In this document: one piece after another, positions 1 to 64,000 of the stretch
Numbering within the stretch: the stretch's first letter is position 1
Layout: each line of letters opens with the position of its first letter
Assembly (NCBI RefSeq): GCF_000020125.1
Contig: NC_010676.1
Coordinates: forward strand, 2,418,001-2,482,000
Direction: 5' to 3'
Length of the DNA stretch: 64,000 nt
Source: Paraburkholderia phytofirmans PsJN
GTDB lineage: Bacteria > Pseudomonadota > Gammaproteobacteria > Burkholderiales > Burkholderiaceae
The notes under the pieces: model-generated
Told to the model about the DNA's origin: nothing
Databases searched by the model: none
What the model saw: the letters and a program-made list of their open reading frames with translations, nothing else
Position numbers and translations under genes: made by a program

Positions 1-102
1 CAGCTCTTCAAAATACTGGAACGTTTGCTGCGTCAACGAAAACGCGACGGCCACATTGGCGCTTTGCATGGAGATGAATTGCTCTGGCGTCGAAAAATAC
101 AC
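1..102 (-). CDS. phasin family protein, N-terminal fragment
   Basis: An open frame runs off the left edge of the window. It starts at a GTG (102-100) with an AAGGAG ribosome site six bases upstream. The 34 visible residues begin MYFSTPEQFISMQSANV and continue amphipathic up to QYFEEL. A TPEQF start followed by a Q/A/N-rich helix is typical of Burkholderia polyhydroxyalkanoate granule phasins, which coat storage granules. The rest of the gene lies outside the window, so length and C-terminus cannot be judged. An in-frame ATG at 69-67 is an alternative start, but it would drop the family-like TPEQF motif and has no comparable ribosome site. Confidence 0.6.
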   Translation of the reverse strand, partial: MYFSTPEQFISMQSANVAVAFSLTQQTFQYFEEL

Positions 103-555
103 TCTGGACTCCTTCTTTAAAACGTTCACATTGCTCAGACAAGAGGCATGCGAAACCAGCGGGACGCAAGCAGATTGTTGACCCTCGAATTGCGCCAACC
201 CGCTCGAATCGTTCTGCGATGCAGCATTAGATGAAACATTCTAACTTTGTTAAATCTGCGCTTGGCGTACTCTTTTGTAGGTGATTACCCTTGAATCAAG
301 GGGCGGTTTTGGCTGAGGAATTACGCGGTGGCGGTGCCTGAAAGATCAGTGGAATAGGTGCAGCCCCCGCGCATGCGCCGACGTGCGGCACCTCACGTAG
401 AAACCACCATCGATAAGCGGCTAGATCGCGCTATCAAGTGCGTGAGCAGATGTGCAATAGACGGTCAAATACATGTGCATCCGACCGTCTATTTCATGGG
501 AGAGAAAAGAAATGTGATGCGGATTTACAACCATTTATTGGTAACGCTGCGGAAT
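103..555. other. intergenic region without a convincing gene
   Basis: About 450 bases with lower GC than the flanks and no coding frame I can support. It holds the upstream region of the leftward phasin gene, a short inverted repeat (CCCTTG, 3-base spacer, CAAGGG at 288-302) and an 11-bp-arm inverted repeat at 456-493. Confidence 0.6.
456..493. repeat. inverted repeat, 11-bp perfect arms, 16-base spacer
   Basis: AATAGACGGTC at 456-466 is mirrored by GACCGTCTATT at 483-493. It lies about 60 bases past the stop of the leftward cupin gene, so it could be that operon's terminator, but no T-run follows on either strand. A protein-binding site is equally possible. Confidence 0.45.
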
Positions 556-1074
556 TTAATCCGGCGGCAATACCAGTGGACCGCAATTGGTATCAGCGAT
601 AAACGTCGCGAGTAATTTAGCCGTGTGCATTGCATCAGGGTTCTCCGCGAACAAATGAAGCGCCCGCGGCGGCTCAAACCACGTCTGTCCCGCCGCGTAG
701 TCGACAGGCGGCCCACCCTGCAGCTGCGAGCGGATCGTTCCTTCCAGCACGACCGCGCTCACTGCGCCGGGGTGACGATGCGCGGGCGTAAAGCCGAGTG
801 GAGGAAAGTCGACAATCGCCGTCGTCACCGACTTGCCGGGCGCGTTGGGCAACGCTTCGCACGAGAGCACCTTCACGGTCGACGCCGGACGGCTCGCTGC
901 GCCGGCATGCGTCGACACGCTGGACATCGACGAATCGCCGCCGCAAATGTCCGCGAACCAGTCGATTGCCGCACGTGGCGCCGACGGAGCGAGCGCCAGC
1001 ATCATCGTCGTAGCCAATGCGAGCATGGCGAGCTTGCGTGCGCAACGCGGCAGGGTCGGCGCCACCGGATTCAT
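556..1074 (-). CDS. secreted cupin-domain protein
   Basis: 172 residues with an N-terminal hydrophobic segment (about residues 16-36) ending in an Ala-rich cleavage-like site, so it is probably exported. The C-terminal half is a single cupin barrel: HRHPG with paired histidines at about residues 100-102, then VLEGTI, a YAAGQTWFEPP turn and a later histidine, the pattern of a metal-binding RmlC-like cupin. The substrate is not evident. The start codon overlaps the stop of the upstream epimerase-like gene as ATGA, which implies translational coupling. Two cysteines in the mature part could be paired in the periplasm. Confidence 0.75.
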   Translation of the reverse strand: MNPVAPTLPRCARKLAMLALATTMMLALAPSAPRAAIDWFADICGGDSSMSSVSTHAGAASRPASTVKVLSCEALPNAPGKSVTTAIVDFPPLGFTPAHRHPGAVSAVVLEGTIRSQLQGGPPVDYAAGQTWFEPPRALHLFAENPDAMHTAKLLATFIADTNCGPLVLPPD

Positions 1075-1808
1075 ACGCGCGCCGCCGAGCGGCTGTCCGG
1101 CGACCAGCCCAACTCACGGCGAGCTTTCGCGTTGGTCACTTCGGCGGCGTCTTGCGCGACGTTGTACACGCCCGCGCTGTTCCGCTGAAGCGCAAGCAAG
1201 GCCGCAAAAGCCGCAGCTTCCACATGCAGCGGGCTCGAACCAGCCGGCGCGTCGGCGCCCGTGCCGGGTCCATAGATCTGTCCATAGCGAAGCACTGTAC
1301 CGTTCAGCGACGCCGCTTCCAGCACGTGCCGCTCGAGCGCCGCGACGCCACGCACGCTCGTGCCGCGCGCGCCCTGCGCATCGATGTCGAGCGGGGAGCT
1401 TTCGTCGTAAGGCGTCGCTCTTGGCCGGTACGCCCATGCGATGCTTTGCGCGATCATTTTGCTGCTGCCCGCCGCGATCGCCGCGGCCACCAGGTTGCGC
1501 GTACCCTCATCGCGTATCCGCGCGTTCGCCGTGACCGCCTGCGCCATTCGGGCGGGGTCGAGCCCCGGCGGCAGGTCGGTCAATTGATGAATCACGCAAG
1601 CCGGCGCGATACGCACGAGCGCTTCGCGCAGCGCGGCTGCGTCGAATACATCGACGACGACCGGCACCACGCCCGCATCCTCGAGTTCTCTCGCACGATC
1701 CGCGCGCCGCGTGCTGCCGAACACCGTGTAGCCCGCGTCGAGCAACAGCGGCGCAAGCGCGCTGCCGATCACGCCCGTTATTCCGGCGACAAAAACCTTG
1801 TGTGCCAT
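1071..1808 (-). CDS. NAD(P)-dependent epimerase/dehydratase family protein
   Basis: 245 residues from the ATG at 1808, chosen because the glycine-rich motif GITGVIGSAL begins about 9 residues in and GGGAG precedes it; an upstream in-frame ATG at 1883 would add a non-homologous tail. The N-terminal Rossmann fold and the extended-SDR layout are clear. The usual YxxxK active-site pair is not obvious (the region near YRPRATPYDE is degenerate), so it may be an atypical or non-redox member. It is followed by the overlapping cupin gene and is divergent from the MocR regulator, which may control both. Confidence 0.75.
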   Translation of the reverse strand: MAHKVFVAGITGVIGSALAPLLLDAGYTVFGSTRRADRARELEDAGVVPVVVDVFDAAALREALVRIAPACVIHQLTDLPPGLDPARMAQAVTANARIRDEGTRNLVAAAIAAGSSKMIAQSIAWAYRPRATPYDESSPLDIDAQGARGTSVRGVAALERHVLEAASLNGTVLRYGQIYGPGTGADAPAGSSPLHVEAAAFAALLALQRNSAGVYNVAQDAAEVTNAKARRELGWSPDSRSAARV

Positions 1809-1861
1809 TTCCTTTCTCCCATTAGCCATTGCGCTTCCGATGAGCCCAGCATAAGACTGTG

Positions 1862-1884
1862 AATGGTCATTAAAAAGGTCCATT
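1862..1884. promoter_or_regulatory. candidate operator between epimerase-like and mocR genes
   Basis: AATGG (1862-1866) and CCATT (1880-1884) form an inverted pair. The same span also holds a direct repeat of GGTC about 12 bases apart, as seen at some MocR sites. It sits between the divergent starts at 1808 and 1923. Confidence 0.3.
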
Positions 1885-1922
1885 ATTCGGAAACTGACTG
1901 AGCCAATTAGACGGAGACCAAA

Positions 1923-3494
1923 GTGCGGCGAGCCGAACAGATCGAACTTGCGCTAGCGCCGAGACCGGAAGGCGTGCCGCTTCAGCGCTGGCTCTACGAC
2001 GAGCTGCGCCAGGCGATCCTGACAGCGACGTTGCCACCGTGCGCGCGCCTGCCTTCCACACGCGATCTCGCAGCGAGGTTTCGACTGTCGCGCGGGACGG
2101 TGCTGGGCGTTTTCGCGCAGCTTGAGGCGGAAGGGTATCTATCCGGCGCGGTGGGACGAGGCAGTTTCGTTGCGGCGGAACTGCCGGACCGGCGCATCGA
2201 CAGCGGCGAGCGGACGTCGCCCGGAAAGCGCGCTGGCAACAACGGTACGCAACCGCGCGACGTCGCGTTGTCGACGCGCGGCCGTTTGCTCGCGCGCAGC
2301 GCGTTTCAGCTCAGCGGCCGCACTCATCCGGCGCGCGCGTTTCGCGCCAGCCAGCCCGATCTCGACGCGTTTCCCTTCGAACTGTGGGCGCGGCTCGCGG
2401 CAAACCGGGTGCGTCGCGCGCGGCGGGATCTGCTCGGCGACGGCGAGGCACAAGGATATCGGCCGCTGCGCGAAGTGATCGCCGCTTATGTCGGCCCGTC
2501 GCGCGGTATTCGATGTTCGGCGGACAACGTGGTGGTGTTGGGCAGCGTTCAGCAGGCGATCGATCTGAGCGCTCGCCTCCTGCTCGATCCCGGCGACACT
2601 GCGTGGATGGAAGATCCCGGTTATCCCGGCGCCCGTTTCGTGCTCGAAGCCGCGGGCGCGCGAGTGATCGGCGTGCCGGTCGATACAGCCGGCGTCGATG
2701 TGTCATGGGCTCGCCAGCACCCCGCGGCAGCGCGTCTCGCCTATGTCACCGCCGGGCGTCAGGCGCCGCTAGGTCCGCCGCTCGCGCTCGAACGGCGGCT
2801 CTCGCTGCTCGAATGGGCGCGCGAGCGAGGCGCCATCATCATCGAGGACGACTACGACAGCGAGTACCGCTTCGAGGGTCACCCGCTCGCCGCGATGAAG
2901 AGCCTCGACGACCACGGACACGTGATCTACTGCGGCACCTTCAGCAAACTGCTGTTTCCCGCTTTGAGGACCGCGTACGCGATCTTGCCCGACCGATTGA
3001 TCGAACCGTTCGTGACCGCGCTGTCGTCCACGGCACGGCATGTTCCCACCGATCAGCAATCCGTGCTGCACGACTTTATCGCCGACGGCCATTTCGGCCG
3101 GCACATACGGCGCATGCGCATGCTCTATGGCGAACGAGCCGAGGCACTGACGTCGGCGCTCGAGCGGCATCTTTCGGGTTTGCTTGCGCTTGCGCCGATC
3201 GTGGCGGGCCTCGACGCGCCCGCGTTTCTGCCGCGAGACGCCGACGACACCGACGCCGCGCGGCGAGCGGCACGCGAAGGCATCGAGACGCGTCCGCTGT
3301 CGCTATACGCGATCGACCGTGCCGCGCCGCCGGGGCTCGTGCTCGGATTTGCTTCAATCGGTGTCGAGGAAATAGAGGCCGGCGTGATTGGTCTTGCTCG
3401 GGCGCTGACGCGCCGCAAACGCAACGTTGCAACAGGATTCGCCGATGCACACCGATATCCGTCAGGCGTTGACCGAGTTGCGCCGGACACTTAG
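1923..3494 (+). CDS. MocR-type GntR/aminotransferase-fold transcriptional regulator
   Basis: 523 residues from a GTG start preceded by GGAG. The N-terminal winged helix (about residues 20-85, with LPSTRDLAARFRLSRGTV) is joined by a linker to a class I aminotransferase fold. The PLP lysine lies in TFSKLLFPALR at about residue 342, and the DDYDSEYR motif lies before it. PdxR/MocR regulators usually sense PLP or an amine and act on a divergent gene, here the epimerase-like operon. The normal fold appears to end near ALTRRK (about residue 499). The last about 24 residues are translated from a remnant of another gene in a different frame (see the pqiB fragment), so this C-terminus is probably not native. 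Confidence 0.85.
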   Translation: MRRAEQIELALAPRPEGVPLQRWLYDELRQAILTATLPPCARLPSTRDLAARFRLSRGTVLGVFAQLEAEGYLSGAVGRGSFVAAELPDRRIDSGERTSPGKRAGNNGTQPRDVALSTRGRLLARSAFQLSGRTHPARAFRASQPDLDAFPFELWARLAANRVRRARRDLLGDGEAQGYRPLREVIAAYVGPSRGIRCSADNVVVLGSVQQAIDLSARLLLDPGDTAWMEDPGYPGARFVLEAAGARVIGVPVDTAGVDVSWARQHPAAARLAYVTAGRQAPLGPPLALERRLSLLEWARERGAIIIEDDYDSEYRFEGHPLAAMKSLDDHGHVIYCGTFSKLLFPALRTAYAILPDRLIEPFVTALSSTARHVPTDQQSVLHDFIADGHFGRHIRRMRMLYGERAEALTSALERHLSGLLALAPIVAGLDAPAFLPRDADDTDAARRAAREGIETRPLSLYAIDRAAPPGLVLGFASIGVEEIEAGVIGLARALTRRKRNVATGFADAHRYPSGVDRVAPDT

Positions 3495-3570
3495 CGCGCT
3501 GAAGGCGCTGTCGGGTTACCTGGAACAGCATCCTGAATCGATCGTGTCGGGTAAATCGGCGGACCGCTGA
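3409..3570 (+). pseudogene. C-terminal remnant of pqiB (MCE-family intermembrane transport protein)
   Basis: In the +1 frame relative to the MocR gene, an open stretch encodes NATLQQDSP, then QALTELRRTLSALKALSGYL, then EQHPESIVSGK and a stop at 3568-3570. This matches the recalled extreme C-terminus of PqiB-type MCE proteins: a helical LRALSDYL segment followed by HPES and G-K. No MCE domain lies upstream and no pqiC follows, so only the last about 53 codons remain. It overlaps the MocR 3' end in another frame, which points to a past deletion that joined the two genes. Family assignment rests on pattern memory, not a search. Confidence 0.6.
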
Positions 3571-3650
3571 CGTGCTTCGCGGCATGCTCGTGGGACAGGG
3601 TTGCGTCTGTGCGATGATGCCTCACGTCGACCCGACTCCCGGAGATCACG

Positions 3651-4112
3651 ATGAGCGGCAAATGGTTTTCGAAGTTCTCAAGCTTCCTTTCCACCATGAC
3701 CGGCAGGCCGGCCACCTTTGTGCTGGCCGTCCTGATGGTGATCGTCTGGGCCCTCACGGGCCCGCTCTTTCACTACAGCGATACGTGGCAACTCGTGATC
3801 AACACGTCGACGACGATCGTCACGTTTCTGATGGTCTTCCTGATCCAGAACACCCAGAACCGCGACACCGCCGCGATGCAGATCAAGCTCGACGAGTTGA
3901 TCCGCGCATTGGCAGGGGCTCACAACGCCCTGCTCGATCTCGAAGAACTCGAGGAAAAAGACTTGACGCGTTTTCGCAAACACTACGAAAGACTGGCTAA
4001 CGAAGCGCGGATCGCGCTGCGTGCCGGCGGCAGCGACACCGATTCGCCCTTCGTCGACAATCGCGATGACCGTGACGAAGAGCGGCCAGGCGGCAAGGCG
4101 CGGGGCGGCTAA
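3651..4112 (+). CDS. low-affinity iron permease family membrane protein
   Basis: 153 residues starting after GGAG (CCCGGAGATCACG). Two hydrophobic segments (about residues 20-40 and 46-64) are followed by QNTQNRDTAAMQIKLDELIRA, the conserved signature of the bacterial proteins grouped with low-affinity iron permeases. An acidic coiled tail of about 60 residues is rich in D and R. Bacterial members of this family have no proven transport role, so iron transport is only a family label. It is a single gene, convergent with the Tat hydrolase gene downstream. Confidence 0.8.
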   Translation: MSGKWFSKFSSFLSTMTGRPATFVLAVLMVIVWALTGPLFHYSDTWQLVINTSTTIVTFLMVFLIQNTQNRDTAAMQIKLDELIRALAGAHNALLDLEELEEKDLTRFRKHYERLANEARIALRAGGSDTDSPFVDNRDDRDEERPGGKARGG

Positions 4113-4181
4113 ACGGACGCGCGCGTCGCAACGCGACTAGCTGACGCTTTGTCCGCGATCACGCGTTTGCGCGCTATCCGC

Positions 4182-5213
4182 CTAGAAACGTGCGACGTCG
4201 ATCACTGCATCGGCGAATGCTTTCGGCGCTTCCTGCGGCAGGTTATGTCCGACCCCACCGTCGATATTCCGGTGCGCGTACTTGCCGGTGAACTTCTTCG
4301 CGTACGCCGCCGGATCGGGATGCGGCGCGCCGTTCGCGTCGCCTTCCATTGTGATGGTCGGCACGGCAATCGTCGGCGCCGCGGCCAAGCGCTTCTCCAG
4401 ATCGTCGTATTGCGGCTCGCCTTTCACCAGCCCCAGACGCCAGCGATAGTTGTGAATCACCACCGCGACATGGTCCGGATTGCTGAACGATTGCGCCGAG
4501 CGTTCGAAAGTCGCATCATCGAATTTCCATTTTGGCGATGCGGTGTGCCAGATCAGTTTGTTGAACTCGTGGCGATTCGCGTCGTAACCCGCTGCGCCGC
4601 GCTCCGTCGCGAAGTAGAACTGATACCACCACGCCAGCTCCGCTTTCGGCGGCAGCGGCGTGCGGTTCGCTTCCTGACTGCCGATCAGGTAGCCGCTCAC
4701 CGAGACCATCGCCTTGCATCGCTCCGGCCACAGCGCGGCGATGATATTCACCGTGCGTGCGCCCCAGTCGAAGCCGCCGAAAATCGCCTTGTCGATCTTC
4801 AACGCATCCATCAACGCGATGATGTCCACCGCCACGACCGCCTGCTGGCCGTTGCGCGGCGTATCCGCGGACAGGAACCGCGTCGTGCCATAACCGCGCA
4901 GATACGGCACGATCACGCGATAGCCGGCTGCCGCCAGCAACGGCGTGACTTCGGCAAACGCGTGGATATCGTAGGGCCAGCCGTGCAGCAGGATCACGAC
5001 CGGTCCGTTCTGCGGGCCCGCTTCGGCGTAGCCGATGCTGAGCGTGCCCGCGTTGATCTGCTTGAGGTTGTCGAACGAGGCGACGCTCGATCCCGCCTTC
5101 GTGCTATTGGACTGCGCGTTGGCAAGTCCGCTCAGTCCCAGCTCCATCAGGCTGAGGCCCGCAACCGTCGTCCCGAGCAGACGACGACGCCGCAAATTGA
5201 TCTGGTCAGACAT
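4182..5213 (-). CDS. Tat-exported alpha/beta hydrolase (epoxide-hydrolase-like), copy A
   Basis: 343 residues from the ATG at 5213 (GGAGG seven bases upstream). An RRRRLLGTT twin-arginine signal (residues 8-16) ends near ANAQS, so the enzyme is predicted to be exported folded. The fold shows HGWP (77-80), the nucleophile elbow GGFDWG with Asp149, and the late histidine in GVGHNLP (about 323): an Asp-type nucleophile as in epoxide hydrolases and haloalkane dehalogenases. It is the last gene of an MFS / M81 peptidase / hydrolase run, 19 bases after the peptidase. A second gene at 9414-10445 differs at only 5 of 343 residues. Confidence 0.88.
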   Translation of the reverse strand: MSDQINLRRRRLLGTTVAGLSLMELGLSGLANAQSNSTKAGSSVASFDNLKQINAGTLSIGYAEAGPQNGPVVILLHGWPYDIHAFAEVTPLLAAAGYRVIVPYLRGYGTTRFLSADTPRNGQQAVVAVDIIALMDALKIDKAIFGGFDWGARTVNIIAALWPERCKAMVSVSGYLIGSQEANRTPLPPKAELAWWYQFYFATERGAAGYDANRHEFNKLIWHTASPKWKFDDATFERSAQSFSNPDHVAVVIHNYRWRLGLVKGEPQYDDLEKRLAAAPTIAVPTITMEGDANGAPHPDPAAYAKKFTGKYAHRNIDGGVGHNLPQEAPKAFADAVIDVARF

Positions 5214-5232
5214 GGCGATTCCTCCAAAAAGA

Positions 5233-6750
5233 TTAAGCACTCGCGAGCCGTGCCGGATCGCTCTCACTGAAAGACGGCCCCAAAGGCCGCAAGCGGATGG
5301 CCGGATCGAGACGGGTCCACGGAAGATCGACGGGATCGGCAGCCATCGGCCCCGGCGCTTTCGCCACGAGGATCGCCTCGGCGATAGCCTCGAAATCCGC
5401 GCGAAAATGCACCGAACTCTTGTTGACGAGAATCTTCATCTGCTCCGGTTCGATGCCGGCCACGCGGAACAGGTTGCGATCGAACACCTGCATCTTGACC
5501 GAGCTCACCGCAATCCTGACGCCTTCGATCCGCAGGCAGGCAACCGGCCCCAACTCGCCTTGCATGCCGTTGAGCATCGGCCCATCGAAGCGGAAACGCC
5601 CGTCCGACAGGTGCTCGACTTCGAAAACGCCTTCCAGCGGCGCATCGCCCGGCACGCCGGACCGTCCGCCCAGCGCGAGTGAAATGCGCGTGCCCACACC
5701 TGCACGATGCGCCGCTGCCGCAGCCTCCGCATCCCAGATCACGCCGACCGCCGCGCCGGTGGCGCCATTGCGCAACAACGCGCGCACCATCCCCATCGTG
5801 TTCGAATCGCCGCCGACGCCCGGGTTGTCCTGCGTGTCCGCGATAATGACCGGCTTGGCCGCGGAACTGCTCACGCGGATTGCTTCGAGCGCCGCTTCGT
5901 CGGGCGTCAGGAACGGCACATCCCAGCGCGCTTCCTCGCCGGCGATCTTCGCGAACAGTGCGTCCGCTGCGTGTTCTGCCGCCGCTTTGTCGAATGCATA
6001 GGCCCAGATCGTCGGGCCGCACTCGGGAAAATCAGCCGCGGGAAAGCCCGGCGCAAACGACACGGTCACCACGGGCCGCTCTTCGAGATCCTCCAGCAAC
6101 TGGTACATCCCACGTGCAGGCTCGACCAGCGTGCACATGCCGTTCACGGGAATCAGGAATGGCACTCGACGCACCGCCCGGTGCAACACACGCCCTTCAT
6201 GCATCAGATCTTCGAGAAGCCGCGCGGCGCGCTCGCCGGTCTCCGCCATGTCCACGTGGGGATAGGTTCGATACGCCACGAGCGCACTCGCGTGTTCGAA
6301 CATGCGAGCGGTCACGTTGGCATGCAGATCCAGAGACACGACCACCGGCATGCGAGCGCCGACAATCCGGCGCACGCGTTCGAGCAGTTCCCCTTCGCCG
6401 TCGTCGTGTTGCTCGGTCACCATCGCACCGTGCAGGTCGAGATAGATCGCGTCGAAGCCGCCGGCCTCGACAGCGGCGAGAATCTCGCCGCCGATCCGCT
6501 CGAATGCATCCGTCGTGACGTGTGCCGATGCACTGGCGCCCGCCCAGATCACCGGCTTCAGTTCATGCCCGTTCGCTTCCATGACCTTGATGAACCCGCC
6601 AATCGGAACATTGACGTCGCGCAGTCCGAACACCGCGTCGCCCCGGACCATGGGTGGAAAGCCCTCGCCCTGAACGAAGCTCGAATAAGACGCCTTGGTG
6701 GGCGCGAACGTATTGGTTTCATGCTGGAAACCGGCGATCAGGATTTTCAT
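5233..6750 (-). CDS. M81 family metallopeptidase (MlrC-like)
   Basis: 505 residues from the ATG at 6750, which has AAGGTGA upstream; a GTG three codons earlier is also possible. The protein starts KILIAGFQHETNTFAP, the hallmark of the MlrC/M81 family. YLDLHGAMV, SLDLHANVT and HVDMAETG supply the conserved zinc-ligand region in the N-terminal domain, and the C-terminal MlrC domain holds DTQDNPGVGGDSNTMG. MlrC degrades linearised microcystin, but most soil homologues act on unknown peptides or amides. It sits between the MFS carrier and the Tat hydrolase on one strand, suggesting uptake and breakdown of a common substrate. Confidence 0.9.
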   Translation of the reverse strand: MKILIAGFQHETNTFAPTKASYSSFVQGEGFPPMVRGDAVFGLRDVNVPIGGFIKVMEANGHELKPVIWAGASASAHVTTDAFERIGGEILAAVEAGGFDAIYLDLHGAMVTEQHDDGEGELLERVRRIVGARMPVVVSLDLHANVTARMFEHASALVAYRTYPHVDMAETGERAARLLEDLMHEGRVLHRAVRRVPFLIPVNGMCTLVEPARGMYQLLEDLEERPVVTVSFAPGFPAADFPECGPTIWAYAFDKAAAEHAADALFAKIAGEEARWDVPFLTPDEAALEAIRVSSSAAKPVIIADTQDNPGVGGDSNTMGMVRALLRNGATGAAVGVIWDAEAAAAAHRAGVGTRISLALGGRSGVPGDAPLEGVFEVEHLSDGRFRFDGPMLNGMQGELGPVACLRIEGVRIAVSSVKMQVFDRNLFRVAGIEPEQMKILVNKSSVHFRADFEAIAEAILVAKAPGPMAADPVDLPWTRLDPAIRLRPLGPSFSESDPARLASA

Positions 6751-6855
6751 GTGTTTCACCTTTTCTCAAACGACCTCGCGACAAATCCGCGAGATGATAG
6801 GGATGCCTATCTTTTTGATTTCGACAAAGACCTTGCCATGCAGACTCAGCAGCCG

Positions 6856-8145
6856 TCAGTCCTGCTTGAGCGTCAGCTTGCCGGTCAATATCAGAATGGC
6901 GGCCAACGCGGCCGCGCCGGCCATGACGAAGAGACCGGCATGCATGCTGCCGGTCGATGCCTTGGCCCAGCCGACCACCGCCGACCCCCAGAAGCCGCCG
7001 GACAAGCCCACGGTATTGATAAGCGCGATGCCGCCTGCCGCCGCCGTTCCCTCGACAAGCTGGGACGGAATGGCCCAAAAAACCGTATAGGCCATCCAGA
7101 GGCAAGCCGTTCCCAGCGTCAACGCCGTGAGTGTGAGCATCACATTGCCGTCGGCGAAGATCGCCGCGATCAGGCAGATCGCCGCGCCGAGCGCCGGAAT
7201 CGCGCAATGGTAGCGGCGCTCGCCGACCCGGTCCGAGCTGCGGCCCGCGAGGTACATGCAGACGGCGGCCACGACATACGGAATCGCGCTGTACCAGCCG
7301 AGGCGGATCGTATCGCTCACGCCCTGCTCTTTCAGCAGCGTCGGCAACCAGAAGCTGATGGCATAGATGGGAAAGATGATGCTGAAGTAAGCGAACGCGA
7401 GCACATAGACTCTCGGGCTCTTCAACACGGCCTTGAACGAGTCCGCGCGATGTTCGGTCGGCGCGGTTTCGCGCCCCAGCAGCAACTTTTCGTCGTCGTT
7501 CAGCCAGCGCGCCTGCTCAGGCCGGTCGGACAACACGCGCAGCGTCAGCAGGCCGAGTGCAATGCACGGCAGGCCTTCCACGAGAAACATCCACTGCCAG
7601 CCGGCCAGGCCGCCGACACCGGAAAGGCTCGTCATGAGCCATGCGGACACCGGGCCGCCGACAATTCCGCCCAGCGGCCCGGCGACGAACACCAGCGCAA
7701 TGGCGCGCGCCATCCGCGCCGGTCCATACCAGCACGACAGGTAATAGATCATGCCCGGCGCGAAGCCCGCCTCGAACACGCCGAGCAGAAATCGCATGGC
7801 ATAAAAGGCCGGCACGCTGCGCACGAACAGCATGCACGCCGACGTGATGCCCCACAGCACGAGAATGCGGCTGAAGGTTCGGCGCGCGCCGACTTTCGGC
7901 AGCATGAGATTGCTCGGCAGTTCGAACAGCACGTAGCCGATGAAGAAGATGCCCGCGCCCACGCCGTATGCAGCGTCCGAAAAACCCAGGTCGGTCTGCA
8001 TCTGCAGCTTGGCGAAGCCGACATTGACGCGGTCCAGATACGCGAACATGTAGCAAGTCACGAGAAACGGCAGCAGCCGCCAGTTGAGCTTGCTGTAGAG
8101 CGCTGAGGCAGGATCGCCGGCGGCCGATGGATGGATTGCTGACAT
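6856..8145 (-). CDS. MFS transporter, anion:cation symporter type
   Basis: 429 residues from the ATG at 8145 with GGGAG upstream. Twelve hydrophobic segments are apparent. LDRVNVGFAKLQM in the first loop and the central GVFEAGFAPGMIYYLSCWY are typical of the ACS family (tartrate, phthalate, galactonate and related organic anions). It is first in a leftward run with the M81 peptidase and Tat hydrolase and divergent from the LysR gene, so it probably imports the operon's substrate. The substrate cannot be read from sequence. Confidence 0.88.
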   Translation of the reverse strand: MSAIHPSAAGDPASALYSKLNWRLLPFLVTCYMFAYLDRVNVGFAKLQMQTDLGFSDAAYGVGAGIFFIGYVLFELPSNLMLPKVGARRTFSRILVLWGITSACMLFVRSVPAFYAMRFLLGVFEAGFAPGMIYYLSCWYGPARMARAIALVFVAGPLGGIVGGPVSAWLMTSLSGVGGLAGWQWMFLVEGLPCIALGLLTLRVLSDRPEQARWLNDDEKLLLGRETAPTEHRADSFKAVLKSPRVYVLAFAYFSIIFPIYAISFWLPTLLKEQGVSDTIRLGWYSAIPYVVAAVCMYLAGRSSDRVGERRYHCAIPALGAAICLIAAIFADGNVMLTLTALTLGTACLWMAYTVFWAIPSQLVEGTAAAGGIALINTVGLSGGFWGSAVVGWAKASTGSMHAGLFVMAGAAALAAILILTGKLTLKQD

Positions 8146-8222
8146 GCGTGTCTCCCGGTTTTGCGTCCGTGGGCCCGTCGTGCGGGTTGAGTTGATGGTG
8201 GCAGGGCAAAACCTCACTAGCA

Positions 8223-8252
8223 AGAGCAACTAAGTTCACATATCGTTGCTCT
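8223..8252. promoter_or_regulatory. candidate LysR operator
   Basis: AGAGCAAC (8223-8230) and GTTGCTCT (8245-8252) are perfect 8-bp inverted arms around 14 AT-rich bases. They lie between the divergent MFS (start 8145) and LysR (start 8288) genes, the usual place for a LysR recognition site. Confidence 0.6.
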
Positions 8253-8287
8253 GTAGACAACGTTAATTTGAGCTCCGGAGCGACCAA

Positions 8288-9250
8288 ATGCGAGAAATCA
8301 ACCAGCAGCGTCTTCGGTATTTCCACGAAGTGCTGACCCACGGCACCATCCGCGGCGCCGCCGACCACCTCAATACGTCGCCGTCGGTCATCACGCGGCA
8401 AATCAAGCTGCTCGAAGACGAATTGGGTACGGTCCTGTTCGAACGCCAGGCGCGCGGAGTCAGGCCGACGGAGGCGGCGGCGCATCTGCTCGAGTTCTGG
8501 CAGGGCTACCGGTCGCAGCAGGAAAAGCTCGAGGACCAGTTGCACGCATTGCGGGGGCTTCAGAAAGGGCGTATCCAGTTGTCCATCAGCGAAGGTTTCG
8601 TCGATACGCTCGTCGACGACGTGCTGGCGCCGTTTTGCACGCGCTATCCGCACCTGGACATCAGCATGACGACGCAGGCCGTGGACGCGCTGCTGGACGA
8701 CGTAGCGGAAAGCCGCGCGCATATCGGGCTGGCGTACAACCCGCCGCCCCATCCGCGTATCGAATATCGAGCCAGCTCGCACCAGCCCGTGGTGTTGCTG
8801 CTAAGGAAAGACCATCCGCTCGTCAAACGGAAAGGGCCCGCTGGTGTCGACGATCTGCGCGCCTACCCGCTCGCGCTGATGCCCTCTACGTTCGGCATCG
8901 GCCATGTCGTTTCGATGCTGGAGTTGGCTGAGAATGTAGTGATCCGCCCTACGTTGACGACGAACTCGCTGAGCGCATTGAAGCGTTTCGTGACGGCGGA
9001 GAACTTCGTGACGCTCATTGGAGAGTTCGCCGCATATCGTGAGCTCGCCAGCGGCGAGTTGACCACGGTCCCGATTGCGCATCCGTTGTTCGAAGGCGCG
9101 CAGGCCCGCGTGCTGGTCAAAACCGGCCGGCCGCTTGCAGCAGGCCCGCTCGAACTGCTCAAATGGATCGAGGAACGCATGCCGATGTTCGCTGCGTCTA
9201 AAGCGAAGGGAAGCCCGCGGCGAAAGGCAGCCGGACGACGGAACGGTTGA
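8288..9250 (+). CDS. LysR family transcriptional regulator
   Basis: 320 residues, started by ATG with CCGGAG seven bases upstream. The N-terminal helix-turn-helix (about residues 5-65) includes [28 protein letters not shown]. It is followed by a substrate-binding domain from about residue 95. The tail is basic ([14 protein letters not shown]). It is divergent from the MFS / M81 / hydrolase operon across a strong inverted repeat and is the likely regulator of that operon, with an unknown inducer. Confidence 0.9.
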
Positions 9251-9299
9251 CGGCGCATGGCGTGCGCAAGTGGTTGACAATCGGCCTCGGAATGAACCA

Positions 9300-9336
9300 A
9301 CGGGCCGCAGCGATCTTGGATATCGCTGCGGCCCGT
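9300..9336. terminator. bidirectional terminator hairpin
   Basis: Perfect 15-bp arms (9300-9314 and 9322-9336) with a 7-base loop follow the LysR stop and precede the end of the converging second hydrolase gene. CTTT follows on the plus strand. Confidence 0.8.
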
Positions 9337-9413
9337 CTTTGTGGAGCATGCTTTTTTCCTTAGCAGCCTAAAGCTGCCGGCCGCGTGACGCGGCTCTGTA
9401 ATCCGCGCTTCGC

Positions 9414-10445
9414 CTAGAAACGTGCGACGTCGATCACTGCATCGGCGAATGCTTTCGGCGCTTCCTGCGGCAGGTTATGTCCGACACCGCCGCCGATATT
9501 CCGGTGCGCGTATTTACCGGTGAACTTCTTCGCGTACGCCGCCGGATCGGGATGCGGCGCGCCGTTCGCGTCGCCTTCCATTGTGATTGTCGGCACGGCA
9601 ATCGTCGGCGCCGCGGCCAGGCGCTTCTCCAGATCGTCGTACTGCGGCTCGCCCTTCACCAGCCCCAGACGCCAGCGATAGTTGTGAATCACCACCGCGA
9701 CATGATCCGGATTGCTGAACGATTGCGCCGAGCGCTCGAAAGTCGCATCGTCGAAATTCCATTTCGGCGAGGCCGTGTGCCAGATCAGCTTGTTGAACTC
9801 GTGACGATTCGCGTCGTAACCCGCCGCGCCGCGCTCCGTCGCGAAGTAGAACTGATACCACCAGGCCAGCTCCGCTTTCGGCGGCAGCGGCGTGCGGTTC
9901 GCTTCCTGACTGCCGATCAGGTAGCCGCTCACCGAGACCATCGCCTTGCATCGCTCCGGCCACAGCGCGGCGATGATATTCACCGTGCGTGCGCCCCAGT
10001 CGAAGCCGCCGAAAATCGCCTTGTCGATCTTCAGCGCATCCATCAACGCGATGATGTCGACCGCCACGACCGCCTGCTGTCCGTTGCGCGGCGTATCCGC
10101 GGACAGGAACCGCGTCGTGCCATAACCGCGCAGATACGGCACGATCACGCGATAGCCGGCTGCCGCCAGCAACGGCGTGACTTCGGCAAACGCATGGATA
10201 TCGTAGGGCCAGCCGTGCAGCAGGATCACGACCGGTCCGTTCTGCGGACCCGCTTCGGCATAGCCGATGTTGAGCGCGCCCGCGTTGATCTGCTTGAGGT
10301 TGTCGAACGAGGCGACGCTCGATCCCGTCTTCGTGCTATTGGACTGCGCGTTGGCAAGTCCGCTCAGTCCCAGTTCCATCAGGCTGAGGCCCGCAACCGT
10401 CGTCCCGAGCAGACGACGACGCCGCAAATTGATCTGGTCAGACAT
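9414..10445 (-). CDS. Tat-exported alpha/beta hydrolase, copy B
   Basis: 343 residues, the near twin of the gene at 4182-5213. It has the same RRRRLLGTT signal, HGWP, GGFDWG with Asp149 and GVGHNLP. Only five substitutions are seen: T40, A57, N59, an N in PKWNFDD and a G in HRNIGGG. Nucleotide similarity covers the coding frame and falls away at the start codon and just after the stop, and the ribosome site differs (GGAG with an 8-base spacer). It stands alone, converging on the LysR gene and followed upstream by an unrelated DUF4148 gene. It may be a second-dose copy or the partner in gene conversion. Confidence 0.88.
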   Translation of the reverse strand: MSDQINLRRRRLLGTTVAGLSLMELGLSGLANAQSNSTKTGSSVASFDNLKQINAGALNIGYAEAGPQNGPVVILLHGWPYDIHAFAEVTPLLAAAGYRVIVPYLRGYGTTRFLSADTPRNGQQAVVAVDIIALMDALKIDKAIFGGFDWGARTVNIIAALWPERCKAMVSVSGYLIGSQEANRTPLPPKAELAWWYQFYFATERGAAGYDANRHEFNKLIWHTASPKWNFDDATFERSAQSFSNPDHVAVVIHNYRWRLGLVKGEPQYDDLEKRLAAAPTIAVPTITMEGDANGAPHPDPAAYAKKFTGKYAHRNIGGGVGHNLPQEAPKAFADAVIDVARF

Positions 10446-10572
10446 AGCTAATTCTCCTTATGTGCGACAGCGCTGAATTGAACGTTGCGCCCGCGGGACG
10501 CCCCGAATGGTTGAATCAAAACGCTCGCGAGGCGTGGGCGATACATGCAGCCGCCCTCGAAGCGAACTTCAG

Positions 10573-10887
10573 TTACGGTTTGGCGTAAATCGCTCCAAGA
10601 CCGATTATTTCCGAGTCCGACGTATGCAAGCCCGATGCCGAGCGGCCGCCCGTCGCTGGACCATAAGACGACAACGCCAGGCCGTTCTGCGCACTCACGC
10701 GGGCCTCCGCGGCTTCGATATTCCTGGGATACTGCGTTTCATCGCCCGCAGGGTTGTAGCCGGCCTTCTCCAACTGCACGAGTTCTGCGCGGACCTGCGC
10801 CCGGGTGAGCGGCTGATTCGATTGCGCGAACGACAAAGCCGGGAGAGCAACGGCAGCAGCGACGATAAGCGATTGAATGACTTTCAT
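10573..10887 (-). CDS. DUF4148 domain-containing secreted small protein
   Basis: 104 residues from the ATG at 10887 with GAGGTGAAG upstream. A signal peptide (MKVIQSLIVAAAVALPALS, cleavage near FAQS) precedes the conserved LTRAQVRAELVQLEKAGYNP block and a YPRNIEAAEARV helix, the DUF4148 pattern common and multiplied in Burkholderia and Paraburkholderia. Predicted periplasmic, function unknown. A second member lies at 35574-35921. Confidence 0.88.
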   Translation of the reverse strand: MKVIQSLIVAAAVALPALSFAQSNQPLTRAQVRAELVQLEKAGYNPAGDETQYPRNIEAAEARVSAQNGLALSSYGPATGGRSASGLHTSDSEIIGLGAIYAKP

Positions 10888-11137
10888 GATCTTCACCTCG
10901 AGACAATGTCTTCCACGCAAACGCCCGTTTGTGTTCTGCGTTCGCGTTCTGATTAGCAAGGCCAGTTCGGCTGGCTTGGAAGCATTAGACCCCGTGGACG
11001 TATCTGGCTTATGTCGGCAATGCCGGTTGGTGAAACGTTATGTACCCTGCTACGGCGCAGATACATTGCGATACAAAGAACGTGGATCACGTCAAAGCGC
11101 TCGCCTTCCCGAGATCGCCGATCCGCATCGGGCCGGC

Positions 11138-11941
11138 TCAGCTCGCCTCTGAGTCCTCGTCCATGATGAGCAGAAAGAGCGTTGCCTGGGAGGAAATGTT
11201 CAGTTTCCTGTAGAGATTGCGCCGGTGAACCTTGGCCGTGGCAGGCGACACACCCAGCTCTCTCGCCATGTTCTTGGTCGAGTGACCGGCGAGAATCATC
11301 AGCGCGACTTCGATCTCGCGATGAGTCAGCGACGCATTGGATCGCTTGCGCAGTGCCTGTTCGAAGTGAAGGCGACGGTCGCCTCCCGCCGCCGAACTCG
11401 CCGGCGGCGGCAGTATGGCGGTCTGCGCCGAGAGCGCGTGGCACATCAGCGGAAGCAGCCATGCGCCGTAAAGACAGAGCGTGCCGACGTCGGCCGAACT
11501 GAAGCGCCGCTCACTGCCCAGCGACACCGACAGCGTTCCTCCCAAAGGCAGCGGCGCCAGTAACTGCACTTCGTCTTCGAGCACGTTCACCGAAAAATAG
11601 CGGCGAAAGTATTCGGTTTCGCGGAAATGATCGGGCGCGACTTCATCCAGACAATACACGCCTGGGCTGATCGCACCGAGGCTGAATTGATAGAACGGGT
11701 CCAGCAAATAGACGCTGTTCAGATAGCCCTTGAACAGGTCGTCGTGCGGTGTGCGCGTTTGTGTCTCCGCGATCAACTGAGGTTTTCCGTTCGGCCAAAA
11801 GATCATCGCCACCCAGTTGTCGAAGTGGACCACTTTGCGCAACAGATCGATCAGCGCATGCCAGAACTGTTTGTCGTCGAGTTTTTCGACCAGACGTCCG
11901 AGCCGCTGATGAAATGCAACGTCCGATACCTCAAGCGGCAT
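11138..11941 (-). CDS. LuxR family transcriptional regulator
   Basis: 267 residues from the ATG at 11941; an in-frame ATG at 11983 would add 14 residues but lacks a ribosome site. The C-terminal GerE-type helix-turn-helix reads LTHREIEVALMILAGHSTKN followed by MARELGVSPATAKVHRRNLY. The N-terminal about 180 residues form an uncharacterised sensory region without a clear acyl-homoserine-lactone signature. It is divergent from the P1 peptidase / PotF / dioxygenase-like run, and a palindrome lies in its own leader, suggesting autoregulation and control of that run. Confidence 0.85.
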   Translation of the reverse strand: MPLEVSDVAFHQRLGRLVEKLDDKQFWHALIDLLRKVVHFDNWVAMIFWPNGKPQLIAETQTRTPHDDLFKGYLNSVYLLDPFYQFSLGAISPGVYCLDEVAPDHFRETEYFRRYFSVNVLEDEVQLLAPLPLGGTLSVSLGSERRFSSADVGTLCLYGAWLLPLMCHALSAQTAILPPPASSAAGGDRRLHFEQALRKRSNASLTHREIEVALMILAGHSTKNMARELGVSPATAKVHRRNLYRKLNISSQATLFLLIMDEDSEAS

Positions 11942-11955
11942 GTCAGTGTCCCCCT

Positions 11956-11973
11956 CTACCCCTAAAAGGGTAG
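11956..11973. promoter_or_regulatory. candidate LuxR-type operator
   Basis: CTACCC and GGGTAG (11956-11961 and 11968-11973) flank CTAAAA. This resembles ACCC-N-GGGT sites bound by GerE-type regulators. It lies between the divergent LuxR and P1 peptidase genes. Confidence 0.5.
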
Positions 11974-12097
11974 GTCGCTCCATCGTTCTAGCCCTTCGGC
12001 CTGATTTTCACCCGTTTGCGCCGTCCCTACCATCTCAGTACCCCGCCGCATAGGCAGCGGCAAGGCTTGCCCGCAGCGGGCAACACAGGAGAAACGT

Positions 12098-13225
12098 ATG
12101 GGTATCAGAGACATCGGTGTTCGAGTCGGCCACGGCACGCCTGGTCCATTCAACAGCATCACCGACGTGCAGGGCGTCAGAGTCGGTCATCGTACCCTGG
12201 TCGAAAACCGGGCAGAAGTCTCGATTCGAACCGGCGTGACGATCATCGAGCCGTGCCCCGGCATCGCGCGGTTCGATCCGTGTTATGCGGGCGTCCATGT
12301 GCTCAACGGAAACGGCGATGCCACCGGCCTGGAGTGGATACGCGAAGCCGGCTTGCTGACCACGCCCATCGCGTACACCAACACGCACAGCGTCGGCGTG
12401 GTTCGCGATGCGCTGGTTGCCGCCGAACGGGCGACGCTCGGTGAAAGCCAGTACTGGTGTATGCCGGTCGTGCTGGAAACCTTCGACGGGGTGCTGAACG
12501 ATATCTGGGGGCAGCACGTCACCGCGTCGCATGTTCACGAGGCACTGGCCGCGGCCCGCAGCGGACCTGTCGAGGAAGGCTCGGTTGGCGGCGGCACCGG
12601 CATGATTTGCCACGAGTTCAAAGGCGGCATCGGCACCGCCTCGCGACGCCTCGCGACGAGGGACGGCGGCTGGACCGTGGGCGCGCTGGTCCAAGCCAAC
12701 TACGGCCGGCGCGACGCGTTGCGCGTGGCCGGCTATCCGGTTGGCGACGTGCTGCGCGATCTGCCTTCGCCATTCGACAAGCGTCAGACGGGCGTCCCCG
12801 GAATGGGATCGATCGTGGTGACGCTCGCGACCGACGCGCCGCTTCTTCCCCATCAGTGCGAGCAGGTCGCGCGACGTGCAAGCATTGGATTGGCTCGCGT
12901 GGGCGGCGGCACGGAATATTCGAGCGGCGACATTTTCATCGCGTTCTCGGTCGGCAATCACGGCATACCGCCGGCGGACTACGGCAAAGCGATCGAGCCG
13001 GTGATCAGCGTGCGCAGCGTCACTCACGATTTTATTTCTCCGCTATTCGTCGCGGCCGCGGATGCCGTCGAAGAAGCGATTCTCAACGCACTTGTCGCTG
13101 CTGAAGATACGAGCGGACAGCGCGTGCATGTCCCCGCGCTGAGCACGGCCCGTCTGCTGAAAGCACTGGAGCAGGTTGGCTGGCGCCGCCCAGCGGATCG
13201 AGCCGAACGCCCGTTCACAGACTGA
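12098..13225 (+). CDS. P1 family peptidase (DmpA-like L-aminopeptidase/D-esterase)
   Basis: 375 residues, ATG preceded by CAGGAGAAACGT. The MGIRDIGVRVGHGTPGPFNS start, the SVGGGTGM block (about residues 165-175) and GMGSIVV with Ser238 match the self-processing N-terminal nucleophile peptidases of family P1. In that family the chain is cut before the serine to give two subunits. DmpA-type enzymes release N-terminal L-residues or hydrolyse D-amides and beta-peptides. No signal peptide is visible, so it is predicted cytoplasmic. The PotF-like gene follows 48 bases later. Confidence 0.9.
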   Translation: MGIRDIGVRVGHGTPGPFNSITDVQGVRVGHRTLVENRAEVSIRTGVTIIEPCPGIARFDPCYAGVHVLNGNGDATGLEWIREAGLLTTPIAYTNTHSVGVVRDALVAAERATLGESQYWCMPVVLETFDGVLNDIWGQHVTASHVHEALAAARSGPVEEGSVGGGTGMICHEFKGGIGTASRRLATRDGGWTVGALVQANYGRRDALRVAGYPVGDVLRDLPSPFDKRQTGVPGMGSIVVTLATDAPLLPHQCEQVARRASIGLARVGGGTEYSSGDIFIAFSVGNHGIPPADYGKAIEPVISVRSVTHDFISPLFVAAADAVEEAILNALVAAEDTSGQRVHVPALSTARLLKALEQVGWRRPADRAERPFTD

Positions 13226-13273
13226 CTCTTCTCCTCCTCGCATGCGCTCATTCATTCAAACTGGAAGACCACT

Positions 13274-14383
13274 ATGACACCCCGCCATCTCATCAGCATA
13301 GCCATTGGAATCCTCGCAGCATCGGGGATGCTGGCGGCGACTACTCATCCTGCCAATGCCGAAGAACTGAATGTCTACAACTGGTCGGACAATATCGCCG
13401 AGGACACCGTGTCGGGCTTTCAGAAAGAAACCGGCATTCACACGCGATACGACGTGTATGACGGCGACGACACCTTGCAGGCAAAGTTGCTGAGCGGTTC
13501 CTCAGGCTATGATGTGGTGGTGCCGTCGTCCGCCTATGCCGCCAGGCAGATCGAAGCGGGGGTCTATCGCAAGCTCGACAAGAGCAAGATTCCAAATCTG
13601 GCCAATCTGGATCCGGTGCTCATGAAGATGCTGGCATCCGCCGATCCCGGCAATCAGTACACGGTGCCCTGGTCATGGGGAACGGACGGCATCGGCTACA
13701 ACGTCACGAAGGTCACGCAAATACTAGGCAAGGACGCGCCCTACGATAGCTGGGATCTGCTGTTCGATCCGCAATACGTGTCCAAACTGAAAACCTGCGG
13801 CGTTTCCGTGCTCGACTCTCCAGAAGATGCTTTCTCGGTCGGCTTGATCTACCTGCACAAGGATCCCAATAGCACTAACCCCGCCGACTATCAGGCCGTG
13901 TACAAGCTGTTCAAAACGATCCGATCGTACATCACCCAGTTCAATTCATCCGGCTACATCAACGACCTCGCCAATAACGATGTCTGCCTCGCGCTAGCAT
14001 GGTCCGGCGACGCCGGTATCGCAAAGCGGCGCGCAGAGGAGGCACACCGCGCCTATGAGATTCGCTACGTCATTCCCAAAGGCGACGGCGTGCTGTGGTT
14101 CGATCTGATGGGCGTGCCGAAAGATGCGCCTCATCCCGAAGCCGCAATGCAGTGGATCAACTACATTCTTCAACCGAAGGTCAGCGCGGCGATCACCAAT
14201 CAGGTTTACTACCCGAACGCCAATGCCGCCGCGCGTGCTTATGTGAAACCGGCCATCCTCGATAATGAAGCGGTCTATCCTCGCGGCGAGAAGATGAAAT
14301 CGCTCACGCTGTCACTGCCTTTGCCGGCCGAAATCCTTCGCCTTCAAAACAGGCTGTGGACGCAACTCAAAGCTGGGCGGTAA
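13274..14383 (+). CDS. polyamine ABC transporter substrate-binding protein (PotF-like)
   Basis: 369 residues with a signal peptide (first about 29 residues, cleaved near ANAEE). LNVYNWSDNIAEDTVSGFQKE and VPWSWGTDGIGYN are the standard PotD/PotF motifs, and the aromatic and acidic residues of the polyamine pocket (WSD, DGDD, WSGDAG) are present. Putrescine or spermidine is the likely class of ligand. No permease or ATPase gene is adjacent, so it must either use a distant transporter or act as a scavenger of peptidase products. Confidence 0.88.
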   Translation: MTPRHLISIAIGILAASGMLAATTHPANAEELNVYNWSDNIAEDTVSGFQKETGIHTRYDVYDGDDTLQAKLLSGSSGYDVVVPSSAYAARQIEAGVYRKLDKSKIPNLANLDPVLMKMLASADPGNQYTVPWSWGTDGIGYNVTKVTQILGKDAPYDSWDLLFDPQYVSKLKTCGVSVLDSPEDAFSVGLIYLHKDPNSTNPADYQAVYKLFKTIRSYITQFNSSGYINDLANNDVCLALAWSGDAGIAKRRAEEAHRAYEIRYVIPKGDGVLWFDLMGVPKDAPHPEAAMQWINYILQPKVSAAITNQVYYPNANAAARAYVKPAILDNEAVYPRGEKMKSLTLSLPLPAEILRLQNRLWTQLKAGR

Positions 14384-14389
14384 CTTACA

Positions 14390-15142
14390 ATGCTGTGGAT
14401 GAGCCCTTCTTCTACAGCATCGATGCGAGACGTACTGACTTCCTATTTCTGGAGTGGCGATGCCATTCGGAGTCGGAGCGTGAGTGACATCGTGCTGTCG
14501 GGCACGCTCGACGTGCCTGCGCCTCCTGCTCGCGTGCTTGCGGATTGGGACAGGGAGACGTCGTCGCGCATGGTCCTCGAACCTGGCGACGTCGAGGTCA
14601 TGCCGTTGGCGCGAACGCAGGTACGCTGGCCGGACTACCCGCACTGCGTGCGGGCAATGTCCGAGTGGACGGGCACGCTCGGACTGCCAGACGTGCTTGC
14701 CGCCAGCGACCTTGCGCTGATGGCCTGCCGCGGCGCGAGGTATCACCATGACGGCGCGCAATATGGCGGTGCGGCCTTCTGCAATCTGTTCCTCAGCGAA
14801 GACAAGGGGCTGGATGTTCATTTCCCCGGCACAGGTCATCGCATTCCTTTGACTCGCGGAACGGCGCTGATATTCGACACTGGCCAGCCTCATGGTGTTA
14901 TCCGGCGCGGCAGCAGTGGTTTCAATACAGCCGACTTCGCGCCGGATCAGGATTGCACGCAAATATTCCTGACGTGGGAGCTTCCCATCGAAGACCTTCA
15001 TGTTGCGCGTGCGCTTAACGTTGTCTTCGACATCGGCATAGCCACTTCGAGCCCGTTGCAAACGGATGAAGAGCAAGTCTGCGTGAATGGGGAACCGGCT
15101 ATCGTGTGCACGGAATCTGGCCGTTGGTGCAAGGTTGAATGA
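14390..15142 (+). CDS. uncharacterised protein with a 2OG-Fe(II)-dioxygenase-like core
   Basis: 250 residues beginning six bases after the PotF stop, so it is probably cotranscribed. I do not recognise a named family. Residues about 110-175 read YHHDGAQYGGAAF, later VHFPGTGHRIPLTRG, then FDTGQPHGVIRR. An H-x-D followed about 50 residues later by a histidine and arginine is the facial triad layout of Fe(II)/2-oxoglutarate oxygenases. This is inference from spacing only. Internal ATGs at codons 4 and 12 are alternative starts, since the ribosome site is weak. Confidence 0.6.
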   Translation: MLWMSPSSTASMRDVLTSYFWSGDAIRSRSVSDIVLSGTLDVPAPPARVLADWDRETSSRMVLEPGDVEVMPLARTQVRWPDYPHCVRAMSEWTGTLGLPDVLAASDLALMACRGARYHHDGAQYGGAAFCNLFLSEDKGLDVHFPGTGHRIPLTRGTALIFDTGQPHGVIRRGSSGFNTADFAPDQDCTQIFLTWELPIEDLHVARALNVVFDIGIATSSPLQTDEEQVCVNGEPAIVCTESGRWCKVE

Positions 15143-15319
15143 TCGTTGGGTTTGCAGCGAGTTGTCGCGGTAAGCTTTGCCTCGCGCACGCAACGTGCCT
15201 CAAGATTGCCACACGCCCGCGAGCAAGCTGACCTACGTCGCTCGCACGACCTGACGAGACATTCAACCATCGCGTTCGAATCAACGGCCATTCTCCCGCC
15301 ATCGAGTTAGCGTGTCTCG

Positions 15320-16798
15320 CTATGCGGCAATACCTTGCGTGACGGGTGCCGCGCAAACCGCCTCGCGCTCTTGTACGTCGGATGCAATGGTCGTGATTGG
15401 CGTAGCCATCTTCGCCAGCGGTAGGCGCACCACGAAATTCGAGCCGCAGCCCAGTCCCCCGGAAAACGCCTCAACGGTGCCACCATGGCTCGCGACGATA
15501 TCGCGTACCACCGCCAACCCGAGTCCATGCCCACTCGTGCCCAATGCGCGACCCACAAGCCCGCGCGCGTAGGGCTTGAAGATGGTCGCAAGCTCGCCCG
15601 GCGCGATGCCGATGCCTTCGTCGCTCACGCTGATATAGCAGTAACGCCCGGCGCGTGACGCCGTTACCTTGATCGCGTCCGCAGCAGCCGAATATTTGAG
15701 CGCGTTGACCAGAAGATTGACGAACACCTGGGTCAGCTTGCCGAAGTCGCCGTGCACCGGCAACGGCGCGTCGCTTACCGTCAGTTGAATCGGCGCGTGA
15801 TCTGGCGCGCCCGCTTCGGCTACCTGCACACAATGCGCGAGCAGATCGCCAATATCGACCGATGCGGGGTTTTCAACCGTTCTCTCGCGCGACACACATG
15901 CCGGCGCGTCCGGCGCCGTATGAGCGGAACCAGCGAAACCGTCGAACCCGGCATCGTCCGGCGCCATCAATTGCTGGGCCAATTGGCCGAGCAGGTTTGC
16001 CTGCCGCGAGAGCAGAAGCGCATAGCGCGTCAACTGTTCATCATTGCCGTACTGCGTGTTCAACAAACGCGCAAGCAGGCCGAGCGGCGTGATTGCATTG
16101 CGGATTTCGTGGCCTATTGTTGCACCGATCGAGGCTTGTTTCGTTTCATCGCTACGCTCGGCAATAGCGGCGACGTTCTCCGAACGTTGCACACTCTGCC
16201 CGCTAACGTGCCCGCGCGAATGCCCGGAAGTCTCGACGCGCGGCGCTTCGATCTTCGCATCGTGCAGGCGCTCGATGTCCCGCGCTTGCGCAGTGCGAAG
16301 CTTCTGCACGCAGTACGTGCACAAACCGATGATCGGCCGCGCAGCAAGCTTTTCCTTCAGCGAGGCCTCGTAGTCGAGCAGCGCAACCCAGTCGGTGGTT
16401 TCGTTGCAAACGGCATCGCCGGCCACTCGCAATCCTTCGAAGCCTCGCCCCAGCGCTTCGTTGATCGCCGTCGACCACAAGCCCACGGTGGCGCCACCGT
16501 TGAAGCCCGTTTTGGGCGAGGCGTAAATCTGCGCGCCGTCGAGAATCTGCAATTGGCCTGCATCGATATATTCCGCGAGTGCGGGCGCGGTTCGCGTGAG
16601 CATATAGCGGGCTTTGTCGGGTCCCAGCAGCGCGGGCGCGACCCACACGGCCGCTTCGCGATTGGCGAGTCCGGCATGCAGAAAGTCCGCGGTGACGCTG
16701 AGCAATTCGCTACGCGATTCGTAGAAGTGACACAGATGAGAGCCCCAGGAGAGGGCGCCAAGCGCTGGAAAACCGCTGTTACGAGGTCCGGTGGTCAT
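15320..16798 (-). CDS. MEDS-domain sensor histidine kinase
   Basis: 492 residues from the ATG at 16798. The N-terminal about 190 residues match the MEDS (DcmR-like) sensory domain: HLCHFYESRSELLSV, then GDAVCNETTDW and a CTYC pair. A linker leads to a histidine kinase core with the H-box GHEIRNAITPLG, N-box NLLVNALKYS, DEGIGIAP and GHGLGLAV. No membrane segment is visible, so it should be cytoplasmic. No response regulator gene is adjacent. MEDS domains are associated with sensing small carbon or hydrocarbon-type signals; the ligand here is unknown. Confidence 0.88.
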   Translation of the reverse strand: MTTGPRNSGFPALGALSWGSHLCHFYESRSELLSVTADFLHAGLANREAAVWVAPALLGPDKARYMLTRTAPALAEYIDAGQLQILDGAQIYASPKTGFNGGATVGLWSTAINEALGRGFEGLRVAGDAVCNETTDWVALLDYEASLKEKLAARPIIGLCTYCVQKLRTAQARDIERLHDAKIEAPRVETSGHSRGHVSGQSVQRSENVAAIAERSDETKQASIGATIGHEIRNAITPLGLLARLLNTQYGNDEQLTRYALLLSRQANLLGQLAQQLMAPDDAGFDGFAGSAHTAPDAPACVSRERTVENPASVDIGDLLAHCVQVAEAGAPDHAPIQLTVSDAPLPVHGDFGKLTQVFVNLLVNALKYSAAADAIKVTASRAGRYCYISVSDEGIGIAPGELATIFKPYARGLVGRALGTSGHGLGLAVVRDIVASHGGTVEAFSGGLGCGSNFVVRLPLAKMATPITTIASDVQEREAVCAAPVTQGIAA

Positions 16799-17116
16799 CG
16801 TTTCCCTGAAAGTGCGTGGGTCAAGAACCACAGTCGCGCCAGGGTTTAACGATGTCCCGCGCGCTCGAATATAAATGTCACGGCACCTGCCGCGTCGATC
16901 CGCCGATCCTGTTGAAGGACTGGAAGCGGATCCACCGCATTGGTGCTCGATATTTGGGATTCAGCCAGGATTTAAAAGTACGCGAGGGTCGGTTTTGACA
17001 GAATAGATACTTTCCCCAGGCATGTTTTTTGGCACGAATGAGTGCTTGGTCACATGCCTGTCAATCGCGTTTGGTATATGACTTCAACACGGCGACTTCG
17101 AGACGGGTAAATGCGC
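16799..17116. other. intergenic region with a structured element
   Basis: About 320 bases between the leftward kinase gene and the end of the leftward methyltransferase gene. No supported gene. It contains a nested inverted repeat at 17017-17060. Confidence 0.6.
17017..17060. repeat. nested inverted repeat
   Basis: Outer 9-bp perfect arms CAGGCATGT (17017-17025) and ACATGCCTG (17052-17060) enclose inner GCAC / GTGC arms around a 6-base loop. It lies just downstream of the methyltransferase stop and could be a terminator, cruciform or binding site. Confidence 0.5.
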
Positions 17117-17986
17117 TCACTGCGCCGAAGTACTCGCCACAAGCAGTTCCTCCGCATTGTTCGGCGGACGCAAACCGTCGGTTCTGCCCGCGAAATAGCG
17201 CTGCGTCAGATCGGCCGCCGACACATGCTGCGCTTCGCCAAAGCCGGCTTCATAAGCCAGCGCCAGCATCTCCGGCGGAGTGAAGAAGCTGATAAAAGGT
17301 GTCCCGCTTGCTCGCGCGCCCTTCTCCGCCATCTCGAGCCCCGGACGTACCTCGGGGTCCGCCAGCTGCAGCGGGAGCAGGAAGGTCATGGCGAGCGTCG
17401 ATCCCGGCGCGAGCGCCGCGACCTCGCGCAGCGTGGCCATATTCGCGTCGCGCGTGAGGTACATGCTGACGCCCGTGGAGACCAAGACCGCCGGCTTGCT
17501 GGCATCGAAGCCGGCAGCCATCAACTCGTCCCGCCAGTTCCGGCCCGCCTCGAAATCGACCGGCACGAAGCGCAGCCAGTCCGGCATGCCAAAGCCGAGT
17601 TCGATCAGGCGCTGGCGCTTCCATGCCTGAGGACCCGGCGGATCGATCTCGAACACCTTGAGGCGGGACGCGATCTCCGGCCTGCGCTGGGCGAAGCTGT
17701 CGAGCCCAGCGCCGAGGATGACGTACTGACTCAACCCCCGCCCCGCCTGTTCCACGACCAGGTCTTCGATAAAGCGAGCCCGCGCCACGATCGAGGCGCG
17801 AAACGGACGCGTGAACTGCGGGTCCATGTCTCCGCGGTCACGCCATTCGTTGCCCGGAGCCAGCAGCTTGAGGCCGATGGCGTCTTCCAGCACATGCGGC
17901 GGCGGGTCGGCCTCGACATGCAGCGCGCGCCACAAGGCGACACGCGCAGCGGTGCTGTCAGGTGCTGCATCTCGCTTCTCGTTCAT
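17117..17986 (-). CDS. class I SAM-dependent methyltransferase (leucine carboxymethyltransferase-like)
   Basis: 289 residues from the ATG at 17986, preferred over an upstream frame extension because the family's early TAARVALWRALH helix then lies near the N-terminus. The SAM motif is YVILGAGLDSFAQR (about residue 100), followed by FEIDPPGPQAWKR and a later STGVSMYLTRD, as in the TIGR00027/LCM-like family. Most bacterial members have unknown targets. It is not obviously in an operon: the next gene on the right is on the other strand. Confidence 0.87.
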   Translation of the reverse strand: MNEKRDAAPDSTAARVALWRALHVEADPPPHVLEDAIGLKLLAPGNEWRDRGDMDPQFTRPFRASIVARARFIEDLVVEQAGRGLSQYVILGAGLDSFAQRRPEIASRLKVFEIDPPGPQAWKRQRLIELGFGMPDWLRFVPVDFEAGRNWRDELMAAGFDASKPAVLVSTGVSMYLTRDANMATLREVAALAPGSTLAMTFLLPLQLADPEVRPGLEMAEKGARASGTPFISFFTPPEMLALAYEAGFGEAQHVSAADLTQRYFAGRTDGLRPPNNAEELLVASTSAQ

Positions 17987-18115
17987 GACTCTCGATCCCG
18001 TTGTGTCTCTCTCGGCCTCTTTTCGCGATCGCACAGAAACACCTGCCGCGATCCTGTCGCCCACTACAAGTTATGATGGACAAGTGAGTATGACTAGCCG
18101 ATGACGAGGGACAGC

Positions 18116-18265
18116 GTGTCACAGACAAGCCCTGATCGCAAGACGACGTTCAGCAAACGCCTCTTATGGTTCATTGGCTTATGGCTGCTCGGCGTAGCCG
18201 GGGCCGTGCTGCTCGCGCTGCCGTTTCGGCTTCTGATCGCCGCGGCAATGCATTATCAGCATTGA
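18116..18265 (+). CDS. small single-span membrane protein
   Basis: 49 residues from a GTG start at 18116 with GAGGGA five bases upstream; an ATG at 18101 would add five residues but has no ribosome site. A basic start (SPDRKTTFSKR) leads to one hydrophobic helix (LLWFIGLWLLGVAGAVLLAL) and RLLIAAAM. The layout resembles DUF2474-type peptides that accompany cytochrome bd oxidases, but that oxidase operon here lies 5.5 kb away. Family membership is tentative. Confidence 0.55.
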   Translation: MSQTSPDRKTTFSKRLLWFIGLWLLGVAGAVLLALPFRLLIAAAMHYQH

Positions 18266-18280
18266 TGCGTTCCTTCCGCT

Positions 18281-18721
18281 TCAAGGTCGTTCGAGTATTT
18301 TCGGCACCTGTCCGAGCTGTCGAAACAGCGATAGCCAGTCTTCGAGATGCCAGGTTATCTCGATCAGATTGCCACGCATCTGATGGAAAGAATGAATCGC
18401 GAATTTCACGTGCTTCGAACTCGCGTCGATGCCGAGTAGCTCCCCGGTTTGCGTGCCGCTGATCTCCGCGCGAACCCCAATCCGGTTGCCATGCACCAGC
18501 AAATCGAGAATTTCGACTTTCATGTCCGGCAGCGCGGTCGCAATGTCATGGAAGATCTGAACCATTTGACCCGGCCCGCGCGTGGCCCCGCGAGGCTCCG
18601 GAATGTACTGCCAGTCAGGGGTGACAACCTTCGCCAATAATTCGACGCTCTTCTGCTCGAATGCTCGATAGAACCCTTCAACCGCTTCTCGAGCCACTGC
18701 TTCGTCGGTACCTGAGGTCAT
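18281..18721 (-). CDS. SnoaL-like / ester cyclase family protein
   Basis: 146 residues from the ATG at 18721 (CAGGAG nine bases upstream). The NTF2-like fold is indicated by the starting helix EAVEGFYRAFEQKSVELLAKVV, then TPDWQYIP, a HDIATALPDMKVEIL strand and the closing W-HLEDWL. SnoaL-like proteins include polyketide cyclases and many stress-associated binding proteins. No signal peptide. It converges on the small membrane protein gene and no partner is evident. Confidence 0.78.
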   Translation of the reverse strand: MTSGTDEAVAREAVEGFYRAFEQKSVELLAKVVTPDWQYIPEPRGATRGPGQMVQIFHDIATALPDMKVEILDLLVHGNRIGVRAEISGTQTGELLGIDASSKHVKFAIHSFHQMRGNLIEITWHLEDWLSLFRQLGQVPKILERP

Positions 18722-19126
18722 GATCTGCTGCTCCTGAAGGTGCAAGTCGCCATGTTAGACCGAATCATCCCGGGCGGCTCCAAGCATTCATTGTCAGTTC
18801 GCTATCCATTTGCAATGCGAACGAATGCCACTGTCTATTGGCCGACCCGCCACGCCACGACGCCTCCCGAAGGCGGCACCGAGTTCACATAAATTACCTG
18901 CTCGGTATAACATCTGTGGGCGTGATGGATGTCAACCATGTCACGCATGTTGCGCCCTTCCGGCGACAAGGCAAAGCGCTACGCATGCCCGGGCTGGCCG
19001 CAACAGCGAACCTGCTTCAATCATTCAAACGAAACTCGCGCCCGCCTCCCGCATGAAGCGCGTAGGCGGAACGACATGGGTTCTACTGCCGTCGGAATCC
19101 GTAACGGTCTCTCAACACTCAAACCG
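18722..19126. other. upstream region of the peroxidase-encapsulin operon
   Basis: About 400 bases without a supported gene. It holds a GTTCGC / GCGAAC inverted repeat (18797-18822) and a promoter-like pair at 18884-18911. The reading frame of the peroxidase stays open back to 18929, but that extension has no family-like sequence. Confidence 0.5.
18884..18911 (+). promoter_or_regulatory. candidate sigma70 promoter for the DyP-encapsulin operon
   Basis: TTCACA (18884-18889), a 16-base spacer and TATAAC (18906-18911). It would give a leader of about 210 bases before the peroxidase ATG at 19127. Confidence 0.45.
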
Positions 19127-20182
19127 ATGCCCAACGAAACCCCGGAACCGCAAGCAATTTGTAATGACGTATCCCGCAGCGCGATCTTCATTGTCGCGAC
19201 CATCGCGAACGACCGCGATCAGGAGGCCAAGGTACGCGAATGGTGCGGCGACATTGCCGCCCTTGTGCGCGCGGTCGGCAAGCGTGTGCCTGCCGGCAAT
19301 CTGTCGTGCGTCTGCTCGTTCGGCTCCGACGCGTGGGACAGGCTGTTCGGCGCGCCGCGGCCCGCCCTTCTGCATCCGTTCCGCGACATCGGCGAAGGCG
19401 AGCGTCGCGCGTTGGGGACACCAGGCGATTTCCTGCTACACATTCGCGCCGAACACATGGATCTCTGTTTCGAGCTTGCCACGCAGTTGCTGGGCGCGCT
19501 CGGCGACGCGGTCACCGTGGTCGATGAAGTTCACGGGTTTCGCTACTTCGATATGCGCGACATGGTGGGCTTCGTCGACGGCACCGAGAACCCGACCGGG
19601 CGCGCCGCCGACGAATACACGCTCATCACCGAAGACCCCGGGTTCGAGGGCGGCAGCTATGTCCTCGTGCAAAAGTACTTGCACGACATGGACGGTTGGA
19701 ATGCGCTTTCCGTCGAGACACAGGAGCGCATTATCGGTCGCAAGAAATTATCCGACGTCGAACTCGACGCGGCGATTAAACCGTCGTCGTCGCACAGCTC
19801 GCTGACCACGATCACCGAAAACGGCAAGGAAGTGAAGATCTTGCGCGACAACATGCCGTTCGGCCGCCTGGGCGCGGCCGAATTCGGCACCTACTTTATC
19901 GGCTATGCGCGTTCGCCCGCGCCGATCGAGCAGATGCTGGAGAACATGTTCATCGGGCGCCCGCCGGGCAACTACGACCGGCTGCTCGACTACAGCCGCG
20001 CCGTCACGGGCGGCCTGTTCTTCGTGCCGTCGGCCACCTTGCTCGAGGAACTCGCGGACCGCGATCCGCCGAGCGTCACGGCCGCCATCGAAACTCATTC
20101 CGAACCGTCTTCGCCCGCCGAGCCGCGCCACGACGGCTCGCTGAATATTGGCTCTCTCAAGGGAATCTCCCAACATGAATAA
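19127..20182 (+). CDS. Dyp-type peroxidase, encapsulin cargo
   Basis: 351 residues from the ATG at 19127, chosen because homologues begin near PQAICNDVSRSAIF; an ATG at 19076 is possible. The heme pocket of a B-type dye-decolorizing peroxidase is complete: GFVDGTENP with distal Asp151, SSSHSSL with proximal His223 and ILRDNMPFG with Arg240. After the enzyme fold a proline/glutamate-rich linker ends in DGSLNIGSLKG, the known pattern of the cargo-loading peptide that binds the inside of family 1 encapsulin shells. The shell gene overlaps the stop by 8 bases. The enzyme would be packaged and use hydrogen peroxide. Confidence 0.93.
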   Translation: MPNETPEPQAICNDVSRSAIFIVATIANDRDQEAKVREWCGDIAALVRAVGKRVPAGNLSCVCSFGSDAWDRLFGAPRPALLHPFRDIGEGERRALGTPGDFLLHIRAEHMDLCFELATQLLGALGDAVTVVDEVHGFRYFDMRDMVGFVDGTENPTGRAADEYTLITEDPGFEGGSYVLVQKYLHDMDGWNALSVETQERIIGRKKLSDVELDAAIKPSSSHSSLTTITENGKEVKILRDNMPFGRLGAAEFGTYFIGYARSPAPIEQMLENMFIGRPPGNYDRLLDYSRAVTGGLFFVPSATLLEELADRDPPSVTAAIETHSEPSSPAEPRHDGSLNIGSLKGISQHE

Positions 20183-20977
20183 TCTGCATCGCGAGCTCGC
20201 CCCAATTCCAGCGCCGCCTGGTCGCAGATCGAAAACGAAGTGGCGCGCACCTTCAAACGCAGCGTAGCCGGCCGTCGCGTGGTCGACGTCGAGGGTCCGG
20301 GCGGAACGGAGTTGTCCGGCGTCGGCACGGGGCATCAGACCGCGATTGCCGCGCCTCAACAAGGCGTCGTGGCCAGGCTCGCGGAGGTCAAGCGCCTGGT
20401 CGAGTTCACCGTGCCGTTCGAATTGCAGCGCGAGGCGATCGACAGCGTGCTGCGCGGCGCGAACGACGCCGACTGGCAGCCCGCCAAAGATGCAGCGAAA
20501 GAGCTCGCCTATGCCGAAGATCGCGCGATCTTCGACGGCTATCAGGCAGCGGGGATCGGCGGGATTCGCGAAGGCTCGTCGAATGCGCCGCTCGCGCTGC
20601 CCGCCGACATCGGCGATTATCCGCACGCAATCGGCAATGCGCTGGAAGAGCTACGGCTCGCCGGCGTGGACGGTCCTTATTCCGTGCTGCTCGGCGCCGA
20701 CGCCTACACGGCGCTCAGCGAGGCACGCGACCAGGGTTATCCGGTGATCGAGCACATCAAGCGGATCGTGAACGGCGACATCATCTGGGCACCCGCGCTG
20801 ACCGGCGGCAGCGTGCTCTCCACGCGAGGCGGCGACTTCGAGTTACACCTCGGCGAAGACCTGTCGATCGGCTATCTCAGCCACACCGACTCAGTAGTGC
20901 GCCTCTATTTGCGCGAGACGCTGACATTCCTGATGTTGACGAGCGAAGCCTCGGTGTCGTTGACGCTCGCTGAATAA
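20175..20977 (+). CDS. family 1 encapsulin nanocompartment shell protein, frameshifted near the start
   Basis: The ATG at 20175 overlaps the peroxidase stop. Eleven codons (MNNLHRELAPI) match the family start, but the frame then reaches a stop after 30 codons. Adding one base at about 20207/20208 (ATTCC read as ATTTCC) restores SSAAWSQIENEVARTFKRS and a continuous HK97-fold protein to 20977: GRRVVDVEGPGG, EFTVPFEL, then GGDFELHLGEDLSIGY, about 267 residues in all. As written, only a GTG at 20240 could start the remaining 245 residues, losing the N-terminal helix that lines the inner shell surface and binds cargo. It may be a sequencing error, a true mutation or slippage. A LysR gene converges downstream. 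Confidence 0.85.
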
Positions 20978-20995
20978 GCGCGGGTCGTTGCGGGC

Positions 20996-21985
20996 TCAGG
21001 CACGCAACGACTGCTGCGGCAGCGCGGAGTCGACGTCCTCAGCCAGCACTTCGAGGCCGCGGGCCATTTTTCCGCATTCGACGTGCACTCTCTCGAGCAT
21101 TGCCGGCGTGCACTGCTTCAACATCGTCACGATCAGGCGTACCCGCGGCGGCATGGGACGTTGCGCCTGAATCAGTATATTGACGTCGAAGGGCAGCGCC
21201 TCGAATTGCGGCAACAACCGAACCAACCGGCCGTCCGCGAACGCTTCGACGCACGCCGGCTCTTCCAGCACGCCAATGCCCGCACCCGCCACGATCATTT
21301 CATACATGGGCCGCCAATGACTGGTCTTCACGGCGGTACGGATGGGGGCGCTCTCGACGACGCTCGCCTGGTGCCTGAGAGGCAACTGGTCCGTGCCGAA
21401 CGTACCCTGCATCCGAATGAACGGATGGTTGATCAGATCGGACGGCTCGTCGATCGACCCGTGCCGGCTCAGGTAGCCCGGCGCCGCAACGAGCACGCGC
21501 CCGACCTGCCCGAGTTGACGGGCGATGAACGCTCCCTCTCCGAGTTGCCCGAGACGAAAGGAAACGTCCACGCCTTCCGTCACGAGATCGACGATCCGGT
21601 CGTTCAGCACCAGTTCCAGATCGAGTTGCGGATAGGCCGCGCGTACGAGCGTCAACGCCTGCGGTACGACCGTCTCGCCGAAGCAGTGAGGCGCCGCGAT
21701 GCGGACCGTGCCTCTGAGCGCCTGTTCGTCGTTCGACACATCGGCAATGGTCTGCTCGACGGCGCTCAGAATCCTCTTGCTACGCTCATAGAAGGTCACG
21801 CCTTCGGGCGTGCACTTGAACGCGCGTGCGCTACGCAGCAAAAGCCGGCAACCCAGGTACTTCTCGAGCCGCTCGATGCGTTCGCTCGCGGCGGGCTGCC
21901 CGATATTCAGATCCCTGGCCGCGCTGGAAATGCTCTCGCGCTCCACCACTCTCACGTAAATGCGCATGGCTTCGAGCAGATTCAT
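20996..21985 (-). CDS. LysR family transcriptional regulator
   Basis: 329 residues. The helix-turn-helix ESISSAARDLNIGQPAASERIERLEKYLG lies at residues 17-45, then a substrate-binding domain from about residue 90 with VRIAAPHCFGETVV. It resembles the CrgA/DmlR-like group, which often regulates a nearby oxidoreductase. It converges on the encapsulin gene with an 18-base gap and has a 345-base upstream region shared with the divergent MocR gene. The target is not clear. Confidence 0.9.
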   Translation of the reverse strand: MNLLEAMRIYVRVVERESISSAARDLNIGQPAASERIERLEKYLGCRLLLRSARAFKCTPEGVTFYERSKRILSAVEQTIADVSNDEQALRGTVRIAAPHCFGETVVPQALTLVRAAYPQLDLELVLNDRIVDLVTEGVDVSFRLGQLGEGAFIARQLGQVGRVLVAAPGYLSRHGSIDEPSDLINHPFIRMQGTFGTDQLPLRHQASVVESAPIRTAVKTSHWRPMYEMIVAGAGIGVLEEPACVEAFADGRLVRLLPQFEALPFDVNILIQAQRPMPPRVRLIVTMLKQCTPAMLERVHVECGKMARGLEVLAEDVDSALPQQSLRA

Positions 21986-22330
21986 GATCCCCCTCCCCCT
22001 TTTGCGACGGTCCTGCGTGATTCAAGCGACGAAGTGTCGGGGGGCTGATGGCATGCGTGACTATTTCCCTTCGGATTTGCGTCTTTCATTTTTCGGCTCC
22101 AGTCTTTACATATCGACAGGCCCTCGTATCAGGACCCGCGAACACGCGTTCGATGGAGAACAGAGTAAGGCTGGGCGGTCAGTCGCAGAGTGCACAAATC
22201 GGCCCGGCTTGCATCAGTACAGTTCTGCTACGATCTGCGCACCGGGCGGCGGCACGTCTTCGAAAGCGCGTGCACTGCAGCGAAGCAGCCGGTATAACCC
22301 GCCGCTGATAAACGCCAGGAAAATCGTCCG
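21986..22330. other. intergenic region between divergent LysR and MocR genes
   Basis: About 345 bases. I see no gene, RNA or strong palindrome here. Short reading frames on both strands look like chance. Confidence 0.55.
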
Positions 22331-23758
22331 ATGAATCTCTATGAGAAGCTTGCAGACGACATCGAAAAGCTGATCCGGCAAGGCGTGTACGGCCACGGCG
22401 AACGCCTGCCATCAGTGCGGCAAACCAGCCAGCAGCATCGGATCAGCGTCACCACGGTCATTCGCGCCTACTTGTTGCTCGAAAGCCGGGGCTTGCTCAC
22501 CAGCAGGCCGCAGTCCGGCTATTTCGTCAATTTTCGCGGCGACGAAGGCGTGCGGAAGTCGCTCGAACTGCGGCCATCTAAACCGATCCCGATTTCGTCG
22601 CCAGTCGATGTCAGCCGGCTAGTGCTTTCCACGCTGCGCTCGATCGGTGTCGACGATGCGGTGCCGCTCGGCTCGCCCTACCCTGACGCGAGCCTGTTTC
22701 CTTTCGAGAAGCTCAACCGCTACGCTTACGACGCGGGACGAGACAAGACACGCTGGGGCGTGACCGATGCGCTGCCGCCTGGCACGGCGAGACTGGTGCG
22801 CCAGATTGCGCGCCGCTACCTCGAGAACGGCATGGCGGTCGATCCGAATGAGATCGTCATCACGGTCGGCGCGACCGAGGCGATCAATCTGTGCCTGCAG
22901 GCCGTCGCGAAGCCAGGCGATACGATCGCCGTCGAGTCGCCCACGTTCTACGCGATGCTGCACGCGATCGAGCGGATGGGCATGAAGGCGATCGAGGTGT
23001 CCACGCATCCTGAACACGGCATCGACATCGAAGCGCTTGCCGCGATCGTGGAATCGCAGACGGTCACCGCCTGCATGATCATGCCGAACTTCCAGAATCC
23101 GCTCGGGTTTCTGATGCCCGACGAGCGCAAGCGCGAGCTGGTCGAATACCTGACGAAACGGGACATACCGGTCATCGAGAACGGTGTCTACAACGAGCTG
23201 CACTTCGACAGCACCTATCCGAGCACGTTGAAGTCCTACGACACGAAGGGACTGGTGCTTCACTGCGCGTCGTTCTCGAAGACGCTGACGGCAGCCTACC
23301 GCATCGGCTGGGCAATGCCGGGCCGCTATCGCGATCAGGTCGAGAAACTCAAGTTTCTGAACACGCTGACCACACCGACGATTCCGCAACTGGCGATCGC
23401 GGAATTCCTCGAACGGGATGGTTACGAGCATCATCTGCGACGGGTTCGGAAAACCTACGCGCAGCAGGCTAACCTGATGAAGGCGATCGTCTCGCGCTTC
23501 TTTCCCGAAGGCACGCGCATGTCCAACCCCGCGGGCGGCTACGTGCTGTGGATCGAGTTGCCGTCCAGGGTCGACGCGATGCGGCTCTACAAGCTCGCAC
23601 TCGAGCAGGGCATCACCATCGGACCGGGCTACATGTTTTCGATCTCGGAGACGACCTTTCGAAACTTCATCCGCCTGAATTACAGCAGCCCCTGGTCGAG
23701 CGAAATCGAACAGGCCGTGATTACCGTGGGCAAGCTCGCCGCCCTGTGCGCCCGCTAG
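22331..23758 (+). CDS. MocR-type GntR/aminotransferase-fold regulator (or PLP aminotransferase)
   Basis: 475 residues. A short GntR winged helix (about residues 8-70, LPSVRQTSQQHRISVTTVIRAY) is fused to a fold type I aminotransferase domain: TEAINLCLQAV, MPNFQNPLGFLMPDERK, and the PLP lysine in SFSKTLTAAYRIGW at about residue 317. The aminotransferase part keeps the usual cofactor residues, so some catalytic activity cannot be excluded. It converges on the cytochrome bd operon with a 41-base gap and is divergent from LysR. Its regulated gene is not obvious. Confidence 0.88.
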   Translation: MNLYEKLADDIEKLIRQGVYGHGERLPSVRQTSQQHRISVTTVIRAYLLLESRGLLTSRPQSGYFVNFRGDEGVRKSLELRPSKPIPISSPVDVSRLVLSTLRSIGVDDAVPLGSPYPDASLFPFEKLNRYAYDAGRDKTRWGVTDALPPGTARLVRQIARRYLENGMAVDPNEIVITVGATEAINLCLQAVAKPGDTIAVESPTFYAMLHAIERMGMKAIEVSTHPEHGIDIEALAAIVESQTVTACMIMPNFQNPLGFLMPDERKRELVEYLTKRDIPVIENGVYNELHFDSTYPSTLKSYDTKGLVLHCASFSKTLTAAYRIGWAMPGRYRDQVEKLKFLNTLTTPTIPQLAIAEFLERDGYEHHLRRVRKTYAQQANLMKAIVSRFFPEGTRMSNPAGGYVLWIELPSRVDAMRLYKLALEQGITIGPGYMFSISETTFRNFIRLNYSSPWSSEIEQAVITVGKLAALCAR

Positions 23759-23799
23759 CGAGCTTCTGGCTATCCTCTTCGCGCGGAACATAGCCGCCC

Positions 23800-24807
23800 T
23801 CAGTGATAGCCGGCGTCCCCTTCCCGCACCTTGCCGCGGAACACGCGGTACTGCATGGCGTTGTAGACGAGGATGATCGGCAGCACGATCACCGTGCCGA
23901 CCAGCGTGAACAGTTGGCTCGAATGACTCGACGAGGCTTCCCAGATCGTCAGCGAAGGCGGCACGATGTTCGGCCAGATGCTGATCAGCAAGCCGCTGTA
24001 TCCGAGAAAGCACAGCGCAAGCGTGAGCAGGAACGGCATGGCTTCATGCTGCAGGCGAAGCGAACGAAAAATGCCCCACACACAGGCCAGAACAAGAATG
24101 GGCACCGGCATGAACCATCCGAGATAGCCGCTCCCGAACCAGCGATGCTCCACCGCCGGCAAGCCGATCACGGTCCAGAGACTCACCACGAAAATTATGC
24201 CCAGCAGCACGGCCAGCAACGGCCGCATCACCTCGCGCATCTTGCGCTGCAGTTCGCCTTCCGTCTTCAGGATCAGCCAGCCGCAGCCAAGCGTCGCATA
24301 GGTGAAGAGCACGCCGATCCCGCAGAACAGGCTGAACGGCGATAGCCAGTCGAACGGGCCGCCGGCAAAACGGTCGTCGACGATCTTGATGCCTTGCAGC
24401 AGCGATCCCAGCACGATGCCCTGGCAAAGGCCCGCGAGAGCCGACCCGGCAATGAAGGCGAGATCCCACGCATGCTGGGTCCGCGTGGCCTTCGCGCGCA
24501 ATTCAAAGGCTGCGCCGCGGAAGATCAGCCCCACGACCATCAGGATCAGCGGCAGATAGTTCGCCGGCAGCAGCGTCGAATAGACCACCGGGAACGCGCC
24601 GTATAGGCCCGCGCCGCCGAGCACGAGGAACGTCTCGTTGCCGTCCCACACGGGGGCGATGGTATTGAGCATTACTTGCCGGTCGCCTTTCTCTTCAAAA
24701 AACGGAAACAGCAGGCCGATGCCGAGATCGAAGCCGTCCAGCATCACATAGATGAAAACGCCGAGTCCGATGATCGCAGCCCACACTACCGGAAGATCGA
24801 TTTGCAT
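23800..24807 (-). CDS. cydB: cytochrome bd-type quinol oxidase subunit II
   Basis: 335 residues from the ATG at 24807, four bases after the subunit I stop. MQIDLPVVWAAIIGLGVFIYVMLDGFDLGIG is the family start, with PVWDGNETFLVLGGAGLYGAFP next and about eight membrane helices following. With subunit I it forms a quinol oxidase that reduces oxygen without pumping protons and tolerates low oxygen, cyanide or nitric oxide. No third small subunit gene follows it; the only such peptide in the window is at 18116. Confidence 0.93.
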   Translation of the reverse strand: MQIDLPVVWAAIIGLGVFIYVMLDGFDLGIGLLFPFFEEKGDRQVMLNTIAPVWDGNETFLVLGGAGLYGAFPVVYSTLLPANYLPLILMVVGLIFRGAAFELRAKATRTQHAWDLAFIAGSALAGLCQGIVLGSLLQGIKIVDDRFAGGPFDWLSPFSLFCGIGVLFTYATLGCGWLILKTEGELQRKMREVMRPLLAVLLGIIFVVSLWTVIGLPAVEHRWFGSGYLGWFMPVPILVLACVWGIFRSLRLQHEAMPFLLTLALCFLGYSGLLISIWPNIVPPSLTIWEASSSHSSQLFTLVGTVIVLPIILVYNAMQYRVFRGKVREGDAGYH

Positions 24808-24811
24808 GGCA

Positions 24812-26200
24812 TCACTCCCGTTCCAGTGCGTCCAGCGGACGATTGCGCAACACCGGATGCTTGACGGACTGGCGGGCGTCGACATGCTCCTCGGGTCCGC
24901 GCTTCATCATCTTGAGCATGTAGTAGACCCCCATACCGAATACCAGGAAGTACACCAGCACAAAGATCAGCAATGAAACACCCGCTTGCTGGGCGCTGAT
25001 CGGCGAGAGCGAGTCTTCAGTGCGCAGAACGCCGTAGACCGTCCAGGGCTGGCGGCCGACCTCCGTCGTGACCCACCCGGCCAATAGCGCGACGATTCCC
25101 GACGGGCCCATGCACAGCACGAAAACCTGATACCAGCGCGTCTCGTAGAGGCGGCCTTTCAGTCTGAGCAGCAGCCCGAGCAACGCGGTCAGCAGCATCA
25201 ACATACCGAGGCCCGCCATGATCCGGAAGGTCCAGAAGATGATCGGCGAATACGGACGGTCTCTGGCGGGAAATGTCTTGAGCCCGCGGATTTCTCCGTC
25301 CCAGCTATGGGTCAGAATGAGGCTGCCTAGATGCGGAATTTGCAGCGTGTAGCGTGTCACTTCCGCCTTCATGTCGGGCAGACCGACCAGATTGAGCGCC
25401 GTGCCGCCTTTCTCGGTTTCCCACAGTCCCTCTATCGCCGCGATCTTGGCGGGCTGATATTCGCGGGTGTTCAGGCCGTGCGCATCGCCGACGAAAATCT
25501 GGATCGGCGTCAGCAAAAGCAGAATCCACAGCGCCATCGAAAAACTGCGCTTGATCGGGCCGTCGCGCCGGCCATGCAGCAGATGCCACGCCCCGCACGC
25601 GGCGACCATGAAGCCCGCGACGATGAACGCGGCGATCGTCATATGCGCGAGCCGGTACGGAAACGACGGGTTGAAAATCACTTTCAGCCAGTCGACCGGC
25701 ACGATCCGGCCGTTCTCCATGGCGAATCCTTGCGGCGTCTGCATGAAGCTGTTCGACGCGAGAATCCAGAAGGTGGACATCAACGTGCCTGCCGCCACCA
25801 TCAGCGTGGCGAAGAAGTGCGCGCGCGGACCCACGCGCTGCCAGCCGAACAGCATCACGCCGAGAAAGCCGGCCTCGAGAAAGAACGCCGTCAACACTTC
25901 ATAAGTCAGCAGCGGCCCTGTGATGTTGCCGGCAACGGTGGAAAAGCCGCTCCAGTTGGTGCCGAACTCGTAGGCCATCACGACGCCCGACACCACGCCC
26001 ATGCCGAAGCCGACCGCAAAGATCTTCGACCAGAACAGAAACATGTCCTTGTAGACCACGTCGCCGGTCAGCAGCCAACGCCACTCCAGCACGGCGAGGA
26101 AACTGGCCATTCCTATACTGATCGCGGGGAAAATAATGTGAAATGAAACAGTGAACGCAAACTGCAGCCTGGCGAGGTGGAAGGCATCGAAGATTTCCAT
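24812..26200 (-). CDS. cydA: cytochrome bd-type ubiquinol oxidase subunit I (CIO type)
   Basis: 462 residues from the ATG at 26200; the upstream frame extension is not family-like. MEIFDAFHLARLQFAFTVSFHIIFP carries the axial histidine of the di-heme site, GRQPWTVYGVLRT is the conserved block after the Q-loop, and the NTREYQPAKIAAIEG region holds quinol-site residues. The chain is about 60 residues shorter than E. coli CydA, fitting a short Q-loop as in cyanide-insensitive (CioA) oxidases. It is first in a two-gene operon and follows the stress ATPase gene. Confidence 0.93.
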   Translation of the reverse strand: MEIFDAFHLARLQFAFTVSFHIIFPAISIGMASFLAVLEWRWLLTGDVVYKDMFLFWSKIFAVGFGMGVVSGVVMAYEFGTNWSGFSTVAGNITGPLLTYEVLTAFFLEAGFLGVMLFGWQRVGPRAHFFATLMVAAGTLMSTFWILASNSFMQTPQGFAMENGRIVPVDWLKVIFNPSFPYRLAHMTIAAFIVAGFMVAACGAWHLLHGRRDGPIKRSFSMALWILLLLTPIQIFVGDAHGLNTREYQPAKIAAIEGLWETEKGGTALNLVGLPDMKAEVTRYTLQIPHLGSLILTHSWDGEIRGLKTFPARDRPYSPIIFWTFRIMAGLGMLMLLTALLGLLLRLKGRLYETRWYQVFVLCMGPSGIVALLAGWVTTEVGRQPWTVYGVLRTEDSLSPISAQQAGVSLLIFVLVYFLVFGMGVYYMLKMMKRGPEEHVDARQSVKHPVLRNRPLDALERE

Positions 26201-26413
26201 GATTGATCGGCGGCTCCAGGTTGTACCGGTACGTGCGCAAAGATGAACGCCTCGCAAAGCTGAGAGACTTCACTCAGCCGGCGAACCGTGCGCCTCCCGT
26301 CTCTTTCTTTGTAGAAGAGTTCGAGAGGCAGCACCAGGTCCGCTTCCGGATAATACGCGCCACACCGCCGACACGCTCGCTGCGTGTCTTTGCCCGTTGC
26401 CCACAGCACGCCG
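26201..26413 (-). other. gap with a possible decayed zinc-ribbon reading frame
   Basis: Between the AAA+ gene stop and cydA. A leftward frame open from a GTG at 26409 reads CRRCGAYYPEADL, then LELFYKERDGRRTV and a later cysteine (QLCEAF). This is the Cys-pair / FY / R-R layout of small HNH-like or zinc-ribbon proteins. It has no good ribosome site and runs into cydA in another frame, so it may be a remnant or chance. Confidence 0.25.
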
Positions 26414-29206
26414 TCAGGACCCGGCGCCCTCCGTGGACTCGGTGCTGCCGACTTCGTCGGACGACTTCTTCTTGGCCCGGCCATTGACGCGCTTCGCCTT
26501 GGGCGGCGGCGCCTCGTCGCGAACGAACTTCACTTCGCCGCTGTCCTTGTCGTAGCTGACCTCGACACTGTCGCCCGATTTCAGCTTACCGCCGAGAATC
26601 TCCTTGGCAAGCCGCGTTTCCAGTTCCTGGCGGATCTGCCGCTTCAGTTCGCGGGCACCGAACTCGGGCCGGTAGCCGGCGTCGGCAAGATGGTCGAGAA
26701 TCGACTCGTCCATCTTGAGCGTGATGTCCTGGGCCGCCGCCGTGCGTATGACCCGTTCGAGCTGGATCTGCACGATCGAGCGGATATTCTCGCGAGAAAG
26801 CCCGTGGAAGACGATCACCTCGTCGATACGATTAAGGAATTCCGGGCGGAAGTGGCCCTTCAGCACATCCATCAGTTCTTCGCGAAGCTTCTTCTCCGGC
26901 AACTGGTCCGCCTCGAGCTTCTCGAGGTTATCCATGATGATGTGTGCGCCGAGATTGCTGGTCGCGATGATGATCGTGTTGCTGAAGTCCACCACGCGAC
27001 CCTTGCCGTCGGTCAGCCGGCCGTCGTCGAATACCTGGAGCAGCACGTTGCTCACGTCCGCGTGGGCTTTCTCGATCTCGTCGAGCAGGATCACGCTGTA
27101 CGGGCGCCGCCGGACGCGCTCGGTCAACTGGCCGCCCTCGTCATACCCGACATAGCCCGGAGGCGCGCCGATCAACCGCGCCACCGCGTGACGCTCCATA
27201 TATTCCGACATGTCGATACGGATCACCGCCTGCTCATCGCCGAACACGGTTTCCGCCAGGGCCTTCGCGAGCTCGGTCTTGCCGACGCCGGTCGGTCCGA
27301 GAAACAGAAAGGTCGCGATAGGCCGGTTCGCCTGGCCAAGTCCGGCGCGCGACAGGCGCACGGCGTCGCTCACGGCAAGCACCGCGTCGTCCTGGCCAAC
27401 CACGCGCTCGCGCAGTTTGTTCTCCATGTCCAGCAGTTTCTGACGCTCCTCCTGTGTCAGATCGGTGACCGGAATGCCGGTTTGGCGCGACACTACTTCG
27501 GCGATGGCCGCCACCGTCACTTCAAGCGTTTCCGAACCGGTCTTGCGCTGCCATGCCTCCATCTGCTCATCGAGTTTCGACTGCTTTTCGCCGATACGCT
27601 CCTCGAACTTCTTCGCCTCGTCGTAGCGCTTGCGCGAGGACGCATAGTCCTGCTCGCGCTTGAGCTGGGCGATTTCGGCTTCGAGTTCCTGGATGTCGGC
27701 CGGGCGCGAGGTGGCGCCGATGCGCACGCGCGCGGCAGCCTGGTCGATCAGGTCGATGGCTTTGTCGGGGAGAAAGCGCGATGTGATGTAACGGTCCGAC
27801 ATCTCCGCGGCGGCGACGAACGCATCGTCCGCAAAGGTCACCTGATGATGCGCTTCGAGCTTGTCGCGCAGACCGCGCAAGATGACGATGGTCTGCTCGA
27901 CGGTCGGCTCGGGCACCAGCACCGGCTGAAAGCGCCGCTCGAGCGCTGCGTCTTTTTCGATGTACTTCTGGTATTCGTTGAGCGTCGTCGCGCCGATCAG
28001 GCTGAGTTCGCCACGGGCCAGCGCCGGTTTGAGCACGTTCGCGACGTCGAGGCCGCCTTCGCCGCCGCCCTGGCCTGCGCCCACGATCATGTGCAATTCG
28101 TCGATGAATAGAACCAGTTCGTCTTTCTTCGCCGTCACTTCGTCGATCAGCGTTTTTGCGCGTTCTTCGAACTCGCCGCGATACTTCGCACCCGCCACCA
28201 TCGAATTGATATTGACCTCGACGAGCCGCTTGCCGCGCAGATTTTCGGGAACTTCGTCGTTGACGATACGCTGCGCCAGGCCTTCGACGATCGCGGTCTT
28301 GCCGACCCCCGGTTCGCCGATCAACACCGGATTGTTCTTCCTGCGCCGCGCGAGTACTTCAATCGTGCTTTCGATTTCCTGCGCACGACCCAGCACCGGG
28401 TCGAGCTTGCCCTGCCGCGCCAGAGCCGTGAGATCACGGCCGAACTTGTCGAGTGTGGGCGTGCCGGTCGGCGTGTCGACGCGGCCATCCTCGGCGCCTT
28501 TGCCGACTACCTTCACCACTTTCTGCCGCAGCGCTTCCGGTGTCACGCCGTACTTCTTCAGCAAGGTGCCCGCAATACTGTCCGGCACCGCCGCAAGCCC
28601 GATGAGCAGATGCTCGGGCCCGATGTAGGAATGACCCAGATCGCGCGATGCCTGGAACGCGCTCTGGATCACTTTCTTCATGCGCGGCGAGATGGTCATC
28701 TTGTCCATCGGCGTATCGGGGCTCGCGTTTCCCTTCTGCGCATGCTGGTCGATGTACCCTTTAATATCCTGCGGCGAGAGTTTGAGTTCCTTCAGCAGCG
28801 CGGTGCCGACATCGTTGTCCGCTAGTACGTACAGCAGATGTTCGGTGTCAAGTTCGTTTCGCTGGAGTTCGTGCGCTTTCTCTGCCGCGCGCTGCAACAA
28901 TTCGAGCGTCTGCTCGCTGAAGGCGTCGGTGGCGTCGACCGATTCGCGCGGCAACTCCGCGGCCAATTCTTCTTCGTCATCATCTTCCGCGCCGGCGCCG
29001 GCGCCCGCGCCGCCAAGACCGCCGAAGAAGCGGGACAGACCGCCTCCTCCGAGCAGCGAGTCGAACGGGTTCGCCATGCTTTGGTGCCGCATTAATTGCC
29101 GATAGTCGTAATCGCAGATCGATAAAGTTTTCCGCTCGCCGTTCTGCACAACGGTCACACGGGCGACAGCGGGACGGGCGTTACAGATTTCGCAAAGGGC
29201 GGCCAT
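26414..29206 (-). CDS. ClpK/ClpG-like AAA+ disaggregase (ClpA/B/C family)
   Basis: 930 residues. An N-terminal zinc-finger-like [10 protein letters not shown] with a later SICDYDY cysteine is followed by a Gly/acidic linker, a double Clp-N domain (about 95-235), AAA1 (GEPGVGKT), a short ClpC-like middle domain ([17 protein letters not shown]), AAA2 ([20 protein letters not shown]) and a basic tail. I see no I/LGF loop for ClpP after SNLGAHIIM. Zinc-like N-terminus, short middle domain and missing ClpP loop are features of the stand-alone disaggregases ClpK/ClpG rather than of a protease subunit. The neighbours (DksA-like, small acidic proteins, cyd oxidase) fit a stress cluster. Confidence 0.85.
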
Positions 29207-29595
29207 CGTAGATTCACCTTTATGAGTTAAGGCATCCGACGTGTTAAAGGGTATGGAACGCGTTCAAATGAGGGGCGAATGCACGAAACCTGTCGCCGGC
29301 CTTTCGATAAGTGCTGCGCCGGGGACCGATGCTTCGCTGATCAGCGTTCAAATGCCGGCGTCTGCCAAACGGGTTGAGACGCGCGAGCGGCTTCCGGCAA
29401 CCGGCATGCGCTCGCGTGTTCGCGCTACGCGCCTGATTGCCCACATGATTGGCATAACGAACCTAAAAAACCGCCCTTAAATTCTATGAGTGGATCGTTA
29501 GTAAGGGAACATTGGTTTTTCCGATGATAAGGATTGGCAGCCATGTCCAACGCTATCAGCTCCGGGAATGCGCGCCTCGCCGCGTGTGAATTCCC
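29207..29595. other. upstream region of the AAA+ disaggregase gene
   Basis: About 390 bases without a supported gene. It contains a 12-bp palindrome CGCTGATCAGCG (29335-29346), an 11-bp direct repeat GCGTTCAAATG (29260-29270 and 29344-29354), and a leftward CTCATAGAATT box (29480-29490) shared with the promoter region near 30614. Confidence 0.5.
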
Positions 29596-29976
29596 CTACT
29601 TGCCGGTCTCCCGGCGGCTCTGCTCCGCAACGGTCAGGATAGCCTCGGGCATGACCTCGAGCCGCTCTTTGGGGATCGGCTGGCCGCTTTCATCGGAGAG
29701 ACCGTAGGTGCCTTCGTCGATTTTGCGCAGCGCACGCTGGATATCCGCGACGCGCTGGTCGTTCACGTCATGCAGCGACTGGTTAATCTCATTCTGTGCC
29801 ATTCCCTGCGCCTCCTCCTCGTATTCCTTGGCCTCGTCGCCATGCTCCTCCTGAGCCGTTCTTTCGTTCGCGATCGTATCTTCCTCGCCGCCCAGCAGTT
29901 CCCGCAGCAGCGCCTCTAGACGCTTGCGCTGCTGCGCGATGAACTCGTCACTCAGATCACTCTGTTGCTCCGGCAT
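29596..29976 (-). CDS. TraR/DksA-like protein lacking the zinc-finger cysteines
   Basis: 126 residues from the ATG at 29976 (GGGAGAAG upstream). An acidic coiled region (about residues 10-75) leads to ALRKIDEGTYGLSDESGQPI and PKERLEVMPEAILTVAEQ. This aligns with the DksA C4 region, but every zinc cysteine is replaced (GLSD for GICE, no CxxC near the end). DksA-family proteins bind the RNA polymerase secondary channel and tune stress promoters; cysteine-less members exist and can still act. It is third in a leftward series of small genes ahead of the disaggregase. Confidence 0.82.
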   Translation of the reverse strand: MPEQQSDLSDEFIAQQRKRLEALLRELLGGEEDTIANERTAQEEHGDEAKEYEEEAQGMAQNEINQSLHDVNDQRVADIQRALRKIDEGTYGLSDESGQPIPKERLEVMPEAILTVAEQSRRETGK

Positions 29977-30038
29977 GGTCTTCTCCCTCAGCTTGATTCG
30001 CTCAGCTTGCTTTGCTCTACTCGCCGTAGAGCGGGGCG

Positions 30039-30236
30039 TCACGCACCCAGTTCCTGAAATACGTGGCCGTTGGCCTCGAGTCCTTTCAGAAGATCGGGTG
30101 TCAGTTCGCTTTGCCAGACATGCCCCTCGAATTGCCAGTCGCTCTTGTCGGCTAGGTCGGGGAGGCCGGCGCCGTTGCGCACGTAGAGTCCGAGTGTCGG
30201 CTTCTTCAGATTAATGTAGAAATCGAATTCCTGCAT
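30039..30236 (-). CDS. conserved-looking small hypothetical protein
   Basis: 65 residues from the ATG at 30236. It reads QEFDFYINLKKPTLGLYVRNGAG, then DKSDWQFEGHVWQSEL and a final KGLEANGHVFQELG. No named family is recognised. It is predicted soluble, with alternating hydrophobic strands and aromatic residues, and no signal or membrane segment. It lies 38 bases after the upstream small gene and 62 bases before the DksA-like gene on the same strand, suggesting cotranscription in the stress cluster. The longer frame upstream (to 30371) overlaps the previous gene and is unlikely. Confidence 0.6.
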   Translation of the reverse strand: MQEFDFYINLKKPTLGLYVRNGAGLPDLADKSDWQFEGHVWQSELTPDLLKGLEANGHVFQELGA

Positions 30237-30274
30237 TTTCACCACCTTATGCAAGTTGAGGTCTCGAAGACGCT

Positions 30275-30532
30275 TCAACTGTCGTCGACGTTGTCCGCGT
30301 AATGATCGACAGCAACCTTGCATTCGTCGATCACGACCTGAAGGAAAGCAGGATCGTTTCTTTCCACCCATCGCTCGACGTGAAGGAAACGCTGCGTGCC
30401 GAGATCGGCGGTGCGCTCAGCGTCCGAAGTCGTGACGTCGACCGTGACCATGCCCCGGTTCCCTTGCAGAGGTGAGATCGTTGCGGAAAACAGGAATCGT
30501 CGATACGGGAATTCTTGTGCCTCTTCTGCCAT
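30275..30532 (-). CDS. small hypothetical protein, first of the stress-cluster run
   Basis: 85 residues from the ATG at 30532, fixed by a strong GAGGAGGG ribosome site. The sequence has QEFPYRRFLFSATISPLQGN, then RGMVTVDVTTSDAERTADLG and a C-terminal helix with VVIDECKVAVDHYADN. No family is recognised. It appears soluble. A good leftward promoter lies 82-110 bases upstream, so it probably heads the run 85-residue protein / 65-residue protein / DksA-like. Confidence 0.65.
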   Translation of the reverse strand: MAEEAQEFPYRRFLFSATISPLQGNRGMVTVDVTTSDAERTADLGTQRFLHVERWVERNDPAFLQVVIDECKVAVDHYADNVDDS

Positions 30533-30613
30533 AAACCCTCCTCGCGGAAGACCAGTTGAGCCCGCGTTATCTTCATACGAGTGCGCGTCTTCGCGCGCCA
30601 CGCGCCACGTGGA

Positions 30614-30642
30614 ATTCTATGAGCAAGTCACGCCCCGGTGAA
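30614..30642 (-). promoter_or_regulatory. candidate promoter for the small stress genes
   Basis: Read on the minus strand: TTCACC (30642-30637), a 17-base spacer and TAGAAT (30619-30614). The -10 lies inside a CTCATAGAATT box that recurs at 29480-29490 upstream of the disaggregase gene. Confidence 0.5.
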
Positions 30643-30778
30643 CGCAGGTTTCTCCAATGCTAACTATCGGCGAAATACGGTCCGCGCGCGCCAGCCGGAG
30701 CAATTTTCTTTGTATCGGAATGCTGAGATTACGGCATGATGGCGCTTAGCAGCGACACTCAGGCTAAAGGAGAAAACG

Positions 30779-31096
30779 ATGCCAGCATCCACTATTTTCT
30801 ACGGCGAGTTCGAGATGGTCGTGCGCCCAGAGACCAATAAGTTCGGCGCCTGGGTCGCCAGCGTGAGCCTGAAAAATAGCGCAGGTAAAGTCGTCGATAT
30901 TCGCCCGATGACCGTTCAACCCGAATGGCTGACCGAAGAAGAAGCGATCAGAGATGCGGTCGAATGGGGCCGCCGTTTCATCGATCGTGAGTTCGAGACG
31001 CCGCAACCGCACTCCTGGGTCAGCGCCCGGGCTCGCGCGGAGGACTGGTTCCGCGATGCGGAAGAAAAATCGCACGGCCCAGACATCAGTTCCTGA
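30779..31096 (+). CDS. small hypothetical protein
   Basis: 105 residues, ATG preceded by AAAGGAG. The N-terminal part forms beta strands (IFYGEFEMVVRPETNKFGAW, VASVSLKNSAGKVVDI), the C-terminal part an acidic amphipathic helix (TEEEAIRDAVEWGRRFIDRE) and a basic Trp-containing tail. No named family is recognised; the shape resembles small Burkholderia stress-associated proteins annotated only as DUFs. It is divergent from the 30532 gene, so the two may share regulation. Confidence 0.7.
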   Translation: MPASTIFYGEFEMVVRPETNKFGAWVASVSLKNSAGKVVDIRPMTVQPEWLTEEEAIRDAVEWGRRFIDREFETPQPHSWVSARARAEDWFRDAEEKSHGPDISS

Positions 31097-31175
31097 ACGC
31101 TGCCAACCTGAACGCTGCAAAGCCGGCGCCTGCAAAACGCTTGCAGGCTCAGTGAAATTTTTCCGCAGCCGCTCT

Positions 31176-31532
31176 CTACTTCCGCAGACGCGCCTGGATT
31201 TCCTGTGTACTGAGCGGCAACAGATCTTCGCTGATCTGCTCGAATATCATTCGACGCGCTTCTTCGCTCAGATTCGAACGCACCATGCCGAGGAATTTCG
31301 ACTCCATGGCAAGCCGCAGCCGATTGTAGAGTTGATGAAGCCGCCCTTCGTCCAGATAGGTGGCAACTCGCTTTGCAAATTTCTCGCGGTCTTTCTCGGT
31401 CAGGACCGTACCGGTGTATTCGTCGTTGACGAGAACTTCGACTTCCTGCAAGTCGAGCGTAAGCCCGGGCATCCGGAAAACACGCGCGCGACCACCGTCA
31501 GCCACGACAAGCCAGGTAACTTCGACCATCAT
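31176..31532 (-). CDS. host attachment family protein
   Basis: 118 residues from tandem ATGs at 31532/31529 after AGAGGTGC; the longer frame to 31604 is unlikely. VEVTWLVVADGGRARVFRM is the signature start of the host-attachment (Host_attach) family, and DREKFAKRVATYLDEGR with the closing LPLSTQEIQARL match its C-terminal half. The family was named from plant-attachment mutants but is now thought RNA-processing-like; its function is unsettled. It converges on the 105-residue gene and lies in the stress cluster. Confidence 0.82.
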   Translation of the reverse strand: MMVEVTWLVVADGGRARVFRMPGLTLDLQEVEVLVNDEYTGTVLTEKDREKFAKRVATYLDEGRLHQLYNRLRLAMESKFLGMVRSNLSEEARRMIFEQISEDLLPLSTQEIQARLRK

Positions 31533-31894
31533 GCACCTCTGAGCAGGAATTTTTAGCGCATACATGGCGCTCGCTCGCCGACGGTACCGACGACACTCAC
31601 TCAAGATAGCAGTTCGAACCGGCTACGCCCAAGATCAATTCACCGATTCATCGCATCGGCGGGAGGTTCACCGCTCGCCCGGCTTCGCTACGAGTACTCG
31701 ATGAATAGCCGGCAATCCGTGAAACCGCGCGACTCAGCAGCGGGGAAAAACCTTTGAGTGCGTTGAGACCGTCCACGCGCGTCCCCATGATTGCGGACAT
31801 GGGTGTCCGATAAGTCTGGAACTCCAGCTTATTGATGGGCGGGAACGCCGCCCCCAGAATCATGCAACGCATCACTTTCGCCTTGAGGCATTGC
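31533..31894. other. upstream region of the drug-type MFS gene
   Basis: About 360 bases with no supported gene. Two adjacent hairpin-like repeats occur at 31794-31832. A leftward frame (31648-31896) overlaps the MFS start and looks like chance. Confidence 0.5.
31794..31832. promoter_or_regulatory. two adjacent dyads upstream of the MFS gene
   Basis: CGGACA-TGGG-TGTCCG (31794-31809), then ATAAG-t-CTGGA-AC-TCCAG-CTTAT (about 31810-31832), the second with one bulged base. They end 63 bases before the MFS start codon. Operator or leader-RNA structure; inference only. Confidence 0.4.
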
Positions 31895-33121
31895 ATGAAA
31901 TCCGCACACGTTACCTCCGCTCTCCCCGCGCCGATCTACTGGCTGGCGCTCGGCGCTTTCGCGATCGGCACCGAAGGTTTCATGATCTCGCCGCTGTTGC
32001 CCGGACTCGCCGCCGATCTCTCGGTGAAGATCGAAACCGCGGGCCAACTGGTCACCGTTTTCGCTCTGGCCTATGGCCTCAGTTCGCCGGTGTTGACGGC
32101 GCTCAGCGGCAATCTGAATCGCCGCACCTTGTTGCTCGCGAGCATGATCGCCTTCGCGCTCTCCAACGTGCTTGCCATGGTCGCGCCGAACTTCTGGGCG
32201 CTGATGGGCGCGCGCGTGCTGTTGGCGCTGTCTGCCGGTCTGTACGTGCCGGGCGCGAATGCGCTGGCGAGCGCGATCGTGCCGCCAGAACGCCGCGGCC
32301 GCGCGATCGCGGTAGTCAATGGCGGCATTACGATCGCCATCGCGCTTGGCGTGCCTCTCGGCGCGGTTGTCGGTCACGCACTCGGCTGGCGCATGACGTT
32401 CGCCGGCGTCGCCGGGCTGGCGATGCTCGCTGCGGCCGGCCTGGTCGTCGGTCTGCCGCGCGACATTGGAGCGGGCATCCCGGTCGCGACGCTGCGCGAA
32501 CGCATCGCGGTGGGGCGCAACCCGGTCGTGCTCGCAACGCTATTGACGACCACGCTGTGGGCCACCGGCGCCTACACGGTCTATACGTATCTCTCGCCGT
32601 TTCTCGCCAGCGTCACCGGTCTGGCCGGTGCGCAGATCGGCATGGTGATGTTCATGTGGGGGCTCGCCGCCGCAGCCGGCGTCGTGACCGGCGGCAACGC
32701 CAGCGACCGGTTCGGACCGCTGGCCGTGATCGTGCCGACGATCGCGCTGTCGGGCCTCGCCTTCGCCATGCTGTCGATCAGCGCGCGCTTCCTGTCACCC
32801 GCAGCCGCGCTCATACCGGTGCTGGTGGCCATCGCGTTGTGGGGCGTTGCGCACTGGGCGTTCTATCCCGCGCAGCAGGCGCGGCTCATCGATATAGCCG
32901 GTCTCAAGGTCGCGCCGATCGTGCTGTCGCTCAATGCATCGTTCATGTATATCGGTTTCTCGCTAGGCGCCGCGCTCGGCGCATTGACCCTGGCACACGG
33001 CGGCGTGGGCAGCCTCGGATGGGTCGCGGCGGCCAGCGAACTAGCCGCCGTGCTGCTGACGCTGGCGATCGTCGGACGGCCGGCCGTGGCGGGCGCGGCT
33101 TGCCAGGCGGAGCGTGGATAG
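31895..33121 (+). CDS. MFS transporter, DHA1 (drug/arabinose efflux) type
   Basis: 408 residues from the ATG at 31895, chosen because PAPIYWLALGAFAIGTEGFM then falls near the N-terminus as in AraJ/YdhP-like carriers; an upstream in-frame ATG at 31832 is less likely. Twelve hydrophobic segments are present, with the RVLLALSAGLYVPGANALAS and PPERRGRAIAVVNGG motifs typical of DHA1 efflux pumps. The substrate is unknown. The LysR gene about 200 bases downstream is co-directional and may regulate it. Confidence 0.88.
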   Translation: MKSAHVTSALPAPIYWLALGAFAIGTEGFMISPLLPGLAADLSVKIETAGQLVTVFALAYGLSSPVLTALSGNLNRRTLLLASMIAFALSNVLAMVAPNFWALMGARVLLALSAGLYVPGANALASAIVPPERRGRAIAVVNGGITIAIALGVPLGAVVGHALGWRMTFAGVAGLAMLAAAGLVVGLPRDIGAGIPVATLRERIAVGRNPVVLATLLTTTLWATGAYTVYTYLSPFLASVTGLAGAQIGMVMFMWGLAAAAGVVTGGNASDRFGPLAVIVPTIALSGLAFAMLSISARFLSPAAALIPVLVAIALWGVAHWAFYPAQQARLIDIAGLKVAPIVLSLNASFMYIGFSLGAALGALTLAHGGVGSLGWVAAASELAAVLLTLAIVGRPAVAGAACQAERG

Positions 33122-33320
33122 GCACGTGATCGTCGCTTGCCCGTCGCCCGCTTTGCGGTTGGTGCTGTCACTCAGGACGGCCAGTCCAATGCGCCGGCGC
33201 CTCGCACTGGACAGTCGCCGCATCGGTCTTTTCAACCGCGAGATTGTCATCGGCATCGCGCTAACGCCCAATCTCGAAGTTCGGTACGATAAGCCGCCTG
33301 TCGCACGAGCGCATCCTGCT

Positions 33321-34193
33321 ATGAACGAAATGACAATGGACTGGGGCGATGTCCGCGTGTTTCTCGCGATTGCCCGTTGCGGCACACTCGGCGCGGCCGC
33401 GCGCCAACTGGGACAAACCCAGCCCACCATGGGCCGCCGGCTGCGCGCGCTCGAAAACGCGGTGGGCCAGATGCTGTTCCAACGCACCGCCGAGGGCTTC
33501 GTCCTGACCGACGAAGGCCAGGCGGTATTGAGTTTCGCGGAGCGAATGGAGGAAGAAGCGCTTGCGTTCACCCGTTCGCTTGCCGGGACCACGCAGCAGT
33601 TGACCGGGTCGCTGCGCGTGTCGTCGTCCGACTGGTTCGGCATTCATGTGTTGACGCCAGTATTCGCCACGTTTCTCTCGCGGCATCCGCTACTCTCGAT
33701 CGAGTTGATCACCGACTCGCGACGCTACAGTCTCTCGCGCCGAGAAGCGGATCTCGTGTTTCGCATCACGCCGTTCGACGAACCCGACGTGATCCAGCGA
33801 AAGATCATGGATATGAATTACGCGCTGTACGGGCACGCCGATCTGGTCGTGCCGCAAGCCGGCGATGGCGCGGGGCAATCGCTCATTACGATGGACAGCG
33901 CCTTCGAAGCCTTGCCCGACGTGACGTGGATTCGCCGCATGCTGCCGCATGCGCGGGTCGCGTACGCCAGCAACAATCGCGGCGTGCAGGCGCGCATGTG
34001 CGCCGAGGGCGGCGGCTTCGCGGTCCTGCCGTGCGCGCTCGGCGACAACACGCCGGGCCTGCGGCGCATCGACCTCGGCGAAAAGCCGCCGGGTCGCGAA
34101 GTGTGGCTCGGCTACCATCGCGACCTTCGGCGGCTGGGGCGGTTGCGGGCGCTGATCGACGTTGTCGTCGACAGACTCGCCAACGACGGATAG
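33321..34193 (+). CDS. LysR family transcriptional regulator
   Basis: 290 residues from the ATG at 33321; an ATG three codons later is equally plausible. The helix-turn-helix TLGAAARQLGQTQPTMGRRLRALENAVG comes within the first 50 residues, followed by FQRTAEGFVLTDEG and a short substrate-binding domain. It is the type of LysR regulator often found next to an efflux gene or dehydrogenase. It lies between the MFS gene and the converging quinone-oxidoreductase-like gene. Confidence 0.88.
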   Translation: MNEMTMDWGDVRVFLAIARCGTLGAAARQLGQTQPTMGRRLRALENAVGQMLFQRTAEGFVLTDEGQAVLSFAERMEEEALAFTRSLAGTTQQLTGSLRVSSSDWFGIHVLTPVFATFLSRHPLLSIELITDSRRYSLSRREADLVFRITPFDEPDVIQRKIMDMNYALYGHADLVVPQAGDGAGQSLITMDSAFEALPDVTWIRRMLPHARVAYASNNRGVQARMCAEGGGFAVLPCALGDNTPGLRRIDLGEKPPGREVWLGYHRDLRRLGRLRALIDVVVDRLANDG

Positions 34194-34245
34194 GCATCGG
34201 GCCACCGCTTAACTCACTCGCGGTCACCGGCCCGCGCAGCAAGCA

Positions 34246-35232
34246 TCACGCTATATCGACGACGATCTTGCCCCGCGCGCTGCGCTCGGTGATTGCGTCG
34301 TACCCTTGTTCCGCCGAGCGAAGATCGAAGAGGCGCGGATCGAGCCGCGGCGTCAATTGACCCGCTTCAGCGAGGCGCGTCGCCTCGCGGAGCATCTCGC
34401 CGTGATGCGCCCGGTTCTCGCCGCTCAGCAGCGCATGCAGAGTGAACACGCCCGAATACGTGGCCTCGCGAAACGACAGCGGCGCGAGTGCGTGCGTGCC
34501 CCAGCCAAGCGCGCTGACCACATGGCCGAAATGCTTGACCGCCGCGAAGGATGCATCGAGCGTCGCACCGCCCACCGTATCGGCCACCACCTCGAATCCC
34601 ACCCCGCCCGTATGCTGGGCGACGTATTGCTCGACGTTCTGCGCGGCGTAATCGATCGGCGTTGCGCCGAGGCGCGTGAGTTCGTCGTGGTCGCGCGCAC
34701 TAGCCGTCGCGAACACCCGCGCTCCTAGCGCCCGCGCGAGTTGCACCGAGACGTGGCCCACGCCACCCGCGCCGCCTTGCACGAGCACCGTCTGCCCGGC
34801 CCGGAGCTTCGCGCGGTCCACGATCCCCATGTAGGCGGTGATGAACACGAGCGGCAGAGAGGCGGCTTCGCGCATCGACAGAGTGGTGGGCTTTAGTGCG
34901 AGCAGATCCGCGTCGACGGCAGCATATTGCGCGAGCGAACCTTGAATGCCACCGACACCGCCTGTCATGCCGTAGACCTCGTCGCCCGCTTTGAAGCGGG
35001 TCACGCCTGCCCCCACCGCCTCGACCACGCCGGCCATGTCGATGCCGAGCACCAGCGGTAACGGATGTTTTGCATGAGCGGCGGCGCCTGCGCGGATCTT
35101 CGTGTCGAGCGGATTGAGACCGGCCGCCGCGATACGCACCAGCACCTGGCCGGGCAACGGTTCGGGGCGCGCTACGGTGGTGAGTTCCAGCGGTCCGTTG
35201 TACTGGGAGAGAACGAGGGCTTGCATTGTCAT
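34246..35232 (-). CDS. zinc-independent alcohol dehydrogenase / quinone oxidoreductase (MDR family)
   Basis: 328 residues from the ATG at 35232 (AGGAGCG upstream). GroES-like N-terminal half (GLNPLDTKIRAGAAAH, LPLVLGIDMAGVVEAVGAGV) and a Rossmann half with GGAGGVGHVSVQLARALGARV. No structural-zinc cysteine cluster is present, pointing to an NADPH-dependent quinone reductase-like enzyme. Predicted cytoplasmic. It converges on LysR and may be its target together with the MFS gene. Confidence 0.87.
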   Translation of the reverse strand: MTMQALVLSQYNGPLELTTVARPEPLPGQVLVRIAAAGLNPLDTKIRAGAAAHAKHPLPLVLGIDMAGVVEAVGAGVTRFKAGDEVYGMTGGVGGIQGSLAQYAAVDADLLALKPTTLSMREAASLPLVFITAYMGIVDRAKLRAGQTVLVQGGAGGVGHVSVQLARALGARVFATASARDHDELTRLGATPIDYAAQNVEQYVAQHTGGVGFEVVADTVGGATLDASFAAVKHFGHVVSALGWGTHALAPLSFREATYSGVFTLHALLSGENRAHHGEMLREATRLAEAGQLTPRLDPRLFDLRSAEQGYDAITERSARGKIVVDIA

Positions 35233-35573
35233 GGTCAACGCTCCTGGCAAATGCCGGTGAATGGAAAGCAGCTGGAGTGAATAGTGGCCCATGCAAACTG
35301 GCCTGAAAACTCACAAATCCGCACACCTTCCATGCATAAATGCATGACAAAACGCCTTTTTCCGACAGGCAGTGCCCAGACCCTGAAGCTGGGGCAGAGC
35401 CAACATGTCAATTTCGTAATGAACCGGTGGGGATCGCGTCAGGTGCGCAAGCGCAATATGGCTTCCAGACGCTCACAGAAGAAAGGCCCGCGCAATACCA
35501 GTAGCGTCGAATGAGCTGCTGCTATTTAGTGAATTTCCTCAATCAACCATCGTATTTATTTCGAGTCTGAATC
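35233..35573. other. intergenic region with a palindrome
   Basis: About 340 bases between divergent genes. A 76-codon frame (35284-35514) has no family resemblance and no ribosome site. The main feature is the palindrome at 35331-35346. Confidence 0.5.
35331..35346. promoter_or_regulatory. 16-base inverted repeat, candidate operator
   Basis: CATGCAT-AA-ATGCATG, perfect 7-bp arms, about 100 bases upstream of the quinone-oxidoreductase-like gene and 230 bases before the DUF4148 gene. Confidence 0.45.
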
Positions 35574-35921
35574 ATGAAGAAAGCTATCGTTTGCCTCGCC
35601 CTCGCTGCTGCCGCCTTGTCCGCTCCGGTGCTCAGCTTCGCGCAATCCAACGGGCCGGTAACACGCGCCGAGGTCCGCAGCAATCTCGTGCAGGTGGAGC
35701 GAGCCGGCTATAACCCGGCGCGTTCCGACGACGCCAGCTATCCGGCCGACATCCAGGCCGCCGAAGCGAAAGTCGCGGCACAATCAACGTATCGGCAAGC
35801 GACGCAGGGCTACGGCGGTGTACCGACGAACAGCACATCGTCAGGAAGCCCGATGGAAACGGCGATGCAATCGACCTGTGTCGGTCCGGTCAGCTTCTGT
35901 ACCCCGTACTTCGGCAAATAA
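35574..35921 (+). CDS. DUF4148 domain-containing secreted small protein
   Basis: 115 residues. A signal peptide (KKAIVCLALAAAALSAPVLS, cleavage near FAQS) precedes VTRAEVRSNLVQVERAGYNP and the YPADIQAAEAKVAAQ helix, the DUF4148 core. Unlike the member at 10573, it has a Ser/Thr/Gly-rich tail with two cysteines (STCVGPVSFCTPYFGK) that could form a disulfide in the periplasm. Function unknown. Confidence 0.87.
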   Translation: MKKAIVCLALAAAALSAPVLSFAQSNGPVTRAEVRSNLVQVERAGYNPARSDDASYPADIQAAEAKVAAQSTYRQATQGYGGVPTNSTSSGSPMETAMQSTCVGPVSFCTPYFGK

Positions 35922-36069
35922 GTGGCATGCCGTGCAGGTCCCGTGCTTGTTGCCAGACGCACGGGACCGCGTTTCATTCTGAACATCTCTTGACGGCGGC
36001 AAAACCTGGTTCGCCGTTGATAGAAACAAACGAACCCCAGCTTGCCTCGCACCGCGCCCATGAAGCGCC

Positions 36070-36762
36070 TCAACCCTTGACGAATTCCGTCTCCCACGCC
36101 TGCTCGATTGCCTGCAACGCAGTCAACACGATCGAGCGGTTCAACGCCGCCGCGAGCGTGCCGTCGCGTTCGGCATACGCCTCGCACAGCCGTTGATGAT
36201 CGGCGCACGAACGCTGCATGCGTCCAGGCAACGAGGTGCTGAGGTGGCGCAGCCGGTTGGTGCGCATCCGCATCGAATCGAGTACTTCCTTGAAGATGCC
36301 GTTGCGGCTCACCCTCAGTTCTTCATCGCGAAACGCGACGTTGGCCCAGAAATAGCCGTCCACGTCGGCGTGCGCGGCCGCATCGGCGAGACGCTTGTGC
36401 GCGCGCCACAACGATTCGATGTCTTCAGCGGTGGCCTGTTCGACGATCGCCAGCGACACCTGCCCATATAACAGCACACGCAGTTGATAGATCTCGCGCA
36501 CTTCCGTGAGCGTCATCGACGACACGCGCGGGCGCCGCCGCGGCGACCAGTCCACCAGCCGTTCGCGGTTCAGCACGAACAGTGCTTCGCGCACCGGCGT
36601 GCGGCTGACGTTGAAGCGTTTCGCGAGATCGACCGAATTCAGGTCGTCGCCCGGTTGCAGCCGTCCTTCGATGATGCCGCGCGCCACCCAGTCGACGATC
36701 TCCCCGACCGGCGATGCGTCGCCCTGCTCCTCTTCGTCGCGTGTGTCGACAGTTTCGTCCAT
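36070..36762 (-). CDS. GntR family (FCD domain) transcriptional regulator
   Basis: 230 residues from the ATG at 36762 (GAGGAAAACGGG upstream). Acidic start, GntR winged helix (LNSVDLAKRFNVSRTPVREALFVLNRERLVDWSPRRRPR) and an all-helical FCD domain whose metal-binding His/Asp residues lie in ADVDGYFWANVAFRDEEL and the later HQRLCEAYAERD. FadR-type regulators of this kind usually repress an adjacent carboxylate pathway. The palindromes at 36918-36940 in the divergent promoter region are its probable operator. Confidence 0.88.
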   Translation of the reverse strand: MDETVDTRDEEEQGDASPVGEIVDWVARGIIEGRLQPGDDLNSVDLAKRFNVSRTPVREALFVLNRERLVDWSPRRRPRVSSMTLTEVREIYQLRVLLYGQVSLAIVEQATAEDIESLWRAHKRLADAAAHADVDGYFWANVAFRDEELRVSRNGIFKEVLDSMRMRTNRLRHLSTSLPGRMQRSCADHQRLCEAYAERDGTLAAALNRSIVLTALQAIEQAWETEFVKG

Positions 36763-36892
36763 CCCGTTTTCCTCGATATCCCTTGGCGTGCCTCCCGACT
36801 GCATGGACGGATTCTAGCAAACCGGCAATTGGGCAAGCCGGTGCGGCCCCCTGCTCGATTTCCCTAAGTGTGCACAGTTCGTCGAATATTTC

Positions 36893-36940
36893 TTGAAATA
36901 AACCATAGATTCGCCATACACTTTGCGAAGTGTCGACACT
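36893..36940 (+). promoter_or_regulatory. promoter overlapped by GntR-type operator
   Basis: TTGAAA (36893-36898), a 17-base spacer and ATACAC (36916-36921). Overlapping the -10 are ACACTT-TGCG-AAGTGT (36918-36933) and the perfect palindrome AGTGTCGACACT (36929-36940). Position and symmetry suit repression of the rightward MFS operon by the divergent GntR protein. Confidence 0.55.
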
Positions 36941-37033
36941 AGCAATATAGAACACCAAGTCCGGTCGCAACTAGCTGCATGGGCCGGAGTAAGCGCCGAA
37001 GCGCCAACTCCGGTCGGCACAGGAGACGCAAGC

Positions 37034-38449
37034 ATGTACATGGAAAAGGAGATCGCCGGCGCAACCGCCGTCGAAGCCAGCGTTTCGGCGCGGCTCGACC
37101 GCCTGCCGCCGACGCGTTATTTCAGCGGCCTCGTCGCGCGCATCGCGATCGGCGGCTGGTTCGAGTTTTATGAAATGTTCATGGCAGCCTATATCTCGCT
37201 GGGACTCATCGGCAGTGGTCTGTACCGCGCCACCACGGCAGGCCTCTTCGACGTCAACGGCTTCGCCAGCTTTCTCGGCTCGTTTTTTGCCGGGATGTTC
37301 GTCGGCACCGTGGCGCTCGGCGGCTTCACCGACCGCTTTGGACGCCGCGCCGTGTTCACCTGCGCGATGCTGATCTATTCGGTCGCGACCTTTGCCGCCG
37401 CGTTCCAGCATTCGCCGGAATCCATGGATCTCTGGCGCTTCGTCGCGGGCCTCGGGATCGGCGTGCAGCTCATCACTGTCGACACTTACATCTCCGAGCT
37501 GACGCCGCATCACACACGCGGCCGCTACAGCGCGTTCAGCATTCTCGTGATCCTGACGTCCGTGCCGACCGGCGCGGTGCTGTCGTTTCTGCTCGTGCCG
37601 CACACGATCCTCGGTCTCGAAGGCTGGCGCTGGGTGATGATCATCGGCTCGGCGGGCGCCGTGCTGATCTGGTTCATGCGGCGCGGCCTGCCGGAATCGC
37701 CGCGCTGGCTCGAAAGCAAGGGCCGCGTCGACGAGGCGCGCGCCATCGTCGATGCGATCGAGGCCCGCGTGGTCGCCGAAACCCGCTGCCCGTTGCAGGC
37801 ACCCGCGCAACACGCGCCGGAACCGCCGGCCGGCGAGCAAAGCGGTTCATGGTCGGAGATGTGGAAGGGGCGCTACTTCAGCCGCACGGTGATGCTGTCG
37901 TTCTTCAACTTCTTCCAGACCTTCGGCGTGTACGGCTTCGGCGCGTGGGTGCCGGTGCTGCTCTACACGAAAGGCATCACGATCACGCATTCGCTGCTCT
38001 ACACGATGGTGATCGCATTCGCGACGCCGCTTGGCGCACTCGGCGCGATGGCGTGCGCCGAACGTGTTCAGCGCAAGTGGCAACTGGTCGGCTGCGCGAT
38101 CGTCGTCGCGGTGGCCGGCGTGCTGTTTGGCATGGTGCGTGAGCCCGTTCTGATCCTGCTGTTCGGCAGCGCCGTGACGATCGCCAACAACTGGCTGATC
38201 GGCATCTTTCACACCTATCAGGCCGAGCTGTATCCGACCCGGATTCGCGCCCGCGCCGTCGGGTTTGTTTTTAGCTGGAGCCGCCTGAGTTCGATCTTCG
38301 TCGGTTTCTGGGTGGCGGCATTGCTGAAGCATTCCGGCGTGCCCGCCGTGTTCGTGCTGATTTCGTCAGCCATGTTTGTGATCGTCGTGATGGTCGGGCT
38401 GCTAGGGCCGAAGACCAACGGCATTCGTCTGGAGGAGTTGTCTCAATGA
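37034..38449 (+). CDS. MFS transporter, sugar-porter/MHS-like
   Basis: 471 residues from the ATG at 37034 (AGGAGACG upstream). It has a hydrophilic start, twelve membrane segments, FYEMFMAAYISLGLIGSGLY, the GGFTDRFGRRAVF loop-2 motif, TYISELTPHHTRGRYSAF and RGLPESPRWLESKGR, the conserved central pattern of sugar-porter and metabolite:H+ symporters. The substrate is unassigned; the coupled MmgE/PrpD gene suggests a carboxylate. The stop overlaps the next start as ATGA. Confidence 0.88.
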   Translation: MYMEKEIAGATAVEASVSARLDRLPPTRYFSGLVARIAIGGWFEFYEMFMAAYISLGLIGSGLYRATTAGLFDVNGFASFLGSFFAGMFVGTVALGGFTDRFGRRAVFTCAMLIYSVATFAAAFQHSPESMDLWRFVAGLGIGVQLITVDTYISELTPHHTRGRYSAFSILVILTSVPTGAVLSFLLVPHTILGLEGWRWVMIIGSAGAVLIWFMRRGLPESPRWLESKGRVDEARAIVDAIEARVVAETRCPLQAPAQHAPEPPAGEQSGSWSEMWKGRYFSRTVMLSFFNFFQTFGVYGFGAWVPVLLYTKGITITHSLLYTMVIAFATPLGALGAMACAERVQRKWQLVGCAIVVAVAGVLFGMVREPVLILLFGSAVTIANNWLIGIFHTYQAELYPTRIRARAVGFVFSWSRLSSIFVGFWVAALLKHSGVPAVFVLISSAMFVIVVMVGLLGPKTNGIRLEELSQ

Positions 38450-39801
38450 GTTCCATCGCCGCCGCATTTGCGCACGGCCTTTTTGCACTGGCGCAGCGTC
38501 CGCTGCCGGTTCCGGTCGCAGAGGAAGCCCGGCGCTCCTTGATCAATGTGATCGGCACGTCGATCGGCGCCTCGCGGCATCCCGGCGTCGACGCGATTCT
38601 CGCCGCGGCCGCCGAACTTGGCGTCGCGCGGATCGCGCCGGTGCCGGGCCGCAGCGAAAAAGTCGATCTGCATTTTTCAGCGCTCGCGACCGGCTTTGCC
38701 GGCCATCTCGACGATTTCGACGACACCCATCTTGCGACCGTCATTCACCCCGCGGCTTCGGTGCTCGCCGTGTTGACCGCTCTCGCGCCCGACACGCGGC
38801 CCACCGGCGCGGCCGCGCTGAGCGCCTTCACGCTCGGCTGCGAAGCACAGTTACGGGTCGGCGTCTCGATCTCGCCGGAACATTACGACCGCGGCTGGCA
38901 CATCACCGGCACGTGCGGGGTGGTCGGCTGTGCGGTAACGGCTGCGCTGCTGCTCGGTCTCGACGAAGCGGGATTGGCGCAAGCGGTGTCGATCGCGGCC
39001 TCGATGTTTGTCGGCCAGCGCGAAGCGTTCGGCACGATGACCAAGCCCTATCACCCCGGCAAGGCAGCCGCAAACGGCATTGCGGCCGCGCGTCTCGCGC
39101 AGCAAGGCCAGCGCGCCGCGGACGATATTTTCGAAGCGCCCGGCGGCTACTCGCATTCGATGTCGACCAAGGTCGACTTCGAACTGATGAACGGCGCGTT
39201 CGGCGAGCGCTGGGAATTGCTCTTCAACACGTACAAGCCGTATCCGTGCGGCATCGTCGCGCATCCGGCGATCGACGCGGGCCTCGCGCTCGCGCCGCAA
39301 ATCGACGACGTGCAGTCCATCGAATCCATCACGCTGCGCTGCCATCCGCTCGTGCCCGAACTGATGGGCAATCCGCAGCCGAAGGACGGCCTGCAGGCGC
39401 GCTTTAGCGCGATTCACGGCGTGGCCGCCGCGCTGTGCGACGGCCAGGTCGGTCTCGCGCAATACGAGGACGCACGCGTGGTGCAGGACGACGTCACGGC
39501 GGTGCGCGCGCTGACGAAGCTCGCGCCCGACGCCTCGGTCAATCGCGACGAAGTTTTTATCGCGGCCACGCTGAAGGACGGCTCGGTTATCGAACATCAC
39601 GTCGAACATGCGCGCGGCAGCCTCGCGCGTCCGCTGACCGACGAGGAACTGATGCACAAGGTCCGTCTGCTGGTGGATTCGCAGTTGGGCGACGGCGTCG
39701 CCGCTCAACTCGCCGCCGCCGTGGCGGCACTCGACACGGCCGCCAATCTCGACGCGCTCTTTGCACTGTGCGCACCGTCTGAGGAACTGAATCATGCATA
39801 A
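38446..39801 (+). CDS. MmgE/PrpD family protein
   Basis: 451 residues, coupled to the MFS gene by ATGA. The helical N-terminal domain has HLDDFDDTHLATVIHPAASV and KPYHPGKAAANGIAAARLA; the second domain has YKPYPCGIVAHPAIDAGLAL. The family contains 2-methylcitrate dehydratase, cis-aconitate decarboxylase and iminodisuccinate epimerase, so the reaction is an elimination, decarboxylation or epimerisation on a small carboxylate, not otherwise determinable. A half-length paralogue overlaps its 3' end by 8 bases, and a second full-length relative lies at 51367-52752. Confidence 0.9.
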   Translation: MSSIAAAFAHGLFALAQRPLPVPVAEEARRSLINVIGTSIGASRHPGVDAILAAAAELGVARIAPVPGRSEKVDLHFSALATGFAGHLDDFDDTHLATVIHPAASVLAVLTALAPDTRPTGAAALSAFTLGCEAQLRVGVSISPEHYDRGWHITGTCGVVGCAVTAALLLGLDEAGLAQAVSIAASMFVGQREAFGTMTKPYHPGKAAANGIAAARLAQQGQRAADDIFEAPGGYSHSMSTKVDFELMNGAFGERWELLFNTYKPYPCGIVAHPAIDAGLALAPQIDDVQSIESITLRCHPLVPELMGNPQPKDGLQARFSAIHGVAAALCDGQVGLAQYEDARVVQDDVTAVRALTKLAPDASVNRDEVFIAATLKDGSVIEHHVEHARGSLARPLTDEELMHKVRLLVDSQLGDGVAAQLAAAVAALDTAANLDALFALCAPSEELNHA

Positions 39802-40531
39802 CGCCGCTCAACATTCCGTCGTGTCCGACGCGCTCGCCGGCTTCGCGATCGCCGCACTGCCTGCTTCGGCCGACGCCGCACTCGACGCCGCCCGCGACGC
39901 GCTCACCCACGCGCGCCTGATCACCGGCCCGGCGACGCGCTCCACCGAGCAGATCAGCGCACTGCTGCAATCGCAAGGCAGCGCGACGACCGACTCGCGC
40001 ACCCGCGCATGGATTCTCGGCACCTCGCTCGCGACGCAGGCCGCCGCGTCGCCGGCCATGCCGGTGCTCGCCGCCGTGATCGCAGCAGGCGACACGCTGG
40101 GTTCATCCGAAAGCGATGCGATTGCCGCCGCCGCGATCGGTATCGAAGCCGCCGCGCGCATTCTCAACGCGGTCGACAGCGCTGAATTCCGCGCGCGCTG
40201 GAATGTGGCGTCGTCGGTGGGCGTACTCGGCGCGGTGCTGGCAGTCTCGCGCCTGCTGCGTCTCGATGAAACGCGTACACGTCATGCGCTCGGCGTCGCC
40301 GCAACCCAGGCCGCGGGCCTCGCGCACAACGCGGACCACGCGATGGAAGCGATCGAGATCGGCAAGGCCGCAGCCGACGCGCTCGAAGCCGCGATGATCG
40401 CGAAGCACGGCTTCACGAGCGCGGCCGCATCGATCGACGGACGGCGCGGCTTCGCGGCGCTAATGGCGTATCGCTTCGACGCCGCCGCGATCACCGAAGC
40501 GCTGGGTACCCGCTGGACTTCGCTCGACTGA
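39794..40531 (+). CDS. half-length MmgE/PrpD-like protein (N-terminal domain only)
   Basis: 245 residues. RWNVASSVGVLGAVLAVSRLL and MEAIEIGKAAADALEAAMIA match the helical domain of the preceding MmgE/PrpD protein (WHITGTCGVVG, GKAAANGIAAARLA), but the C-terminal alpha/beta domain is absent and the histidines and aspartates of the active-site region are mostly lost. The 8-base overlap suggests coupled translation and perhaps a heteromeric complex with the full-length partner. A truncated, decaying duplicate is the alternative, although the frame is intact and codon use is normal. Confidence 0.75.
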   Translation: MHNAAQHSVVSDALAGFAIAALPASADAALDAARDALTHARLITGPATRSTEQISALLQSQGSATTDSRTRAWILGTSLATQAAASPAMPVLAAVIAAGDTLGSSESDAIAAAAIGIEAAARILNAVDSAEFRARWNVASSVGVLGAVLAVSRLLRLDETRTRHALGVAATQAAGLAHNADHAMEAIEIGKAAADALEAAMIAKHGFTSAAASIDGRRGFAALMAYRFDAAAITEALGTRWTSLD

Positions 40532-40540
40532 ATGTGACTC

Positions 40541-40575
40541 GCTTTGCCCGATGTGTTCGACGCATCGGGCAAAGC
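40541..40575 (+). terminator. hairpin between MmgE/PrpD-like and GlcG-like genes
   Basis: Perfect 13-bp arms (40541-40553, 40563-40575) with a 9-base loop, ten bases after the stop. No T-run follows, so it may attenuate or stabilise rather than stop transcription. Confidence 0.6.
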
Positions 40576-40631
40576 TGTCATCAACCGCCAATGTTCGAGG
40601 CTTTTTATCGGCCACACCACGGGAGTCCAAT

Positions 40632-41177
40632 ATGTCCAGCAAGCGCATCATCCAAGCCTTCTTACCTGCGCTGTTCTCGCTGTGCGCAGCGTTGAGCGGC
40701 ACGAGCGCCATCGCGCAGACGCCCGCATCGCAACCGTCGGCGGGCGGCCTGCCGGCGCACTCGCCATTCGATATTCCATACGGCATGCCGCTCAGCCTGC
40801 AAAGCGCCAACCAGGCGCTCGAAGCCGCCGAGGCTGAAGCCGCTCGGCACGGCTGGCCCGAAGCAATCGCCGTCACCGATCCCAGCGGAGAACTCGTCGC
40901 ATTCGCGAAGATGGACAACACGCAGAACTCGTCGCCGAAAATCGCGCTGCGCAAAGCCGCGACGGCCGCGCGCTTTCGACGCGATACGCGCACGTTCTAT
41001 AACGCCTTCGAAGCCGGTCATACCTATGCAGCGACGCTCGATCCTTCGGTGGTCGCATCGCCCGGCGGCTATCCGCTCGTGATCGGCGGCAAGATCGTCG
41101 GCGCGATCGGATGCAGTGGCGGCAGCGGCGACCAGGACGCGGATATCTGCAAAGCAGGCGCGGACGCGTTGAAATAA
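40632..41177 (+). CDS. GlcG/HbpS family heme-binding-like protein, exported
   Basis: 181 residues from the ATG at 40632 (GGGAGTCC upstream). A signal peptide (first about 28 residues, cleaved near AIAQT) precedes the GlcG/HbpS fold: MPLSLQSANQALEAAEAEA, AIAVTDPSGELVAFAKMD, and the closing GGYPLVIGGKIVGAIGCSGG with DADICKAGADAL. HbpS proteins bind heme; GlcG relatives accompany glycolate and other dehydrogenases. Here it precedes a periplasmic flavin/cytochrome dehydrogenase, so a heme or electron-transfer accessory role is plausible but unproven. Confidence 0.85.
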   Translation: MSSKRIIQAFLPALFSLCAALSGTSAIAQTPASQPSAGGLPAHSPFDIPYGMPLSLQSANQALEAAEAEAARHGWPEAIAVTDPSGELVAFAKMDNTQNSSPKIALRKAATAARFRRDTRTFYNAFEAGHTYAATLDPSVVASPGGYPLVIGGKIVGAIGCSGGSGDQDADICKAGADALK

Positions 41178-41282
41178 AAACGCGGGTCGCCGTTTTTGCG
41201 GCGCTTAAGTTGGTCGGCAATCCTGCTAGCAAGCCAAATCATATCGATCAGGATGCCTTTATAATGCACGGAGAAGTTCATC

Positions 41283-42038
41283 ATGGACGACAAACCCGCA
41301 GCCGCCTCAGCGACGCCGCCAATCGCCTCGTCGCGGCGCCGGTTCCTGATTAAAAGCGTCGCGGTGTTGCCGGTGGCGGGCGGCCTCGCCGCGTGCGACC
41401 GACCCGGCGGCTTGACGGCGTCAGCGTCGGCGTCGACCGCGGACAGTTCGAATGCGGCGCCGTACCAGCCGAAGTTCTTCAAGCCCGATGAATGGAGCGT
41501 CCTGCAAGCCGCAATCGACCGCCTGATTCCCGCCGATGCGGAAGGACCGGGCGCACTCGAACTCGACGTCGCGACATTCATCGACCGGCAGATGGAAGGC
41601 GCGTTCGGTCACGCGGCGGCGTGGTACATGCATGGTCCGTTTCATCCGGACGCCACGCCGCTCGCCGGCTATCAAAGCCCCATGTCTCCGCGAGACCTGT
41701 ACCGCACCGGCATTGCCGCGCTCGACGCGCATTGCAAGGCGCACTTCGGCGGCAAGCCTTTCGTGCAATTGACGACCGCGCAACAGGACACGCTGCTGCA
41801 CGCCATGGATAGCGGCAAGGTCAAATTCGAGCAAACCTCAGCCAGGCATTTCATTGCGCTGCTGTGGCAGAACACCAAAGAAGGCTATTTCTCCGATCCG
41901 ATTCACGGCGGCAACAAGCACGCGGCAAGCTGGACGATGATCGGATTTCCCGGCGCTCGCGCCGACTATCTCGACTGGGTCGCGCAACCCGGCAAAGTCT
42001 ATCCGCTCGGACCCGTGACGATCGAAGGCAAGCTCTAG
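41283..42038 (+). CDS. gluconate 2-dehydrogenase subunit 3 family protein (gamma subunit)
   Basis: 251 residues with a Tat signal SSRRRFLIKS (about 16-25) followed by a hydrophobic stretch and Cys at AAC. The mature part has FKPDEWSVLQAAIDRLIPAD and KEGYFSDPIHGGNKHAASW, the hallmark of the small subunit that helps export the flavin subunit across the membrane. It is first of a three-gene set with a GMC oxidoreductase and a three-heme cytochrome c, the arrangement of gluconate, sorbitol and 2-ketogluconate dehydrogenases. Confidence 0.9.
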   Translation: MDDKPAAASATPPIASSRRRFLIKSVAVLPVAGGLAACDRPGGLTASASASTADSSNAAPYQPKFFKPDEWSVLQAAIDRLIPADAEGPGALELDVATFIDRQMEGAFGHAAAWYMHGPFHPDATPLAGYQSPMSPRDLYRTGIAALDAHCKAHFGGKPFVQLTTAQQDTLLHAMDSGKVKFEQTSARHFIALLWQNTKEGYFSDPIHGGNKHAASWTMIGFPGARADYLDWVAQPGKVYPLGPVTIEGKL

Positions 42039-42098
42039 CCGTTTCATCCAGCAACGCTCGCAGCAGCACTACATAAAACACACGCCAGGAGGAGACAC

Positions 42099-43883
42099 AT
42101 GGCGAACATCAGTAAACCCAAAGTGGACGCGGTGGTGGTCGGCATGGGCTGGTCCGGTTCGATCATGGCGATCGAACTGGCGGACGCCGGCCTCACCGTG
42201 GTTGGCCTCGAACGCGGCGAAAACCGCGATACATACCCCGACTTCGCGTATCCGAAGGTCGCCGACGAACTCACTCACGTGCAGCGCTTCAAGCTGATGC
42301 AAAGCCTCGCGCACGAGACCGTCACGATCCGCCGCCAGGCGCAGGAAGTCGCGCTGCCGTTGCGTCAATACGGCGCCTTTCTGTTCGGCGACGGTGTCGG
42401 CGGATCGGGCGTGCACTGGAACGGCTTTACATATCGCGCGACCGAAGCTGAGCTGAAACTGCGCAGCCACTACGAACAGCGCTACGGCAAGGGCTTCATT
42501 CCCGACGACATGACGATTCAGGACTGGCCCGTCAGCGCCGCCGAGCTCGAGCCGTTCTACGATCGCTTCGAATATGTCGCCGGCACGTCGGGCAAGGCGG
42601 GCAATCTCAACGGACAATCGGTCGGCGGCGGCAATCCATTCGAAGCGCCGCGCTCGCGCGATTACGCGTTGCCGCCCTTACCCACTGCGTATCCGTCGAT
42701 GCTGTTCGACCAGGCCGCGCGCGAAGTGGGCTATCACCCGTATCCGACGCCCGCGTCGATCGCATCGAAGGCCTACACGAATCCGTATGGCATGCAGCTA
42801 GGGCCGTGCAATTTCTGCGGCTACTGCGAACTGTTTGGCTGCTACATGTTTTCGAAAGCGTCGCCGCAGTCTTGCATTCTTCCGGCGCTCGCGAGAAAGC
42901 CGAATTTCGAACTGCGCGACCGTTCGGCAGTCGTGAAAGTCAATCTCGACTCGACCGGCAAACGCGCCACCGGCGTCACCTATATCGATGCTCAAGGACA
43001 CACTGTCGAGCAACCGGCAGATATCGTCGCACTGTGCGCTTACCAGATGCACAACGTGCGCCTGCTGCTGTTATCGGGTATCGGTAAGCCGTACGATCCG
43101 GCCACCGGAGAAGGCACTGTCGGCAAGAACTACGCCTACCAGAAGAACAGCAAGATCCAGGTCTTCTTCGACAAGGACGTCGCAATCAATCCGTTCATCG
43201 GCTCGGGAGCGGGTGGTGTCGTTTATGACGATTTCAATGCCGACAACTTCGATCATGGTCCGCTGAATTTCATCGGCGGCGCGATTACCTTTGCGACGGT
43301 GACGGGTGGCCGTCCGATCGCGCAGGCACTCGTGCCGCCCGGCACGCCGAAGTGGGGCTCGGGGTGGAAAAAGGCCGTGAAAGACCACTATCTGCATTCG
43401 TTCGCCATCTCCACGCAGGGCTCGGTGATGTCGTACCGCGACAACTATCTCGACCTCGATCCGACTTACAAGGACGCATACGGCCTGCCCCTATTGCGCA
43501 TGACGTTCGACTGGAAAGACAACGAAGGCCGCATGACGCAGTTCGTCAGCCACAAAGCCGCCGATGTTGCGCGCGCGATGAACCCGAAGCCGCAATCGGT
43601 TGCAATCAACGCGGGCAAGCCGGGCGATCACTTCGATGTCGGCCCATATCAGAGCACGCACACGACCGGTGGCGCGATTGCGGGCGACCGGCCGGACAAC
43701 AGCGTGGTGAATAAGTATCTTCAGTCGTGGGATGTCCCGAATGTGTTCGTGACCGGCGCCTGCTCGTTTCCGCAAAATCTCGGCATCAATCCGACTGGCA
43801 CGATCGGCGCCATGACGTATTACGCGGCGAAGACGATCCGCGAGACGTATCTGAAGAATCCCGGCCCTCTGGTTCAGGCGTGA
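42099..43883 (+). CDS. GMC family oxidoreductase (membrane-bound flavin dehydrogenase, large subunit)
   Basis: 594 residues, AGGAGGAG ribosome site. An FAD-binding start (VDAVVVGMGWSGSIMAIELADAG), GDGVGGSGVHWNGFTYR, a CNFCGYCELFGCYMF cysteine cluster that may bind an iron-sulfur centre, and a C-terminal NLGINPTGTIGAMTYYAAK typical of GADH-like GMC enzymes. It lacks its own signal and would be co-exported with the Tat-bearing small subunit. It oxidises a sugar, sugar acid or polyol in the periplasm and passes electrons to the cytochrome; the substrate is not determinable here. Confidence 0.92.
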   Translation: MANISKPKVDAVVVGMGWSGSIMAIELADAGLTVVGLERGENRDTYPDFAYPKVADELTHVQRFKLMQSLAHETVTIRRQAQEVALPLRQYGAFLFGDGVGGSGVHWNGFTYRATEAELKLRSHYEQRYGKGFIPDDMTIQDWPVSAAELEPFYDRFEYVAGTSGKAGNLNGQSVGGGNPFEAPRSRDYALPPLPTAYPSMLFDQAAREVGYHPYPTPASIASKAYTNPYGMQLGPCNFCGYCELFGCYMFSKASPQSCILPALARKPNFELRDRSAVVKVNLDSTGKRATGVTYIDAQGHTVEQPADIVALCAYQMHNVRLLLLSGIGKPYDPATGEGTVGKNYAYQKNSKIQVFFDKDVAINPFIGSGAGGVVYDDFNADNFDHGPLNFIGGAITFATVTGGRPIAQALVPPGTPKWGSGWKKAVKDHYLHSFAISTQGSVMSYRDNYLDLDPTYKDAYGLPLLRMTFDWKDNEGRMTQFVSHKAADVARAMNPKPQSVAINAGKPGDHFDVGPYQSTHTTGGAIAGDRPDNSVVNKYLQSWDVPNVFVTGACSFPQNLGINPTGTIGAMTYYAAKTIRETYLKNPGPLVQA

Positions 43884-43892
43884 GCGAACGTC

Positions 43893-45239
43893 ATGACAAT
43901 CCAATTCGATCGCTTGAAACAGTATCTGATTCCTGTGTTTGCGCTGATGTGCAGCGGCGCGCTCAGTAGCGGTGCGAATGCGCAAACCTCGAATGCCACG
44001 CCCACGCCCGTGAGCGCCGACGCGCAGCTAGCCAAAGGCGCTTATCTCGCGAAAGTCGGCGATTGCGCGGCCTGTCACACGGTAAACAAAGCGCAACCGT
44101 TCGCGGGCGGCCTGCCGCTCGCGACGCCTTTTGGCACGCTGTATTCAACCAACATCACGCCGGACGCATCGACTGGCATCGGCGGATATAGCTACGCGGA
44201 CTTTGCCACGGCGTTGCGTCAGGGTATCGCCAAAGACGGCCATCGGCTGTATCCGGCAATGCCGTATCCGTCGTATGCAAAGATCGACGACGCCGACATG
44301 CATGCGCTTTATCGCTACTTCATGCAAGGCGTCAAACCCATCGGGCAGCCAGATCGCGCGTCCGAACTGCGGTTTCCATTCAACGTTCGCGCGCTGATGA
44401 CCGTGTGGGATCGTTTGTATGCGCATGAGCAACTGCCCTATCAGGCAGATCCGCACCAGAGTGTGGAATGGAATCGCGGCGCATATCTGGTGCAAGGGCT
44501 CGCGCATTGCGGCGCATGTCATACGCCGCACGGCATGCTCGGCCAGGAGAGCGTGCTCGACGAGAAGGACAACACCGCGTTCCTGTCCGGCAATACGCTG
44601 GCGGGATGGTATGCGCCCAACCTGCGCGGACATAAGACGCAAACATCCGACAGCGACAATGTATGGAGCAAAGCCGACCTCGTCGCCTATCTGCGCAGCG
44701 GGCGTATGCATGACGGGGTGGCATTCGGCCCGATGACGGAAGTCGTCGACGACAGCACGCAATATCTGCACGACGACGATCTGAACGCGATCGCAACCTA
44801 TCTGACGTCGCCACCATTGCAAGCAGGCGCGACGCCGCCGGCCCCGCAGCAAACCGGCCGCGCGGAACAGACGGCTATCGCGCTCCGAGCCGGTCGCGTC
44901 GATTCGTCCGGCGCCCGTCTCTATCTGGACAATTGCGCGGCCTGCCACCGCACGGATGGCACCGGCGCAATGCCGGCTTTCCCCAGCCTCAGGGGCAACG
45001 CATCGGTGCTGAGCGGCGATCCGGCATCGCTGATTCATATCGTGTTGAGTGGCTCCCATATGCCATCCACCGCCGCGGCGCCGACGCCGCTCGCCATGCC
45101 CGACTTCGGCTGGCGTTTGACCGATCAGCAGGTAGCGGACCTATTGAGCTTCGTGCGAACCAGTTGGGGAAATCGCGCGGCGGCCGTCACTGCTGGTGAA
45201 GTCGCCAAGGTTCGCGGCGTGGCGCTCAGCGCGAAATAA
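43893..45239 (+). CDS. three-heme cytochrome c subunit of the flavin dehydrogenase
   Basis: 448 residues with a signal peptide (first about 30, cleaved near GANAQT). Three CxxCH heme sites: CAACHT (about 58), CGACHT (about 206) and CAACHR (about 348), as in alcohol and gluconate dehydrogenase cytochromes. A C-terminal region has no clear extra helix, so membrane attachment may be by an amphipathic segment. It delivers electrons to ubiquinone. It is the last gene before a strong bidirectional terminator. Confidence 0.92.
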   Translation: MTIQFDRLKQYLIPVFALMCSGALSSGANAQTSNATPTPVSADAQLAKGAYLAKVGDCAACHTVNKAQPFAGGLPLATPFGTLYSTNITPDASTGIGGYSYADFATALRQGIAKDGHRLYPAMPYPSYAKIDDADMHALYRYFMQGVKPIGQPDRASELRFPFNVRALMTVWDRLYAHEQLPYQADPHQSVEWNRGAYLVQGLAHCGACHTPHGMLGQESVLDEKDNTAFLSGNTLAGWYAPNLRGHKTQTSDSDNVWSKADLVAYLRSGRMHDGVAFGPMTEVVDDSTQYLHDDDLNAIATYLTSPPLQAGATPPAPQQTGRAEQTAIALRAGRVDSSGARLYLDNCAACHRTDGTGAMPAFPSLRGNASVLSGDPASLIHIVLSGSHMPSTAAAPTPLAMPDFGWRLTDQQVADLLSFVRTSWGNRAAAVTAGEVAKVRGVALSAK

Positions 45240-45290
45240 CCCGGCAGCGTTGCAGCGTGAAGCGTTCACGCGCAGTGTTTGAATATGTGA

Positions 45291-45336
45291 ATGAAAGAAG
45301 CCCAGTGCGTTAATCGCCGCACTGGGCTTCTTTCAT
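45291..45336. terminator. bidirectional terminator with 19-bp arms
   Basis: Perfect 19-bp arms at 45291-45309 and 45318-45336, 8-base loop, with A-rich and T-rich outer ends. It separates the converging cytochrome c and porin genes. Confidence 0.9.
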
Positions 45337-45351
45337 GGAAAACGAGCGTGA

Positions 45352-46521
45352 TTAGAACTTGTGGTGAATCGCGACGCGCGCCACGGCCTGATGATTGTTC
45401 GACGAATCGCCGAGACCGCCGATATCCGCAACCGCCGCAGCGCCCGTGGAACTGGTGCCGCTCGCGGTCTGGAACGTGCCGAGGAAATAAACGTCGGTAC
45501 GTTTGGACAGCGCGTAGTCGAGCAGCAACGAGAACTGGTTGTACTTCTGGTCGCCGAGGTCGCCTCTCACCGCATTGCCCTTCGTGTAGTTGTATTCACC
45601 CGACACAGAGAACGCCGGCGTGAAGCGATAGAGCGCGTTCAACTCATAGCTGTTGAGCGTCGCGGTCGCCCCACCGAATGCGCCGATATTCATGTACTTG
45701 GTATTCGAATACACCGCGCCGATCTTTGCCGGGCCGAAGTCGTACGAGCCGCCCGTCGTAATGATTTGCAGCGAGTTGGCGGGCTTCGTGCCGAGATAAC
45801 CCGAGTTCAGCGAATTGAACGTCGCGGCGTTCGCGTTGCTGTTCAGAAGCGAGCCCAACGCCGACGGATTCTTGAACAGTTCATACGCGACCCCAATCCC
45901 GAACGGGCCGTGTCCGTAGTTCGCACCGAGGCTGTATCCGCTCGACTGCGAAATCTCACCCGCCACGCCGCCCAGACTCACCGTGCCGCCGAAAGTCAGG
46001 CCGTTGAAATTCGGGCTCGCGTACTTGATCGTGCTGTTCGCGCGAAATGTATGGTTGACGTTGTCGAGGTCGCCCGGATGTTCTGTCGTCGATCCGCCAT
46101 ATGCGGCGGCATAGCCGTAGTTGCCCACGTAGTCATTGATGCTGTCGTACTGACGGCCGAGCGTTACGGAGCCGAACGAGCTGCTGGCGAGGCCCACATA
46201 GGCTTGCCGGCCGAATGCAGTGCCGCCTTGCCCGAACGCGCCCGTGCTGACGTTGATGCCTGACTCCAGCACGAAGATCGCCTTCAGGCCGCCGCCCAGA
46301 TCTTCTGCGCCGCGGATGCCCCAGCGGCTGCCCTGCGTGCCCGCATTGGAATCAACCGAGAATTGCCGGCCGCCCACGTTCTTGCCCTTCACCACGTTCT
46401 TCGCGTTGGTGTTGATCATCACGCCTTCATCCACAATGCCGTACAGCGTCACCGAGCTCTGCGCGTGAACGGTCGCAGCAAAGGTGCCCAATATCGATAA
46501 TGCAAACAGCGATTTTTTCAT
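45352..46521 (-). CDS. Gram-negative porin (OmpC-like)
   Basis: 389 residues, GGCGGAGATGAAAGA leader before the ATG at 46521. Signal peptide KKSLFALSILGTFAATVHAQS, then SSVTLYGIVDEGVMINTN, the classic start of Burkholderia trimeric porins, GSRWGIRGAEDLGGGLKAIF, and a C-terminal aromatic end (AVARVAIHHKF) needed for outer-membrane assembly. It is adjacent to the SDR/MFS operon and may supply its substrate. Confidence 0.93.
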   Translation of the reverse strand: MKKSLFALSILGTFAATVHAQSSVTLYGIVDEGVMINTNAKNVVKGKNVGGRQFSVDSNAGTQGSRWGIRGAEDLGGGLKAIFVLESGINVSTGAFGQGGTAFGRQAYVGLASSSFGSVTLGRQYDSINDYVGNYGYAAAYGGSTTEHPGDLDNVNHTFRANSTIKYASPNFNGLTFGGTVSLGGVAGEISQSSGYSLGANYGHGPFGIGVAYELFKNPSALGSLLNSNANAATFNSLNSGYLGTKPANSLQIITTGGSYDFGPAKIGAVYSNTKYMNIGAFGGATATLNSYELNALYRFTPAFSVSGEYNYTKGNAVRGDLGDQKYNQFSLLLDYALSKRTDVYFLGTFQTASGTSSTGAAAVADIGGLGDSSNNHQAVARVAIHHKF

Positions 46522-46698
46522 TCTTTCATCTCCGCCAAGTCATGATTTATTTTTACCTTTAACATTTCACTCTGTAATACTAACTAATTTGAAAGCTCTA
46601 CCGCATAAGCAATCCTCCGAAACCCGCAACGGCGAGTTCGACTTGAAACTGTTGGAGCGCGGCGCGCGAACGGTCTTTGCCGCGCGCCGCCAGAACGA

Positions 46699-47451
46699 TC
46701 AGCCTAGAAACGCGCCGCCGTTCGCATGAATCGCCTGGCCCGTCAGATACCGTGCCGTCGGGCCGCACAGAAACTGCACGAGGCTCGCGACCTCGTCGGG
46801 CTGGCCGCGCCGGCCGAGCAAGGTGGTGCGCTCAGCGTGATGCGCGGGTTCCTTGTTGCCTGCCGCGCCACCGCGCACCGTCGCGATCAGGCCGGGCACC
46901 ACGCAATTGACCGTAATGCCGTCCGGGCCGAGATCGTGGGCCAGCGCGCGCGTCAAACCGACGAGGCCCGCTTTCGCGGCGATCACGTGCGCGCGCCCCG
47001 CCGAACCGGCATGCGCGGACATGCCGCCGATGTTGACGATCGCGCCGGCCTTCGATTGCCGCAGATACGGCAAGGCCGCGTGCGCGCACAGATACGCGCC
47101 GTCGAGAATCACCGACATCACTTCGCGCCAGCGCGCGTAATCCAGTTCCGCGAACGGCACTTCGCGACGCACCGCGGCGTTGTTGACGAGAATGTCGATC
47201 TGCCCGAAATGGTGAATCGCCGCTTCCATGAGACTTTGCGCGCCCGCCGGTTCGCTGACGTCGGCCAGATGCGCGGCCGCGCGGCCGCCCGCAGCCTCGA
47301 TCGCGCGCACGACTTCGGCGGCTTCGTCGGCGGAACTGCGTGCGTTGACGAGCACTGCATTGCCCGCTGCCGCAAGTTGCAACGCGATCTCGCGGCCGAT
47401 ATTGCGCGCCGCTCCGGTGACGACCGCGACGCCGCTAACTTCTCCGTTCAT
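46699..47451 (-). CDS. SDR family oxidoreductase without the canonical tyrosine
   Basis: 250 residues from the ATG at 47451, overlapping the upstream MFS stop as ATGA. VVTGAARNIGREIA is the cofactor loop and ILVNNAAVR the structural motif. In the active site, GRAHVIAAKAG places the lysine at about 160 but valine (156) where YxxxK has tyrosine, with a histidine at 155. The start and loss of tyrosine were checked on the bases. The fold otherwise resembles 3-oxoacyl reductases. Either His155 replaces the tyrosine or the enzyme does another reaction. Confidence 0.85.
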   Translation of the reverse strand: MNGEVSGVAVVTGAARNIGREIALQLAAAGNAVLVNARSSADEAAEVVRAIEAAGGRAAAHLADVSEPAGAQSLMEAAIHHFGQIDILVNNAAVRREVPFAELDYARWREVMSVILDGAYLCAHAALPYLRQSKAGAIVNIGGMSAHAGSAGRAHVIAAKAGLVGLTRALAHDLGPDGITVNCVVPGLIATVRGGAAGNKEPAHHAERTTLLGRRGQPDEVASLVQFLCGPTARYLTGQAIHANGGAFLG

Positions 47452-48749
47452 GAATGCACTCCCAGTGATTCCGTTGATAGTGTGGGTTTCGCGCCGGCTT
47501 GCAGCGGCCGGTCGGGACGAATCCAGAACGACAACGCAATGCCGACCAGCAACAGCGCGATCGACATCACGAACGGCAGACGATAGCTGCCCGTCATGTC
47601 GGTAATCAGGCCGAACGCGACCGGCGACACGACCGCCGCGAGCCCGGCCGCCGTGCTGATAAAGCCGCTCGCGACGCCCGCAAAAGCGGGCGCGATATCC
47701 ATCGGCACGGCCCAGATCGGGCCTTCGGTCGATTCGAGGCAGAACAATGCGGCGGCCAGACACAGTGCGATCACGGTCCGGTCCCGCACGAACAGCACGC
47801 ACGAGAGAAACAGCAGCGAGCCCGCAAAGCCCATGATGATGACGTTGCGTCGCGCTTTATTCAGGTTGCCGGTGCGTTTATAGAGTGCGTCGGTCAGCAG
47901 GCCGCCCGCCGTATCGCCGACCACGCCGGCGAGAAACACGCCCGACGTAAACAGCGCCGTGCTTTTGAGGTCGATGCCGTACACGCCGACAAAGAAACTC
48001 GGCAGCCAGCTCAGATACAGCCACAGCGTCCATGCATGGCAGAAGAACACCAGCGTGACCGGCATGATGCGCCGGATCAGCGGCCACCACGGCACCGCCG
48101 TGCGATGGCGCGGGCCCGCATACGGCGGCAATGCGTCGACTTCAGCGGTGGTGATCGTCGGATGCGTGCGCGGATCGTCGCGGAAATACAGCGCCCATAC
48201 GACCACCCAGATCGCGCTGACGCAACCGAGCGCGATAAACGCACCTCGCCAGCCGAGCAGTGGAATCATCAGCACGATCAGCGGCGGCGTGACGGTGGCC
48301 GCCAGGCGCGCGGCGGAATGCGTGAAGCCCTGAGCGAAGCCGCGTTTTATCTGCGGAACCCAGTTGGCCATCGCCCGTGTGGCGTTCGGAATCGTGCCGG
48401 CTTCGCCGAGTCCGACGAGTGCGCGCGAGAGCACCAGCGTCGCGAGGCCGCCGGTCACGCCGGTCGCGAGCGTGCCGAGCGTCCATAAGATGCCTGAGAA
48501 CGCCAGCATCCGGCGAGGTCCGATCTTGTCGCCCAGATAACCGTTGATGATCTGGAAGATCGCGTAGCAGTAGCCGAACGCCGAGAGCGCGATGCCGAGC
48601 TGCGTATTCGACAGATGCATCTCCGACTTCAGCAGCGGCGCCGCGATGGAAAGATTGACCCGGTCGACGTATTCGATGAAATACATCGCGCAGATGAGCA
48701 TGAATACTCTGCCCGTGGTGCCGCTGAACATGCCTGCTTTCGCTTTCAT
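47448..48749 (-). CDS. MFS transporter, anion:cation symporter type
   Basis: 433 residues. Twelve membrane segments, with MYFIEYVDRVNLSIAAPLLKSEMHLSNTQ, ALVGLGEAGTIPNATRAMANW and a central RDDPRTHP motif, typical of ACS carriers for organic anions. The start is unusual: a 15-residue His-rich leader peptide with the only good ribosome site overlaps its ATG. The stop overlaps the SDR start, so transporter and dehydrogenase are coupled. Confidence 0.88.
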   Translation of the reverse strand: MKAKAGMFSGTTGRVFMLICAMYFIEYVDRVNLSIAAPLLKSEMHLSNTQLGIALSAFGYCYAIFQIINGYLGDKIGPRRMLAFSGILWTLGTLATGVTGGLATLVLSRALVGLGEAGTIPNATRAMANWVPQIKRGFAQGFTHSAARLAATVTPPLIVLMIPLLGWRGAFIALGCVSAIWVVVWALYFRDDPRTHPTITTAEVDALPPYAGPRHRTAVPWWPLIRRIMPVTLVFFCHAWTLWLYLSWLPSFFVGVYGIDLKSTALFTSGVFLAGVVGDTAGGLLTDALYKRTGNLNKARRNVIIMGFAGSLLFLSCVLFVRDRTVIALCLAAALFCLESTEGPIWAVPMDIAPAFAGVASGFISTAAGLAAVVSPVAFGLITDMTGSYRLPFVMSIALLLVGIALSFWIRPDRPLQAGAKPTLSTESLGVHS

Positions 48750-48793
48750 CTTGAACCGCCCTGCCCGTGACCGCGACTGTGACCATGATGCAT
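48746..48793 (-). CDS. His/Gly-rich 15-residue leader peptide coupled to the MFS gene
   Basis: MHHGHSRGHGQGGSR starts at 48793 after AAGGAG with a 6-base spacer, and its TGA shares two bases with the MFS ATG. The MFS start itself has only a weak GGGCGG. This arrangement implies that the leader is translated and the MFS gene is re-initiated. The histidines could bind metal, or the peptide could regulate by histidine supply. Too short for a family call. Confidence 0.5.
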   Translation of the reverse strand: MHHGHSRGHGQGGSR

Positions 48794-48876
48794 GGTTTGC
48801 TCCTTCATTTTCGGATTGCCGCCAACGCCTCGATGCACTCGATGCGCTCGACGCACATCATTCGTAATACGTACGA

Positions 48877-50160
48877 TCATCTCTGCAATGCCCGGTGCGC
48901 GGTTTCCGGCGCCCACTTCACGCAGAAGAGACCGACCAGATAGATCAGCGAAACAGCAGTGATCGCGAGCGGATAGGAACCGAATATCGCCGCGAGCGCG
49001 CCGACAATCGACGGCCCCGCCGCGCCGAGCACACGGCCGAAGCTGAAAGCGAATCCGGAACCGAGCGCGCGCTGCATCGTCGGGAACATTTCGGGCAGCC
49101 AGATCGTGTACAGCGAGAACACGCCGCTCGTGAAGAAGCCAAGCAACGGCAGCGTGATCAGGAAGAGCGGCAGGCTTTTCAGCAGCACTACGATGCCGAA
49201 GTACGACGTGACATTGCAGATCAGCGCGCCGGAAAAGAACACCGTGGCGACCGATTTGCGGCGCGGAATCCAGCGCACGATCCACGGCATCGTGACGCAT
49301 CCTGCGAGCGTGCCGACACTCAGGATCAAGCCGCTCAGCGAGCCGAGATACTGCGCATCGGCAACGGATGCGCCGCCCGCGCGCTGCCAGGTGATGACGA
49401 GCGTCGGAATCCAGAACGTCGACGACCACAGCCCGAAGATCAGACACGTCATCATTAGCGCCGCCGACCAGGTCGTGCGCGACATGCCAGGCGCGAACAG
49501 ATCACGCACGCGTGCACGCGAACCCTTTGCACAGCGTTGTTCTTGCCAGCGGCGCGACTCCGGCACGCCAAGCCGCAGCCAGATCGTCAGCAACGCGGGC
49601 GCGCTGCCGATCAGAAACAGCACGCGCCACCCGCCCAGCGGCAGAATCACCAACGCGGCCGCGGATGCCAGCAGAAAGCCGATCGGCGTGCCGGTATGCA
49701 GCCATCCCGACAGGCGTTCACGCAGATGCTCCGGCACCGACTCCTGCAACAACGGCGCGCCGGCCGCCCACTCGCCGCCTATTCCGAAGCCCGTCAGAAA
49801 ACGGAAGATCGCGAACGACACAATGCCCGGCGCGAGCCCACACGCGCCGGTAAAGATCGAATAGATGAGGATGGTCGCGCACATGGTCGGCACGCGGCCG
49901 AAGCGGTCCGCGCACCAGCCCCAGAACATCGAACAGGCCCAGCCGAGCATGAAGAGGCTGAACATCAAACCGCCGAGCCGCGCGATATGCGCGTGATCGG
50001 CCACAAAGCCGCTTTGCGGGAGCAACTCCGTCAACGCCGGCACGATCACGTAGATGTAGATGGCGTTGTCGAAGCCGTCCAGCATCCAGCCCGCCCAAGT
50101 GGCGATAAAGACGCGGTACGGACGCGCTGCTGCAACTGCCACACCGACGGAACTCGACAT
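48877..50160 (-). CDS. MFS transporter, aromatic-acid/metabolite symporter-like
   Basis: 427 residues from the ATG at 50160 (CAGGAGACGAG upstream). Twelve hydrophobic segments; FIATWAGWMLDGFDNAIYIYVIVPAL and WGWCADRFGRVPTM are the AAHS/SHS-like motifs, and RLGVPESRRWQEQR the central one. It is divergent from the FCD-GntR gene across several GTCGAC palindromes and co-directional with the second MFS / SDR pair downstream, so one regulator may serve all. The substrate is unknown. Confidence 0.88.
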   Translation of the reverse strand: MSSSVGVAVAAARPYRVFIATWAGWMLDGFDNAIYIYVIVPALTELLPQSGFVADHAHIARLGGLMFSLFMLGWACSMFWGWCADRFGRVPTMCATILIYSIFTGACGLAPGIVSFAIFRFLTGFGIGGEWAAGAPLLQESVPEHLRERLSGWLHTGTPIGFLLASAAALVILPLGGWRVLFLIGSAPALLTIWLRLGVPESRRWQEQRCAKGSRARVRDLFAPGMSRTTWSAALMMTCLIFGLWSSTFWIPTLVITWQRAGGASVADAQYLGSLSGLILSVGTLAGCVTMPWIVRWIPRRKSVATVFFSGALICNVTSYFGIVVLLKSLPLFLITLPLLGFFTSGVFSLYTIWLPEMFPTMQRALGSGFAFSFGRVLGAAGPSIVGALAAIFGSYPLAITAVSLIYLVGLFCVKWAPETAHRALQR

Positions 50161-50217
50161 CTCGTCTCCTGACTGGATCCACCGTCCGCCGCGTTCTTGA
50201 GTATCGCGGCTTGTGTT

Positions 50218-50237
50218 ATGTCGACAATGTTGTCGAT
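50218..50237. promoter_or_regulatory. GntR operator-like site, MFS-proximal
   Basis: ATGTCGACAAT (50218-50228) followed by TTGTCGAT (50230-50237), a near double site 58 bases before the leftward MFS start. Confidence 0.5.
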
Positions 50238-50404
50238 GACGCATCTGGCGCTTCGCGCGAAGGTGCGCGTCATCTTCGGTACTGCATGTGCGCTTCTTTT
50301 ACGACGTCGTTTGGTTGACGCGATCAGCTTCGGTCATCGGGTCGACGAGAGTAGTGAGGCGATGAAAAGGAGAGCTGCCAAGGACACAAGCTCGCATTGT
50401 ACAT

Positions 50405-50416
50405 ATTGTCGACAAT
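50405..50416. promoter_or_regulatory. GntR operator-like palindrome
   Basis: Perfect 12-bp palindrome ATTGTCGACAAT. Confidence 0.6.
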
Positions 50417-50466
50417 ACGCAAATCATGGCAAATTCTACTTGCGCGCCTGCGCTGTGGATAGTATG

Positions 50467-50477
50467 TTGTCGACAAT
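50467..50477. promoter_or_regulatory. GntR operator-like palindrome, GntR-proximal
   Basis: TTGTCGACAAT, 10-bp perfect core, 57 bases before the GntR start codon, suggesting autoregulation. Confidence 0.6.
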
Positions 50478-50533
50478 CTTCAAGACGCAATGTGCGTTGT
50501 ACACTGCCAGCTTTCCCCAAAACAGGTCCGTCT

Positions 50534-51283
50534 ATGCCCCGCCCCACCACTTCGCTCGAGTTGCTCCGCTCCGTCACGCTGTCCGGTCTCGTGCAAGAGG
50601 AAATTCTCCGCCGCATCAAGACGGGTGAGCTCGAGGCCGGCATGAAACTCAACGAGATGGATCTCGCCGACCATCTGAAGATCAGCCGCAGTCCGGTGCG
50701 CGAAGCGTTTCGCGCGCTCGAGGAAGCGGGTCTCGTGTGGCTCGAAAAGAACCGCGGCGTCTACATCCGTGAGATTTCCGACGACGAAGCCGCCGAGCTC
50801 TACGAAGTGCGCGCCGGCCTCGACGAGATGGCCGGCCGCCGCCTGGCCTCGAAGATCACCGACGCGCAGTTGCAAGAACTGCACGCCATGCTCGATCAGC
50901 TCGAAGCCAGCTCGATCCACGGCGAGCTGAACAATTACTTCACGCTGAATATCGCCTTTCACGACCGGCTGGTCGAACTGTCGGGCAACGCGACGATGCT
51001 CGGTCTGTACCGGCAAACGATCAACCGCATGCATCTGCTGCGCCGGCGCGGCTTTTCGATCGCCGGCAGCTCGCAGGCGTCGCACACCGAACACCGCCTG
51101 ATTCTCGACGCGCTCGCGAGCCGCGATCCCGAAGCCGTCGCCCTTGCCATGCGCCAGCACGTGCAGGCAGGTTTCCAGCGCGCGATCGCCGCACATGGCG
51201 CGGAAGACGCCGCGCACGCGGCAGCGGGCAGCGCAGCCGCCGGCAAAGCGCCGCAGACCACCGTCGCGGAAGGTCCGAATTAA
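50534..51283 (+). CDS. GntR family (FCD domain) transcriptional regulator
   Basis: 249 residues from the ATG at 50534. Winged helix LNEMDLADHLKISRSPVREAFRALEEAGLVW, then an FCD helical bundle with AGLDEMAGRRLA, NIAFHDRLVELSG and HTEHRLILDALA supplying the metal/ligand histidines. An Ala-rich tail follows. It reads into the MmgE/PrpD gene 83 bases later and is divergent from the MFS gene; the repeated TTGTCGACAA palindromes are its likely sites. It parallels the GntR at 36070, whose intergenic palindrome shares the GTGTCGAC/GTCGACA core. Confidence 0.9.
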   Translation: MPRPTTSLELLRSVTLSGLVQEEILRRIKTGELEAGMKLNEMDLADHLKISRSPVREAFRALEEAGLVWLEKNRGVYIREISDDEAAELYEVRAGLDEMAGRRLASKITDAQLQELHAMLDQLEASSIHGELNNYFTLNIAFHDRLVELSGNATMLGLYRQTINRMHLLRRRGFSIAGSSQASHTEHRLILDALASRDPEAVALAMRQHVQAGFQRAIAAHGAEDAAHAAAGSAAAGKAPQTTVAEGPN

Positions 51284-51366
51284 GCCTCGCAGCGCGCCCG
51301 GAACGTCGGCGCAGGCGCGACACGGCGGCGCACGCATTTCATTACCGACTCGGAGTGGTCACCCGT

Positions 51367-52752
51367 ATGAGCGTTGAAAAATCAGAAGGACACGGCATCG
51401 TTGGCGAAAAACTCGGCGCCTGGATTGCGGACGTGCACGCGTCGGCATTGCCTGCCCAGACCGTCGAAATCGCCCGTCTGCTGCTGCTCGATGTGACGGG
51501 TTTGTGCATCGCCGGGCGTGACGAACCGTATATCCGCGCCACGCTGCAAGCCACCGACGCCGGCGGCGCCTGCACTGCCCTCGGCCACGCAGGCAGCTTC
51601 AGTGCATTCGATGCGGCGCTGATCAACGGCACCGCCGCGCACGGCGAAGATTACGACGACACCTTCGAAGGCGGTCCGGTGCATTCGGGTGCGGTGGTCG
51701 TGCCCGCAGTGCTGGCGGCGTGCGAACGCGAAGGCCTGGGTGGCGAGGCGTTGCTGCGCGGCATCGTGGTCGGCACGGAATTGATGTGCCGGCTGAGTCT
51801 CGTCGCCCCGCGCGCGATCCATACGGCCGGCTTTCATCCGACCGCCGTGATCGGCGCGCTCGCGGCGGCGGGCGGTGTGGCGAGCGCATTACGCCTGAAT
51901 CCGCAGCAGGCCACGTCGGCGCTCGGTATCGCGGGCAGCATGGCGGCGGGGATCATCGAGTATCTGGCCGAAGGCACCTCGACCAAGCGGATGCACGCCG
52001 GCTGGGCCGCGCAGTCCGGCATTCGCGCGGCGTTGATGGCGCGCGGCGGCTTCGACGGTCCGCGCACGGTGCTCGAAGGCAAGCACGGTTTCTTCAAGGC
52101 ATTCGCGCCGTCGCGCGCGCCCGATTTTTCGCCGGTGCTCGATACGCTCGGCAAGTCGTGGATCATGGAGACGATCGCGTTCAAACCCTATGCGTGCGGC
52201 ACGATGACCCAGCCGTATATCGATTGCGCGATCGCACTCGCGGAGCGCGGCGTCAAGGCGGAGGAGATTCGCGACATCGTGTGCGAGGTCGGCGAAGGCA
52301 CGGTGCACCGGCTGTGGGAAGAACTCGCGGTCAAGCATCGGCCGCCGACCGCTTACGCCGCCAAATTCAGCACGCCGTTCTGCATGGCCGTGGGTTTCTT
52401 CGATCGCAAGGCGGGTTTCAGCCAGTTCACCGAAGCGCGCATTCACGATCCGGCCGTGCTCGCGCTGGCCGGCAAAATCCGCTACGTGATCGATCCGGAC
52501 AACGAGTATCCGAGCAATTTCACCGGCCATCTGCGTGCAACGCTCAACGACGGCACCGTTCAGGAAGTGCGCCAGCCGCATATGCGCGGCGGCGCGCGCG
52601 AGCCGCTCTCGCGCGCCGAACTCGCCACTAAATTCACCGACAACGCGCAACACGGCGGCTGGAGTGCGGCACTCGCCGACAAGGCGCGCGTATGGTGTGA
52701 GACGGTGTTCAACGAGCCGGCGCTCGGCGCGATCGCGCAGTTCCGGCAATAG
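51367..52752 (+). CDS. MmgE/PrpD family protein
   Basis: 461 residues from the ATG at 51367 (GGAG eleven bases upstream); a GTG at 51355 is an alternative. TAAHGEDYDDTFEGGPVHSGAV, AEGTSTKRMHAGWAAQSG and YACGTMTQPYIDCAIAL carry the family's conserved His/Asp/Lys residues in the helical domain. Same superfamily as the protein at 38446 but clearly divergent (different loop before the His-Gly-Glu-Asp-Tyr motif). It is followed by a terminator-like hairpin. Probably works with the SDR and MFS genes of this locus on a shared carboxylate. Confidence 0.9.
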   Translation: MSVEKSEGHGIVGEKLGAWIADVHASALPAQTVEIARLLLLDVTGLCIAGRDEPYIRATLQATDAGGACTALGHAGSFSAFDAALINGTAAHGEDYDDTFEGGPVHSGAVVVPAVLAACEREGLGGEALLRGIVVGTELMCRLSLVAPRAIHTAGFHPTAVIGALAAAGGVASALRLNPQQATSALGIAGSMAAGIIEYLAEGTSTKRMHAGWAAQSGIRAALMARGGFDGPRTVLEGKHGFFKAFAPSRAPDFSPVLDTLGKSWIMETIAFKPYACGTMTQPYIDCAIALAERGVKAEEIRDIVCEVGEGTVHRLWEELAVKHRPPTAYAAKFSTPFCMAVGFFDRKAGFSQFTEARIHDPAVLALAGKIRYVIDPDNEYPSNFTGHLRATLNDGTVQEVRQPHMRGGAREPLSRAELATKFTDNAQHGGWSAALADKARVWCETVFNEPALGAIAQFRQ

Positions 52753-52764
52753 ACTGGTCGATGC

Positions 52765-52793
52765 GAACGACGCCCTCACTGAGGGCGTCGTTC
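52765..52793. terminator. hairpin after the MmgE/PrpD gene
   Basis: 12-bp perfect arms (52765-52776, 52782-52793) with a 5-base loop. Only a short T-containing tail follows. It lies 12 bases past the stop and before the end of the converging GntR gene. Confidence 0.7.
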
Positions 52794-52893
52794 ATTGATA
52801 CTGTGCAGCGTTTTCAGGCGCGAGGCAGAAGCCGCGACTGCTTAGAAGCCGTGGCTCCGGCGCACCACCCTCACCGCCGCCAACGCACGCCGC

Positions 52894-53634
52894 TCAATCC
52901 TGCAAGCCGCGCACGTTCCGATAAGAACAGCGGCTCGAATCGACAAAGCGCACACGGAATTCGACCGGCTGGTCCTTGAACGTGAACGCCGTCCGCTCGA
53001 TGCGCAACACCGGCGCGCCGGCTTCGATATTCAGTGCGCGCGCCACTTCTTCGTCGGCGATTGCGCCACCCAGATCTTCCACCACGCGCACGACCGAAAT
53101 TCCAAAGTGCTCCTGGTAAAAGCCGTAAATGGAACCGCGCCGTGCCTTGAACATCTCGGCTTCGAGCGTCGGGAACACGTCGAGCGGAAACCACAAACGA
53201 TCGAGCATGACAGGCACGTCGTCATGCAGCCGAAGATTGTCGGCGGTGGCAAGCCGTGCGCCGCGCGCGAGCTTGAGCGTCGCGGCGAGTTCCGGGCTCG
53301 CGCGCTCCTTGCCGAAACGCAGCAGGCGCGCGGTGACTTTCAGTAATTCGCCGTCTGTATCGACGAAGCTGAAGTAGTGGTCGAACGCATGTTCATCGGC
53401 GAACTTCGCGACGATCGTGCCGCGCCCCGCCCGGCGAATCAGCAGACGCTCGGCCACCAGTTCTTCGACCGCGCGGCGGATCGTGCCGATGCCGACGCCG
53501 AATACCTCGGCTAGCTGCGGCTCCGTGGGGATCTTGTCGCCGGCCGTCCATTGGCCGGTACGAAGGCGCTCGAGAATACCGGCGCGGACGATTTCATAGA
53601 GCGGTTGCTCTCCCGGAGTACGAAGTCCTGGCAT
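52894..53634 (-). CDS. GntR family (UTRA domain) transcriptional regulator
   Basis: 246 residues. Winged helix IPTEPQLAEVFGVGIGTIRRAVEELVAERLLIRRAGRGT, then the UTRA ligand domain from about residue 85 (ARLLRFGKERASPELAATL; ADEEVARALNIEAGAPVLRIERTAF). HutC-type regulators respond to a small metabolite. It is divergent from the VOC/MFS pair; the palindrome at 53874 next to the VOC promoter is a candidate site. Confidence 0.9.
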   Translation of the reverse strand: MPGLRTPGEQPLYEIVRAGILERLRTGQWTAGDKIPTEPQLAEVFGVGIGTIRRAVEELVAERLLIRRAGRGTIVAKFADEHAFDHYFSFVDTDGELLKVTARLLRFGKERASPELAATLKLARGARLATADNLRLHDDVPVMLDRLWFPLDVFPTLEAEMFKARRGSIYGFYQEHFGISVVRVVEDLGGAIADEEVARALNIEAGAPVLRIERTAFTFKDQPVEFRVRFVDSSRCSYRNVRGLQD

Positions 53635-53968
53635 TCAGGTCAGTGTCAGAGTGAAGAAAAAGGAATCGAAAAAAGCCGCTGTATCCACGCCGCGACGACT
53701 ACGCGACGCACACGTTTCGTGCGCCGCTTGCGGTCCGATTCGCGGCCCGGATGGCGAATTCCGGAAGGATACAGGATCGACACCTAAATGCATCACCGCG
53801 ACAAGCCTCGAGTTCTTAGCGACCGCGAAGATTGAAGACAATCGGCATCGACCCGAACCCATTAATTAATTCTAATCATTCGAATGATTCGATTGACTGC
53901 GACGTGATGTCGTCTTAGACTGATCTTCATCGCGCAACCACGCGCGCTTACATCAGAGGAGATGAGCC
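53635..53968. other. divergent regulatory region, GntR/UTRA to VOC
   Basis: About 330 bases without a supported gene. The rightmost 100 bases are AT-rich and carry a palindrome and promoter (53874-53921). Confidence 0.55.
53874..53921 (+). promoter_or_regulatory. promoter with adjacent 16-bp palindrome
   Basis: AATCATTCGAATGATT (53874-53889) is a perfect palindrome ending four bases before TTGACT (53893-53898), which with a 17-base spacer and TAGACT (53916-53921) forms a good sigma70 promoter for the VOC gene. Confidence 0.6.
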
Positions 53969-54400
53969 ATGCCGAATTTCATCAAGCACATTGCATTCAA
54001 GGTTGAAGATGTCGAGAAGGAACGCGCGTTCTATGAGAACGTGTTCGGCTACAAGCACGTGAATACGGTGCGTCGCAAGGGCAAGAACGGCGACCACATT
54101 TCGCATCACCTGACCGACGGTTATATGGACCTGACGTTGATTCACTATGAGCAATCGGATTCGGACGAAGCCGACTTCGCCGGCCCGGCGCCGTGCATTC
54201 ACCACATCGGCATGGAAGTGGAAGACCTTGACGCGTTCATCGCGCAAATCAAGGAAAACGGCGGCGAAATCCTGACGGCGCCGGGTCATCTGCCGGTCAA
54301 GTTCCGTTCGCCGAACGGCCCGGTTGCGGAAGTCGTGCCCATGGACCGCTGGGAAAAGAAGACGCTCGCCGCCGGCGTACACGGCGAAGTGCTCGAGTAA
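53969..54400 (+). CDS. VOC family protein (glyoxalase/methylmalonyl-CoA-epimerase-like)
   Basis: 143 residues after a GAGGAG ribosome site. IKHIAFKVEDVEKERAFYENVFG, HHIGMEVEDLDAFIAQIKENGG and RSPNGPVAEVVP are the paired beta-alpha-beta-beta-beta modules of the vicinal-oxygen-chelate fold; His residues and a late glutamate could bind one metal. Epimerase, lyase or dioxygenase functions all occur in the fold. It lies upstream of and co-directional with an ACS-type MFS gene. Confidence 0.87.
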   Translation: MPNFIKHIAFKVEDVEKERAFYENVFGYKHVNTVRRKGKNGDHISHHLTDGYMDLTLIHYEQSDSDEADFAGPAPCIHHIGMEVEDLDAFIAQIKENGGEILTAPGHLPVKFRSPNGPVAEVVPMDRWEKKTLAAGVHGEVLE

Positions 54401-54501
54401 GTACGTTCAGGTTCGCGTTTCAGCTCGCATTACACCAATTCAATAGCGAGCCATTCGACGTACGGCGACGTGGGGCGATCCCCGCGGCGCCGCGACACCA
54501 A

Positions 54502-54525
54502 ACGCAACGGCACGTGCCGTTGCGT
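54502..54525. promoter_or_regulatory. 24-bp perfect palindrome upstream of the MFS gene
   Basis: Arms of 12 bases from ACGCAACGGCAC mirror exactly with no spacer. It ends nine bases before the GGAGGAG ribosome site of the MFS gene at 54546. As RNA it could fold over the ribosome site or act as an attenuator; as DNA it is a strong operator candidate. Confidence 0.6.
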
Positions 54526-54545
54526 AGTCGCAAGGAGGAGACACG

Positions 54546-55859
54546 ATGGAATCGATCCGCCGCCGCAACCGCTTTTCCGCGACGACAGGCGTACTGATTG
54601 TCCTGTGCATCATGTCGTTCCTGATGTATGTGGACCGCACCAACATTTCCACCGCGGCTCTCGCGATCCGTCGGGATCTGCATCTGAGCAACTCGCAGCT
54701 TGGCATCGTGTTTTCCGCTTTTGCGCTGACCTACGCGCTCGCGATGATTCCAGGCGGCTTTATCGGCGACCGTCTCGGCGCCCGCAAGATGCTCGCCGTA
54801 TGCGGCGTGCTGTGGGGGCTCGGCACGCTCCTCACTGGCTTTGCCGGCGGGCTGGGGACACTGCTGCTCGCGCGCTTCGTCGTCGGGTTGGGTGAAAGCC
54901 CGATCGTGCCCGCGTCCGCCCGCGCATTGACCGCATGGATGGAACCCGAGCGGCGCGGCTTTTCGCAAGGCATCACGCATGCCTGTGCCCGGCTCGGCAA
55001 CGCATCGACGCCGATTCTCGTCGCCGGTTTGATCACCGCGTTTTCATGGCACATCGCTTTTATCGTGCTCGGCGCGGCGAGTCTCGCGTGGGTCGTGCTG
55101 TGGGTCTGGTATTACCGCGACAATCCCGCCGATCATCCGGGCATCACGCCTCAGGACATCGCTCGCCTGCCCGCGAAACTCGGCAAGACACGCGTGCCGA
55201 TGCGCTGGCCGCCGCTCTTGCGCGCGCTTTGGCCGGCTACTGTAGTGAGCTTCTGTCACGGCTGGATTCTGTGGTTCTTTCTCAACTGGATGCCGTCGTT
55301 TTTCGCACAGGCGTATCACCTGAATATCCGGCATTCGGCAATCTTCAGTTCGGGGATTTTCCTGAGCGGTGTAGTCGGCACCACGCTTGGGGGCTCGCTC
55401 AGCGATCTGATGCTCAAGAAGACCGGCAACATTCGCCGCTCGCGTCAGACGCTGATTACCGTGGGTTTTCTCGCACCGATCGTGTTCTTCGTGCCGATGT
55501 TCCTGCATACGTCGCCGACGCTCGCCGCGCTCTCGCTGGCTGCCGCGCTGTTTCTCTCCGAACTGGTGACCGCACCGTTGTGGGCCGTCGCGATGGATCT
55601 CGCGCCCAATCACGCGGCGACCTCGAGCAGCATCATGAACACGGGGCTCGGCATTGCGGCATCGGTGTCGCCACCGCTGGTCGGCTGGCTGGTCGATACC
55701 ATGCATTCGTGGCAACCGGTGTTCGCGCTGTCGATGTTCTTTCTCGTGCTCGGACCGATTGCCGCGCACTGGATTCGCCCAGACCGTCCCTATCTCGGCG
55801 AGCCGGAAGCAGAAACGAAAGAAGCCGGCGGTTTTGCGGCGCGGATGGACGCTTATTGA
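54546..55859 (+). CDS. MFS transporter, anion:cation symporter type
   Basis: 437 residues after AAGGAGGAGACACG. Twelve membrane segments, with CIMSFLMYVDRTNISTAALAI, ARFVVGLGESPIVPASARAL and RDNPADHPG, all ACS-type motifs. Resembles the carrier at 47448. Likely cotranscribed with the VOC gene and controlled by the GntR/UTRA regulator; substrate unassigned. Confidence 0.88.
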   Translation: MESIRRRNRFSATTGVLIVLCIMSFLMYVDRTNISTAALAIRRDLHLSNSQLGIVFSAFALTYALAMIPGGFIGDRLGARKMLAVCGVLWGLGTLLTGFAGGLGTLLLARFVVGLGESPIVPASARALTAWMEPERRGFSQGITHACARLGNASTPILVAGLITAFSWHIAFIVLGAASLAWVVLWVWYYRDNPADHPGITPQDIARLPAKLGKTRVPMRWPPLLRALWPATVVSFCHGWILWFFLNWMPSFFAQAYHLNIRHSAIFSSGIFLSGVVGTTLGGSLSDLMLKKTGNIRRSRQTLITVGFLAPIVFFVPMFLHTSPTLAALSLAAALFLSELVTAPLWAVAMDLAPNHAATSSSIMNTGLGIAASVSPPLVGWLVDTMHSWQPVFALSMFFLVLGPIAAHWIRPDRPYLGEPEAETKEAGGFAARMDAY

Positions 55860-55941
55860 ACGCGCCGCCCGGTCGACGCATATCGGCTAACTACGAGTCG
55901 TGTGCGTCGAACCTCGCGGAGTGTGCGTACGAAATCGCAGG

Positions 55942-56304
55942 CTAGGACTTCGCGGCGTTGCCGCTGTCGTTGCCGCTGCCATTGCCATTGTCATCCCCGA
56001 TGACGCCGAACTCGACGGGCGTCTTCACGTAGAACAGATGCACGCCATCGGCGCGCAGCCGGTCGAATAACCGGTCGGCTTCGTCGCTCGTCATCGCCAT
56101 CACGACGGACAAGGGCTGGTCCGCCAACTCGAAAAAGTGCGCGGAGTGAATGCGGTGATGGTGGCCGATTCCTTCGCAGGCCGGTATCACCGTTGCACCG
56201 CGCAAACCGAGTTCGCCCGCAAGATGGACGAGCCAATCGGCCAGCGGCTTGCCGTGATGGCGGCGATCCTGTTGAGTAAAGAAGGTGACCTGATAGCCGT
56301 TCAT
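55942..56304 (-). CDS. DUF190 domain-containing protein
   Basis: 120 residues, GGGAG eight bases before the ATG at 56304. NGYQVTFFTQQDRRHHGKPLADWL and ATVIPACEGIGHHHRIHSAHFFELADQPLSVVM match the DUF190 (PII-like, GlnB-fold) family. The family often sits beside fluoride exporters (CrcB), but none is visible here. The C-terminal tail is rich in Gly, Asn, Ser and Asp. Likely a small-ligand-binding regulator; target unknown. Confidence 0.85.
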   Translation of the reverse strand: MNGYQVTFFTQQDRRHHGKPLADWLVHLAGELGLRGATVIPACEGIGHHHRIHSAHFFELADQPLSVVMAMTSDEADRLFDRLRADGVHLFYVKTPVEFGVIGDDNGNGSGNDSGNAAKS

Positions 56305-56458
56305 GTCGGTGTCTCCCGTCCGCGCTGGATCGCTGCCGATATTCCCGTCAGTTGAGAGTTGGGCGCGGCAAAACCCTGCGTCGCCGGTTCGGCGCAGTCA
56401 TTGGCATCGTCAGCCAAGCTATGAAATAAGTGTAGATGCCGGGCAGAACTACTGCCAG

Positions 56459-57673
56459 CTAAGGCTGGCGGGGGGTCGGGTATTCCTGCTGCCAGCAGCG
56501 CAGGCCGAACAGCGGCACGAGCCCATAAGCGTGGTCCAGCATGTCCGACTGCAGTATTTCGTACGGCTCCCAGCTGGTTTCGTCGACGTAGAGAAAAATC
56601 TCCAGCGCGACGACGGGCTGGCTGGACTGCACCTGGCGAATCACAACAGGCATGTCGTGGCGGATCGCCGGATGAGCGCGAAAATGCGCGCTCAAATAGA
56701 GACGATAAAGGCCTAGATTCGTGCGGCGCTGCGTGCCGGCGGGCGCAAATGCCGTGAGCGGCGGGTCGATATCGCTATGCAGGCGGGCGAGCAGCGCCTC
56801 GTCGGGAAAGCGGACCGTGTCGGCGTCGAAATGAATCGAATGCTTGACCCGTCTGCCGCCCGACTCGGTCATGCCGCGCCAGTTTTTCACACCGCTCGTC
56901 AGTAAAACGTAGCTCGGCACCATGACGATCGAGTTATCGAAGTTCTGCACCTTGATCGTGTTCAACGCAATGTCGATCACCGTGCCGTCGGCAACGAAGC
57001 CGGGCACTTCGATCCAGTCGCCCACCCGCAGCATGTCGTAGGCGGCGAGCTGAATACTTGCGACGAAACCGAGCAGCGTCTCGCGGAAAATGATGATGAG
57101 CAGCGCCGTCATCGCGCTGAGGCCCGTGAGGAAGTAAGCGGGCGAACGCTCGAGCAACACCGAAATCACGGCGATCAGCGCAATCACATAGAGCACGATG
57201 GTGGCGATCTGCAGGAAGCTCTTGATCGGCCGCTCGCTCGCGGAGGGGAAGTGACTGTAGCGCTCGCTGACGCTGTCGAGGAACGCCAGCGCGGCACGCA
57301 GCACGGTGTACACCATGTAGCAGGCCGCCAGCACCGACAGCGGATGCCCGAGCGCCGCGATCAGCGGGAACGTGATGCCGGAAAGCAGCGGGCCTGCCGC
57401 GTAGACGATCGCGGCGGGCACGAGCGGCGCGAGCCGATGAAAGACCTTGTGGCGCTCGGCGGCTTGCAACCACTTGTGCCGCTCCTGGCGCGCGAGGCGG
57501 CTGACGATCAACAGCATGATCGAACGCGTCACGTAGTAACAGATCGTGCTGGCCAGCAGAATCGCGACCAGCAGCGCCACGACGAGCAGTATCGCGACGA
57601 ACTCACTGTCGGTGTAGACGTGGAAGTGATGCCAGTCTGGTCCGCTTTCGATACGCAGCGTATTGTCGAACAT
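56459..57673 (-). CDS. mechanosensitive ion channel family protein (YbdG-like)
   Basis: 404 residues from the ATG at 57673 (GGGAG upstream); the frame extends seven residues further. About five membrane helices precede the MscS pore helix and beta domain: FRETLLGFVASIQLAAYDMLRVGDWIEVPG, DGTVIDIALNTIKVQNFDNSIVMVPSY. GRRVKHSIHFDADTVRF and the C-terminal domain fit the YbdG/MscM branch rather than MscS itself. It would relieve osmotic downshock at the inner membrane. Confidence 0.9.
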   Translation of the reverse strand: MFDNTLRIESGPDWHHFHVYTDSEFVAILLVVALLVAILLASTICYYVTRSIMLLIVSRLARQERHKWLQAAERHKVFHRLAPLVPAAIVYAAGPLLSGITFPLIAALGHPLSVLAACYMVYTVLRAALAFLDSVSERYSHFPSASERPIKSFLQIATIVLYVIALIAVISVLLERSPAYFLTGLSAMTALLIIIFRETLLGFVASIQLAAYDMLRVGDWIEVPGFVADGTVIDIALNTIKVQNFDNSIVMVPSYVLLTSGVKNWRGMTESGGRRVKHSIHFDADTVRFPDEALLARLHSDIDPPLTAFAPAGTQRRTNLGLYRLYLSAHFRAHPAIRHDMPVVIRQVQSSQPVVALEIFLYVDETSWEPYEILQSDMLDHAYGLVPLFGLRCWQQEYPTPRQP

Positions 57674-57900
57674 GGTTTCTCCCATTGCCGGCAAACCTGG
57701 CGCGGCCGCAGCGATTCACGGCGCCCGCAACTCACGTACTTTCTTTTCCACCACCGCCGCAGCAATGTTCGCAACGTGTGAATCTGGAAGAAGGCGGGCT
57801 GCAACCCTTCCAGCGGCTCATGAGCGGCACACCGCATCGTACAGCCCGCGGATTGGTAATTGCACTGAATGAACCCTGCTCTGGCCCGGATGGAGTTTCA

Positions 57901-58389
57901 TCATCCCTGCTCAATGCCAAGGAGCCGCGCGTCCAGCCGCCGCGCTAGCGCCGCGCCGCCCTCGCGCATCACCGCGTCGTGGTTCCACTGGAAAACCGGT
58001 CGCAACAACGGCGCCAACGCATTCATCCATGCGCGCTTCGTATGCACGCACCAGTCATAGCGGACCACGGTCAGATTGCGCCCGTCGGTCGAAAAGCTCC
58101 ACCGGCCAGCGCCTTCGACGTCGCCACTGGCCTCACCCTCCAGCGCGACCAACGGATCGACGCGCGTCACCCGCATATCGAACACCAGACGATAGGGCAA
58201 CCGGCCTTTCCATGTATAGCGCTGAACGAGGCCGACGCCTTGATCCGAACCCGCCTCCAGTTGGTCCACGCGCTCGACGTTATGCCACCATTCGGGCCAG
58301 CGCGCCGAGTCCTGGATTGCCGCCCACACGTCCTGCACTGGCGCATCGATACGCCAGATGGTGGAAAAGCGGTATTCGACCGTGCGCAA
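57901..58389 (-). CDS. SRPBCC family protein
   Basis: 162 residues from a TTG start with GGAGG four bases upstream; there is no ATG/GTG in a better position. YRFSTIWRIDAPVQDVWAAIQDSARWPEWWHNVERV is the standard start-like helix-grip motif, and GLVQRYTWKGRLPYRLVFDMRVTRVDPL forms the beta sheet of the hydrophobic pocket. It is probably a lipid/ligand-binding protein or polyketide-cyclase-like protein. No operon partner is visible. Confidence 0.8.
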   Translation of the reverse strand: MRTVEYRFSTIWRIDAPVQDVWAAIQDSARWPEWWHNVERVDQLEAGSDQGVGLVQRYTWKGRLPYRLVFDMRVTRVDPLVALEGEASGDVEGAGRWSFSTDGRNLTVVRYDWCVHTKRAWMNALAPLLRPVFQWNHDAVMREGGAALARRLDARLLGIEQG

Positions 58390-58619
58390 GCTGCCTCCAT
58401 TCTTAGTATTCTTCTAGAGATTCTGGCAGATGCTCGCTGCACTTGCCATCACCGGCGAAACAGCGCAGCGCGGCAAAACGTCGAACAGAAAGAAGCAGCT
58501 TATCAGCGTCGGCGATGCCTACCATCGATATGACTTATGCTAAGAGAAAAGTTCGCGCACGAACTAAATCCCAACAAAAAAAGCGCCGTTCTTCGGAGCG
58601 CACCAGGTGAGGTTGAAAC

Positions 58620-59054
58620 ATGGATCATCGGCTCGTGTATCTGCTCAATGTGGGCCAAAAGCGCCTGCATCGGTGGTCGCAGACTCGGACAGCCGCAGGT
58701 GGAGTCACTGCGACGCAGGCCAGGCTGCTTTTCTTTCTCGGGAAAAACGACGGAGCTCTCACCAGCGAGGCGGCCGCGGCGCTCGATCTCAAGGCGCCGG
58801 GAATGAGCGGGTTGGTCGATAGAGCTGAGCGGGCCGGTCTTGTGGAACGCCACTCGGACGAACTCGATGGGCGTGCGTCGCGACTTTGGTTAACGGCCGC
58901 CGGACGCGCCGCACTCAAGCGATCGAAGTCAGGCCTTGCCGAGTTGAACGCACGCCTGACGGAGGGATTTACAGAGTCCGAGATCGACGTGGTTACGCGC
59001 TGGCTGACGAGTTTGCAGGACAAGTTTCCCGACGTCGGCGAGGAAACGGAATAG
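58620..59054 (+). CDS. MarR family transcriptional regulator
   Basis: 144 residues from the ATG at 58620 (GAGG seven bases upstream). Winged helix LTSEAAAALDLKAPGMSGLVDRAERAGLVERHSDELDGRASRLWLT, with the dimer helices at both ends. It precedes the sugar ABC importer on the same strand, separated by a terminator and tandem palindromes that look like MarR sites. MarR proteins usually repress and are released by a small phenolic or metabolite; the ligand here is unknown. Confidence 0.88.
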   Translation: MDHRLVYLLNVGQKRLHRWSQTRTAAGGVTATQARLLFFLGKNDGALTSEAAAALDLKAPGMSGLVDRAERAGLVERHSDELDGRASRLWLTAAGRAALKRSKSGLAELNARLTEGFTESEIDVVTRWLTSLQDKFPDVGEETE

Positions 59055-59071
59055 AGCGACACCTGAGCACC

Positions 59072-59097
59072 GCGGCACCGCCGTGTCGCCGTTTTTT
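59072..59097 (+). terminator. rho-independent terminator of the MarR gene
   Basis: GCGGCAC (59072-59078), 4-base loop, GTGTCGC (59083-59089, one G-T pair), then TTTTTT at 59092-59097. Confidence 0.75.
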
Positions 59098-59193
59098 GCC
59101 CGGCAGTGCACACTGCCCCCATCCTCATCTCCAAACATTTGCTCAGACTATCTACGAGTATGCACTCCGAGCACAGCTGAGCCCGTCAACATG

Positions 59194-59227
59194 TTCGCAT
59201 GCGAAATATATAAAATTCGCATGCGAA
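59194..59227. promoter_or_regulatory. tandem 12-bp palindromes, MarR-type operator
   Basis: TTCGCATGCGAA occurs at 59194-59205 and 59216-59227, centres 22 bases (two helical turns) apart with ATATATAAAA between. This AT-rich spacer could be a -10 region blocked when both sites are occupied. Confidence 0.7.
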
Positions 59228-59575
59228 ATAAACATATTTGTCATCGACAAAGTAGATGTGCAGCAAGCTTTCAATTCAGCGTATTGCACGTTGCGAATCC
59301 CAATAATTGGTCTGCAGATGCCTCAAAGTGCGAGCGAAAATGGAATGAATCACACGTCGGTGATTCACTAGTCAGAGAAGTTAAGGGTATACATTGATTA
59401 GTAGGCAAAAGTGCGTGATATAGCATTTTCTGAGGGTTAGTCATGCGTACGCGCGTGCACGTGGGCATTTCGAAAGGAGTGGTGCCCGGCTCCGGTGCCT
59501 GTCTTGCCGGAGCTTTTCCTGCTTGCGCCGTTACAACCAGTAAAACGTTCGACAACTGAGAGACGGGAGACTGAG

Positions 59576-60664
59576 ATGGCGCAATCGAAGGAAGACAAGG
59601 ACGAAGTACAGGGCATGCGTCGCGGATTGCTGCAGGGTGCGGGCATATCCGCAGCATTGGCGCTAATGGGTGGAATGGGTGGAATGATCTCGTCGGCCCA
59701 GGCGGCGGAAGGCGGTTCATTTCCGGCGCACAAGCGATGGAAGATCGTCTTCGTCAATCATGTCACGACGAATCCGTTCTTCGTGCCCACGCAATACGGC
59801 ATTCAGGACGCGACCGCCTTGCTGGGCATGGACTATCAATGGACCGGCTCCGCCAACGCCGACATCGGCGAAATGGTGAATGCGGTCAACGCGGCGATTG
59901 CCGCGAAAGCCGACGCAATCGCCGTCCCAATCGTCGATCCCAAGGCGTTCGACAAACCCATTCAGGCCGCGCTCGACGCCGGCATTCCCGTTTTCGCCTA
60001 CAACGCCGACGCACCTTCGGGTTCCACGAATCCGCGCCTCGCGTATATCGGCCAGGATCTTTATCTGTCCGGTTATCAGATGGGCGAGCGGATCGCGAAC
60101 CTCATCGATAGCGGCCTGGTCGCGCTCTTTATCGCCACGCCGGGCCAGCTCAACATTCAACCCCGGCTCGATGGCGCGGTGGCTGCAATCAAGAAATCGG
60201 GCAAGAAGATCGACGTGCAGACCATCGCCACCGGCGCGACCGTCAACGAAGAACTCTCCAAGATCAAATCCTTCTATCTCGGCCACCAGGATCTCAAAGG
60301 CATGTTCGCGGTGGACGCGGGCAGCACGCAGGGCGTCGCCGTGACAATGAAGGAATCCAACCTGCCGTCCAAAGGCGTCCACGGCGGCGGCTTTGACCTG
60401 TTGCCGCGCACGGTCGATCTGATTAACGAGGGCTTCCTCGATTTCACGATCGACCAGCAACCGTACGTGCAGGGTTTTTATACCGTGGTCCAGGCGTTCA
60501 CCTTTCTCGCCTCCGGCGGACTCGTCGGGCCGGCCAACGTGAATACGGGTCTGAAGTTCGTCACCAAGGGCACAGTCGATCCGTACCTGAACACGTCGAC
60601 GCGCTATGAAGGCAAGAGCACGAAAGCCCAGATCGTGCCACGCACGGGTGCGATCAAAGGGTGA
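59576..60664 (+). CDS. sugar ABC transporter substrate-binding protein
   Basis: 362 residues from the ATG at 59576 (GGGAGACTGAG upstream). A long hydrophilic start leads to a signal (RRGLLQGAGISAALALM, cleaved near AQAAE). IVFVNHVTTNPFFVPTQYGIQDAT, VDPKAFDKPIQAALDAGIPVFAYNAD and GHQDLKGMFAVDAGSTQGVA are the ribose/fructose-binding family motifs. It feeds the overlapping permease and single-domain ATPase. No sugar kinase or isomerase gene is adjacent. Confidence 0.9.
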   Translation: MAQSKEDKDEVQGMRRGLLQGAGISAALALMGGMGGMISSAQAAEGGSFPAHKRWKIVFVNHVTTNPFFVPTQYGIQDATALLGMDYQWTGSANADIGEMVNAVNAAIAAKADAIAVPIVDPKAFDKPIQAALDAGIPVFAYNADAPSGSTNPRLAYIGQDLYLSGYQMGERIANLIDSGLVALFIATPGQLNIQPRLDGAVAAIKKSGKKIDVQTIATGATVNEELSKIKSFYLGHQDLKGMFAVDAGSTQGVAVTMKESNLPSKGVHGGGFDLLPRTVDLINEGFLDFTIDQQPYVQGFYTVVQAFTFLASGGLVGPANVNTGLKFVTKGTVDPYLNTSTRYEGKSTKAQIVPRTGAIKG

Positions 60665-61662
60665 CGTCTTCCGTGACGGACGCCCAGAAACCCGCCAAAC
60701 GTCCGAGGCGCTGGTCAGGCGCGCTCGGGCGTTCCAGCGAGATCCGCATCTTTGCGGTGGCGCTCATCCTTTGCGTCTACTTCGAGACGGTCAACCATGA
60801 CTTTCTGCTGACGGGCGCGAGTCTGCAGAATCTCTCGCAGTTCATCGCACCAGTGGCGATCATTGCCTTTGGCGAAATCATGCTGATGATCGGCGGGGAG
60901 ATCGATCTCTCCGCCGGGATGGTCTTTGCGTTTGCGCCTTTCATCATGTATTTCGCCATCGAGGCGGGCTTGCCGCCATGGCTCGGGATGCTCGCCGGCG
61001 TGGTGGCCGCGGGCATCGTCGGGCTGATCAACGGCGCGGTGACGGTGTACCTGCGTATCCCTTCGTTCGTGACGACGCTCGGCACCTTGTTCTTCGTGAA
61101 CGGTCTCACGCTGACGATCTCGCGAGGCACGCCGGTTTCGCCACCGGAGAATTCAGCGTTCGCGGCATTCATGGGCGGATGGGGCTACAGCGAAATCATC
61201 TGGACGCTCGCGCTCGCGGCCTTCATGCACGTGCTGCTGCGCCACACACGCTGGGGTTTGCATACCATCGCTTCAGGCGCGAATCCGCTGGGCGCGAGTG
61301 AGGCAGGCATCCAGGTCAGACGCCTGAAGCTCGGCAACTTCATTCTTGCCGCGCTGCTCGCCGGACTGACCGGGATCCTGGAAGGTTTCCGCATCACGTC
61401 GATCGATCCGCAAGCAGGCGGCAACCAGATCATGTTTCTCGCCGTCGCCGCGGCCGTGATCGGCGGCACGCCCCTCGCCGGGGGATCGGGCACGATCATA
61501 GGCGGGCTGATCGGCGCGGCGGTGCTTGGCATTCTCAACGACGGCTTCACGCTGATCGGCATCAACGCCTTCACCTTCAACATGATTCTCGGCGCGGCGA
61601 TTCTCGGCGCCATGATCTTCAACATCCACGTGGTTCGTCTCGCACGCAAGGGGAATCTGTAA
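60661..61662 (+). CDS. sugar ABC transporter permease
   Basis: 333 residues from a GTG that overlaps the binding-protein stop. About nine hydrophobic helices, with IIAFGEIMLMIGGEIDLSAGMVFAF and LLAGLTGILEGFRITSIDPQAGGNQ, the EAA-like cytoplasmic region of the RbsC/FrcB family. The stop overlaps the ATPase start (TAATG), so the three genes are translationally linked. Confidence 0.92.
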   Translation: MTSSVTDAQKPAKRPRRWSGALGRSSEIRIFAVALILCVYFETVNHDFLLTGASLQNLSQFIAPVAIIAFGEIMLMIGGEIDLSAGMVFAFAPFIMYFAIEAGLPPWLGMLAGVVAAGIVGLINGAVTVYLRIPSFVTTLGTLFFVNGLTLTISRGTPVSPPENSAFAAFMGGWGYSEIIWTLALAAFMHVLLRHTRWGLHTIASGANPLGASEAGIQVRRLKLGNFILAALLAGLTGILEGFRITSIDPQAGGNQIMFLAVAAAVIGGTPLAGGSGTIIGGLIGAAVLGILNDGFTLIGINAFTFNMILGAAILGAMIFNIHVVRLARKGNL

Positions 61663-62432
61663 TGTCCGACGTGCTCGAGGCGCTGCGCGGCGAAGACATC
61701 GTCAAACGTTTCGGCGCGGTCACCGCGCTCGATGGCGTTTCTCTGACGCTAAAACAGGGAGAGATTCTCGGCGTACTCGGTGACAACGGCGCGGGCAAGT
61801 CGACGCTGATCAAGATTCTCACGGGCTTCCATCAGCAGACAAGCGGCAAGCTTTTTGTGGGCGGCGAGGAAACGATGCTGCGCTCGGTCGATCACGCCCG
61901 TTCACTCGGCATTGAATGCGTCTATCAGGATCTGGCGCTCGCCAACTCGCTGAGCATCTATCACAACATGTTCCTGAATCGGGAAATCATTCGCAGAGGG
62001 CCGTTTCGGCTGTTGGACAATCGCGCCATGCGCGAGCGCGCTGCGGAGTGTCTTGAAGAAATCGGCGTGCACGTGCCTTCGGTCGACCTGCCGGTCGAGC
62101 AGCTTTCCGGCGGGCAGCGGCAGGCTATCGCGGTCGCCCGCGCGGTCAATTCAAATGCAAAGATACTGTTGCTCGACGAGCCGCTCGCCGCGATGGGCGC
62201 CCGCGAGGCGGGGCTCATCATCGACCTGATCCTTCGGCTCAAGGCGAAAGGCGGCTTGTCTATCGTCATGATCATGCACAACTACGCGCAGACGCTCGAC
62301 ATCGCGGATCGTGTGATGCTGATGCAACGCGGACGTGTGACTTATCAGCGTGAGGCAGCCAGCACGTCCGTCGAGGAGCTGATGGAAATCGTGCGGCGCG
62401 AATATCGTGCAATGCGGGCACCGTCGCACTGA
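61662..62432 (+). CDS. sugar ABC transporter ATP-binding protein (single domain)
   Basis: 256 residues. Walker A GDNGAGKST, signature LSGGQRQ, Walker B ILLLDEP and the H-loop in IVMIMHNYAQT are present. It is half the length of the double-domain RbsA type, so it resembles FrcA and forms a homodimer with the single permease. Three tandem CGCACTGAG units span its stop codon. Confidence 0.92.
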   Translation: MSDVLEALRGEDIVKRFGAVTALDGVSLTLKQGEILGVLGDNGAGKSTLIKILTGFHQQTSGKLFVGGEETMLRSVDHARSLGIECVYQDLALANSLSIYHNMFLNREIIRRGPFRLLDNRAMRERAAECLEEIGVHVPSVDLPVEQLSGGQRQAIAVARAVNSNAKILLLDEPLAAMGAREAGLIIDLILRLKAKGGLSIVMIMHNYAQTLDIADRVMLMQRGRVTYQREAASTSVEELMEIVRREYRAMRAPSH

Positions 62433-62452
62433 GCGCACTGAGGCGCACTGAG
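62425..62452. repeat. tandem 9-base repeat across the ATPase stop codon
   Basis: CGCACTGAG at 62425-62433, 62434-62442 and 62444-62452. The first copy supplies the TGA stop. Likely slippage-prone; effect on the protein is nil unless copy number shifts the frame. Confidence 0.6.
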
Positions 62453-62541
62453 ACCCGCGCCGAACGTGCGCAGAGTCTGCCGCGCGAAAATCATCTTCAG
62501 CAACGCACCGACCGGCAGATTGCGGGCGCGTCACTGCCGGA

Positions 62542-63078
62542 CTAGAGCAGGCCCGCGAAGTGCAGCACGACAAACGACCCCCCGCCGCCCGCAATCAACA
62601 CCAACGCGTTGATTCGGGTCGCCATAACCAGCAGCGTCGCGATTGCCGCGGTGAGCCACGCTATCCAGCCGCCGTCGAGCTGTTTCATCAGCACGTAGAC
62701 GGCGGCCAGAATCAGACCGGTGGCAACGGGCCGCAAACCCGCCTGCAATGCGTTCAGCCAGCGGGCGCCTTCATGCCTGTTCCACACGTGCACGACACCG
62801 CACATCAGGAATGCCGTTGGCCCGAATAAGGCCAGTGTCGCCACGAGCGCGCCGCCAAAACCGCCGACCTGCCAGCCGATCAACGTGGCCAGCAGCGAGC
62901 CAGGACCCGGCGCGAGGCGCGCTATCGCGAAGTCGCTGAGAAATTGCGCGTGCGTCATCCAGTGATGCACGTCGACGACTTGCCGTTGGACCTCGGCGAT
63001 GATCCCTTGCCCGCCGCCGACCGTCACGATCGAAAGCGGCGCAAAAACCGAAAACAGTGCGATGAGATTTCTGGACAC
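62542..63078 (-). CDS. chromate transporter, second half of a split ChrA
   Basis: 178 residues from a GTG at 63078 (AAGG eight bases upstream), which begins SRNLIALFSVFAPLSIVTVGGGQ as in short CHR proteins; an ATG at 63144 would overlap the upstream gene by 32 bases. About six membrane helices and FAIARLAPGPGSLLATLIGW form one CHR domain. Short CHR proteins work as pairs with opposite topology to export chromate (or transport sulfate-like anions). Downstream of, and coupled to, the other half. Confidence 0.85.
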   Translation of the reverse strand: MSRNLIALFSVFAPLSIVTVGGGQGIIAEVQRQVVDVHHWMTHAQFLSDFAIARLAPGPGSLLATLIGWQVGGFGGALVATLALFGPTAFLMCGVVHVWNRHEGARWLNALQAGLRPVATGLILAAVYVLMKQLDGGWIAWLTAAIATLLVMATRINALVLIAGGGGSFVVLHFAGLL

Positions 63079-63112
63079 GTGATGTGCCTTGTTGAGAGTT
63101 GCCCGACTGTCG

Positions 63113-63757
63113 TTATTGCTGCCGCGGCGAACGGACGTATTCATAGCCGACGCTCAGTGCGCCCGCGATCAGCACGGTCCACACGAGCGACGCCCTGAAT
63201 AACGCCACCGCCGCGAAGGTCGCGATCAGCATGAAATACGAAAAGAGGCGCCGCGGCAGCCTGCGCGCGGCGGTGATCGCCATCGCCGCGGAAAGGCCGA
63301 TCGCACCTGCCGCCGCACCGGCCAGCGCGATATGCGTGAGGGGAAGATAGGCGATGGCCGAGAAGAACGCGCCGAGCAACACGATCACAATGGCGGGCGG
63401 GAAAATGATTCCGCAAAATCCGGCCAGCGCCCCACGCCAGCCCAGCAAGCGATAACCGATCCAGATGGCCAGGTTCTTGATGTTGACGCCCGGCAGCGCC
63501 TGCGACAACGCCAGTCCGTTAAGGAACTCGTCTTCGCTCAACCATTGCCGGTCATGCACGAATTCGCGCAGGAACCAGCCGCTCAAGCCGCCGCCAAAAC
63601 TCGTCAGGCCGATGCGGGAAAAGACAAGAAACAGCCCTAGCGCGGTTACCTTGACCGGCGCCGGTCCACCGCCTTGTCCGATAGCTTCGCGTCCCGGTGC
63701 CGGTTCGAGAACTTCTCGGCCGTTAGTGCCACTAGTGCCGTGAATGCCGTTAGCCAA
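63113..63757 (-). CDS. chromate transporter, first half of a split ChrA
   Basis: 214 residues from a TTG at 63757 with AAGGAG six bases upstream; the longer frame (to 63841) has no ribosome site. LGLFLVFSRIGLTSFGGGLSGWF and ALSQALPGVNIKNLAIWIGYRLLGW are CHR-domain motifs; the GGG and PG segments mirror those in its partner. About six membrane helices. Confidence 0.85.
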   Translation of the reverse strand: MANGIHGTSGTNGREVLEPAPGREAIGQGGGPAPVKVTALGLFLVFSRIGLTSFGGGLSGWFLREFVHDRQWLSEDEFLNGLALSQALPGVNIKNLAIWIGYRLLGWRGALAGFCGIIFPPAIVIVLLGAFFSAIAYLPLTHIALAGAAAGAIGLSAAMAITAARRLPRRLFSYFMLIATFAAVALFRASLVWTVLIAGALSVGYEYVRSPRQQ

Positions 63758-63948
63758 TACCCTCTCCTTACGAACTGCATGGCAGAGCCGATGAATGCGG
63801 ACGCGCCATTGACGTTGTTGCGGCCACAACGACGCAATCACTCCGCCGAGCCCTGGAGCTAAATAATAGCTGCAATAAGCCGGCCTAAATCCCCATCATG
63901 AACCGGCGCCAAAGCTTCGCCGCCCGCACGTGAGTGCGAACAGTGTCC

Positions 63949-63976
63949 TTGACACCCGTTCAGGACGGTATTTAAT
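63949..63976 (+). promoter_or_regulatory. candidate sigma70 promoter reading out of the window
   Basis: TTGACA (63949-63954), 16-base spacer and TTTAAT (63971-63976), divergent from the chromate transporter genes. The gene it serves lies beyond the right edge. Confidence 0.5.
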
Positions 63977-64000
63977 TTCACTATCTGGCGGCCAGGCCTA

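What the first reader, a model, noticed from the sequence alone, without database searches (positions are those of the whole stretch)
19127..20977. DyP-encapsulin operon with a one-base frameshift in the shell gene
Seen: an intact B-type DyP peroxidase ends in a GSLNIGSLKG cargo-loading peptide and overlaps the encapsulin ATG by 8 bases. The shell frame then breaks about 30 bases after its start; one extra base at about 20207/20208 restores a full-length shell. Known: family 1 encapsulins use their N-terminal helix to hold such peptides. As written, the shell could only start at a GTG lacking that helix. Either the compartment is lost, the cargo is free, or slippage/alternative start makes two shell forms.
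Basis: partly seen in the sequence, partly recalled or inferred. Interest (0 to 1): 0.75.

Follow-up and report, generated by a model that had tools for sequence, protein, structure and literature searches.

The report
Encapsulin operon with frameshifted shell gene
An ordinary bacterial protein-cage operon (a peroxidase plus the shell that normally encloses it) carries a one-base frame break in its shell gene that was not seen in the relatives examined; it is most likely a recent loss of the cage or a sequence error, not a new mechanism.

Summary
An intact DyP peroxidase gene (19127-20182) ends in a GSLNIGSLKG cargo-loading peptide and overlaps the shell ATG (20175) by 8 bases. The shell frame breaks near 20205-20209 and ends after 30 codons; the rest of the shell is open and happens to lie in the DyP frame, behind the DyP stop. 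It is a family 1 DyP-encapsulin operon of a Paraburkholderia-like genome. In 46 of 46 other Burkholderiales loci examined the shell start is in frame. The break is the only convincing frameshift in this genome among 255 genes comparable with relative G008, so such errors are rare here, yet a lone error is not excluded. The shell body shows 9 synonymous and 1 replacement own-lineage codon changes, so a real lesion would be young. Two of the 46 relatives have a nonsense codon in the DyP instead, and 47 of 143 other genus genomes have no match, so loss or absence is common. Slippage or a functional internal start is not supported: no classical slippery heptamer, no repeat, and the GTG is a valine codon (not GTG in 4 of 46). 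One correction: a GTG-started shell would keep the published peptide-contact positions; it would lose the first half of the N-terminal helix.

The parts
19127..20182 (+). DyP-type peroxidase (cargo), intact, 351 aa
20135..20164 (+). C-terminal cargo-loading peptide GSLNIGSLKG
   Evidence: G[S/T]L.IGSLK in 35 of 35 Burkholderiales rows
20175..20182 (+). 8-base overlap of the DyP end with the shell ATG
   Evidence: same overlap of the DyP frame in 33 of 35 Burkholderiales rows, 4 bases in the other 2
20175..20267 (+). shell reading frame as written: 30 codons, then TAG
20205..20209 (+). place of the frame break (one base shorter than relatives)
20183..20977 (+). shell body, open, family 1 encapsulin (Linocin_M18); same frame as the DyP; first common start codon GTG 20240

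Best explanation
This is an ordinary family 1 DyP-encapsulin operon of Paraburkholderia whose shell gene has lost one base close to its start, in this lineage and recently. As written, ribosomes that enter at the coupled ATG (20175) stop after 30 codons, so no full shell is made and DyP is left as a free enzyme with an idle loading peptide. Shown: the frame break, its absence from the 46 relatives examined, the intact DyP and peptide, the purifying selection on the rest. Inferred: that the base is really missing in the organism, and that no shell is made.
For: 46 of 46 other Burkholderiales loci are in frame. No second encapsulin in the genome. Frameshift errors are rare in the assembly: of 409 gene-like ORFs of relative G008, 154 had no or a poor counterpart in the stretches taken and 255 were comparable; 12 gave frameshift-like splits; only in the encapsulin does the displaced part keep a coding pattern (0, 0, 3 mismatches at codon positions 1, 2, 3). 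Of the other 11, in 10 a methionine follows in the body frame of this genome, so the displaced part is an untranslated lead, and in 1 the gene is whole here and broken in G008. Decay of the operon is seen elsewhere: DyP nonsense codons in L002 (TGA) and L059 (TAG), 2 of 46 loci; 47 of 143 other genus genomes have no match and 2 only a fragment. The lost part tends to be more conserved: 13 of 22 positions invariant against 92 of 245 in the body, over 13 relatives (Fisher p 0.07, a tendency only).
Against: No other decay in the operon: at codons where three relatives agree, own-lineage changes in the shell body are 9 synonymous and 1 replacement (K40E), in the DyP (19181-20179) 11 and 3. No reads were available, so an error cannot be excluded. 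Other strains of the species could not be examined.
Confidence: 0.55

Rival explanations
1. Sequence or assembly error: the organism has an ordinary intact operon that makes DyP-loaded encapsulin.
For: Seen in one assembly only; the rest of the operon is under purifying selection; a synonymous difference lies directly beside the break (CCC in the three nearest relatives G008, L002 and L003, CCA here and in some others), which could mark a poor stretch.
Against: Only convincing frameshift of this genome among 255 comparable genes; no run longer than four equal bases at the site.
Confidence: 0.36
2. The shell is still made as an N-terminally shortened form from GTG 20240 (residue 23), and may still bind the DyP peptide.
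For: The peptide-contact positions listed for the M. tuberculosis complex all lie behind the GTG. N-terminal truncations of the capsid gene are mentioned for some Streptomyces and Mesorhizobium systems (PMC8346489, passage).
Against: No clear ribosome-binding site before the GTG (by eye); the codon is GTG in 42 of 46 relatives but GTC, GTA or GTT in 4; 13 of the 22 lost positions are invariant in 13 relatives. AlphaFold2 with 13 rows each: full-length G008 protein mean pLDDT 60.5 with a helix at 13-31, truncated form 43.7 with no such helix; both models are poor, so this is weak.
Confidence: 0.06
3. Recoding: -1 slippage near the break gives some full-length shell, or readthrough of the DyP stop gives a DyP-shell fusion.
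For: The shell body is in the DyP frame with one TAA between; a single-codon -1 re-pairing is possible at 20202 (CCA to CCC), before the break.
Against: No classical slippery heptamer, no repeat; 46 of 46 relatives need no shift; TAA is not a leaky stop as a rule (recalled).
Confidence: 0.03

Closest known systems
Family 1 (classical) DyP-encapsulin operons, e.g. Mycobacterium smegmatis (DyP 7BOK), Klebsiella pneumoniae (8U50 shell, 8U4Z DyP), Brevibacterium linens (7BCV shell)
   Same: DyP followed by the shell gene, C-terminal IGSLK-type peptide, shell body homologous over its whole length (organisms of these entries from PMC11676171)
   Different: the shell gene here is broken near its start
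N-terminally truncated family 1 capsid genes noted in Streptomyces and Mesorhizobium (PMC8346489, passage seen)
   Same: a shell gene without its first residues
   Different: those truncations are described as conserved; this one was found in one genome only and comes from a frame break

Membership tests
Family 1 DyP encapsulin | Shell of the Linocin_M18 / encap_f1 family | tested here: met
   body only:
Family 1 DyP encapsulin | DyP peroxidase cargo gene next to the shell gene | tested here: met
Family 1 DyP encapsulin | C-terminal cargo-loading peptide | tested here: met
   20135-20164
Family 1 DyP encapsulin | Elongated N-terminal helix forming part of the peptide pocket (PMC8346489) | tested here: not met
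   its first half is not encoded in frame behind a start in the window as written; encoded in 46 of 46 relatives
Family 1 DyP encapsulin | Icosahedral shell that holds the cargo | not testable with these tools
   needs expression and microscopy
Programmed -1 frameshift gene | Slippery heptamer X XXY YYZ in the zero frame | tested here: not met
Programmed -1 frameshift gene | Arrangement conserved in relatives | tested here: not met
   46 of 46 relatives are in frame without a shift

The most novel reading that the evidence does not exclude
The break is real and tolerated because some shell is still made: as a shortened form from GTG that keeps the peptide pocket, by rare slippage, or as a rare DyP-shell fusion by readthrough of the single stop between the two in-frame coding regions.
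Probability: 0.07. Interest if true: 0.5.

Novelty: new member of a known kind. Interest (0 to 1): 0.13.

Why it matters
If the base is really missing, the strain is a natural shell-minus case with an intact tagged DyP, useful for asking what encapsulation adds to the enzyme; two relatives (L002, L059) would be the reverse case, shell with broken cargo. Otherwise it is an annotation warning only.

Tried and rejected
Slippery-site and repeat searches found nothing that would make the break programmed or phase-variable. The idea that the cargo pocket is lost with a GTG start was rejected on the published contact list. A backup encapsulin was sought and not found; two further DyP genes exist in the genome, neither ending in the loading peptide. 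A gap count from plain blastn was not usable because indels were split and was replaced by the gene-level test. The second 200-kb piece taken to widen that test was mostly not syntenic with G008 and added few genes, so a third piece was anchored on another DyP. The gene-level test also showed in-frame stops in this genome in 2 of 123 and 11 of 132 ORFs compared, many within about 30 codons of the ORF start but some interior (for example codon 123 of 374); these were not followed up. The reverse test (own genes against G008) gave 22 splits and 15 genes with stops among 257 comparable genes; these concern G008 and were not examined further, apart from one gene met in the forward test that is broken in G008. 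The AlphaFold models were too poor to search with. The promoter scan gave one match upstream (0.4 expected) and one terminator-like site inside the DyP gene (2.2 expected). Paper searches: encapsulin with frameshift, pseudogene, Paraburkholderia, N-terminal truncation terms, Burkholderia and dye-decolorizing peroxidase, peptide and helix terms: listings; none of the titles or abstract starts shown is about a frameshifted encapsulin, and this covers only the open library. Passages of PMC8346489, passages of PMC11676171 and its section 3.5 whole were seen.

Full report
What is there. The window lies at 2418001-2482000 of contig C1 of an 8.2-Mb, 3-contig genome; the closest named loci are Paraburkholderia. 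A 351-residue DyP (19127-20182; Pfam Dyp_perox_N and Dyp_perox_C; among the best solved relatives are encapsulin-associated DyPs) carries GSLNIGSLKG near its end. Its last 8 bases hold the start of an encapsulin shell gene. The shell frame from that ATG gives 30 codons and a TAG at 20265-20267. The remaining shell, 20183-20977, is open and is a clear family 1 encapsulin. It is the only Linocin_M18 match in the genome.

Relatives. The scan of named genomes gave 45 loci, and the genus search put out 30 loci, one of them the window's own; many are the same contigs. In 46 of 46 the shell starts 22 codons before the valine at window 20240 and is in frame; the 11 loci outside Burkholderiales are in frame too. 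In 33 of 35 rows examined the DyP stop overlaps the shell start by 8 bases, in 2 by 4; the loading peptide G[S/T]L.IGSLK is present in 35 of 35. The base-by-base view of 35 relatives shows the window one base shorter in a stretch of about five bases and otherwise much alike.

Genus-wide, 97 of 144 genomes (this one included) have a match to the shell body. Of the other 143, 94 have a full-length match in an open frame of at least 271 residues, 2 only a fragment (G139, G143), and 47 none. Some of the 94 are only about 70% identical and may belong to other encapsulin types; this was not tested, and neither was whether the 47 lost the gene or never had it.

Is it an error? Three 200-kb pieces of this genome were compared with pieces of the nearest relative found, G008 (mostly 90-94% nucleotide identity where aligned); the second piece had little in common. 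Of 409 gene-like ORFs of G008, 154 had no or a poor counterpart there and were dropped; 255 were comparable, over about 91,000 codons. Twelve gave frameshift-like splits. By codon position only the encapsulin start keeps a clear coding pattern (0, 0, 3 mismatches); one other was unclear (1, 1, 4) and two had only 5 or 6 mismatches. Reading the junctions of the other 11 shows a methionine in the body frame soon after the split in 10, so the displaced part is an untranslated lead; in the last one the gene is whole here and broken in G008. So frameshift errors are rare in this assembly, but one lone error cannot be excluded; I could not see reads or other strains. Displaced pieces under 12 residues would have been missed.

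Is the rest decaying? At codons where G008, L002 and L003 agree, the shell body has 9 synonymous and 1 replacement change on this lineage, the DyP 11 and 3. A lesion, if real, is young. Single lesions of the operon are seen elsewhere: the DyP of L002 (Paraburkholderia sp. BL25I1N1) has an in-frame TGA and that of L059 (G007) a TAG, both with intact shells.

What would the pieces do? The published M. tuberculosis complex lists peptide contacts at residues 24-39, 229 and 230, and 202 in one peptide; it cites alanine tests in Klebsiella in which the hydrophobic, glycine, serine and lysine residues of the peptide, and shell R34, were needed (PMC11676171 section 3.5). The window's peptide has these residues. 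A product from GTG 20240 would begin at residue 23 and keep the listed positions, 8 of 10 identical, the others I31 to V and V230 to L. It would lose residues 1-22. In the full-length G008 protein a helix is predicted at 13-31; in the truncated form it is not, but both models are poor.

Recoding. Return to the body frame needs a -1 shift. No X XXY YYZ heptamer lies in the 30-codon frame, and no tandem repeat around it. The body is in the DyP frame, so readthrough of TAA 20180-20182 would make a fusion, but nothing else speaks for it.

Verdict. A known kind of operon with a frame break found in this genome only: a recent loss (0.55) or an error (0.36), with about 0.09 left for a shortened or recoded shell.

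Noticed in passing
L002 and L059 (DyP genes): In-frame nonsense codons (TGA, TAG; 313 and 233 codons before the DyP stop) in the cargo gene of two relatives with intact shells: cargo-minus counterparts of this operon.
   Followed up: partly
L004 and L016 (Paraburkholderia sp. BCC1884): Two DyP-encapsulin operons, both without stops, on one contig of one genome.
   Followed up: no
L099 and L098 (same genome as the window, C1:1916049 and C1:944162): Two further DyP-type peroxidases without a cargo-loading peptide; the one in L098 has a twin-arginine-like leader by eye. A family search of G008 found only two DyP genes there, the operon's and one more.
   Followed up: partly
window 15320-16831, strand -: Histidine-kinase-like protein with a MEDS sensory domain.
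   Followed up: no
window 20996-21985 (-) and 22331-23758 (+): A LysR-type regulator and a GntR/aminotransferase (MocR-like) regulator lie downstream of the operon.
   Followed up: no
G008:C2, ORF at about 2163068-2164228 (in L134): A gene that is whole in the window's genome, with a substrate-binding-protein look by eye, is frame-broken near its start in G008.
   Followed up: no
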